A DNA stretch of 32,453 nucleotides from a virus. Below the pieces are notes generated by a model, which saw only the letters and a program-made list of their open reading frames with translations, made no database searches and was not told the DNA's origin. The number at the start of each line of letters is the position of its first letter. Within the stretch, counting starts at the first letter, position 1. A program made the position numbers and the translations under genes. The stretch lies in the IMG/VR virus record IMGVR_UViG_3300046168_000004, positions 1 through 32,453 of that record; one strand, written 5' to 3'. Below are positions 1 through 32,453 of the stretch, piece after piece.

Positions 1-545
1 TTAAGTGCGAAAAGTATTTAGGAGTTGACGTAAGAGAGAAAACTATGACTGATGCAAATGAAAAATATGAAAATGTTGAATGGGCGTCATTTAAACAACT
101 AGATTTATGTTCAGATATACAAGAAACAAATGAAACCTATGATTTAATTTGTAGCTTTGAAGTAATAGAACATATTGGTAAAAAAAATGCAGATATATTT
201 TTACAGAATATGTGTAAATTTGCAAATAAAGATACAACTATATTATTATCAACGCCTAATTATGATGAGCAAGTAGGAGCTGCTGCTAATCATATTATTA
301 ATGGTGAAATATGCGAGTTTGATCATTTTGAATTACAGGATATTCTTGAGAGATATTTTACTATTGAAAATAAGTATGGAACGTTTGCATCAATTAGAGA
401 TTACAAACCTTTAATGAATGATTGGCAGAAACAATACTTTGAAACAGTAAGTGAATATTTTGATACAAATATACTTAGTAATTTAATGGCTCCTATGTTT
501 CCAGCTGAAAGTAGGAACTGTTTATGGGTTTTAAAGCTAAAATAA
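1..545 (+). CDS. SAM-dependent methyltransferase, 3' part (gene continues from 32267)
   Basis: This is the larger part of a class I methyltransferase whose first 62 codons lie at 32267-32453. Joining the last base of the window to bases 1-2 makes a Phe codon and the frame runs on without a stop, giving 243 residues. The in-frame ATG at 45 is therefore internal (residue 78), not the start. Residues just after the joint read YLGVDV, the second beta strand with the acidic residue that binds the ribose of SAM; FEVIEHIG is the usual motif after strand 4 in the UbiG/Methyltransf_11-23 group. The tail motifs GTFASIRDYK and MAPMFPAESRNCLW resemble, from memory, a family common in phages. There is no NPPY/DPPY motif, so it is not an ordinary adenine or N4-cytosine DNA methylase. 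It is the last gene of the nucleotide-modification cassette, so a modified base or nucleotide is a reasonable but unproven substrate. Confidence 0.85.
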   Translation, partial: KCEKYLGVDVREKTMTDANEKYENVEWASFKQLDLCSDIQETNETYDLICSFEVIEHIGKKNADIFLQNMCKFANKDTTILLSTPNYDEQVGAAANHIINGEICEFDHFELQDILERYFTIENKYGTFASIRDYKPLMNDWQKQYFETVSEYFDTNILSNLMAPMFPAESRNCLWVLKLK

Positions 546-622
546 TATATTTTAAAATAATTATAAATCGATGTTATTCATGATATAAATAATAGTATAA
601 TCAATAAAACTATTTTTTATTT
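546..622 (+). promoter_or_regulatory. Gap before the head genes with a candidate promoter
   Basis: This 77-base AT-rich gap separates the methyltransferase from the first head gene. It holds a perfect -10 hexamer TATAAT at 596-601, but no convincing -35 box at 16-18 bases upstream. AATAGT (591-596) can pair with ACTATT (609-614), followed by a T-rich run, so a weak A-U terminator is the competing reading. The head gene at 623 has no clear Shine-Dalgarno site. A promoter for the structural operon is my preferred reading because this is the largest gap between the cassette and the late genes. Confidence 0.35.
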
Positions 623-1204
623 ATGGCTAATAAATTTGATAGTACAAACTATCCTACAACAGAACCAAATGAGTTGCAGTTAGGAGACTTATGGGCTTGG
701 AAAAGAACAGACCTATTTAACGACTATCCAACTGCGTCTTATGCTTTATCTTATGAATTCAACCTGGTTGACGGTTCAGCTGCATCTAATTTTACATTAA
801 CTGCTACAGAATCTAATAATGAATATATTATTGAAACAAGTAGTACAACATCATATACAGCAGGTGAATATAATTGGGTATCTTATATAACAAGATCTTC
901 TGATTCAGTAAGAATTAAATTATCAGAAGGTTTTACAGAAATACAAGAAAATTACGCAACAACTACATCATCTGTAAGATCACATGCAAAAAAAGTACTT
1001 GACGCTATTGAAGCTGTTATAGAAAATAGAGCTACAATGGATCAATCTTCCATGAGTATTGCAGGTAGATCATTGTCAAGATTAACAGTTGATGAATTAA
1101 TGACATTTAGGGATAGATACAAAGTTGAATATTTAAAAGAAATTAAAAAAGCAAGAATTAAAAACAATAAAGATTCGGGCAATAATATCAAAGTGAGGTT
1201 TTAA
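623..1204 (+). CDS. Head-to-tail connector, gpW-like C-terminal part
   Basis: The 193-residue protein has two parts. Residues 1-110 are rich in Ser/Thr and predicted beta strands. The C-terminal part is helical and reads SIAGRSLSRLTVDELMTFRD, the pattern of gpW-type head-tail joining proteins (a G-R-S turn, then a helix with LTVDEL and conserved Arg residues). gpW normally lies directly before the portal gene, as here: the portal starts 2 bases after this stop. In lambda gpW is only 68 residues, so the beta-rich N-terminal part is an addition that could be an exposed decoration or adaptor domain. The role, closing the filled head and making the tail attachment site, is inferred from the C-terminal pattern and gene order. 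Confidence 0.6.
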   Translation: MANKFDSTNYPTTEPNELQLGDLWAWKRTDLFNDYPTASYALSYEFNLVDGSAASNFTLTATESNNEYIIETSSTTSYTAGEYNWVSYITRSSDSVRIKLSEGFTEIQENYATTTSSVRSHAKKVLDAIEAVIENRATMDQSSMSIAGRSLSRLTVDELMTFRDRYKVEYLKEIKKARIKNNKDSGNNIKVRF

Positions 1205-1206
1205 AC

Positions 1207-2718
1207 ATGGCTTGGTATGACAGGTTGACGAATAATAATAAGAAAAAAGTAAAAAAAATAACATCAGCTAGAAGATATGCTGGAGCCAACACAGGTCGTC
1301 TTTTTGCAGACTTTCAAGCGTCTAATACATCAGCAGATGCTGAAATAAAAGATCAATTAAGAATATTACGAGATAGAAGTAGAGATTTAGCAAGAAATGA
1401 CTCTTATGTTGCTCGATACTTAAATTTAATGATAAGTAATATTGTCGGAGCTAACGGGATTAGATTAAGTGTAAAAGCAAGGAATCCAAAAGGTGATTTA
1501 GACATTTTAGGTAATCAAACTATTGAGCAAGAATTTAAAAATTGGTCAAGAATGGGTAATTGCACATTAAATGGACGTCAATCTTTTTTAGATTGTCAAA
1601 AATTATTTGTTGAGGCTTTAATGAGAGATGGTGAGGTTTTAGTAAGGCATGCAACACCAACAGATTCAAAATACAAATATAAAATACAGTTTTTAGAAGC
1701 TGACCACTTAGATGAACAAAAAAATGGGATAAATTCAAAAACAAAAAATAAAATTAAAATGGGCGTAGAAGTAGATAAGTTTGACAAACCAGTTGCTTAT
1801 TATTTATTTAAAAACCATCCTTATGACAATACATACCAATCACCTAAAGAGCATATAAGAGTACCAGCTGAAGAAATTATACATGCGTATATGCCAACTA
1901 GAGCAGAGCAAACTAGAGGAGTTCCTATGACTGCTTCTGCTATGCCTCAAATTAAAATGCTTAATGGGTATATGGAAGCTGAAATTACTGCTGCTCGAGT
2001 TTCTGCTGCTAAAATGGGTTTCTTTACAAGTCCAGATGGTGATGGATATATTGGAGAAGATTATGAAGATAGTTTTACGCCTATTATGGAAGCGTCAGCG
2101 GGTAGTTTTGAACAGTTGCCAGCGGGTATGGATTTTAAAGCATTTGATCCTGATCATCCATCTACAGCTTTTGGCCCATTTACAACACAAGTTTTAAGAG
2201 GTGTTGCTTCTGGTTTAAATATTTCATACCATGCGCTAACAAATGATTTAAGCTCTGTTAACTATAGTTCATTAAGAGCTGGAGCTCTTGAAGATAGAGA
2301 GATGTATAGATTATACCAACGCTTTGTTGTAGATCATTTTATGAGGCCAGTATTTGAAAAATGGTTAGAGATGTCTATATCAAGTGGATCTATTGTTATG
2401 GGAGGAGAATCTAGTACTCCTTTACCAATGTCAAAGTATGATAAATTTTCTAATAATGCAATATTTATTGGACGTTCTTTCCAATGGGTAGATCCACAAA
2501 AAGAAATGAATGCATCAATAAGCGGTATGCAAGCTGGACTTGTTACATATCAAGATGTTCAATCTAATTATGGTAGAGATGTTGAAGAGTTATATGAACA
2601 GCATGAAAGAGAACAAAAGCTGGCTGAGCAATACGGAATTAAAACAGCATTTCAGCCGTTTGGTACTAAATTACCAGTTGAGCCTGATATAAAAGGTGGA
2701 GATAACGAAGATGCCTAA
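1207..2718 (+). CDS. Portal protein, lambda family
   Basis: This is the head vertex ring through which DNA is packaged and the tail joins. At 503 residues it matches lambda-family portals (lambda gpB 533). The N-terminal half has the family's RSRDLARNDSYVARYLNLM segment (residues about 58-76) followed by NIVGANGIRL. The middle has the clip/wing region with FLEADHLDE and the HAYMPTRAEQTRGVP segment. The helix-rich crown region comes late, followed by a charged C-terminus. The start is supported by GTGAGG eight bases upstream. Its stop overlaps the next start by 8 bases, which suggests translational coupling. Confidence 0.93.
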   Translation: MAWYDRLTNNNKKKVKKITSARRYAGANTGRLFADFQASNTSADAEIKDQLRILRDRSRDLARNDSYVARYLNLMISNIVGANGIRLSVKARNPKGDLDILGNQTIEQEFKNWSRMGNCTLNGRQSFLDCQKLFVEALMRDGEVLVRHATPTDSKYKYKIQFLEADHLDEQKNGINSKTKNKIKMGVEVDKFDKPVAYYLFKNHPYDNTYQSPKEHIRVPAEEIIHAYMPTRAEQTRGVPMTASAMPQIKMLNGYMEAEITAARVSAAKMGFFTSPDGDGYIGEDYEDSFTPIMEASAGSFEQLPAGMDFKAFDPDHPSTAFGPFTTQVLRGVASGLNISYHALTNDLSSVNYSSLRAGALEDREMYRLYQRFVVDHFMRPVFEKWLEMSISSGSIVMGGESSTPLPMSKYDKFSNNAIFIGRSFQWVDPQKEMNASISGMQAGLVTYQDVQSNYGRDVEELYEQHEREQKLAEQYGIKTAFQPFGTKLPVEPDIKGGDNEDA

Positions 2719-3502
2719 ACCAAATGCAGGAATGAAAGCTGAAGCTCAAAAAGGCATAGATTGGCGTGAAGAATTTGGACGTGGTGGAACTAGGGTTGGA
2801 GCTGTAAGAGCAAGGCAAATAGTTAATGGTGAAAACTTATCAGATGATACTGTAAAAAGAATGTATAGCTTCTTTAGTAGGCATGAAGTTGATAAACAGG
2901 CTGAAGGATTTAGTAGCGGTGAAGATGGCTACCCTTCAAATGGAAGAATAGCTTGGGCTTTATGGGGTGGAGATGCAGGTTATTCTTGGTCAAAAAGACT
3001 GGTGGAACAAATGAAAAAAGAAGATGATAGAGCTATGCCTGATGCATTAAAAATTGGTGATTTTGTCAGTTGGAATAGTGCTGGTGGCAGAGCTAGAGGA
3101 AAAATACTAAAGATTGAAAGAGATGGGAAAATTAATATTCCTAATAGTGAACTTACTATTGCTGGAACTGAAGATGATCCTGCTGCATTAATACAAGTTT
3201 ATAGAAGTGGTGAGCCTACAGATATTGAAGTAGGACATAAGTTCAGCACTTTAACAAAGATTAATCCCATAAGGGATTTTAACGATTTCAATTCTAACGA
3301 ATTGGAAAAACATCCTTTACTAAAAGGTAAAGAGGAGAAAACTATGAATAAAGAAGATAGACATATCCTCAATGTAACAGAAACAGACAATACTGTAGTG
3401 GTTGAGTTTGCTAAACATGAGGATGTAGAAAAAACAGGTGAAGAAGTAGAAATGACTGAAGAAGTCTCTATGATTGATGAAGAAGATAAGAAAGAAATGT
3501 AA
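2711..3502 (+). CDS. Portal-adjacent head protein with Tudor-like (DUF2945-like) domain
   Basis: I place the start at ATG 2711, ten bases after GGAG, rather than the in-frame GTG at 2696. The 263-residue product has three parts. Residues about 25-95 hold RVGAVRARQIVNG and GRIAWALWGGDAG, a segment I know from phage head operons beside portal or protease genes. Residues about 110-160 (LKIGDFVSWNSAGGRARGKI) match the hypervirulence-associated Tudor-like domain DUF2945. The C-terminal 50 residues are very acidic. The gene sits between portal and protease/capsid genes, so a scaffold, portal-associated or morphogenesis role is likely, but none is proven. A strong internal SD site before ATG 3344 may also produce the acidic tail on its own. 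Confidence 0.7.
   Translation: MPKPNAGMKAEAQKGIDWREEFGRGGTRVGAVRARQIVNGENLSDDTVKRMYSFFSRHEVDKQAEGFSSGEDGYPSNGRIAWALWGGDAGYSWSKRLVEQMKKEDDRAMPDALKIGDFVSWNSAGGRARGKILKIERDGKINIPNSELTIAGTEDDPAALIQVYRSGEPTDIEVGHKFSTLTKINPIRDFNDFNSNELEKHPLLKGKEEKTMNKEDRHILNVTETDNTVVVEFAKHEDVEKTGEEVEMTEEVSMIDEEDKKEM
3344..3502 (+). CDS. Possible nested in-frame product, acidic 52-residue tail
   Basis: Inside the preceding gene, AGAGGAG at 3331-3337 lies six bases before an in-frame ATG at 3344. Initiation here would give a separate 52-residue acidic protein identical to the C-terminus of the larger one. The SD is stronger than that of most genes in this genome. A free acidic peptide next to the protease/capsid gene might act in head assembly, but only the start signal is seen; function is unknown. 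Confidence 0.3.
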   Translation: MNKEDRHILNVTETDNTVVVEFAKHEDVEKTGEEVEMTEEVSMIDEEDKKEM

Positions 3503-3507
3503 TTGAT

Positions 3508-5274
3508 ATGCCTATGAAATATAGAACTATTGATTTGTCTAAACATTCTTATCTTGATGAAGAAAATCGTACAGTAAGAATTGGTGTTTCTTCTGAAGAA
3601 CCAGTTGAAAGAAGTTTTGGCATGGAAGTGCTAGGACATTCTGAAGGCGATATAAACATGGAGTTTATAGCGTCAGGGCGCGCACCCTTACTCTTAGATC
3701 ATGATATGACTAAGCAAATAGGCGTAATAGAAGAATTTAAACTTGACGAGACTGCTAAAAGGACAACAGCAGTAGTTCGCTTTGGAAAAAGTGAATTAGC
3801 TCGTGAAGTATACGAGGATGTAAAAGACGGAATAAGAATGAACATATCTGTTGGTTACAGAGTCGACAAACTAAGCAGAATGGAAAAAGACGATGAGACT
3901 TATTACAAGGCTGAATGGACTCCTATGGAAGTATCTTCTGTAAGTGTTCCAGCAGACCAATCAAGACTTGTTGGAGTTGGACGTTCTAAAAATAAACAAA
4001 CATTAAACACAAAGGTGGAAATAATGGAAAATGAAAAACAAGATATTAATCTTGAAGATGTCAGAAGCAAAACAATTGACGAGGCTAAAGCTGAATTCAA
4101 AAGAAATTCAAAAGAAATCATTGATTTAGCTGTTAAGCACAATAAAAGAGATTTAGCTGATGATGCTATAAAAAATGGAATGTCAGTAGAAGAATTTAGA
4201 GGTGAATTACTTAATCAAATATGTAATGATAAGCCTTTAGATACTGCTGAGATTGGTATGAATAAAGAAGAAGTAAGAGAATTTAGCTTAGTAAGAGCAA
4301 TCAGAGCTATGGCTAACCCATCTGACAGAAAAGCGCAAGAAGCTGCTGCATTTGAATTTGAATGCTCTGCTGAAGCTGCTAGACAATATGGTAAAGATGC
4401 TCAAGGCATAATGTTACCTGCTGAAGTTCTAAGAAATTGGAAAACAAGAGATATTAATTCATCTAATGATTCAACTTTAATCGCTCAAGATTATAGAGCT
4501 GGAGATTTTATCGATGTTCTGCGTAACTCTTCAAGTGTCATGCAAGCTGGAGCGACTATGCTTCGAGGTTTGCAAGGCTCTGTAGTTATTCCAAAGAAAA
4601 CTGCTGCTTCAAGTGGTGGTTGGATAGCAACTGAAGGAGCTGCTGCTGCTGAATCAGAGTTTACTTCAGGTTCAGTTACTATGTCTCCTAAAGTGGTTGG
4701 TGCTTTTACTGATGCTACTAGACTATTGTTACAACAGTCTTCACTAGATGTTGAGAACTTAATCAGAGATGACTTAACACAATCTATTGCTACTGCAATT
4801 GATTTAGGTGCTTTAGCCGGTAGCGGTTCTTCAGGACAGCCAACTGGTATTGCTAATACTTCAGGTATTAACACAACTACTTTCTCTGCTGCTAACCCAA
4901 CATGGGCAGAAATAGTAGCTATGGAAAGTGCAGTTGCTAATGATAATGCTCTGAATGGTTCTTTAGGTTACATCTGTAGACCTGCGGACTTTGGTACTTT
5001 AAAAACAACTGAAAAAGCAACTAACACTGCTCAATTTGTTGTTTCTCCTGATAACACTATGAACGGTTATAATGTAATCAGAAGTAATCAAGTAACAAGT
5101 GGCGACTTCTACTTTGGAAACTTTGCAGACTTATTAATTGGTATGTATGGTGGACTAGATATTACTGTTGATCCTTATGCACTATCAACATCAGGTGGAG
5201 TAAGAATTGTTGCTCTACAAACTGTTGATGTAGCTGTTCGACATGCAGTATCTTTCTGTAAATCAAGCGACTAA
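3508..5274 (+). CDS. Fused prohead protease (S78) and HK97-fold major capsid protein
   Basis: A single 588-residue reading frame contains both the head maturation protease and the capsid protein. Residues 1-160 are an HK97-type S78 serine protease: His65 in LLLDHDM, Ser114 in MNISVGY and Glu141 in TPMEVSSVSVPAD fit the His-Ser-Glu catalytic set of the family. Residues about 173-300 are charged and helical, like the scaffolding delta domain removed during maturation. Residues about 300-588 carry the HK97 fold, with a Gly/Ala-rich segment (GWIATEGAAAAES) typical of phage_capsid proteins and PTGIANTSGI later. Separate genes are the rule; fusions are known in some siphoviruses. A good internal start at 4024 suggests that capsid protein is also made alone. 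Confidence 0.93.
   Translation: MPMKYRTIDLSKHSYLDEENRTVRIGVSSEEPVERSFGMEVLGHSEGDINMEFIASGRAPLLLDHDMTKQIGVIEEFKLDETAKRTTAVVRFGKSELAREVYEDVKDGIRMNISVGYRVDKLSRMEKDDETYYKAEWTPMEVSSVSVPADQSRLVGVGRSKNKQTLNTKVEIMENEKQDINLEDVRSKTIDEAKAEFKRNSKEIIDLAVKHNKRDLADDAIKNGMSVEEFRGELLNQICNDKPLDTAEIGMNKEEVREFSLVRAIRAMANPSDRKAQEAAAFEFECSAEAARQYGKDAQGIMLPAEVLRNWKTRDINSSNDSTLIAQDYRAGDFIDVLRNSSSVMQAGATMLRGLQGSVVIPKKTAASSGGWIATEGAAAAESEFTSGSVTMSPKVVGAFTDATRLLLQQSSLDVENLIRDDLTQSIATAIDLGALAGSGSSGQPTGIANTSGINTTTFSAANPTWAEIVAMESAVANDNALNGSLGYICRPADFGTLKTTEKATNTAQFVVSPDNTMNGYNVIRSNQVTSGDFYFGNFADLLIGMYGGLDITVDPYALSTSGGVRIVALQTVDVAVRHAVSFCKSSD
4024..5274 (+). CDS. Nested start for free major capsid protein
   Basis: ATG 4024 is codon 173 of the fusion and follows AAAGGTGG (4011-4018) at SD distance. 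It lies exactly after the protease domain and before the delta-like region. Initiation here would yield 416 residues, near the size of the unprocessed HK97 capsid protein (385). This would supply the hundreds of capsid subunits without an equal number of protease domains. The site and spacing are seen in the sequence; its use is inference. Confidence 0.5.
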   Translation: MENEKQDINLEDVRSKTIDEAKAEFKRNSKEIIDLAVKHNKRDLADDAIKNGMSVEEFRGELLNQICNDKPLDTAEIGMNKEEVREFSLVRAIRAMANPSDRKAQEAAAFEFECSAEAARQYGKDAQGIMLPAEVLRNWKTRDINSSNDSTLIAQDYRAGDFIDVLRNSSSVMQAGATMLRGLQGSVVIPKKTAASSGGWIATEGAAAAESEFTSGSVTMSPKVVGAFTDATRLLLQQSSLDVENLIRDDLTQSIATAIDLGALAGSGSSGQPTGIANTSGINTTTFSAANPTWAEIVAMESAVANDNALNGSLGYICRPADFGTLKTTEKATNTAQFVVSPDNTMNGYNVIRSNQVTSGDFYFGNFADLLIGMYGGLDITVDPYALSTSGGVRIVALQTVDVAVRHAVSFCKSSD

Positions 5275-5295
5275 TTAACTGATGCTTAAATGGAA

Positions 5296-5315
5296 TGGTG
5301 GGGGAAACCCCACCA
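5296..5315 (+). terminator. Strong GC hairpin after the capsid gene
   Basis: TGGTGGGG (5296-5303) and CCCCACCA (5308-5315) form a perfect 8-bp stem closed by a GAAA tetraloop, by far the most GC-rich structure in the neighbourhood. It begins 22 bases after the capsid stop and ends 8 bases before the next likely start. There is no following T-run, so it is not a textbook rho-independent terminator. It may act as a partial attenuator, a 3' stabiliser of capsid mRNA or a processing site. Confidence 0.6.
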
Positions 5316-5323
5316 ACTTAAAT

Positions 5324-5539
5324 ATGAAAAATTACTTAATATTAAAAGATACTATGGCATCAGGGCAAAAAGTTGTAGCTGGCGATGTTGTTGAATTAAA
5401 TGAAGATGTTGGAAATCAGTTAGTTGGTTATAATAAAGCTGAAGAAACAACAAAAAAACCTAAAGCTAAGAAGTCTAATAGAAGCGTTGGTTTAGAAACC
5501 TCAGAGGTTACAGCTCCTAAAAAAAGAGCTAAAAAATAA
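5324..5539 (+). CDS. Small head protein after the capsid gene
   Basis: I use ATG 5324 (71 residues); an in-frame ATG at 5282 would put the hairpin inside the coding region. The N-terminal part (MKNYLILKDTMASGQKVVAG, then DVVELNED) looks like a small beta protein often found straight after capsid genes in marine and other siphoviruses. The C-terminal 30 residues are very lysine-rich (KKPKAKKSNR, APKKRAKK), which suggests binding to DNA or to an acidic surface. A role in head stabilisation or as a head-tail adaptor is inferred from position. Confidence 0.6.
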   Translation: MKNYLILKDTMASGQKVVAGDVVELNEDVGNQLVGYNKAEETTKKPKAKKSNRSVGLETSEVTAPKKRAKK

Positions 5540-5542
5540 ATC

Positions 5543-5947
5543 ATGGCTATTGAAAGTGCTGCTGATTTTTCTTCATACCTAGATACAACTACAGGTCATG
5601 GAGTTACAGCCACTTTTTTTGAAGTTCAATCAATATTATGGGATCAAAGAACAGGATTAATTGATACTTGGTTTGATATTGATTCAGGTGATGCCTACAG
5701 CATCAATATTATTATAGATCAAGAATATTTTAATATTGAAGGCGGAACTATACCTGTTGCAGGTTATCAGCCAAGAGCAATAGTAAAATCTTCAGACGTA
5801 CCCTATATATCTCAAGAAGATAAATTAATAGTAAATGCAATTACTACAAACAAGGGCAATGTACTAAAGCCTAAAACTACATTTTTAATAAAAACAGTTG
5901 AGCCTGATAATACAGGCTTGGTTTCATTAGTATTAGAGGAGCAATAA
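5543..5947 (+). CDS. Head-tail joining protein, first paralogue
   Basis: The 134-residue beta-rich protein lies in the slot of lambda FII-like head-tail joining proteins. It shares its whole layout with the next gene: a start with DFSSYLDTTTGHGVTATF, a central IIDQEYFNIE, and an ending TVEPDNTGLVSLVLEEQ. Both end in a near-identical last strand. It is 29 residues longer, near residue 28-45 (WDQRTGLIDTWFDIDSGD). Such proteins seal the portal exit and bind the tail terminator. Family assignment is from order and pattern, not a profile search. Confidence 0.6.
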   Translation: MAIESAADFSSYLDTTTGHGVTATFFEVQSILWDQRTGLIDTWFDIDSGDAYSINIIIDQEYFNIEGGTIPVAGYQPRAIVKSSDVPYISQEDKLIVNAITTNKGNVLKPKTTFLIKTVEPDNTGLVSLVLEEQ

Positions 5948-6294
5948 TGTCTCAATACAGAATGGAAACAGAAGAAGACATGTCAGCATACTTTGATATA
6001 AACAGTCATGGAGTTAGTGCTGTATTTACACATAGCGGAACCTCTTCAACAATACATATTATTTTGAATAATGAGTATGTTGAGCAGGATGAAGGTGTTG
6101 GTGTTGAAGCATTAAAACCTATTGCATATTGCAAAACAATTGATATACCTAATGTTGTATTTGGTGACACTTTAAATGTATCTGCTATAAAAGATGTTGA
6201 AGGTAATACATTAAAAGCAGCTCAAAACTATACAGTTGTTAATATACAAAAAGATAGAACAGGTTTTTCTGCTCTAATGTTAGAAGAGATATAA
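5947..6294 (+). CDS. Head-tail joining protein, second paralogue
   Basis: This 115-residue protein aligns with the previous one from end to end: MSAYFDINSHGVSAVF against FSSYLDTTTGHGVTATF, ILNNEYVEQDEG against IIDQEYFNIEGG, and DRTGFSALMLEEI against DNTGLVSLVLEEQ. Its start shares the last base of the preceding stop (TAATG). Two tandem copies suggest a gene duplication followed by division of labour, for example one ring at the head and one at the tail. Confidence 0.6.
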   Translation: MSQYRMETEEDMSAYFDINSHGVSAVFTHSGTSSTIHIILNNEYVEQDEGVGVEALKPIAYCKTIDIPNVVFGDTLNVSAIKDVEGNTLKAAQNYTVVNIQKDRTGFSALMLEEI

Positions 6295-6296
6295 TA

Positions 6297-6737
6297 ATGG
6301 CAAATCATATAAGACAACAAATAAGAGAAAAATTTGTTACAACGCTAAATAATTTAACAACTACAGGAACTAGAGTACACCAATCAAGAGTTTATCCTCT
6401 TGAAACGTTGCCAGCTTTAGTTATCTACACTAAATCAGAAACATCTGAGCCGATAGTTATAAGCACGAATAGACTTATGAGTAGAGAATTATTTGTTGTT
6501 GTAGAAGGATATGTTAAAGCAACTAGTAATTTTGATGATACAATTGACACTATAAGTAAAGAAGTTGAAGAAGCTATTGCTGCTGATACAACTCTAGGTG
6601 GATTAGCTAAAGACTGTTACCTAGAAAGTACAGAAATAGAATTTAACGCGGAAGGAGAAAAGCCTTTAGGGTATGTTTCCCTTACATTTTTAACCAACTA
6701 CTATGTCAAGGAAACTAATCCTGATGTAGCGGTGTAA
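6297..6737 (+). CDS. Tail terminator, lambda gpU-like
   Basis: The 146-residue protein begins with a helix (IRQQIREKFVTTL) and continues with TRVHQSRVYPLETLPALVIY, the characteristic run of gpU/DUF3168-like tail terminators, which cap the tail tube and set the interface to the head. The middle has alternating strands (RELFVVVEGYVKA) and the end returns to a strand, LGYVSLTFLTNYYV. Its place between head-tail joining and tail tube genes agrees. Confidence 0.75.
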   Translation: MANHIRQQIREKFVTTLNNLTTTGTRVHQSRVYPLETLPALVIYTKSETSEPIVISTNRLMSRELFVVVEGYVKATSNFDDTIDTISKEVEEAIAADTTLGGLAKDCYLESTEIEFNAEGEKPLGYVSLTFLTNYYVKETNPDVAV

Positions 6738-6750
6738 CAGGAGAATAATT

Positions 6751-6894
6751 ATGAAAATGATTAGTCCAAATGGTAAAGTTTCTATAGATGCTCACCCTAC
6801 TAAGGTTGAATATTTTAAAGAAAAGGGTTGGAAAGAAGAAGCAGCCCAAACAATAAAATCTTCTTCAAAAAAAATAACTAAAAACGAGGAATAA
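6751..6894 (+). CDS. Small unknown protein between tail terminator and tube
   Basis: A 47-residue frame starts at ATG 6751 after ACAGGAG (6738-6744) at good spacing, and its stop lies 3 bases before the tube start. The sequence begins MKMISPNGKVSIDAHPTKVE, then YFKEKGWKEE, and ends in a Lys/Ser-rich tail. The opening resembles small K/R-rich proteins in other phage tail operons that bind membranes or tail tubes, but I cannot assign a family. The tight fit and SD support a real gene. Confidence 0.6.
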   Translation: MKMISPNGKVSIDAHPTKVEYFKEKGWKEEAAQTIKSSSKKITKNEE

Positions 6895-6897
6895 AAA

Positions 6898-7287
6898 ATG
6901 GCAACACATAAAGGAAGTGAAGGCACAGTTCATGTTGGAACAAATGCTATAGCTGAGATTAAGTCTTACTCTTTAGATGAGACTGCTGATACTATTGAAG
7001 ATACTTCAATGGGTGATGCTGCTAGAACATATGTAGCATCATTAACTACATTTAGTGGATCAATAGATGTTTTTTGGGATGAAACTGATACAAATGGTCA
7101 GGTGGCATTAGCTGTTGGATCAAGCGTAACTCTTAAGTGGTATCCTGAAGGCTCATCGTCAGGAGACACCTACTATAGTGGTACAGCATTAGTAACTGGT
7201 AAAAACATTTCAGCATCTTTTGATGGAATGGTAGAAGCTAGTATTTCAGTTCAAGGAACTGGCGCTATTACTACAGCAACAGTATAA
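6898..7287 (+). CDS. Major tail tube protein
   Basis: The 129-residue, all-beta protein sits just before the G/GT chaperone genes, where siphoviruses keep the tube subunit. KGSEGTVHVGTNAIAEIKSY and the DTIEDTSMGDAARTYV loop are like those of tube proteins of the gpV/TP901 type, and the C-terminal half repeats short strand-turn segments (FDGMVEASISVQGTG). GAGGAA at 6886-6891 provides the SD. Rings of six subunits would stack around the tape measure to form the tube. Confidence 0.8.
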   Translation: MATHKGSEGTVHVGTNAIAEIKSYSLDETADTIEDTSMGDAARTYVASLTTFSGSIDVFWDETDTNGQVALAVGSSVTLKWYPEGSSSGDTYYSGTALVTGKNISASFDGMVEASISVQGTGAITTATV

Positions 7288-7289
7288 CC

Positions 7290-7625
7290 ATGAAAGCTAT
7301 AGAGAGAGCTAAGGCGCATTTTGCAGAGCAAGATGTAAAAGTAATCGAAGTTGCTGAGTGGGGTGAAGATGATAAACCCTTAAAAATATACTCTAAGCCA
7401 TTAACGCTAGCTGAGACTTCTAAACTTTATAAAATGAGTAAAGAAGATGATCTTACGATGATGGCTTATGTATTAATTTATAAAGCACTTGATGATAATG
7501 GAGATAAATTATTTGATTTAGGCGATAAAAATGCCTTATTAAATAATGTGGATCGTGAAATATTAGTAGATGTCGCAACACAAATAATGGGACAAGATTC
7601 TATTGAGGACACGAAAAAAAACTAA
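7290..7625 (+). CDS. Tail assembly chaperone, gpG-like
   Basis: The 111-residue protein follows the tube gene and precedes the tape measure, the fixed position of lambda G. It is acidic and helical in its second half (ETSKLYKMSKEDDLTMMAYV), as the family usually is. It ends at a slippery run, with stop TAA at 7623-7625 immediately after AAC. Some ribosomes should slip back one base there to make the longer GT form. The chaperones coat the tape measure until the tube is built and are not part of the virion. Confidence 0.8.
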   Translation: MKAIERAKAHFAEQDVKVIEVAEWGEDDKPLKIYSKPLTLAETSKLYKMSKEDDLTMMAYVLIYKALDDNGDKLFDLGDKNALLNNVDREILVDVATQIMGQDSIEDTKKN

Positions 7626-7774
7626 CAGAGGATACTAATTTATATGTGCAATATGCACTAGCTGAAAAACTTGGAAAAACCTTAAAGGAACTTCAAGAAA
7701 TTAGTGTCCAGGAATATCAGGGATGGATAGCTTACTTAGAGTTAGCTGAAGAAAAAAGGAACAATGGCAAATAA
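7290..7774 (+). CDS. Tail assembly chaperone GT fusion made by -1 frameshift
   Basis: After a -1 slip at 7616-7622, reading continues from CTA at 7622 to TAA at 7772-7774 and adds 50 residues (total 161). The added stretch reads YALAEKLGKTLKELQEISVQ and then EYQGWIAYLELAEE, which is the typical T domain (a leucine-rich helix ending in a W-I-A-Y motif that contacts tube subunits). It has no start codon of its own with an SD, and it overlaps the tape-measure start by 11 bases. The G/GT arrangement is conserved in long-tailed phages. Confidence 0.82.
7616..7622 (+). promoter_or_regulatory. Programmed -1 frameshift site A AAA AAC
   Basis: The heptamer AAAAAAC fits the X XXY YYZ rule in the zero frame (codons AAA 7617-7619, AAC 7620-7622) and is followed at once by the zero-frame stop. 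After slippage both tRNAs can re-pair on AAA AAA. The T-domain frame begins exactly here. Confidence 0.82.
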
Positions 7775-9527
7775 AAAAGTAAAGTTTGAATTAACAGCAG
7801 TAGATAAGACTAAAGCAGCTTTTGATAAAGTTACTAAAGGTCTTAAAGGTGTTGGTTCTGTAGCTGGTAAAGCTACTATGGGTATTGCAAAAATTGGTTT
7901 AGCTGCTACAGGTGCTGCCACCGCTTTAGCTGCATTAGTTAAAGTTAATGTAGACTTTATGGACAAACTTGGTAAAACTGCTGATAAGCTAGGTATTGAG
8001 GTTGAATTCTTGCAAGCCATGAGATTTGCAGCAGAGCAAACTGGTGTAAAAGTTGAAGCTCTTGACATGGGTTTACAAAGATTTATAAGACGAGCTGCTG
8101 AAGCTGCTAAAGGTACTGGCGAATCAAAAAGAGCCTTTGAGCAATTAGGAATAGAATTAAAGAATGATGATGGTACTTTAAGAGATGTCAGAGATGTTTT
8201 ATTTGATGTTGCAGATGGTCTTAAAAACACAAGAAGCTCTGCTGAAAGAATCAGACTAGCGTTTAAATTTTTTGATTCTGAGGGTGTTGCTTTAGTCAAT
8301 ACTTTAAAAAATGGTGCTGATGGTTTAAGAGACTTTGAACAGCAAGCAGAAAATCTTGGAATTATTATAAGCAAACAAAGCATAGCAAAAGCTGCAATGT
8401 TTGCTGATTCTTTAAATGTTCTTAAAAAACAAATAACTGCTATAACTGCAAATATAAGCGCTGCATTTATTCCAATTCTTGAAGATGTAGCAACCCATTT
8501 TGAAACTATACTTTCTGAAATGAAGGGTTCAGACACGACATTTGAGAACTTTGGTAAAAATTTAGCTGTTACTATTCTTGAATTTATGAGAAGTTCATTT
8601 ATAGGTTTTGTTGCATTTATTGATGGTATTAAACAAAAAATTGCTGAATTTGCAGGATCAAAGATTGGTAAACAAATTTTCGGTGACATGTTTGATGAAA
8701 ATGATGCGCTAAGAGCTGAGTTTGATAAAACAAAAAAACGCTACGAGCAATTACAAAGATCATTCCTGAGTGATAACCAAGTATTTATAGATATATGGGG
8801 TGGATCAGAAACTATACAAGGCGGTGAAGCCTTACAAGCTGAAATTTTAAAGGTAAGAGATCAGTTGTTACAAATGTATAAAGAAATACACGGAGACGAT
8901 CCTGAGAACAACCCTGTAGTCTTGGCACTTGATACTATGATATCAAGGGTAAAGGACTTTAAGATAGAGACTAAAAAAGATAATGGTGGTGATGATGTTG
9001 TTAGCACAATGTCTGAAGCAGTTTCTAAATTTAAAGATAGTTTAGGCGCAACAGATGCGTCTATTTCTAATTTAACTATTAATGCAACAAAACGACTAGA
9101 AGATAGTATTATTGAAGGTTTAAAAACTGGAAAATTGGCATTTAAAGATTTTGCAGATTATGCAATAGAACAAATTATAAGAATAGCCTTACAACAAGCA
9201 ATATTAGCACCTATGACTGGTAGCATAGAATCCTTTTTTAAAGGTGTATTTGGCAAAAAAGCATTAGGTGGATCAGTAAATGCTGGCAAGCCTTATATGG
9301 TTGGTGAGTCAGGCAGAGAATTGTTTGTACCTAATCAAAGTGGACAAATAGTAAGTAATCAAGATTTAAAACAAATGGGCGGTGGACAATCAGCACCAAC
9401 AGTCAATTTCAACATATCAACAGTAGATGCAGCAGGCTTCGATGAATTGCTTGCATCAAGAAAAGGTTTAATAACTTCTATTATCAATAATGCAATGAAT
9501 AATAGAGGAAGAATGGGAGTTACATAA
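7764..9527 (+). CDS. Tail tape measure protein
   Basis: The 587-residue protein sets tail length; at about 0.15 nm per residue it suggests a tail near 90 nm. The N-terminal part has a long helix (DKTKAAFDKVTKGLKGVG), then a hydrophobic stretch (MGIAKIGLAATGAATALAAL, about residues 38-60) that could insert into the host membrane. The middle is helical with Gly-rich breaks. The C-terminal part has FKDFADYAIEQIIRIALQQA and GGSVNAGKPYMVGESGRELF, the typical end of lambda-type tape measures. It starts inside the GT reading frame and ends overlapping the next ATG (TAATGA). Confidence 0.93.
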   Translation: MANKKVKFELTAVDKTKAAFDKVTKGLKGVGSVAGKATMGIAKIGLAATGAATALAALVKVNVDFMDKLGKTADKLGIEVEFLQAMRFAAEQTGVKVEALDMGLQRFIRRAAEAAKGTGESKRAFEQLGIELKNDDGTLRDVRDVLFDVADGLKNTRSSAERIRLAFKFFDSEGVALVNTLKNGADGLRDFEQQAENLGIIISKQSIAKAAMFADSLNVLKKQITAITANISAAFIPILEDVATHFETILSEMKGSDTTFENFGKNLAVTILEFMRSSFIGFVAFIDGIKQKIAEFAGSKIGKQIFGDMFDENDALRAEFDKTKKRYEQLQRSFLSDNQVFIDIWGGSETIQGGEALQAEILKVRDQLLQMYKEIHGDDPENNPVVLALDTMISRVKDFKIETKKDNGGDDVVSTMSEAVSKFKDSLGATDASISNLTINATKRLEDSIIEGLKTGKLAFKDFADYAIEQIIRIALQQAILAPMTGSIESFFKGVFGKKALGGSVNAGKPYMVGESGRELFVPNQSGQIVSNQDLKQMGGGQSAPTVNFNISTVDAAGFDELLASRKGLITSIINNAMNNRGRMGVT

Positions 9528-10126
9528 TGAGTGGCACATTTCCAACAAGTCCAAACTTTCAAGCATTAGCTTTCCAGGACAATAGGCCTACATTAATTAA
9601 TCAGACCTTATCAGGCAAAAGGCAAGTCAGACAAATAGGCGGTCAATACTTTACTTTTACAGTTTCAATGCCACCAATGGAACAACTAGAAGCTCAAGCT
9701 ATATTTGCATTTTTACAAAAACAAAAAGGAATGTTTGAGACATTTCAAATAGGTTATCCATTAAACAATAAAGGCGTAAGCCATTCTGAGAATGATATTT
9801 TAGTTGCTGGCGCACAATCAATAGCAGATGCAAATATTGCAGCAGATGGTTTTTCACACACTAACAATGCATTAAGAGCAGGTGATTTAATTAAATTTGC
9901 TAATCATTCAAAGGTTTACATGGTTACAGACGATATTACAGCTAGTGGTGGATCAGCTTCTATTCTAATATCACCACCATTAGTGGCTGCTGTTGCAAAT
10001 AACGAAGCAATAACAGTCAATAAGCCACAATTTACAGTTTACTTATCTACAGGAGAAATATCGTATACAACAGATGCAACAGGGTTTTATAACATCTCAT
10101 TTGAAGTACGAGAGGTAGTAGAATAA
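9527..10126 (+). CDS. Distal tail protein after the tape measure
   Basis: The 199-residue protein occupies the lambda M slot. It starts FPTSPNFQALAFQDNRPTLI, followed by SGKRQVRQIGGQYFTFTVSM, and ends in strands (FTVYLSTGEISYTTDATGFY). A beta-sandwich distal tail ring is the best reading, because the R-Q-I-G-G-Q-x-F pattern is common in proteins that join the tube end to the tip. It overlaps the previous stop and the next start by one or a few bases, so it is translated with its neighbours. It is not a clear DUF2460 member. Confidence 0.6.
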   Translation: MSGTFPTSPNFQALAFQDNRPTLINQTLSGKRQVRQIGGQYFTFTVSMPPMEQLEAQAIFAFLQKQKGMFETFQIGYPLNNKGVSHSENDILVAGAQSIADANIAADGFSHTNNALRAGDLIKFANHSKVYMVTDDITASGGSASILISPPLVAAVANNEAITVNKPQFTVYLSTGEISYTTDATGFYNISFEVREVVE

Positions 10127-10674
10127 TGGGCAGGAGCTTATCAAATGCTCTACAAGCTCAAGTATCAGCAGAAGCTAATAAAATTGCTTTTCTTGTTGAG
10201 CTAAATTTATCAACAGTTATTAGAGCTACAGATTTTTATACAGATATAGTTTATGACTCAGAAAATTATCAAGCTGGCGGTTCTTATCTAGCGGTAGATA
10301 CAACGCAAGAAACAGGTGAATTAAAGGTTGATGAAATCAATATTAGATTCTCAAATGTAACAGATGAAGTAAGAGCATTAATCAATACTGGTGCTTATGT
10401 AGATAAAGTTGTTAATGTTTATGTAGCCTTTATGGATTCTAGCGATGCTTTAGTTGGTGCTATAAATTACTTTACAGGCAAAATTAGATCAGTCTCTATA
10501 GCTGAAAGCACTACAGATTCTACAGTTAGTATTGTAGTTGCTAATCATTGGAGTAATTGGAATTTAACTAAAGGTAGACATTATTCAGATGAATCTCAAC
10601 AAAACTTTTCTTCAGGCGATAAAGGTCTTGAATATGCAACACAAACTAAATCAGATGTAAGGTGGGGTAGTTAA
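10126..10674 (+). CDS. Tail tip protein, DUF2163/gpL-like
   Basis: The 182-residue protein has the layout of DUF2163 and lambda gpL N-termini: a helix at the start (SLSNALQAQVSAEANKIAFL), then VELNLSTVIRATDFYTDIVY and YFTGKIRSVSIAESTTDST. It lies directly before the J-like tip gene, the standard position. It lacks the Cys-rich iron-sulphur region of lambda gpL. It probably forms a ring between the distal tail ring and the tip. The next gene begins 2 bases after its stop. Confidence 0.6.
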   Translation: MGRSLSNALQAQVSAEANKIAFLVELNLSTVIRATDFYTDIVYDSENYQAGGSYLAVDTTQETGELKVDEINIRFSNVTDEVRALINTGAYVDKVVNVYVAFMDSSDALVGAINYFTGKIRSVSIAESTTDSTVSIVVANHWSNWNLTKGRHYSDESQQNFSSGDKGLEYATQTKSDVRWGS

Positions 10675-10675
10675 T

Positions 10676-13351
10676 ATGTCTCCATTCCAAGTATTTTCAG
10701 CCATAGGCTCTTTTGTAGCTAGAGCTAAAGCTGTTGCTTCATTTGTATCAACAGTATTTACATACGCTACTGTATTAATAGGTATTAAAAACTTTTCTCA
10801 AGCAAAAGATATGCTTGCTAAAGGTCAAGACATACTTGCAAACAAAACAGCAGCAGGTGGAAAAATACCTGTTATTTATGGTAGACGTAGAGTAGGCGCA
10901 CAAATTGTATATATGGACACCGCTTCTAATAGAAGTAAAGATTTATTTATTGTCTACGCTTTATCAGTTGGTGAATGTGAACAAATAGAAGGTACAACAA
11001 TAGAACTTGATGGTAATCCTATAACTGATCCAAATAGATTTAGAGATGGTTGGTATATAGGTTCAGATAAAATAAATTCAGGCGCAGGTAGTCTTAATAC
11101 TGCATCTCAAGTTGGAACTAACAATGGAACTGCTAGTGCTGGTAGCGGTGGTACTAATCCAGCTCATAGATATAGAGCTGTATTTAATTTACATCATGGC
11201 GCGGCCACACAAACTGCTGATCCTATGCTTATAGCATCAGTAGCTAGCGAGTGGACTACAGCACATAAATTAAATGGCATAACTTACATAGCAGCATCGT
11301 ATGAGTATGACACTAAAGCTATGTTTAAATCAGTTCCGCAACTAACTGTAGTTGTAAAAGGGCAAAAGGTTTACGATCCTAGATTAGACTCAACAGTTAC
11401 AGGTGGTAGTGGTTCACAAAGATTAGCAACACCATCTACTTATGCTTGGAATGATAATGCTGCTTGCTGTTTCTTAAATTACATTACTAATGATGAATAT
11501 GGTAAAGGCTTAACAGCTAGTGATTTAGATTTAGAGTCTTTTAGAGTAGCTGCTGTATTAACTGATACGCTAGTAGATACGCCTGATTTTAATGGTTCTT
11601 ATGCTTCTACTACATGGAGTGCAAGCGATGGCTCTAATCAAGTTACCTTTTCTAATGAATCTGAATGGTCTAAATATAAACTAGGAGATGCTTTATTTTT
11701 AAAAGATAGTAGCGGAACTTTAATTATAGATGAAAAAACAATTACTGATATTCAGAGAAATGCTTTTTATGGTCAAGCTCAACAAAACATAATAATTATA
11801 GATGATGAATTTGATAATGATTATGATGATGAAGGCGGTACTTCATTAGTTAAATCAAAACGCTTTCATTGTAATGGTGTAATAGATACTAATAAAAACG
11901 TAATGGAAAATGCTAAAGAGCTACTTGGCAATATGCGTGGTATCTTAAATTATGTTGATGGCAAATATGAATTATTAATTGAAGATACTGGTTCTTCAGA
12001 ATTCACAGTTACAGACGATCATATTATAGATGGCATATCTATTGATTATGGTAATAAGGATAATAGAGCAAATAAGGTTGTGGTTGAGTTCTTTAATGGC
12101 GCACAAGGTTATGAACAAGACACCGCTACTATTTATCACAATAATAGTACCTCTACTTATAAAGACGATGATGGTGGTGAAGAATTAGAAGTTAAAGTAT
12201 CAGCACCATTAGCAGTATCACCTTATGTTGCTTGGAATATGGGTAAAGCTGTATTAGCTAGATCAAGATATCAAACCTCTATTAACTTCATGGCAACACC
12301 TGAATTATATAAAGTTAATGTAGGCTCAATTATTACAGTTACTTATGCTGGTCTTGGTCTATCAAGCAAATTATTTAGAATTGAAACTATGGACTTACAG
12401 GCAAATGGCTTAATAGCTATTAGCGCAATAGAGTATATTGATATTTATACTTGGGAAATACCACCAGTTGAAAGCGTACCACCTAAATCTGATCCACCTA
12501 CAGGTTTTGAATTAGTTGTACCAACAGGATTAGCTTTTACAGATAGTAGCGGTTCTAACCCTAGAGCTTTTTTAACTTGGACTGAAAATACAGATTATCC
12601 AGTTGATTTATATAGAGCTACAGTTTTAGATAGTAGTTCTAAACCAGTTGTTAATAAAACAGTAAATGATAACTATGTTTATTTAGATTTATTAGCTGTA
12701 GGAAGTTATACAGCAACAGTTACAGCAATTAATAGTGTTGGAGCTGAAAGTAACCCATCTTCAGCTCTTTCATTCTCTGTAGCGCAAGAGCCTATCTATA
12801 CAGGTGATGTACAAGATGGAGCTATAACAAATATTAAAGTTAATGATATAGATGCAACAAAAATAACAGCAGGATTAATTAATTCAGCTAGAATTAATGT
12901 CGATACTCTTAATGTTAAGAGCTTTGATAATGTTAGTTCTACTATTGTTAGCCATGTAACAGCAGGTACAAAGTTCCCATTAGCTAGAGATGGTCAAGCT
13001 TATGTACAAAGAACAGGAACTTACACAGGAAGTAATGCTTCTTTTGTGCCTGTAACAATTACACAAGTCAGAGACAATGCAGGGTATGTGGCAATCTTCT
13101 CAGGAGTTTTGGGTAATGTTAGTGGTGGCAGGGTGCAATATTCTTTAGATAATTCTACATGGGTTAATGCCAATGGGAACACCAATATTTATTGGAACGC
13201 TGGAACTTATAGGGGTTATACCTATGTTTACACAGGTCAAATAACAACCTTGAGCACATCACAATCCACTGTTTATTGGAGAGTATATTTCTCAGGTGGC
13301 TACAATCATACTCAATTATCTTTAAACGTAATGATGGATAACACACGATAA
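10676..13351 (+). CDS. Tail tip/central fibre protein, gpJ-like, with FN3-like domain
   Basis: The 891-residue protein starts with a hydrophobic stretch (residues 1-45), then KIPVIYGRRRVGAQIVYMDT, the signature of J-like tip proteins (a Pro-V-x-Y-G-R-R segment). The central part has beta domains with conserved IDGISIDYGNKDNRANKVVV. A fibronectin type III-like domain lies at about residues 610-705 (PTGFELVVPTGLAFTDSSGS to SNPSSALSF). The last 150 residues (YVQRTGTYTGSNASFVPVTI to LSLNVMMDN) are a separate beta domain that probably contacts host or fibre. GGTGGGG gives the SD. Confidence 0.82.
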   Translation: MSPFQVFSAIGSFVARAKAVASFVSTVFTYATVLIGIKNFSQAKDMLAKGQDILANKTAAGGKIPVIYGRRRVGAQIVYMDTASNRSKDLFIVYALSVGECEQIEGTTIELDGNPITDPNRFRDGWYIGSDKINSGAGSLNTASQVGTNNGTASAGSGGTNPAHRYRAVFNLHHGAATQTADPMLIASVASEWTTAHKLNGITYIAASYEYDTKAMFKSVPQLTVVVKGQKVYDPRLDSTVTGGSGSQRLATPSTYAWNDNAACCFLNYITNDEYGKGLTASDLDLESFRVAAVLTDTLVDTPDFNGSYASTTWSASDGSNQVTFSNESEWSKYKLGDALFLKDSSGTLIIDEKTITDIQRNAFYGQAQQNIIIIDDEFDNDYDDEGGTSLVKSKRFHCNGVIDTNKNVMENAKELLGNMRGILNYVDGKYELLIEDTGSSEFTVTDDHIIDGISIDYGNKDNRANKVVVEFFNGAQGYEQDTATIYHNNSTSTYKDDDGGEELEVKVSAPLAVSPYVAWNMGKAVLARSRYQTSINFMATPELYKVNVGSIITVTYAGLGLSSKLFRIETMDLQANGLIAISAIEYIDIYTWEIPPVESVPPKSDPPTGFELVVPTGLAFTDSSGSNPRAFLTWTENTDYPVDLYRATVLDSSSKPVVNKTVNDNYVYLDLLAVGSYTATVTAINSVGAESNPSSALSFSVAQEPIYTGDVQDGAITNIKVNDIDATKITAGLINSARINVDTLNVKSFDNVSSTIVSHVTAGTKFPLARDGQAYVQRTGTYTGSNASFVPVTITQVRDNAGYVAIFSGVLGNVSGGRVQYSLDNSTWVNANGNTNIYWNAGTYRGYTYVYTGQITTLSTSQSTVYWRVYFSGGYNHTQLSLNVMMDNTR

Positions 13352-13716
13352 TGAATACTTTTACTGTTTATGATTTAGCAACTGGCGAGATAGATCACTC
13401 AACAACAACTGTTGCAGAGATTAATGAAGTTGGTTTGCAAGAAGGTCAAGGAATTATAGAGGGCGATTACCAACCTAATGAATATAAAGTTGTTAGTGGT
13501 GAAGCAATACAAAGAACTGATAATATATTAGAAATACTAAGAAATAAAAGAAATGCATTATTAAAAGAATCAGATTGGACACAACTAAATGATTGTCCTT
13601 TATCTGATACTAAAAAAGCAGAATGGCAAACATATAGACAAGCATTAAGGGACTTACCAGCAGATTATCAAGATACTGATAATATTGATGATGTTGTATT
13701 TCCAAAGTTACCTTAA
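13351..13716 (+). CDS. Phage tail assembly chaperone (APC-like)
   Basis: The 121-residue protein ends with RNKRNALLKESDWTQLNDCP followed by LSDTKKAEWQTYRQALRDLP, the hallmark of the PF16778 tail assembly chaperone family (D-W-T-Q, W-x-x-Y-R-Q-A-L-R-D). The N-terminal 60 residues are a small beta region that probably binds the fibre. Its place between the tip and fibre genes fits a chaperone that helps fold or attach the tail fibre. Its start overlaps the preceding stop by one base. Confidence 0.78.
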   Translation: MNTFTVYDLATGEIDHSTTTVAEINEVGLQEGQGIIEGDYQPNEYKVVSGEAIQRTDNILEILRNKRNALLKESDWTQLNDCPLSDTKKAEWQTYRQALRDLPADYQDTDNIDDVVFPKLP

Positions 13717-13747
13717 TGATTTAATATATATAAAATAGGATTTTATT

Positions 13748-16700
13748 ATGGCACAAGCAACAGATTACAATTTAGCAAACCAAACAGGAGCAGACTTTAG
13801 AGCAGAATTAAATGAAATTTTAGCTGCATCAGTTAGTTTAAATAGTGGTTCTAGTGAACCAACTACAATGTATGCCCATCAATTATGGGTAGATACATCA
13901 AGTAATGTATTAAAGATAAGGAACGCTGCTAATAATGCTTGGTTAACTACTGGTGTTAGCATTACTGCATCTAATACTTTTGATATTAATGCTGGAACTA
14001 TTAATGGAATAACATCATTAAGTTTCAGTTCAGGTGCTACAGTAGCATCTATATTAGATGAAGATAATCTATCTTCTGATTCAGCAACAGCACTAGCAAC
14101 CCAACAATCAATTAAGGCCTATGTAGATAGCCAGGTAACAGCGCAAGATTTAGACATTACAGATGGTAGTTCTACTATTGCTATTGATCTTGATTCTGAA
14201 ACTTTATCTTTATTAGGTGGAACTGGTATTACAAGCACCGCTTCAGGTAATGGAGTTACCTTTGCTATTGGTCAATCAGTAGGAACTTCAGATAATGTGG
14301 TCTTTAATCAGGTTACAGGTGCATTAGTTGGTAATGCTTCTACAGCAACAACTCTAGCAACAGCAAGAACTATATCAGGTGTTAGTTTTGATGGTTCAGC
14401 AAATATTACTTTAGATACAGATGATATTGGAGAAGGTTCAAACAAATACTTTACTGCTGAAAGGGTAGACGATCAGGTAAATACATTATTAACAGCAGGC
14501 GCAAATATAAGCCTTACCTATGATGATGCTGGTGGTACATTAACTATAGCTAACACTAATAGTGCTGATATAACTTCAGTTGTTGCAGGAGATGGTTTAA
14601 CAGGTGGTGGTACTAGCGGAGCTGTTACTTTAGCTGTAGGTGTAGATGGTTCTTCTATAGAAATTAATTCAGATGCGCTAAGAGTTAAAGCAAGTGGTAT
14701 TACTAACGCCATGCTTGGTGGTTCTATTGCTAATAATAAACTAGCAAATTCAAGTGTAACTATTAATTCTAATTCATTATCTTTAGGCGGAACTTTAACT
14801 TTAGATACAGATGATATTGGAGAAGGATCAAGCAATCTTTACTATACAGATGCAAGAGCAAATTCTGCCATTGATGCTAGAGTTACTAATACCTTTATAA
14901 ACAATTTAAGTGGTGTTGTAGCTGATACTGCAACAGCTTTAGCAACAGCTAGAACTATAGCTCTTAGTGGCGATGTAGTAGGCTCAGTTTCATTTGATGG
15001 AACTTCTGATGTAACCATATCAAGTACAATACAAGCTAACTCAGTAGCTTTAGGAACTGATACTACTGGTAACTATGTAGCAACAATAACTGGTACAGCA
15101 AATAAGGTTTCTGTATCAGGATCAGGAAGTGAAACAGCAGGTGTAACATTATCATTGCCTGACGATGTACAAATAGCAGACAGCCTAACAGTAGCAGGTA
15201 ATCTTACTGTTAATGGTGATTTAACTTACCTAGATACTACCAATTTAAAAATAGAAGATAACCTGTTTGAACTTAATGCCAATTTAACAGGATCACCAGT
15301 TAATGATTCAGGTATGCTTATCAATCGTGGCAATCAAAATAATGGCGTATTTATGTGGGATGAATCTGCTGATAAGTTCACAATGGGACTTACAACAGCA
15401 GATGGTACTTCTACAGGCAATATAACTTTAGCTTCACTTGGAACTTTAGTAGCTAATTTAGAAGGGAATGTTACAGGAACTATACAAACAGCAGCACAAG
15501 GAAACATTACAAGTCTTGGAACTCTTACAGGTTTAACAGTTGATGCAGGCTCTAGTGGAATGATAGACTTTGGAGATGTAACCTCTGCTTATGGTAGATT
15601 GTATGCAGATTCAACAGGTACTTATATAGGAAGTAAAAGCAATCATAATCTTATACTTAGAAGCAACCATACAGCAGCTCTTACTTTAGACACTTCACAA
15701 AACGCTACCTTTGCAGGAACTATTAATTCAGGTGCTATTACAACTACAGGCAATATTAATTTAGGCGATAATGATAAAGCTATCTTTGGAGCAGGTTCAG
15801 ATTTACAAATTTACCATGATGGAGCTAATAGTTTTATTGAGGACACAGACATAGGCTCTTTGTTTTTAAAAACCAATGGAGCAGGGGTCTATCTTTATTC
15901 TGGCTCTGAGGCTTTAGCGACTTTCAATTCAAATGGTGCGAATAATTTTTACTATGACAATGCATTAAAACTTTCCACCACAGCAACAGGCATTCAGGTA
16001 ACAGGTACAGCAGTTGCTACTAATATGCAGGTAAGCAATGGTGGTAAGTATATTTTTGGAGCAGAAAACACACGAATAACTGGAGAGGTTGATGGTAATG
16101 GCAAAATACGCTTGTTTACTGGTGGTACAGAAAAAGTAATTATTGATGGTTCCAATGTTGGGATTGGAGTCAGCGATCCTGATGCTGATTTAGAAGTAAG
16201 AGGCTCAACAGTAATTAGCACTGCGTCTGATGGCGTTAACTCGATTCTTATGGGTTTATCAGGCAGTAATAGAACAACTATTCAACTTGATACAGCAGAT
16301 ACTACTCATACAAATAGACAATGGGGACTAACTAATATTGCAGGAGACTTTTATATAGGTAGGCATGGTTTAGGCGTAATGACCATGAAGAATGATGGCA
16401 AAGTTGGAATTGACTGCACCCCAACTGAAAAACTTACAGTCAATGGTGCTTTAGCTATAACAGGTGCTTTAGTAGATGATAGAACATCTACAGCAGCTAT
16501 GGACTTTTCAAGTGGCGTAACAAGGTTTGTTTCTTATGGTGCAAGTGGAACTGGTGGTATCTTTGCATTTAGAACAGCGTCAGGTGGTGCTAGTTCAACT
16601 GAGAAAATGAGACTGGATGCGTCAGGAAATCTTGGGCTGGGGACTTCTTCGCCGCAACAAAAACTTCATGTAGTTGGCGGTCAAGCTAGGTTTGACGATC

Positions 16701-17923
16701 ATATATCGATACAGCCTACAAAAAAACTTTACCTAGATGGTGGTAATGATACTTATATAGACGAAGTTGCAGCTAACACTATAGCTTTTAATAGTGGTGG
16801 AGCTGAGAGACTCAGAATTACAAGTGGCGGCAATGTGCAAATAGCTGATTCTGGCAAGTTGGTAACTAAAAAAACTTCAGGCGAAGTAATAAGGTTTGAA
16901 AGATCAAGCGATGATTTAAGATATTCTTCAATCCATGCAAATAGTACAGATGGCGGTGGTGCTTTTATACAATTTAAAGTACATACAGGAGCTAGTGCCA
17001 CTTCTACTGCCGATGTAATGACTTTAATGGGTAGTGGACGTTGTGGAATTGGTACTTCTTCCCCAGCAACACCGCTTCACATTGAAAGCACATCAATACC
17101 GCAATTAAGAGTTGCTTACAATGGTAGTAATTATCAGAATATAAGCTATGAAGGAAGCGATATTTATGGTGGATCACAAACCTTTAAAATAGCTGGTAGT
17201 GAGAAAATGAGACTGGATTCTTCAGGCAATCTTGGGTTGGGGACTTCTTCACCAAGAGTTTTAACTGGTCAAAAAAGTTTAACTATTAATGCTAGTGTTC
17301 CAAGAATTGATTTTAAAGTAGGAGATGCCTTTAAACATGCGATATTAGCTGAAGCTGAATATTTAGAAATTTCTGCTGATCCTGACAATAATCAAGCTAA
17401 TTCATTCATTATATTTAGAGTAGATAACAGCGAGAGCATGCGTATAGATTCTTCAGGCAGCTTAATTGTGGGCGGATCGTCAGTTGGTGCTGAAAATAGT
17501 GCAGGAATTGACTCAAGTGGTATTATCACTATTTCTAGAGCTAGTGGTGTTGGTAGAAACATGATGCTCTTTAAAAATGGCGGATCTGATGTTGGCTCAA
17601 TATCAAGTAATACAAGTTCAACAGCCTACAACACATCTTCAGATGCAAGACTCAAAGACGTTACAGGCGAAGCAAGAGGTTTAGAAGTAATTAACGAACT
17701 TAACCCAGTAGCTTACAACTGGAAAGCCGATGGTAATGCAGACGAAGGTTTAATAGCTCAAGAGGTTATGGACATAGTGCCAAATGCTGTATCAGGTTCA
17801 GAAGAAGATATGTACCAAATGGATTACAGTAAATTAGTAGTGCATTTAGTTGCAGGTATGAAAGAACAACAAACACAAATAGAAGAATTAAAAACAGAAA
17901 TTCAAAACCTTAAAGGAGAATAA
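13748..17923 (+). CDS. Tail fibre with S74 self-cleaving chaperone
   Basis: At 1,391 residues this is about 13% of the genome. The N-terminus (MAQATDYNLANQTGADFRAE, then LWVDTSSNVLKIRNAANNAW) is an attachment domain seen in many aquatic phages. The long middle has repeated units: LDTDDIGEGS twice, and several G-[IL]-G-x-[ST]-x-P turns (GLGTSSP three times in related form) between beta segments, typical of trimeric fibres. The C-terminus (SDARLK, YNWKADG, EGLIAQEVMDIVPNAV) is a peptidase S74 domain; the Ser and Lys of SDARLK are the catalytic pair that release the chaperone after the trimer folds. The last 25 residues form a coiled coil. AGGAT before the ATG is the SD. Confidence 0.92.
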   Translation: MAQATDYNLANQTGADFRAELNEILAASVSLNSGSSEPTTMYAHQLWVDTSSNVLKIRNAANNAWLTTGVSITASNTFDINAGTINGITSLSFSSGATVASILDEDNLSSDSATALATQQSIKAYVDSQVTAQDLDITDGSSTIAIDLDSETLSLLGGTGITSTASGNGVTFAIGQSVGTSDNVVFNQVTGALVGNASTATTLATARTISGVSFDGSANITLDTDDIGEGSNKYFTAERVDDQVNTLLTAGANISLTYDDAGGTLTIANTNSADITSVVAGDGLTGGGTSGAVTLAVGVDGSSIEINSDALRVKASGITNAMLGGSIANNKLANSSVTINSNSLSLGGTLTLDTDDIGEGSSNLYYTDARANSAIDARVTNTFINNLSGVVADTATALATARTIALSGDVVGSVSFDGTSDVTISSTIQANSVALGTDTTGNYVATITGTANKVSVSGSGSETAGVTLSLPDDVQIADSLTVAGNLTVNGDLTYLDTTNLKIEDNLFELNANLTGSPVNDSGMLINRGNQNNGVFMWDESADKFTMGLTTADGTSTGNITLASLGTLVANLEGNVTGTIQTAAQGNITSLGTLTGLTVDAGSSGMIDFGDVTSAYGRLYADSTGTYIGSKSNHNLILRSNHTAALTLDTSQNATFAGTINSGAITTTGNINLGDNDKAIFGAGSDLQIYHDGANSFIEDTDIGSLFLKTNGAGVYLYSGSEALATFNSNGANNFYYDNALKLSTTATGIQVTGTAVATNMQVSNGGKYIFGAENTRITGEVDGNGKIRLFTGGTEKVIIDGSNVGIGVSDPDADLEVRGSTVISTASDGVNSILMGLSGSNRTTIQLDTADTTHTNRQWGLTNIAGDFYIGRHGLGVMTMKNDGKVGIDCTPTEKLTVNGALAITGALVDDRTSTAAMDFSSGVTRFVSYGASGTGGIFAFRTASGGASSTEKMRLDASGNLGLGTSSPQQKLHVVGGQARFDDHISIQPTKKLYLDGGNDTYIDEVAANTIAFNSGGAERLRITSGGNVQIADSGKLVTKKTSGEVIRFERSSDDLRYSSIHANSTDGGGAFIQFKVHTGASATSTADVMTLMGSGRCGIGTSSPATPLHIESTSIPQLRVAYNGSNYQNISYEGSDIYGGSQTFKIAGSEKMRLDSSGNLGLGTSSPRVLTGQKSLTINASVPRIDFKVGDAFKHAILAEAEYLEISADPDNNQANSFIIFRVDNSESMRIDSSGSLIVGGSSVGAENSAGIDSSGIITISRASGVGRNMMLFKNGGSDVGSISSNTSSTAYNTSSDARLKDVTGEARGLEVINELNPVAYNWKADGNADEGLIAQEVMDIVPNAVSGSEEDMYQMDYSKLVVHLVAGMKEQQTQIEELKTEIQNLKGE
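16601..16650 (+). repeat. Direct repeat in tail fibre, copy 1
   Basis: This 50-base stretch matches 17201-17250 with four mismatches. It encodes KMRLDASGNLGLGTSSP. The words are repeated at DNA level in a region where other fibre units have drifted, which suggests recent duplication or gene conversion between adjacent fibre units. Confidence 0.75.
17201..17250 (+). repeat. Direct repeat in tail fibre, copy 2
   Basis: This is the second copy of the 50-base repeat, encoding KMRLDSSGNLGLGTSSP, exactly 600 bases after the first. A shorter and more diverged cousin occurs near 17436 (MRIDSSGSL). The 600-base period equals 200 residues, so the unit duplicated could be a whole fibre segment. Confidence 0.75.
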
Positions 17924-17924
17924 A

Positions 17925-18098
17925 ATGGATTTTATATTAGAAACGATTACAAAAATAACTTATATAGTAACAGCAGCATCTATTATTGCAGCTTTTACTG
18001 AGTCTAAAAAAGATGATATATGGATTGATAAGCTATTAAGTTATGTAGACTTATTAGCATTGAATTTTAAAATAACTATAAACAGAAAGGAGAAATAA
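17925..18098 (+). CDS. Small membrane protein, possible lysis factor
   Basis: This 57-residue protein follows AAAGGAG with ideal spacing. One membrane helix (ITYIVTAASIIAAFT, residues about 11-25) is followed by a charged stretch (ESKKDDIW) and an amphipathic helix (LSYVDLLALNFKIT). Small proteins of this kind are common after the fibre genes of aquatic phages. A holin-like or spanin-like role is possible, but the proper holin candidate is at 18907. Confidence 0.72.
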   Translation: MDFILETITKITYIVTAASIIAAFTESKKDDIWIDKLLSYVDLLALNFKITINRKEK

Positions 18099-18099
18099 A

Positions 18100-18414
18100 A
18101 TGGATTGGGATTGTAAAACAGTAGACGTATATACACACGAACAAGATGGACATGAAGAAGTAATTTGGAATGTGCATTGGCGTGTATCAAAAGAAGATGG
18201 AGACTATATGGGATCAGCTTATGGTACTCAGTCTTTAAATACAGAAGATATACAAGACTTTAAACCTTTTGATGAAGTAACTTCAGCAATGATAGAGGGT
18301 TGGGTTAAAGATGCTATGGGTGAAGAAGCTGTTACTGCTTTAGAAGCATCTTTAGATAATCAAATAGAAGATGAAAAAAATCCAAGCTCTGTAACCAAAA
18401 CTATAGAAAATTAA
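18100..18414 (+). CDS. Conserved small phage protein, DUF7936-like
   Basis: The 104-residue protein has VIWNVHWRVSKEDGDYMGSA, YGTQSL and IEGWVKDAMGEEAVTALEAS, a pattern I associate with a phage family lying between fibre and lysis genes (V-x-N-V-H-W-R ... Y-G-T ... W-V-K-D-A-x-G). Its function is not known. AAAGGAG (18087-18093) is an excellent SD. The C-terminal tail (QIEDEKNPSSVT) is polar. Confidence 0.72.
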   Translation: MDWDCKTVDVYTHEQDGHEEVIWNVHWRVSKEDGDYMGSAYGTQSLNTEDIQDFKPFDEVTSAMIEGWVKDAMGEEAVTALEASLDNQIEDEKNPSSVTKTIEN

Positions 18415-18451
18415 TATATAATTTAATTTTAATAATTATATGGAGATATAA

Positions 18452-18706
18452 ATGAGTGAAGAAGATACTAAGATGGAAAACCAAGAACCAGTAATAATCA
18501 ATTTTAATGGAACTGAATATAGAGCTTCTGATCTAAATGAAGATCAGCTAGGTTTAGCAGCTAAATTAAATGTTGCTGGTAAAAAATTAGCTAGACTGCA
18601 AGATGCTTATGATGATTATGTAATAACTAATGAATATAAAAACTTAGTTATTGAATCTTTTGATAAAGCTATAAATGCAGAAGCAGAGGTTGTAGAAGAA
18701 GAATAA
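18452..18706 (+). CDS. Small unknown protein before the lysis genes
   Basis: The 84-residue acidic protein starts after GGAG with good spacing. Residues 13-30 (VIINFNGTEYRASDLNED) and a following helix pair (AAKLNVAGKKLARLQDAYDD) look like small proteins seen in the same place in other marine phages. No catalytic motif is seen. The stop overlaps the next start (ATAATGG). Confidence 0.6.
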   Translation: MSEEDTKMENQEPVIINFNGTEYRASDLNEDQLGLAAKLNVAGKKLARLQDAYDDYVITNEYKNLVIESFDKAINAEAEVVEEE

Positions 18707-18906
18707 TGGCTACGCGTAAGACTGCTAATGACGTTCATGCAGACCTAAGAGTCCATGAACGCGAGTGTCAGGAAAGGTGGAAAACTATATACAAAAAAAC
18801 TGATAACTTACAAGAATCAGTTGATAGCATGAAAATATGGCTTCTTGGCGGTCTTACAACAATCGTTGGTTCTCTTATCACCCTGATAATAAAAACATCA
18901 ATCTAA
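18706..18906 (+). CDS. Small membrane-anchored protein, XhlA-like
   Basis: The 66-residue protein has a polar N-terminal helix (DVHADLRVHERECQERWKTI), a coiled-coil stretch (YKKTDNLQESVDSMK) and a C-terminal membrane helix (IWLLGGLTTIVGSLITLIIK). This is the architecture of XhlA/haemolysin-type lysis accessory proteins. It directly precedes the holin candidate with no gap. Role in lysis is inferred from layout and position. Confidence 0.68.
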   Translation: MATRKTANDVHADLRVHERECQERWKTIYKKTDNLQESVDSMKIWLLGGLTTIVGSLITLIIKTSI

Positions 18907-19281
18907 ATGTTAGATAAACTTATTGAACCTGTTAGTCATATTGTTGACAAACTTGTTTCTGATAAAGATTTAAAAATTAAACTATCACATGAAATAGAAA
19001 AAGAAATTATTTCTCTGAATAGATCACAATTGGAAGTTAATAAAGTTGAAGCAAAACACAATAATATTTTTGTTGCAGGCTGGCGCCCATTTATTGGTTG
19101 GATATGTGGTCTTTCAATCGCTTATCATTTTATCTTAGAGCCTGTAATTCAATATATTCTTATAATTAACAATATTAACTTTGACACTCCTGAATTTGAT
19201 TTTAGTCAATTATCAACAATAGTTATGGCCATGCTTGGTATGTCTACATTACGCACATACGAAAAAACAAAACAACAATGA
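18907..19281 (+). CDS. Holin, GTA 3TM-like
   Basis: The 124-residue protein matches the GTA_holin_3TM family: a polar N-terminus, then WRPFIGWICGLSIAYHFILE, a second hydrophobic stretch (VIQYILIINNINF) and a third (STIVMAMLGMSTLRTYEKTK). The R-P-x-x-G-W and L-G-M-S-x-x-R-T-x-E-K motifs are characteristic. It would form lesions in the inner membrane to let the endolysin out. Its last 4 bases overlap the endolysin start. Confidence 0.82.
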   Translation: MLDKLIEPVSHIVDKLVSDKDLKIKLSHEIEKEIISLNRSQLEVNKVEAKHNNIFVAGWRPFIGWICGLSIAYHFILEPVIQYILIINNINFDTPEFDFSQLSTIVMAMLGMSTLRTYEKTKQQ

Positions 19282-19724
19282 AAGATATTATTAAAAATAG
19301 ATTAATTGATTGGGAAGGTATGGTGTTAAAACCGTATGAATGCTCGCAAGGTTATACAAGTATTGGAGTAGGAAGAAATATTGAAACTAATGGTATTTCA
19401 AAAGAAGAAGCTATGCATTTATTAGATAATGATATTAAAAGCGTTATACAAAGTTTAGATAAGCATTGGCCTATATATAAAACATTCCCTGAAAGAGCAC
19501 AGATGGTCTGTATTGATTTAGTTTTTAATATGGGTATATATACATGGTTATCATTTCGTAAAACGCGTAGCTACATGGAATTAAAAGAATGGGATAAAGC
19601 CGGAGACGAATTATTAAATTCTAAATATGCACAACAAGTTGGAAGACGTGCAATATTTAATTCAGAAGAGTTAAAAAAATGCCAACTAAAACATCAGAAG
19701 ACCATCAAAATAACTCAAGACTAG
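19278..19724 (+). CDS. Endolysin, T4-type lysozyme (GH24)
   Basis: The 148-residue muramidase has the GH24 active-site run EGMVLKPYECSQGYTSIGVG. Glu13 matches catalytic Glu11 of T4 lysozyme, but the position of T4 Asp20 is Cys22 and that of Thr26 is Ser28; Cys at the Asp position is known in other phage endolysins. The rest (RAQMVCIDLVFNMG, SKYAQQVGRRA) agrees with the family. There is no signal peptide or N-terminal membrane helix, so it depends on the holin just upstream. Its 3' end overlaps the next gene by 46 bases. Confidence 0.9.
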   Translation: MKDIIKNRLIDWEGMVLKPYECSQGYTSIGVGRNIETNGISKEEAMHLLDNDIKSVIQSLDKHWPIYKTFPERAQMVCIDLVFNMGIYTWLSFRKTRSYMELKEWDKAGDELLNSKYAQQVGRRAIFNSEELKKCQLKHQKTIKITQD

Positions 19725-20131
19725 GAGCTTTAGCAGAGTCATTAGTTCAATCATTTCTTTTAGAATATTGTGATTTTTGTTTCCCTTGCCAAGAAAAACA
19801 TCCGGCTGATTTAGTTTGTGAATTAGGATCTGCTATGTATACTGTTCAAGTAAAATCTAGAAATAGAAGTCCAGAAGGTAAATATGTGTATGCTACAGAA
19901 AACAGTAGAACACAATCAGAAATTTATAAAAATTATAATTGCTCTATTATTGCTTTTGTTTTTTTTCCTGATAAGCGTATATATTTTATGCATAACAACA
20001 GTTCACAAACTTACTTTACCTTTAATCAAGCTGCAATAACTCCTACAATGGAATTAGATTCTTTTCAAGCAACTTTAAATAGTTTGTCTTCTGTCCCTGT
20101 TATGAGACCTTTATTAGAAGAGGCCGATTAA
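19679..20131 (+). CDS. PD-(D/E)XK nuclease-like protein
   Basis: The 150-residue protein fits the PD-(D/E)XK fold: a helix with Glu20 (LGALAESLVQSFLLEY), Asp44 in HPADLVCE and Gln57-Val-Lys59 in YTVQVKSR. The Q-x-K form of the last motif is used in several archaeal and phage members. The remaining region (SIIAFVFFPDKRIYFMHNNS) is a typical beta extension. Its location between the endolysin and the early promoter, with a long overlap into the endolysin, is unusual. It may cleave host or branched DNA, or be an anti-competitor or homing nuclease. Confidence 0.6.
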   Translation: MPTKTSEDHQNNSRLGALAESLVQSFLLEYCDFCFPCQEKHPADLVCELGSAMYTVQVKSRNRSPEGKYVYATENSRTQSEIYKNYNCSIIAFVFFPDKRIYFMHNNSSQTYFTFNQAAITPTMELDSFQATLNSLSSVPVMRPLLEEAD

Positions 20132-20180
20132 AATATGGAGGTTAGAGAGTAGGAGTATTTTTATTTTTTATCGACCTCTT
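20118..20180 (+). terminator. Long-range hairpin at the end of the late operon
   Basis: AAGAGGCCGAT (20118-20128) pairs with ATCGACCTCTT (20170-20180) over 11 bp with one mismatch. The loop is about 40 bases and contains purine-rich GGAGG. A T-rich tail (TATTATTCTATT) follows. It lies between the last lysis-region gene and the early promoter, where a terminator would be expected. The long loop makes it a weak or conditional one. Confidence 0.35.
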
Positions 20181-20214
20181 TATTATTCTATTGTATCTAC
20201 TATAAATATTACAT

Positions 20215-20300
20215 GAATAAATATATATAAAAAAGTATACTTTTATATATAAAGCGTGTAGAATAGACTCATGTTAAACAAAATTAAGGAGTTAAATAAC
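20215..20300 (+). promoter_or_regulatory. Early promoter and leader, copy 1
   Basis: This copy is almost identical to 30252-30336. It holds the palindrome AAAAGTATACTTTT (20231-20244) flanked by TATATA on both sides, a -10-like TAGAAT (20259-20264), and a leader ending in AAGGAG (20286-20291) nine bases before ATG 20301. The palindrome covers the -35 position, so it may be an operator or a binding site for a phage-recruited activator. An upstream ATG at 20271 in the same frame also exists, close to the expected transcript start. This promoter would drive the early and replication genes. Confidence 0.7.
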
Positions 20301-20552
20301 ATGACTAGAACACAAAATTCAATACACAACGAATGGGATGAAGATATAGATTTTGCAATAAGCAAACTAGAAATGCTTAAAACAAAACTAAACAGAATTA
20401 AAAATCAGGCTACCATGCTTGGATTACATGATTTAGATTTACCTAAAGCATTAGATAATTTTGCAGAATATGAATTAAATGAATTTCATAGATCATTAGA
20501 GCCAGTTTTTCAAACTGTTGGAACTACATTTGAGGTGCAATACAATGACTAG
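20301..20552 (+). CDS. First gene of the early operon, unknown
   Basis: Start ATG 20301 has an ideal SD (AAGGAG, 9 bases); ATG 20271 would add ten residues (MLNKIKELNN) encoded by the shared leader. The 83-residue product is helical and acidic: DFAISKLEMLKTKLNRIKNQ, then LHDLDLPKALDNFAEYELNE. No family is recognised. A first gene under an early promoter is often a host-takeover factor. Its last 8 bases overlap the next start. Confidence 0.68.
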   Translation: MTRTQNSIHNEWDEDIDFAISKLEMLKTKLNRIKNQATMLGLHDLDLPKALDNFAEYELNEFHRSLEPVFQTVGTTFEVQYND

Positions 20553-20697
20553 ATACACACTAGAAGTACAACTACCCAGCATAGGTTGGGTGGTTGCTAT
20601 TAAAACCAGCGACATATTTTATATGGCTAACAAAAGAGCTAGATTAATCAAGCAAGGTCATACAGTTAAATTAACTAAAACTAAAGGGAGTAAATAA
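20545..20697 (+). CDS. Unknown 50-residue protein
   Basis: A tiny basic protein from ATG 20545, reading MTRYTLEVQLPSIGWVVAIK, then NKRARLIKQGHTVKLTK. It has a short strand-helix-strand pattern and a basic end (KTKGSK). It overlaps the gene before by 8 bases and shares its last base with the next start. GAGGTGCAATACA before the ATG is a plausible SD. No function can be given. Confidence 0.55.
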   Translation: MTRYTLEVQLPSIGWVVAIKTSDIFYMANKRARLIKQGHTVKLTKTKGSK

Positions 20698-20930
20698 TGG
20701 CTAAAGTAAAAATGCACCCAAGTGTTCAAAAAGAAATTAGAGCATTAAATCTTGATGACCTATATGTTTTGTTTGAAGCATGTATTTCTAATAAAAATAT
20801 CCATAAAGATGATAAACCTGTTCTAATTGCATACATAGAAATGAGGATTAAGAAATTGCAAAAACAAGAAGACTACAACAACAAGAGCATACCTGACTAT
20901 GAATATGTTGCTAAGTGGGGTATTAAATAA
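20697..20930 (+). CDS. Unknown early protein, 77 residues
   Basis: The protein is helical and basic (VKMHPSVQKEIRALNLDDLY, RIKKLQKQEDYNNKS). It starts after AAAGGGAG, a site identical to that of 21187 over 17 bases (20683-20699 and 21173-21189). It overlaps the next gene by one base. No motif or family is recognised. Confidence 0.6.
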   Translation: MAKVKMHPSVQKEIRALNLDDLYVLFEACISNKNIHKDDKPVLIAYIEMRIKKLQKQEDYNNKSIPDYEYVAKWGIK

Positions 20931-21187
20931 TGAACCTAATGTGCAATACAAAACATGGACAAATAGAATGGAGATGGAAAGCTACTGGCGATCCATCCCC
21001 AGCTTATAAATCATTAAACTATCAATGGTGGATTCCTAATAAATCAGATATAGAAATTCTTGGTGTTATAGATAAGGAGACTAAGCAAGAAATTAAGAAT
21101 GAGGTTTGGGATGATATGCAAGAGGATATTCAATACACAAAAGACTTACACAAATTACATAAGCAAAATAAAAAAGGGAGTAAATAA
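20930..21187 (+). CDS. Unknown early protein, 85 residues
   Basis: The sequence has three tryptophans close together (EWRWKATGDPSPAYKSLNYQ, WWIPNKSDIE), an acidic helix (EVWDDMQEDIQYTKDL) and a basic C-terminus ending NKKGSK. The first part may be a compact beta domain. It overlaps its neighbours by one base at each end, so it is translated with them. Function unknown. Confidence 0.58.
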   Translation: MNLMCNTKHGQIEWRWKATGDPSPAYKSLNYQWWIPNKSDIEILGVIDKETKQEIKNEVWDDMQEDIQYTKDLHKLHKQNKKGSK

Positions 21188-21372
21188 TGAATGAGATAAC
21201 ATTAAACCTAGTAGGTGGTGGTCAGCTTAGATTGCCTAAAAGAATGATAAGAGGATACTACAAAGATTTTCTTAATAGCGGTATCAAGGTTCAGGTAGCT
21301 GATCCCGATAAAGAATACGAAGTTAGAGAATCTTTAATAGAGATTCAATATCTTATGGATCAGAGAGGTTAA
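21187..21372 (+). CDS. Unknown early protein, 61 residues
   Basis: A small alpha/beta protein, MNEITLNLVGGGQLRLPKRM and later DPDKEYEVRESLIEIQYLMD. It starts after AAAGGGAG with ideal spacing. No family is recognised; the strand-turn start and basic middle could bind nucleic acid, but that is a guess from composition. Confidence 0.58.
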   Translation: MNEITLNLVGGGQLRLPKRMIRGYYKDFLNSGIKVQVADPDKEYEVRESLIEIQYLMDQRG

Positions 21373-21375
21373 GCA

Positions 21376-21573
21376 ATGAATTTAAACCTTACACAGCGCA
21401 AATTAAACAAAAGTGAAGTTGAATTTTTATTATGGTTTTTATCACTAAGTAATGATAACCCATATAACCACCCTGTTGAGTATACTATGTTTCATGGTCA
21501 TGAGAACAAAGTAAATAATTTTAAAAACTTAGTTATTAAATTAAAAACAATACAAAAATCTTATTTATCATGA
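21376..21573 (+). CDS. Unknown early protein, 65 residues
   Basis: A helical protein with NLNLTQRKLNKSEVEFLLWF, then LSLSNDNPYNHPVEYTM and a basic end. AGAGAGGTTAAGCA provides a weak SD. Its stop overlaps the next start by 4 bases. No function can be assigned. Confidence 0.52.
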   Translation: MNLNLTQRKLNKSEVEFLLWFLSLSNDNPYNHPVEYTMFHGHENKVNNFKNLVIKLKTIQKSYLS

Positions 21574-21800
21574 TTCCAGTAGAAGATATACCGAAGATCA
21601 CAGAATGGTCTAATAGAATTAAATTACTTGAAGTCAACAATTGGGGTGATCATAAATACACAAAAATTATTTTTAATGATGGAACAATTAAAGTTACTGA
21701 TAGATATTTTAATAAAAAAGAAGAGATACATGTCTATCCATCTGATCTATCTTTAAGCGAAATAGCAGATTTATATTACAGGAGCAAAAATGGTAGGTAA
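21570..21800 (+). CDS. Unknown early protein, 76 residues
   Basis: A beta-rich start (KLLEVNNWGDHKYTKIIFND, then GTIKVTDRYFNKK) is followed by a short helix (DLSLSEIADLYYRS). The pattern recalls small phage accessory proteins but no family is certain. The end overlaps the exonuclease gene by 11 bases, which links their translation. Confidence 0.55.
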   Translation: MIPVEDIPKITEWSNRIKLLEVNNWGDHKYTKIIFNDGTIKVTDRYFNKKEEIHVYPSDLSLSEIADLYYRSKNGR

Positions 21801-22728
21801 AAAAACACGTTATGATCAAGCAAGTTGTTCAACTTTGCCTTATATAAAAGGCATTAGTCAGTATCAATCAAGAAATCAATGGCTTGATACTGCTATAAAA
21901 GCTAGTGAAGGAGAAATGCCTGAACAAACACCTCAGCTTATGCTGCAACGTATGGGTGATGTTTTAGAGCCAGTATTATGTGAAGAAGCAAAAAGTATAC
22001 TAGGACTAGAAAGTGTAAAAGTAGATTATGATGAACCTGTAATGCATCCTACTTTACCTTTAGCAGGGTCTTTAGACGCTACTGGCGTTGCAAATGAATT
22101 GACATTTAAAAATGGTGATCTTGATTATGTAATTATTCCTGAGCAAGAAACAATAGTATTAGATGGTCCAGGAGTTATTGAATGTAAAGCTACTCGTAAT
22201 ATTGCAACAAACGACTTAGAAGAATGGCGAGGTGTATTACAAGCAAAAGGTTTAATGGAATGTACTGGATACAGTTGGGCTGCTGTCATTGTTTTATGGC
22301 AATCAACAGATTTTAGGATTTATTTATATTCAAGAAAACCTGAATTTCAAAACGAATTGCAATCACTTGTATTAGATTTTGATCATAGAGTAAGAAACAA
22401 AGAATATTATCCACCTGAATCAACTAATGATGCTAATATAGTATACAAAAATGTTAATAAAGATATAATCAGTTTAAAGCATGAGGCAGACATTATTTGT
22501 GATTCAATTTTAAATAAAAAACTGCATATTAAAGAATTAAATAAAGATATAGATAAATATGAATTAATGTTAAAAGAATTAATACAAGACGCAGATGGAG
22601 GCCAAACAAATAATCATACAATTATGTGGCCAATGATTAACTACAAAGCTCAACCAGAGAAAATAGTTCCTGCAAAAGAAGCAAGACAAGTTAGGGCAAA
22701 AACTTTAAGGATAAAAAAACATGGATAA
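21790..22728 (+). CDS. YqaJ-like recombination exonuclease
   Basis: The 312-residue protein has the PD-(D/E)XK nuclease core of YqaJ/lambda-exonuclease type: Glu60 (RMGDVLEPVLCEEA), Asp96 (AGSLDATG), Glu131-x-Lys133 (GVIECKATR) and the Q-motif helix LQAKGLMECTGYSWAAVIVL after it. Residues about 220-280 form a coiled coil (IKELNKDIDKYELMLKELIQ), perhaps for multimer contacts. It would resect double-stranded ends for recombination and concatemer formation. No Redbeta or RecT partner is visible nearby; the SSB at 23796 is the nearest ssDNA protein. Phages of this type also use it to degrade host DNA. Confidence 0.8.
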   Translation: MVGKKTRYDQASCSTLPYIKGISQYQSRNQWLDTAIKASEGEMPEQTPQLMLQRMGDVLEPVLCEEAKSILGLESVKVDYDEPVMHPTLPLAGSLDATGVANELTFKNGDLDYVIIPEQETIVLDGPGVIECKATRNIATNDLEEWRGVLQAKGLMECTGYSWAAVIVLWQSTDFRIYLYSRKPEFQNELQSLVLDFDHRVRNKEYYPPESTNDANIVYKNVNKDIISLKHEADIICDSILNKKLHIKELNKDIDKYELMLKELIQDADGGQTNNHTIMWPMINYKAQPEKIVPAKEARQVRAKTLRIKKHG

Positions 22729-22861
22729 CAATCAAATGAAAGCAGTATGGATAAATCCAGAAATGCATAAATTATTAAAAGAATATTGTGACGAAAATGG
22801 CAAGAAAATGATTTTTGTTGTTGAACAATTATTAAAAGAAAAATTACAAGATAATGGCTAA
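22721..22861 (+). CDS. Small ribbon-helix-helix-like protein
   Basis: A 46-residue protein, QMKAVWINPEMHKLLKEYCD followed by KKMIFVVEQLLKEKLQ. A short strand, then two helices with a conserved start (K-A-V-W-I-N-P-E-x-H) is the pattern of small ribbon-helix-helix DNA-binding proteins of phages. It overlaps the exonuclease stop by 8 bases. It could be an autoregulator of the operon. Assignment is from pattern alone. Confidence 0.52.
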   Translation: MDNNQMKAVWINPEMHKLLKEYCDENGKKMIFVVEQLLKEKLQDNG

Positions 22862-22982
22862 ATGGCATGGTGGCAAAGGAAGTAAACGCAGGCCAGAAGA
22901 TAAGAAAAAAATAGATAAAAGTTGGGACAAAATATTTAAAAATGCCAGAAAAAATAAAAAAATCAATAAAGATGAGAAATAA
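22854..22982 (+). CDS. Small basic phage protein, WHGGKGS type
   Basis: The 42-residue, strongly basic protein begins MAKWHGGKGSKRRP and has SWDKIF later. This combination (W-x-G-G-K-G-S ... W-D-K-I-F) recurs in many phage genomes near replication genes, always as a very small protein of unknown function. Basic character suggests nucleic-acid binding. It overlaps both neighbours. Confidence 0.62.
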   Translation: MAKWHGGKGSKRRPEDKKKIDKSWDKIFKNARKNKKINKDEK

Positions 22983-23127
22983 ATTAACTAATAAATATGA
23001 AATACATCATTATTATTTAAAAACAGCCTCAATAATTGAATTAAGAAATATTGTAAATGATAAAAATACAAAATTAAAAATAAAAGCTAAATGTATAAAA
23101 GAACTAAATCGAAGAAAAAAAATATAA
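22972..23127 (+). CDS. Small basic protein, unknown
   Basis: I place the start at ATG 22972 (51 residues, 11-base overlap); an ATG at 22942 gives a 61-residue form with a longer overlap. The C-terminal part (KTASIIELRNIVNDKNTKLK, then IKAKCIKELNRRKK) matches a common motif of tiny phage proteins with an E-L-R-x-x-x-x-D-x-x-x-x-x-K-x-K-x-x-K-x-x-E-L-x-R-R pattern. Its function is unknown. Confidence 0.5.
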   Translation: MRNKLTNKYEIHHYYLKTASIIELRNIVNDKNTKLKIKAKCIKELNRRKKI

Positions 23128-23219
23128 AAATTATTATAACTAATATATGCGATAAATTTTTAGAATGGTCTTTTAAACAAAATGCAAATAAAATTAACAA
23201 ACATTTAAATGGTAAATAG
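23091..23219 (+). CDS. Possible tiny gene, unknown
   Basis: A 42-residue frame starting at ATG 23091 (MYKRTKSKKKNIKIIITNIC, then DKFLEWSFKQNANKINKHLN) fills an otherwise empty 81-base gap and ends 10 bases past the next start. There is no clear SD and the product is very basic. It may be real because of tight packing, but overlap with the previous gene and low-complexity codons leave doubt. Confidence 0.35.
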   Translation: MYKRTKSKKKNIKIIITNICDKFLEWSFKQNANKINKHLNGK

Positions 23220-23628
23220 TAGAAATAAAGGTGCAGCATTCGAAAGAAAAATTGTTAATTTATTAAAAGAATTTTCTGAAGAACATAATGCAAATATCCA
23301 TATAACAAGAAATTTTGAACAGTTATATAAAAAAGGTCAATGCGATATAAACTTTTTAAATTATGCTATTGAATGCAAGTGTTATGCTGAAGGTAAAGGT
23401 TATAAATCTGGTTGGTGGGACCAAGTATGTACAGCTGCTGGTGAATCAAGGATTCCAGTTTTAGTTTATAAGTACAATAGAAGCCCAATTGAAGTAGCTT
23501 TACCATTTTGGTCAATTATGAAAGATGAGCCAAAAGATAACAATAAAATTTTTACATGCAAGTGGGAACATTTTATAGATATAATAAAAAAAAATAAAAT
23601 TTTTCAAGCATATGTCAACGGAGAATAA
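23209..23628 (+). CDS. PD-(D/E)XK endonuclease, Holliday-junction-resolvase-like
   Basis: The 139-residue protein has Glu12 (KGAAFERKIVNLLKEF), Asp46 (KGQCDINFL) and Glu55-x-Lys57 (YAIECKCY), in the order and spacing of small VRR-NUC/Hjc-type nucleases. GWWDQVCTAAGESRIPVLVY is the following helix-strand unit. It sits between the exonuclease and SSB genes, so resolving branched replication or recombination products before packaging is a sensible role. The exact substrate cannot be read from sequence. Confidence 0.7.
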   Translation: MVNSRNKGAAFERKIVNLLKEFSEEHNANIHITRNFEQLYKKGQCDINFLNYAIECKCYAEGKGYKSGWWDQVCTAAGESRIPVLVYKYNRSPIEVALPFWSIMKDEPKDNNKIFTCKWEHFIDIIKKNKIFQAYVNGE

Positions 23629-23785
23629 CAAAGATTTAAGATTTTCAGAATTTTGTGTCTTAGAATATTTAGAATATTTAGAAACAGATTTAAAAATCAA
23701 AATGAGTTTTGATGAATATGTATCGGAGTTTAGATACATGTTAATTGAAAAGTGGCGCAATGAAGCGCAACCGATAGTCCACTAA
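23612..23785 (+). CDS. Unknown 57-residue acidic protein
   Basis: The frame runs from ATG 23612 to TAA 23785, overlapping the nuclease by 17 bases. The protein is helical (SEFCVLEYLEYLETDLKIK, then SFDEYVSEFRYMLIEKW). It ends 10 bases before the SSB start, leaving the AAAGGAGG (23784-23791) for that gene. No family is recognised. Confidence 0.5.
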   Translation: MSTENNKDLRFSEFCVLEYLEYLETDLKIKMSFDEYVSEFRYMLIEKWRNEAQPIVH

Positions 23786-23795
23786 AGGAGGTTTT

Positions 23796-24377
23796 ATGGA
23801 TATTTTAGGTATAAATAGTAGTGCTGATAATGTTTTTATTAAACATAGCAGTGCAGATAAGTGTTGGATGATTGGAGATGAAATACATGAGGATATAGTG
23901 CATATTCTTGTTGATCCTTCAACTATTCAAACGGGGTGGGGTACATATGATGGAGGTTATAATTTTGTCTGGGACGATAAACCAGGCGTTTCTAAAGGAC
24001 AACCTGCATCTGATTATAAAAGAGCATTTAGTGTTTGGATATTTTCAAAAGAGCATGGGCCTAAAATTTGGCGAAGACATACATGGGGAGAAGGTCAAGG
24101 ATTTAATAATCTATGCTCTACTTTCTGGAATGATATAAAAGCTAATGAAGGCAAGGTTGTACACGTTAAATATACTGGATCAACTGTAGAAAAATTTAAG
24201 GTTGGACAATCTGCTATACCAAACTTTGAGTTTGTGAAATGGACAGATAAACCAGCTGAATTTGAAACATATGATATGGATATGCCAATGGAGCAAGCAA
24301 TAGCTGAAGCTAATGAGGCTTTTGATTTCAGTGAAACTAAAGCTAAAACTATAACTGAAGACGACTTACCTTTCTAA
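23796..24377 (+). CDS. Single-stranded DNA-binding protein
   Basis: The 193-residue protein is preceded by one of the strongest SD sites of the genome (AAAGGAGG). It is rich in aromatic residues (GWGTYDGGYNFVW, IWRRHTWGEGQGFNN) and strands as expected for an OB-fold ssDNA binder. The C-terminus is acidic and ends EDDLPF, matching the tip of bacterial SSB (DDDIPF) that recruits host repair and replication proteins. It lies directly before primase-helicase. It does not look like standard SSB in the core, so the fold is inferred, but the tail is seen. Confidence 0.75.
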   Translation: MDILGINSSADNVFIKHSSADKCWMIGDEIHEDIVHILVDPSTIQTGWGTYDGGYNFVWDDKPGVSKGQPASDYKRAFSVWIFSKEHGPKIWRRHTWGEGQGFNNLCSTFWNDIKANEGKVVHVKYTGSTVEKFKVGQSAIPNFEFVKWTDKPAEFETYDMDMPMEQAIAEANEAFDFSETKAKTITEDDLPF

Positions 24378-26207
24378 ATGAACAACGAAGTTAACTTTGT
24401 ACAGTTAGCTCCGCAAATCGGTAAGCAGTTACTTGGTAATCCTACAAAGGAAAGTAGTAATGAAATAAGATGGGGCACTAATGGAAGTTGGTGCCTTGAT
24501 CTTGAGACAGGATTATTTTTTAGCTTTGAATTAGATGAGGGTGGTGGAGTTATATGGTTAATAGATCACTTTAACCAAAATAGAAATGATATATTAAAAA
24601 TGTATAGTCCTGAAATAAAAGAAGAGAAAAAGACATACAAAAAATATACATATATACAAATGCAAGAATTAGCAAAACAAGCTGATTTTATTTTAAAGTA
24701 CACTAACACTTTTGTTGTAATGAGGTTTCCTGAAAAGCATTACATAAAGCAGAAGTATGCACCTTTTTATAAGGAAGGAGATAATTGGTATTTAAAAAGG
24801 CCTGATGGATTAATGCCTATTTATTATAAAGATGCTGAAGGATCTGTTGTAATAAGCGAAGGAGAAAAAGCTACGATTGGTTGCAATCAACTTTATGATG
24901 GACCAACAGCGACATGGCATGGCGGAGTTAATAGTTGGAAAAAAGCTGATTGGAGTCCAATATTTAATAAAAGCATAATTATATGGCCTGATAACGATGA
25001 TGCTGGTTTTAAATGTGCTGAAGAGCTAGGTAGATATTTAACAGAGAATAATTGCTCTGTACAAATAGCAAAAATACCAGAATCTTTTAATGAAAAAGAT
25101 GACTTATATGATGCTTATAAAAGAGGTGACTATAATAAAGAAACTTTTAAGCAATATATAGAATCTTCTGTTTCAAAACCACAAAAACCATCATTAGTAT
25201 TAAGAAAAATATCTGATTTGATCTCTAATATACAAGAGCCAGAATGGATTATTGAAGATATTATGGAAAAAGATTCTGTTATAGATATATATGGTGCTCC
25301 TAAAAGTGGTAAATCATTTATTGCAATTGATATGGCTTTATGTTCTTCTTTAGGTATACCTTGGCAAGATCATAAAACAGAACAAACACCTATTATTTAT
25401 TTAGCAGGTGAGGGTCAAAGAGGTATTGCAAGACGTGTGCAAGCATGGGAACATTACTATGGACACGATTTATATAACGCTAAGATGTTTGTATCAGATA
25501 GAGGCGTAAGGTTTTTAGACGAAAAAGATCATCAAAACTTAATTAATCATATACATCAAATTGCTAATGAGTTTGGGGATATTGGCTGTTTATATGTAGA
25601 CACGCTAGCTCGTAATTTTGGTGCTGGAAACGAAAATAGTACTGAAGATATGAATAAATTTATTGAACGAGTGGACCATCTAAAGTCAGAGTTTAGTTGT
25701 TGTATAGCTTTAATACATCATACAGGGCATAGTAGTTCGGGAAGAGCACGTGGCTCCTCTGTGCTTCCTGCGGCTGTAGATGCAGAATTTGCTGTAAAAA
25801 GACCTAAAGACGAGGGTGAAGAAATGAAGGTAGAGTTTACACAAACATTAATAAAAGATGGTAAACCTATGGGACCTAAATATTTTAAGTTTAAAGAGAT
25901 AGATTTAGTTAATTATCCTGGAATGACTTCAGGAGTACTAGTTAAAACTGAGTATGACATATTTAAAGAAGAAGATTCTAAAATAGATGAAACTATTGCA
26001 GTTATTGCAGAAATACAAGAAGAGAGAGCTAAATTAGATAATGTGGACCCTATATCAATTTGGGTAACTCAGAAAGAGATTATTAATGCGTCAGATTTAA
26101 AAGATAGCACAGTTAAACAGCGTGTAAAAAGGTTAAAAGAAGCTGGGAAGATTTATTATGAACAAGGTAAAGGTTATCAAGCTAAAAAGTATGATGTTAT
26201 TGATTAG
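24378..26207 (+). CDS. Primase-helicase (TOPRIM + RepA-like AAA ATPase)
   Basis: The 609-residue protein joins two activities. The N-terminal third is primase-like without a zinc finger (GLFFSFELDEGGGVIWLIDH), and a TOPRIM-type site: Glu161/Glu163 in ISEGEKATIG and Asp205/Asp208 in IWPDNDDAGF. Residues about 290-520 are an AAA_25/RepA helicase: Walker A GAPKSGKS (306-313), Walker B LYVDTL (Asp408), ALIHHTGHSSSGRARGSS with sensor and arginine residues. A C-terminal winged helix (VTQKEIINASDLKDSTVKQR) may bind the iterons that begin at this gene's stop codon. No polymerase is present, so it should load a host replisome. Confidence 0.88.
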   Translation: MNNEVNFVQLAPQIGKQLLGNPTKESSNEIRWGTNGSWCLDLETGLFFSFELDEGGGVIWLIDHFNQNRNDILKMYSPEIKEEKKTYKKYTYIQMQELAKQADFILKYTNTFVVMRFPEKHYIKQKYAPFYKEGDNWYLKRPDGLMPIYYKDAEGSVVISEGEKATIGCNQLYDGPTATWHGGVNSWKKADWSPIFNKSIIIWPDNDDAGFKCAEELGRYLTENNCSVQIAKIPESFNEKDDLYDAYKRGDYNKETFKQYIESSVSKPQKPSLVLRKISDLISNIQEPEWIIEDIMEKDSVIDIYGAPKSGKSFIAIDMALCSSLGIPWQDHKTEQTPIIYLAGEGQRGIARRVQAWEHYYGHDLYNAKMFVSDRGVRFLDEKDHQNLINHIHQIANEFGDIGCLYVDTLARNFGAGNENSTEDMNKFIERVDHLKSEFSCCIALIHHTGHSSSGRARGSSVLPAAVDAEFAVKRPKDEGEEMKVEFTQTLIKDGKPMGPKYFKFKEIDLVNYPGMTSGVLVKTEYDIFKEEDSKIDETIAVIAEIQEERAKLDNVDPISIWVTQKEIINASDLKDSTVKQRVKRLKEAGKIYYEQGKGYQAKKYDVID

Positions 26208-26370
26208 TTACATAATTAGTTACATTAGTTACATCTTAGTTACATTTATCATGCAACTTAAAGAGAAAAAGAGTTACATTTTGAGTTACATACATATACC
26301 TTTAGGTATATGTAACTCATGTAACCTTTTAATAAGTTAATTTTTAATAAAATGTAACCTTTAATGTAAC
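26207..26370 (+). repeat. Iteron array, candidate replication origin
   Basis: Ten copies of one 7-mer fill this gap. Six forward GTTACAT start at 26207, 26219, 26228, 26239, 26273 and 26285; four inverted ATGTAAC start at 26310, 26319, 26352 and 26364. Many sit 9-12 bases apart, about one helical turn. The two arms face each other across a hairpin (26283-26318). An AT-rich stretch at 26331-26355 could melt. Position straight after the primase-helicase gene is that of an iteron origin. An operator array is the alternative. Base composition predicts only a handful of such 7-mers in the whole genome. Confidence 0.8.
26283..26318 (+). repeat. Central hairpin of the iteron array
   Basis: ACATATACC (26292-26300) and GGTATATGT (26305-26313) form a perfect 9-bp stem with loop TTTA. 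GAGTT (26283-26287) and AACTC (26314-26318) extend it by 5 bp past a 4-base bulge. It is the centre of symmetry between the forward and inverted iterons. There is no T-run, so a terminator is unlikely. Confidence 0.7.
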
Positions 26371-26371
26371 T

Positions 26372-26893
26372 ATGAACAATAAAGATAAAAAAATAAAAGA
26401 ATTAGAAAAGATCGAAAAAAATAGATTGTTGAATGAATCATTACAAGAATTAAATAAAGTTAGATCGAGAATAACGTTAGAATGGGGCAATAAACGCATA
26501 ATGCAAATAATTAGTCCTGAATTATTATTAAGATTTAAAAGAGCTAAAAGAAAATATGATACAGAGCATTATAAAACAGATAACATAGAACTTAATAAAA
26601 TGATGGTTAGAGCTTACGAAGCCTTAATAGATGATGCTATTAATAGAGGTTATAGTAAATTATTACCAGGTTTTATATATACAGTTCACCCTAAAACACA
26701 AGATAATATTATTATTTGTATAAATGAAGATGATGTACCAGTTGCATTTAATAAATACCAATCTAAGGAAGATGTTATAATTTTTCACATTAGTGAAATA
26801 TTAATATCAATGAAAGAAGATTTTATAAAATTAAAAAAACAAACACACAAAATAGGTGGAGTGATATCAAGATATGAAAGTATCAATACATAA
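26372..26893 (+). CDS. Unknown protein, 173 residues
   Basis: The start follows the last iteron by one base, so a leader longer than the repeat cannot exist. The N-terminal 35 residues are a charged helix (DKKIKELEKIEKNRLLNESL). The middle (ISPELLLRFKRAKRKYDTEH, then MMVRAYEALIDDAINRGYSK) is helical, and the C-terminal half has strands (IYTVHPKTQDNIIICINEDD). Layout recalls a family seen in alphaproteobacterial phages upstream of terminase genes, but I cannot name it. Confidence 0.6.
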   Translation: MNNKDKKIKELEKIEKNRLLNESLQELNKVRSRITLEWGNKRIMQIISPELLLRFKRAKRKYDTEHYKTDNIELNKMMVRAYEALIDDAINRGYSKLLPGFIYTVHPKTQDNIIICINEDDVPVAFNKYQSKEDVIIFHISEILISMKEDFIKLKKQTHKIGGVISRYESINT

Positions 26894-27464
26894 TAATATA
26901 AAAAGTTTTAATAAAGACTTACAAAAGTTTAAAAAAGTTGATATACCTGATATTACCCGAATAGCTTTAAATGATACTGCTAAACGTGTACAAGAGTTAG
27001 AAATAATGTCTATGAAGAAATCTTTTAATAAACCACGTCCTCAAACTTTAAAGAGCATTTATGTGATTTTTGCTAAGAAAAATAAACTTAAAGCTACTAT
27101 AACTTTTAGAGATTGGGCCCAAGATTTTATAAACAGAAACATTGTTGGAGGAGTTAGGCCAGTTAAGAATACAGCAGTACCTACACCTAACGCAAAACTA
27201 AATCAATACGGGAACATACCAGGAAGAAAATCAGGTGTTATAAAAGGTAAACAGTTTAAAGCAACAATTAAAGGTACTTATGGAGTTTTTGAACCTAAAA
27301 AAGACGGCTTAAAAATAATACATAGGTTCGTTACAAACCCACAATATAGACCCATATTTCCTTTTTATAGAGTAGCTGTTAAGGCTGCTAATTATATTGC
27401 GCCATTAAAGTTTGAAAAGGTTGCTAATTACTATATAAAGAAAGCCGGATATAAATCAAAATGA
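26874..27464 (+). CDS. gpZ-like minor tail/tail completion candidate
   Basis: The 196-residue, very basic protein has an N-terminal helix (IPDITRIALNDTAKRVQELE), then MKKSFNKPRPQTLKSIYVIF and a Gly/Lys-rich middle (IPGRKSGVIKGKQFKATIKG), and ends with a helix (FYRVAVKAANYIAPLKFEKV). This resembles lambda gpZ-type tail completion proteins (helix with A-L-N, basic core, C-terminal helix). It is not in the tail operon but between replication and terminase genes. It overlaps both neighbours. Family call is tentative. Confidence 0.45.
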   Translation: MKVSIHNNIKSFNKDLQKFKKVDIPDITRIALNDTAKRVQELEIMSMKKSFNKPRPQTLKSIYVIFAKKNKLKATITFRDWAQDFINRNIVGGVRPVKNTAVPTPNAKLNQYGNIPGRKSGVIKGKQFKATIKGTYGVFEPKKDGLKIIHRFVTNPQYRPIFPFYRVAVKAANYIAPLKFEKVANYYIKKAGYKSK

Positions 27465-27871
27465 TTTTCTCTAAATCGCTAAGCATGGGTATTAATTATG
27501 AAGAAAAGGTTGTAAAACTTTTACGTAATAAATATCCTTTAACAACAAGAATCAACGGTCAATTTTTAGATTATGATATATGGATCCCAGAGCTGCATAA
27601 GAGTGTTGAGGTTAAATATGATAAGAGGTCAGAAACTACAGGTAATATTATTATTGAATACGAAAGAAATAAAAAACCTGGAGACATATTAACTACTAAA
27701 GCAGATTACTGGTGCATTCATACTATTACAGGATTAGTATGGATCAAACCTTTAAAGATTATTGAATGCATACTAAGAGAGGAATGTTCACCAGTAAAAA
27801 TAAGATCAGCCAAATGTTTTTTAATTCCTATACCTACATTAAAAGGTTATACAAAGGATGGTGATCTATGA
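27461..27871 (+). CDS. PD-(D/E)XK nuclease next to terminase
   Basis: The 136-residue protein shows Glu14/15 (NYEEKVVKLLRNKY), Asp39 (FLDYDIWIPE) and Glu50-x-Lys52 (KSVEVKYDKR), then NIIIEYERNKKPGDI and YWCIHTITGLVWI. This is the PD-(D/E)XK core with a typical beta hairpin after it. Cos-type phages often carry an HNH nuclease beside terminase that helps genome cutting; here a PD-(D/E)XK enzyme sits in that spot. A restriction-like or packaging role is possible, not proven. Confidence 0.65.
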   Translation: MIFSKSLSMGINYEEKVVKLLRNKYPLTTRINGQFLDYDIWIPELHKSVEVKYDKRSETTGNIIIEYERNKKPGDILTTKADYWCIHTITGLVWIKPLKIIECILREECSPVKIRSAKCFLIPIPTLKGYTKDGDL

Positions 27872-27999
27872 TTAGTTTAATAACATATCCGAAAACAATA
27901 GTTACTTTACAGGATATAACTCGCGTGGTTATTCGCTCACGGCATTTCATTAGACAAACGTTTCAAAAATTGAGTTTAATTTTAAATTATGGCAAGTAG
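27868..27999 (+). CDS. Doubtful small frame over the cos-like region
   Basis: A 43-residue frame from ATG 27868 (overlapping the nuclease stop as ATGA) to TAG 27999 covers the gap before the small terminase. It reads MISLITYPKTIVTLQDITRV, then VIRSRHFIRQTFQKLSLILN. It has no family and overlaps the small terminase start by 11 bases. The local DNA is richer in G+C and contains a cos-like run, so it may not be translated. Confidence 0.28.
   Translation: MISLITYPKTIVTLQDITRVVIRSRHFIRQTFQKLSLILNYGK
27920..27940 (+). other. Candidate cos site
   Basis: CTCGCGTGGTTATTCGCT, about 50 bases before the small terminase, closely resembles from memory the lambda cosN stretch CTCGCGGGTTTTCGCT, with one or two insertions. 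It stands out as G+C-rich in AT-rich surroundings and has a partial dyad (GCG ... CGC). The terminase pair is of the lambda Nu1/GpA type, which cuts at cos, and the site is on the expected side of the small subunit gene. Cut positions cannot be read from the sequence. Confidence 0.4.
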
Positions 28000-28501
28000 A
28001 AAAGATGTTGCTGAACATTTGTTCATGTCAGTACAAAATGTGGGTAAATTGGTTGAAAAAGGCATATTTAAGCCAAAACCTGGCCCAAATCCATTAGATT
28101 TAGACCATTGCAGACAATCTTACATAGAAGAGCTGCAACAAAAGGCAAGATATACGCTAAAAGATGGTACAGGAGACATAACCGAAGAAAAAACTAAATT
28201 AACTGCAGCACAAGCTAAAAAAGCTCAATTAGATGTTGCTGTAATAGAAGGCAAGTTAATACCTACAGATCAAGTTGAGTCTACATGGATTAACTATGCT
28301 TCAAACTGTAGAGGTAAACTTTTAACAATACCAAACAAAGTTAGTCATTTAGTTTTAGCAAGTGATGATTTTAACGAAGTAGAAAAGATAATTAAAGATT
28401 CAATATATGAAGCATTAGAGGAATTAGCAAATGACCCAATACCAAGAGAATATAGAGAAAATACTCTTATCGACAAAGAAAACTTGGACTCCACCACCTA
28501 A
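27989..28501 (+). CDS. Terminase small subunit, Nu1-like
   Basis: The 170-residue protein begins with a winged-helix DNA-binding segment (SRKDVAEHLFMSVQNVGKLV, then EKGIFKPKPG) like Nu1, which binds cosB. The middle is a coiled coil (TKLTAAQAKKAQLDVAVIEG, then KLIPTDQVESTW), a pattern widely shared by Nu1-type subunits. The C-terminus would contact the large subunit. It overlaps the large terminase start by 71 bases. Confidence 0.85.
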   Translation: MASRKDVAEHLFMSVQNVGKLVEKGIFKPKPGPNPLDLDHCRQSYIEELQQKARYTLKDGTGDITEEKTKLTAAQAKKAQLDVAVIEGKLIPTDQVESTWINYASNCRGKLLTIPNKVSHLVLASDDFNEVEKIIKDSIYEALEELANDPIPREYRENTLIDKENLDSTT

Positions 28502-30257
28502 TCTAACTGTTTCAGAATGGGCTGATCAGTATAGAACACTGTCACCTGAATCATCAGCAGAGGCTGGTATGTGGAAAACATCAAGAGCTCCTTATCAAAA
28601 AGGAATTATGGATGCTGTTAACGATCCTAAAATTAATACTATTGTTTTTATGAAAAGCGCACAAGTTGGCGCTACTGAAATATTAAATAACATAGTTGCT
28701 TATTATATTGATCAGGACCCAAGCCCTTGCTTAGTACTGCAACCAACATTACAAATGGCGCAAGCGTGGAGTAAAGATAGACTTGCTAATATGATTCGCG
28801 ATTGTGATAGGTTAAGAGCTAAAGTAAAAGATCCTAGAAGTAAAGATAGTTCAAACACTGTTTTGTCAAAACAATTCCCAGGAGGCAATATAAATATTGT
28901 TGGATCAAACTCAGCAGCAGGACTAGCTTCAAGACCAATAAGGGTTTTGCTTTGCGACGAGATAGATCGATATGATCCAAGCGCAGGAGCTGAAGGTGAC
29001 CCAATAAACTTAGCAATAAAACGTACAACAACATTTTGGAACAGAAAAGTGTTTATTACATCTACGCCAACTATAAAAGGGTTATCAAGAATTGAGGTTG
29101 CATTTGAACAATCAGATCAACGTTATTACCATGTTCCATGTCCTGAATGTAATGAATATCAAACGTTAGAGTGGGAGCAAATACACTGGGAATCTAAAAA
29201 ACCTGAGACAGCTGAATATACTTGTAAGCATTGCGAGTTTGTAATACCTGAAACTAAAAAAATGTGGATGCTTTCACAAGGTAAATGGGTAGCTACAGAG
29301 GAGACTAAGAAAACTGCAGGATTTCATATATCAGAGTTATATTCACCCTGGAGAACCTGGAAAGATATGGCTGTAGATTTTTATGCAGTTAAAAGTCAAC
29401 CTGAAATGTTAAAAACATGGGTTAATACTGCGTTAGGCAAAACATTCGATGATCCAGGTGAAAGTATTGAGCATAGCTCATTAATGAATGAAAGAGAAGA
29501 ATACGATTATACAAATATTCCAAACAATGTTTTGTTAATTACTTCTGGAGTCGATGTTCAAGGCGATAGACTTGAAGCACAAACTATTGGTTGGGGACAA
29601 AACAATGAGGCATGGGTTTTAGATTATAGAGTATTTTTTGGAGATCCATCTAGTAATTTAGTTTGGAAAGATTTAGACACTTATCTTGGTACAGTATTTA
29701 AAAGAGAAGATGATAAATCTTTAAGGATTGCTTGCTCATGCGTAGATTCAGGTGGACATCATACGCAGCAGGTTTATGCTTTTACATCTAAACGTGTTCA
29801 TAGAAAAGTATTTGCTATTAAAGGACAGTCTCAAAGTAATAAACCTATTGCTGGCAGACCTTCATTTATTGGTCGTTCTAGGCATATACTTTATCCAGTT
29901 GGATCAGATACGGCAAAAGAAGCTATTTATACAAGATTAAAATCTGAAACTAAAACAATACATTTCCCAGCAACTGTTGATGAAGAATACTTTAGACAAC
30001 TTACATCTGAAAAACGTATTATTAAGTATTTTAAAGGTGCTAAAAAGTTTGAATGGGTTAAGAAAACAACAAGAAATGAAGCATTAGATACGTTTGTTTA
30101 TGGATTAGCTGCTTTATATATACTTCAGCCAAACTATAACAGATTAGAGCAATTAATTAATAAAAATCAATCTACACAAGCAGAACATACAAAAAACATT
30201 AAAAAAGAATCATTTAGAGCCAATAATAGACCTAACTGGGTAAATAATTGGAAATAA
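28431..30257 (+). CDS. Terminase large subunit, lambda GpA family
   Basis: The 608-residue motor and nuclease matches GpA (lambda 641 residues). WADQYRTLSPESSAEAGMWK is the family start; the ATPase P-loop is the variant KSAQVGATE (lambda KSARVGYSK), Walker B is VLLCDEIDRY and the coupling motif ITSTPT follows. A zinc-like CPEC...CKHC pair lies near residues 238-265. The nuclease part includes SGVDVQGDRLEAQ, CVDSGGHHTQQVY and a late NEALDTFVYGLAAL. GAGG nine bases upstream supports the start despite the long overlap. It is the last gene before the second promoter. Confidence 0.94.
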   Translation: MTQYQENIEKILLSTKKTWTPPPNLTVSEWADQYRTLSPESSAEAGMWKTSRAPYQKGIMDAVNDPKINTIVFMKSAQVGATEILNNIVAYYIDQDPSPCLVLQPTLQMAQAWSKDRLANMIRDCDRLRAKVKDPRSKDSSNTVLSKQFPGGNINIVGSNSAAGLASRPIRVLLCDEIDRYDPSAGAEGDPINLAIKRTTTFWNRKVFITSTPTIKGLSRIEVAFEQSDQRYYHVPCPECNEYQTLEWEQIHWESKKPETAEYTCKHCEFVIPETKKMWMLSQGKWVATEETKKTAGFHISELYSPWRTWKDMAVDFYAVKSQPEMLKTWVNTALGKTFDDPGESIEHSSLMNEREEYDYTNIPNNVLLITSGVDVQGDRLEAQTIGWGQNNEAWVLDYRVFFGDPSSNLVWKDLDTYLGTVFKREDDKSLRIACSCVDSGGHHTQQVYAFTSKRVHRKVFAIKGQSQSNKPIAGRPSFIGRSRHILYPVGSDTAKEAIYTRLKSETKTIHFPATVDEEYFRQLTSEKRIIKYFKGAKKFEWVKKTTRNEALDTFVYGLAALYILQPNYNRLEQLINKNQSTQAEHTKNIKKESFRANNRPNWVNNWK

Positions 30258-30336
30258 ATATATAAAAAAGTATACTTTTATATATAAACTATAGTAGAAT
30301 ATACTCATGTTAAATAAAAATAAGGAGTTAAATAAC
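30252..30336 (+). promoter_or_regulatory. Early-type promoter and leader, copy 2
   Basis: This copy repeats 20215-20300 almost base for base: palindrome AAAAGTATACTTTT (30266-30279) inside TATATA arms, -10-like TAGAAT (30295-30300), and leader ending AAGGAG (30322-30327) nine bases before ATG 30337. The -10 to ATG distance is 42 in both copies. Differences cluster between the palindrome and the -10. It starts right after the large terminase stop and drives the nucleotide cassette. Confidence 0.72.
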
Positions 30337-30525
30337 ATGGATAAATTAGAAAAAAGAATAGAACAAGTTAAAGCATTTTTAACAATAGCTAAGTTGCATT
30401 TAGATAATGGTATTGAATATGGTGACAGAGATATTAATGATCACATTGCAGGTTTAGAAATGGAGCTAAGTGTTTTAACTAACACTACAATACAAACAGA
30501 ACTTGACAACATTTGGAGTAAATAA
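30337..30525 (+). CDS. Unknown first gene of the cassette, 62 residues
   Basis: I use ATG 30337 with its perfect SD; the in-frame ATG 30307 would add the leader-encoded ten residues. The protein is helical and acidic (LEKRIEQVKAFLTIAKLHLD, then DRDINDHIAGLEMELSVLTN). It resembles the early-operon first gene at 20301 only in its shared leader and helical nature. Function unknown. Confidence 0.62.
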   Translation: MDKLEKRIEQVKAFLTIAKLHLDNGIEYGDRDINDHIAGLEMELSVLTNTTIQTELDNIWSK

Positions 30526-30537
30526 AAAAGTTACATC

Positions 30538-30939
30538 ATGATAGGTGATATTAAAAATTTAAACCGGTATTACAAAATATACCGGTTTATTACTAAAGCA
30601 AGTGATGAAGATAAAATGTCTTATTTGCAATTTAGAGCTAATTTTATACAAGAAGAGTTAGATGAATTATTTGCAGCAATTGATAATAAAGAGTCAGACG
30701 AAGTAGTAGATGCTTTTATTGATATTATAGTGATTGCTTTAGGATCTTTAGATGCATTTGATGTAGATATTAAAAAAGCATGGAAACGTGTGCATTATGC
30801 AAATATGCAAAAAGAAATTGGTGTAAAAGATACAAGACCAAATCCTTTAGGATTACCTGATCTTGTTAAACCCAAAAACTGGCAAGCGCCACAGCATTTT
30901 GATAATGTTGGTAAATTAGATTTTTTAGATAAGGAGTAA
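30538..30939 (+). CDS. MazG-like nucleotide pyrophosphohydrolase
   Basis: The 133-residue all-alpha enzyme has the metal-binding set of the MazG/dCTPase fold: Glu39-Glu40-x-x-Glu43 (FIQEELDELFAAI), then Glu55-x-x-Asp58 and Asp62 (EVVDAFIDIIVIAL). The C-terminal LVKPKNWQAPQH is typical of phage forms. T4 gp56 dCTPase has the same general fold, so here it may turn dCTP (and dUTP) into the monophosphates used by the next enzymes and keep plain dC out of phage DNA. The substrate is inferred from neighbours. A GTTACAT word like the iterons lies just before its ATG (30530-30536). Confidence 0.78.
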   Translation: MIGDIKNLNRYYKIYRFITKASDEDKMSYLQFRANFIQEELDELFAAIDNKESDEVVDAFIDIIVIALGSLDAFDVDIKKAWKRVHYANMQKEIGVKDTRPNPLGLPDLVKPKNWQAPQHFDNVGKLDFLDKE

Positions 30940-30942
30940 ATT

Positions 30943-31209
30943 ATGCATTCAGTATTAAGTGAAGCCGCAGCTTTACAAGAATTAAAAGGCGAAGATTATA
31001 AATCAAAAGGTTCAGAATCAAAAAGAGAGTACTTTCCGTATGATGATGCATCTTATTTAACTATGATACATACTAAGATTAGAAGATTAGAATCTTTGGC
31101 TTTTGAAACTAAAACAGCTAATTTTGAATCAGCTTATGATTCAGTATTAGATTTAATTAATTATGCAAGTTTTTATGGTGCATTTTTAAAAGAACAAAAG
31201 AAAAAATGA
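30943..31209 (+). CDS. DUF1599-like (nucleotide-modification-associated) protein
   Basis: The 88-residue helical protein has DYKSKG near residue 18, an FPYDDASYLTMIHTKIRRLE segment and the end SAYDSVLDLINYASFYGAFL. The order K-D-Y ... K-x-x-R-L-E ... D-S-x-x-D-L-x-N-Y-A is that of DUF1599, also called nucleotide modification associated domain 1. It starts after AAGGAG (30931-30936). Position between the pyrophosphohydrolase and the hydroxymethylase fits a helper in making or protecting modified nucleotides. The biochemical activity is not known. Confidence 0.62.
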   Translation: MHSVLSEAAALQELKGEDYKSKGSESKREYFPYDDASYLTMIHTKIRRLESLAFETKTANFESAYDSVLDLINYASFYGAFLKEQKKK

Positions 31210-31862
31210 GCGTATCAGATATTAGAAACAAATTGCAAAATATGTATGACAAAGAGCAGTTTGTTACAGATAAAACAGGTTGTAAAACAATACAGATATT
31301 AGGAGCTAGTTTTATAGCAGATCAACCTACTATATTTGGTCAAGTTAATAAAGATTACATTGATTCAGAAATAAAATGGTATCAATTAGAATCAACTAAT
31401 ATAAATGATATAGATTATGATCCTACTCCTGCTGCTTGGAAACACGCATCAAATAATAATGGAGAGATTAATTCAAATTACGGAAGATTGATATATTCAC
31501 CAATATATTACAACCAATATGTAAATGCTAGAGAAGAATTGCAGCGCAATAGTAATTCAAGAAGAGCAACTATGGTTTATACACGACCTAGTATATGGGA
31601 AGAATATCAAGATAACGGCAAGAACGATTTTATCTGCACCAATGCAGTTAGCTTCTACAATAACTCCTTATCCCCTAGAGTTGATTGTGTAGTGCAGATG
31701 AGGTCTAATGATGCTATTTATGGTTATAAAAATGATTATGCTTGGCATAAATATGTTTTAGAGAAATTAAGTAGTGATTTGGGTCGTGATGCAGGAGTTA
31801 TTTATTGGCAGGTACAAAATTTACACATTTATGAAAAACATTTCAAATATTTGGAAAAATAG
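31206..31862 (+). CDS. dCMP hydroxymethylase, T4 gp42 family
   Basis: The 218-residue enzyme belongs to the thymidylate synthase fold and resembles T4 gp42 (246 residues) strongly from memory: TDKTGCKTIQILGASFIAD near the start, GEINSNYG in the middle, SRRATMVYTRPS, the catalytic Cys144 in FICTNAVSF, then VVQMRSND and GYKNDYAWHKYVL. Asp177 (KND) stands where thymidylate synthase has the Asn that selects uracil; Asp there gives cytosine specificity. So it should add CH2OH from methylene-folate to dCMP. The C-terminus is about 30 residues shorter than in T4. It overlaps the genes on both sides. Confidence 0.9.
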   Translation: MSVSDIRNKLQNMYDKEQFVTDKTGCKTIQILGASFIADQPTIFGQVNKDYIDSEIKWYQLESTNINDIDYDPTPAAWKHASNNNGEINSNYGRLIYSPIYYNQYVNAREELQRNSNSRRATMVYTRPSIWEEYQDNGKNDFICTNAVSFYNNSLSPRVDCVVQMRSNDAIYGYKNDYAWHKYVLEKLSSDLGRDAGVIYWQVQNLHIYEKHFKYLEK

Positions 31863-32280
31863 ATATTTAAGTCTTGCAAAAGAAATATCTACTTGGAGCA
31901 AAGACCCTTCTACACAAGTTGGTTCTGTTGCTATTGGTAATCAGGGCCAAGTATTATCTCAAGGTTACAACGGATTCCCAAGAAAGTTTCCAGATAAACT
32001 AGCTTTATATGAAGATAGAGAGCAAAAATACAAATATACTATACATGCAGAGATGAATTGCATTTATCATGCAACATTAAATGGTATATCATTAGAAGGT
32101 TCTACAATATTTATTTACGGTTTACATGCTTGTCATGAATGCGCAAAAGGTTTGTGCCAAGTTGGAGTAAAAGCGGTTATCGCGCAAAAATCAGATAAAT
32201 CAAACCAACGTTGGCAAGATAGTTGTAATCTTGCTGATGAAATTTTTTCACAACAAGGAGTATACTATGAAAAAATATAA
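31831..32280 (+). CDS. dCMP deaminase
   Basis: I use ATG 31831 (149 residues), because the family starts just before W-S-K-D-P-S-T; an earlier ATG at 31774 lies deep in the previous gene. The zinc site is His72-Ala-Glu74 (HAEMN) and Cys101-His-Glu-Cys104 (the family's P-C-x-x-C with Ala in place of Pro). GYNGFPR and TWSKDPSTQVGSVAIG are typical of dCMP deaminases. It makes dUMP for dTMP synthesis. Beside the hydroxymethylase it would share dCMP and supply extra T for this AT-rich genome. Confidence 0.88.
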   Translation: MKNISNIWKNRYLSLAKEISTWSKDPSTQVGSVAIGNQGQVLSQGYNGFPRKFPDKLALYEDREQKYKYTIHAEMNCIYHATLNGISLEGSTIFIYGLHACHECAKGLCQVGVKAVIAQKSDKSNQRWQDSCNLADEIFSQQGVYYEKI

Positions 32281-32453
32281 CACAACGCAATTAAACCCAG
32301 ATACAGCAATGGAGCGACATATTTATCACCGTGATCAATTTGCGCATTACTTAAGATGGACCCACGTATTAAAACGAGCGAAGATAGGAATGAAAGTTTT
32401 AGATTGGGGCTGTGGAACAGGTAGCTGTTTAGAAGTATTCTACAGAAATAGAT
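32267..32453 (+). CDS. SAM-dependent methyltransferase, 5' part (continues at base 1)
   Basis: The gene begins at ATG 32267, six bases after AAGGAG (32255-32260), and overlaps the deaminase by 14 bases. The 62 codons visible here hold the SAM-binding motif VLDWGCGTGS (residues 44-53). The frame then runs off the window end and resumes at base 1 without a break. The full product is 243 residues; see the entry at 1-545 for the rest. Confidence 0.85.
   Translation, partial: MKKYNTTQLNPDTAMERHIYHRDQFAHYLRWTHVLKRAKIGMKVLDWGCGTGSCLEVFYRNR

Follow-up and report, generated by a model that had tools for sequence, protein, structure and literature searches.

We identified, directly after the primase-helicase gene of a marine phage, an array of a seven-nucleotide word set in two facing groups around a central hairpin. 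This array is a real, conserved element for which an origin function is likely, and it is probably the replication origin of the phage, read by the helicase encoded just upstream. The DNA analysed, called the window below, is the IMG/VR record IMGVR_UViG_3300046168_000004 (32,453 bases). It encodes a GpA-type terminase; among named phages, the closest relatives of this protein come from the Roseobacter phages of the CRP-8xx group, at ~52% identity.

Layout of the array

The window contains 19 copies of the word GTTACAT against 6.05 expected, a count that none of 100 shuffles reached, and 10 of these copies are packed into the 164 bp from 26207 to 26370. The first-pass annotation had described six GTTACAT words facing four ATGTAAC words across a hairpin in 164 bases, and word and hairpin searches found this to be exact. 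The start-to-start steps (12, 9, 11, 34 and 12 in the left arm; 9, 33 and 12 in the right arm) likewise confirm the spacings it gave, with gaps of 34 and 33 at matching places on the two arms. With random orientations, the chance of all six forward words preceding all four reverse ones is 1/210. The array occupies the whole intergenic gap: its 5′ end lies inside the helicase stop codon (TAGTTACAT) and its 3′ end is one base short of the ATG at 26372 of a 173-residue ORF, co-directional with the helicase gene. The central hairpin has the arms TACATATACCT and AGGTATATGTA; an alternative register pairs TGAGTTACATA with TATGTAACTCA and leaves a bulge of 4 nt. The features are as follows.

24378-26207, plus strand: primase-helicase, with primase-like N-terminus, RepA-type RecA-fold helicase (AAA_25) and C-terminal winged helix (Pfam, model)
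25983-26183, plus strand: C-terminal winged-helix domain, residues ~536-602, proposed iteron binder (predicted models)
26207-26370, no strand: whole iteron array, proposed replication origin (word positions, hairpin, conservation in relatives)
26207-26213, plus strand: iteron 1, GTTACAT, overlapping the helicase stop codon (word search, as for all iterons)
26219-26225, plus strand: iteron 2
26228-26234, plus strand: iteron 3
26239-26245, plus strand: iteron 4
26246-26272, no strand: left gap, 74% A+T, containing AACTT that mirrors AAGTT of the right gap
26273-26279, plus strand: iteron 5, left pair of the core
26285-26291, plus strand: iteron 6, left pair of the core
26282-26319, no strand: central hairpin or dyad with a 4-nt left bulge (hairpin search; stem pairs co-vary)
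26299-26306, no strand: hairpin apex CCTTTAGG, of the CCTWWAGG type common to lineages
26310-26316, minus strand: iteron 7, right pair of the core
26319-26325, minus strand: iteron 8, right pair of the core
26326-26351, no strand: right gap, 92% A+T, possible melting stretch
26352-26358, minus strand: iteron 9
26364-26370, minus strand: iteron 10, one base ahead of the next start codon

A lone GTTACAT at 30530-30536 stops one base before an ATG at 30538, as iteron 10 does before 26372; this may be chance.

The helicase and its neighbours

In Pfam, the helicase matches AAA_25 (3e-35), with HTH_24 (residues 564-592) and Toprim_2 both just below the cut-off; the TOPRIM match of the primase-like N-terminal part is thus weak, and DUF927 and D5 are absent. 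Searching the sequence against solved structures gave no match. The predicted model resembles T7 gp4, Twinkle and RSF1010 RepA (1g8y, TMt 0.77, rmsd 2.9), a likeness of fold only. The C-terminus is modelled as three helices followed by two strands (helix-helix-helix-wing) and superposes on winged helices of the MntR/DtxR type with rmsd of 1.1-2.6, a common fold that proves no function.

Just upstream, a 193-aa ORF (23796-24377) ends in DDLPF, like the tail of single-strand DNA-binding proteins; it has no Pfam or PHROG match, and the CRP phages carry an annotated ssDNA-binding protein at the equivalent position. On the other side, a gene matching a minor tail protein family (phrog_1924, 26874-27464) directly follows the 173-residue ORF, beside the replication genes.

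Conservation in close relatives

A search of IMG/VR with the helicase returned 30 loci, 62-92% identical. Array and hairpin are kept in 25/25 of the close relatives with a complete downstream stretch. Nineteen arrays were aligned, and per-column conservation, calculated from 17 of these rows, was 97% for the words, 94% for the hairpin between the inner words and 76% for the remainder. Three outer stem pairs change jointly on both sides, and 98.7% of the stem cells pair, where shuffles gave 93.5% and slid controls 11-52%. Because the positions concerned are inside the inner words or next to them, the co-variation shows a kept palindrome and not, by itself, a folded strand. The elements AACTT and AAGTT of the two gaps (26246-26272 and 26326-26351) also change on both sides in several relatives, for example to AACTTC/GAAGT in L019 and GGTAT/ATACC in L025; as a candidate further stem they were rejected, the alignment giving no clean pairs. 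The DNA of the array had no match in phage records, and the 173-residue neighbour had none in IMG/VR.

The word and the C-terminal domain change together

The helicase's C-terminal winged helix is the likely binder of the array, as suggested by sequence comparison and the predicted models. CRP-821 and CRP-831 carry the word GTATAA, while CRP-823, CRP-811 and L115 carry CTACAA. Until about residue 600, every 60-residue block of the CRP-821 and CRP-823 helicases shows 93-100% identity, whereas the C-terminal ~105 residues are ~70% identical between the two word groups and ~93% within them; 27 of the 29 fixed differences between the groups fall in this last part. For the DNA of CRP-821 and CRP-823, identity is 95-99% until ~450 nt before the helicase stop, 64-83% over the last ~375 nt of the gene and 49-57% over the first 150 nt of the array, with 93% regained by +223. 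In helicase pairs with an 80-90% identical ATPase, which are not independent of one another, identity of the C-terminus is 70% with a common word and 54% with different words.

At least four separate word changes were found between close helicases. L160 has GTAACA at 11 places and GTACCA at one, while L162-L164 have GTACCA at nearly all matching places; their ATPases are 97-100% identical and their C-termini ~90%. The single GTACCA of L160, 15 bases past the helicase stop, is apparently a relic, a snapshot of a concerted word change. GTCGGA and GTAGGA are mixed in the first 150 bases past the helicase stop of L155 and L158, possibly a change in progress.

An origin linked to the helicase, and binding by the winged helix, which the first-pass annotation listed as a check, thus gain indirect support from this co-variation, the natural cassette swaps and the winged-helix model. 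The 173-residue neighbour, named there as the alternative, is an unlikely binder since other genes replace it in lineages that keep the array.

The array plan in the wider helicase family

We surveyed 158 loci with related RepA-type helicases, drawn from helicase searches and hence not an unbiased sample, for a 7-mer cluster above all 40 shuffles per locus from -60 to +300 of the helicase stop. Such a cluster was present in 134/158; the words were picked after the fact and the loci are related by descent, so these counts are not independent events. At least five copies of a word were found at 118 of the 158 loci, compared with 8 of 2115 control windows. Among loci in bacterial genomes, which are prophages or relatives from Alpha-, Gamma- and Deltaproteobacteria, Planctomycetes, Synergistales and others, 41/75 reached this number of copies (controls, 1/614). 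The same plan with another word follows helicases only 20-30% identical to that of the window; lineage words include GGTACA (Idiomarinaceae phage 1N2-2), GGTTCA (Alteromonas PB15), GTATAA (Roseobacter CRP-831) and GCTGGAA (CRP-406). No array was found after the distant helicases of KayaCho, GB2A, 19E33.1 and 1.210.O, and no clear one after those of L100/101 or L049-L054, the latter a sublineage 45% identical to the helicase of the window.

Constant across lineages is a core of two words, a hairpin with the apex CCTWWAGG, and two words reversed. The outer words vary in number and direction: four forward in the family of the window, two forward and four reversed in that of CRP-831. A requirement for mirror symmetry of the whole 164 bp was therefore dropped, as four outer words face the other way in CRP-type arrays. 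The two-sided symmetry had been called unusual at first; this holds for the full mirror symmetry, which is special to the subfamily of the window, but not for the two-sided layout, which occurs in SaPI/PICI and P4 crr and, in the form of the 2+2 core, is standard across this helicase family.

The apex CCTWWAGG was present in 42 of 107 distinct palindromes in the array zones, compared with 1 of 386 palindromes from other parts of these loci. More broadly, CT(N2-3)AG apices stand beside 61 different words, with a palindrome finder that did not require the apex. For 54 words, the helicase side has the longer of the two spacers between word and apex, and for 3 words it has the shorter one; in the window the spacer is 12 on that side and 8 on the other. 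Small DNA hairpins with CTNNAG loops have an unusual stability, and extrusion would be in keeping with this.

The shared apex and the natural word-domain swaps are the strongest new points. It is possible, at somewhat less than even odds, that a single origin design is common to phages and prophages from many bacterial groups, with helicase-iteron cassettes being swapped while the CCTWWAGG apex stays fixed; the apex might then be an undescribed general signal for strand opening or loading of RepA-type helicases.

Comparison with known systems

The array likely belongs to a known class (SaPI/PICI, P4 and pRN1-like origins) and the variant is likely new within the accessible literature, from which subscription journals mostly fall outside, so that a prior description is possible. 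The paper on the roseophage family (PMC12629253) makes no mention of iterons, repeats or hairpins.

In SaPI Rep and SCCmec Cch2, the C-terminal domain of the helicase is the origin binder (PMC7581432). The PICI rep-ori has two iteron sets and replicates a plasmid (PMC6092414), and the same paper credits PICIs with this two-sided layout and "no other known bacterial replicon". The window resembles these systems in its origin directly 3′ of the helicase gene, its short iterons and its C-terminal candidate binder (PMC7581432, PMC6092414). Two iteron sets flank a centre in SaPI/PICI as well, although in the window a hairpin takes the place of a plain A+T-rich centre. Their helicases are of the Primase_Cterm/D5 or DUF927 type, unlike the AAA_25 RepA-type RecA fold here, and a CCTWWAGG hairpin was not found described for SaPI/PICI or SCCmec Cch2.

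The primase of P4 alpha is of the TOPRIM type; its helicase belongs to SF3 and thus differs from the RecA-fold AAA_25 helicase of the window. P4 crr lies just 3′ of alpha and has two iterons facing two, but crr and ori lie apart; a CTWWAG hairpin apex was looked for in crr and was absent. Similar to the window's protein, alpha unites a bacterial-type primase, a helicase and a DNA-binding C-terminus in a single polypeptide (PMC4234260).

RSF1010 oriV has iterons and two opposed ssi hairpins used for priming. Its RepA is a close solved structure for the helicase domain, but three separate polypeptides (RepA, the iteron binder RepC and the primase RepB′) initiate at oriV (PMC4234260). In the window, the primase-like part and the winged helix are instead inside the helicase protein, and one central hairpin was found in the array. 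In pRN1, a stem-loop 3′ of the replication gene is required for replication and the protein ends in a winged helix (PMC4234260); the differences are the lack of iterons, a much larger loop and an SF3 helicase with an archaeal-type primase. By analogy, the system of the window may work like the SaPI/PICI, P4 and pRN1 origins, with a helicase of the RSF1010 RepA type and a hairpin undescribed for those.

Proposed function and alternatives

Sequence comparison, predicted models and the analogies above make it quite probable that the helicase binds the array and that replication starts there. In the mechanism we propose, the C-terminal winged helix would bind the repeated word in double-stranded DNA, and the facing word pairs would assemble helicase subunits to either side of the hairpin. 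Opening or extrusion of the palindrome would then offer single strand for loading of the RepA-type hexamer, most simply one per strand, with forks leaving both ways; outer words and A+T-rich gaps would add binding and melting. Two-way loading is plausible from the symmetry, with somewhat better than even chances, and extrusion of the hairpin strands may occur but falls a little short of that. GC skew, suggested earlier as a check for the origin, was uninformative: it has no turn anywhere in the window, the array included, and in the circular CRP-831 and CRP-811 it tracks gene direction only.

It is rather unlikely, although worth serious weight, that the hairpin of such an origin is a priming and not a loading site, in which case replication may start one-way. 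The ssi hairpins of RSF1010 serve priming, and an apex common to lineages with entirely different words is what the site of a conserved enzyme would look like. The fixed template motif at which NrS-1 PrimPol initiates (PMC8718748) also counts for this reading. However, TOPRIM-type helicases have the apex, and so does the CRP-831 type, for which a TOPRIM match is lacking; this argues against one phage primase as its reader, although a host primase could possibly read it.

An operator for the downstream genes, bound by the winged helix of the helicase or by another phage regulator and with an incidental or terminator hairpin, would fit the place of the array, which separates two genes of one direction and reaches as far as the second start codon. 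We consider this improbable, as lineages that keep the array differ in the gene that follows it, no terminator-like or promoter-like site was found inside it, and an operator does not need a facing core with a fixed apex.

Finally, action as RNA (a folded helicase transcript, an attenuator or messenger protection) is very improbable: the strand folds much better than shuffles (z -5.8 as RNA, -6.4 as DNA) and stem pairs co-vary, but any facing inverted words must fold well, the words conserve sequence and not only pairing, direct repeats cannot pair mutually, the words change together with a domain of DNA-binding type, and Rfam gave a single match, to a microRNA precursor (24.9 bits, cut-off 100), which we took as chance.

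Implications and occurrence on plasmids and satellites

Few environmental phages have a known origin. If the array is the origin, that of a large group could be named from sequence alone, as a word array with a CCTWWAGG hairpin after the helicase, and the two-sided layout, said to be limited to PICIs among bacterial replicons (PMC6092414), would extend to phages with RepA-type helicases. Close pairs with different words (CRP-821/823 and L160/L164) are ready tests of how winged helix and site change jointly with function retained, and the common apex raises the question of what opens the DNA for RepA-type helicases.

Among the 4 plasmid matches examined out of 22, none had the helicase and array as its only replicon; the array carriers look like phages or satellites, and one match is without an array. 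On the E. coli plasmid NZ_CP031350 (L289), a PICI-like island carries AlpA, a RepA-type helicase, a capsid gene and AAGTGA words 3′ of the helicase, so that satellites may use this kind of array origin, too. L262 and L263 are both found on one Synergistaceae contig of 14.6 kb (JAFUXM010000003), which points to two copies of the helicase with a CGATGCA array in common.
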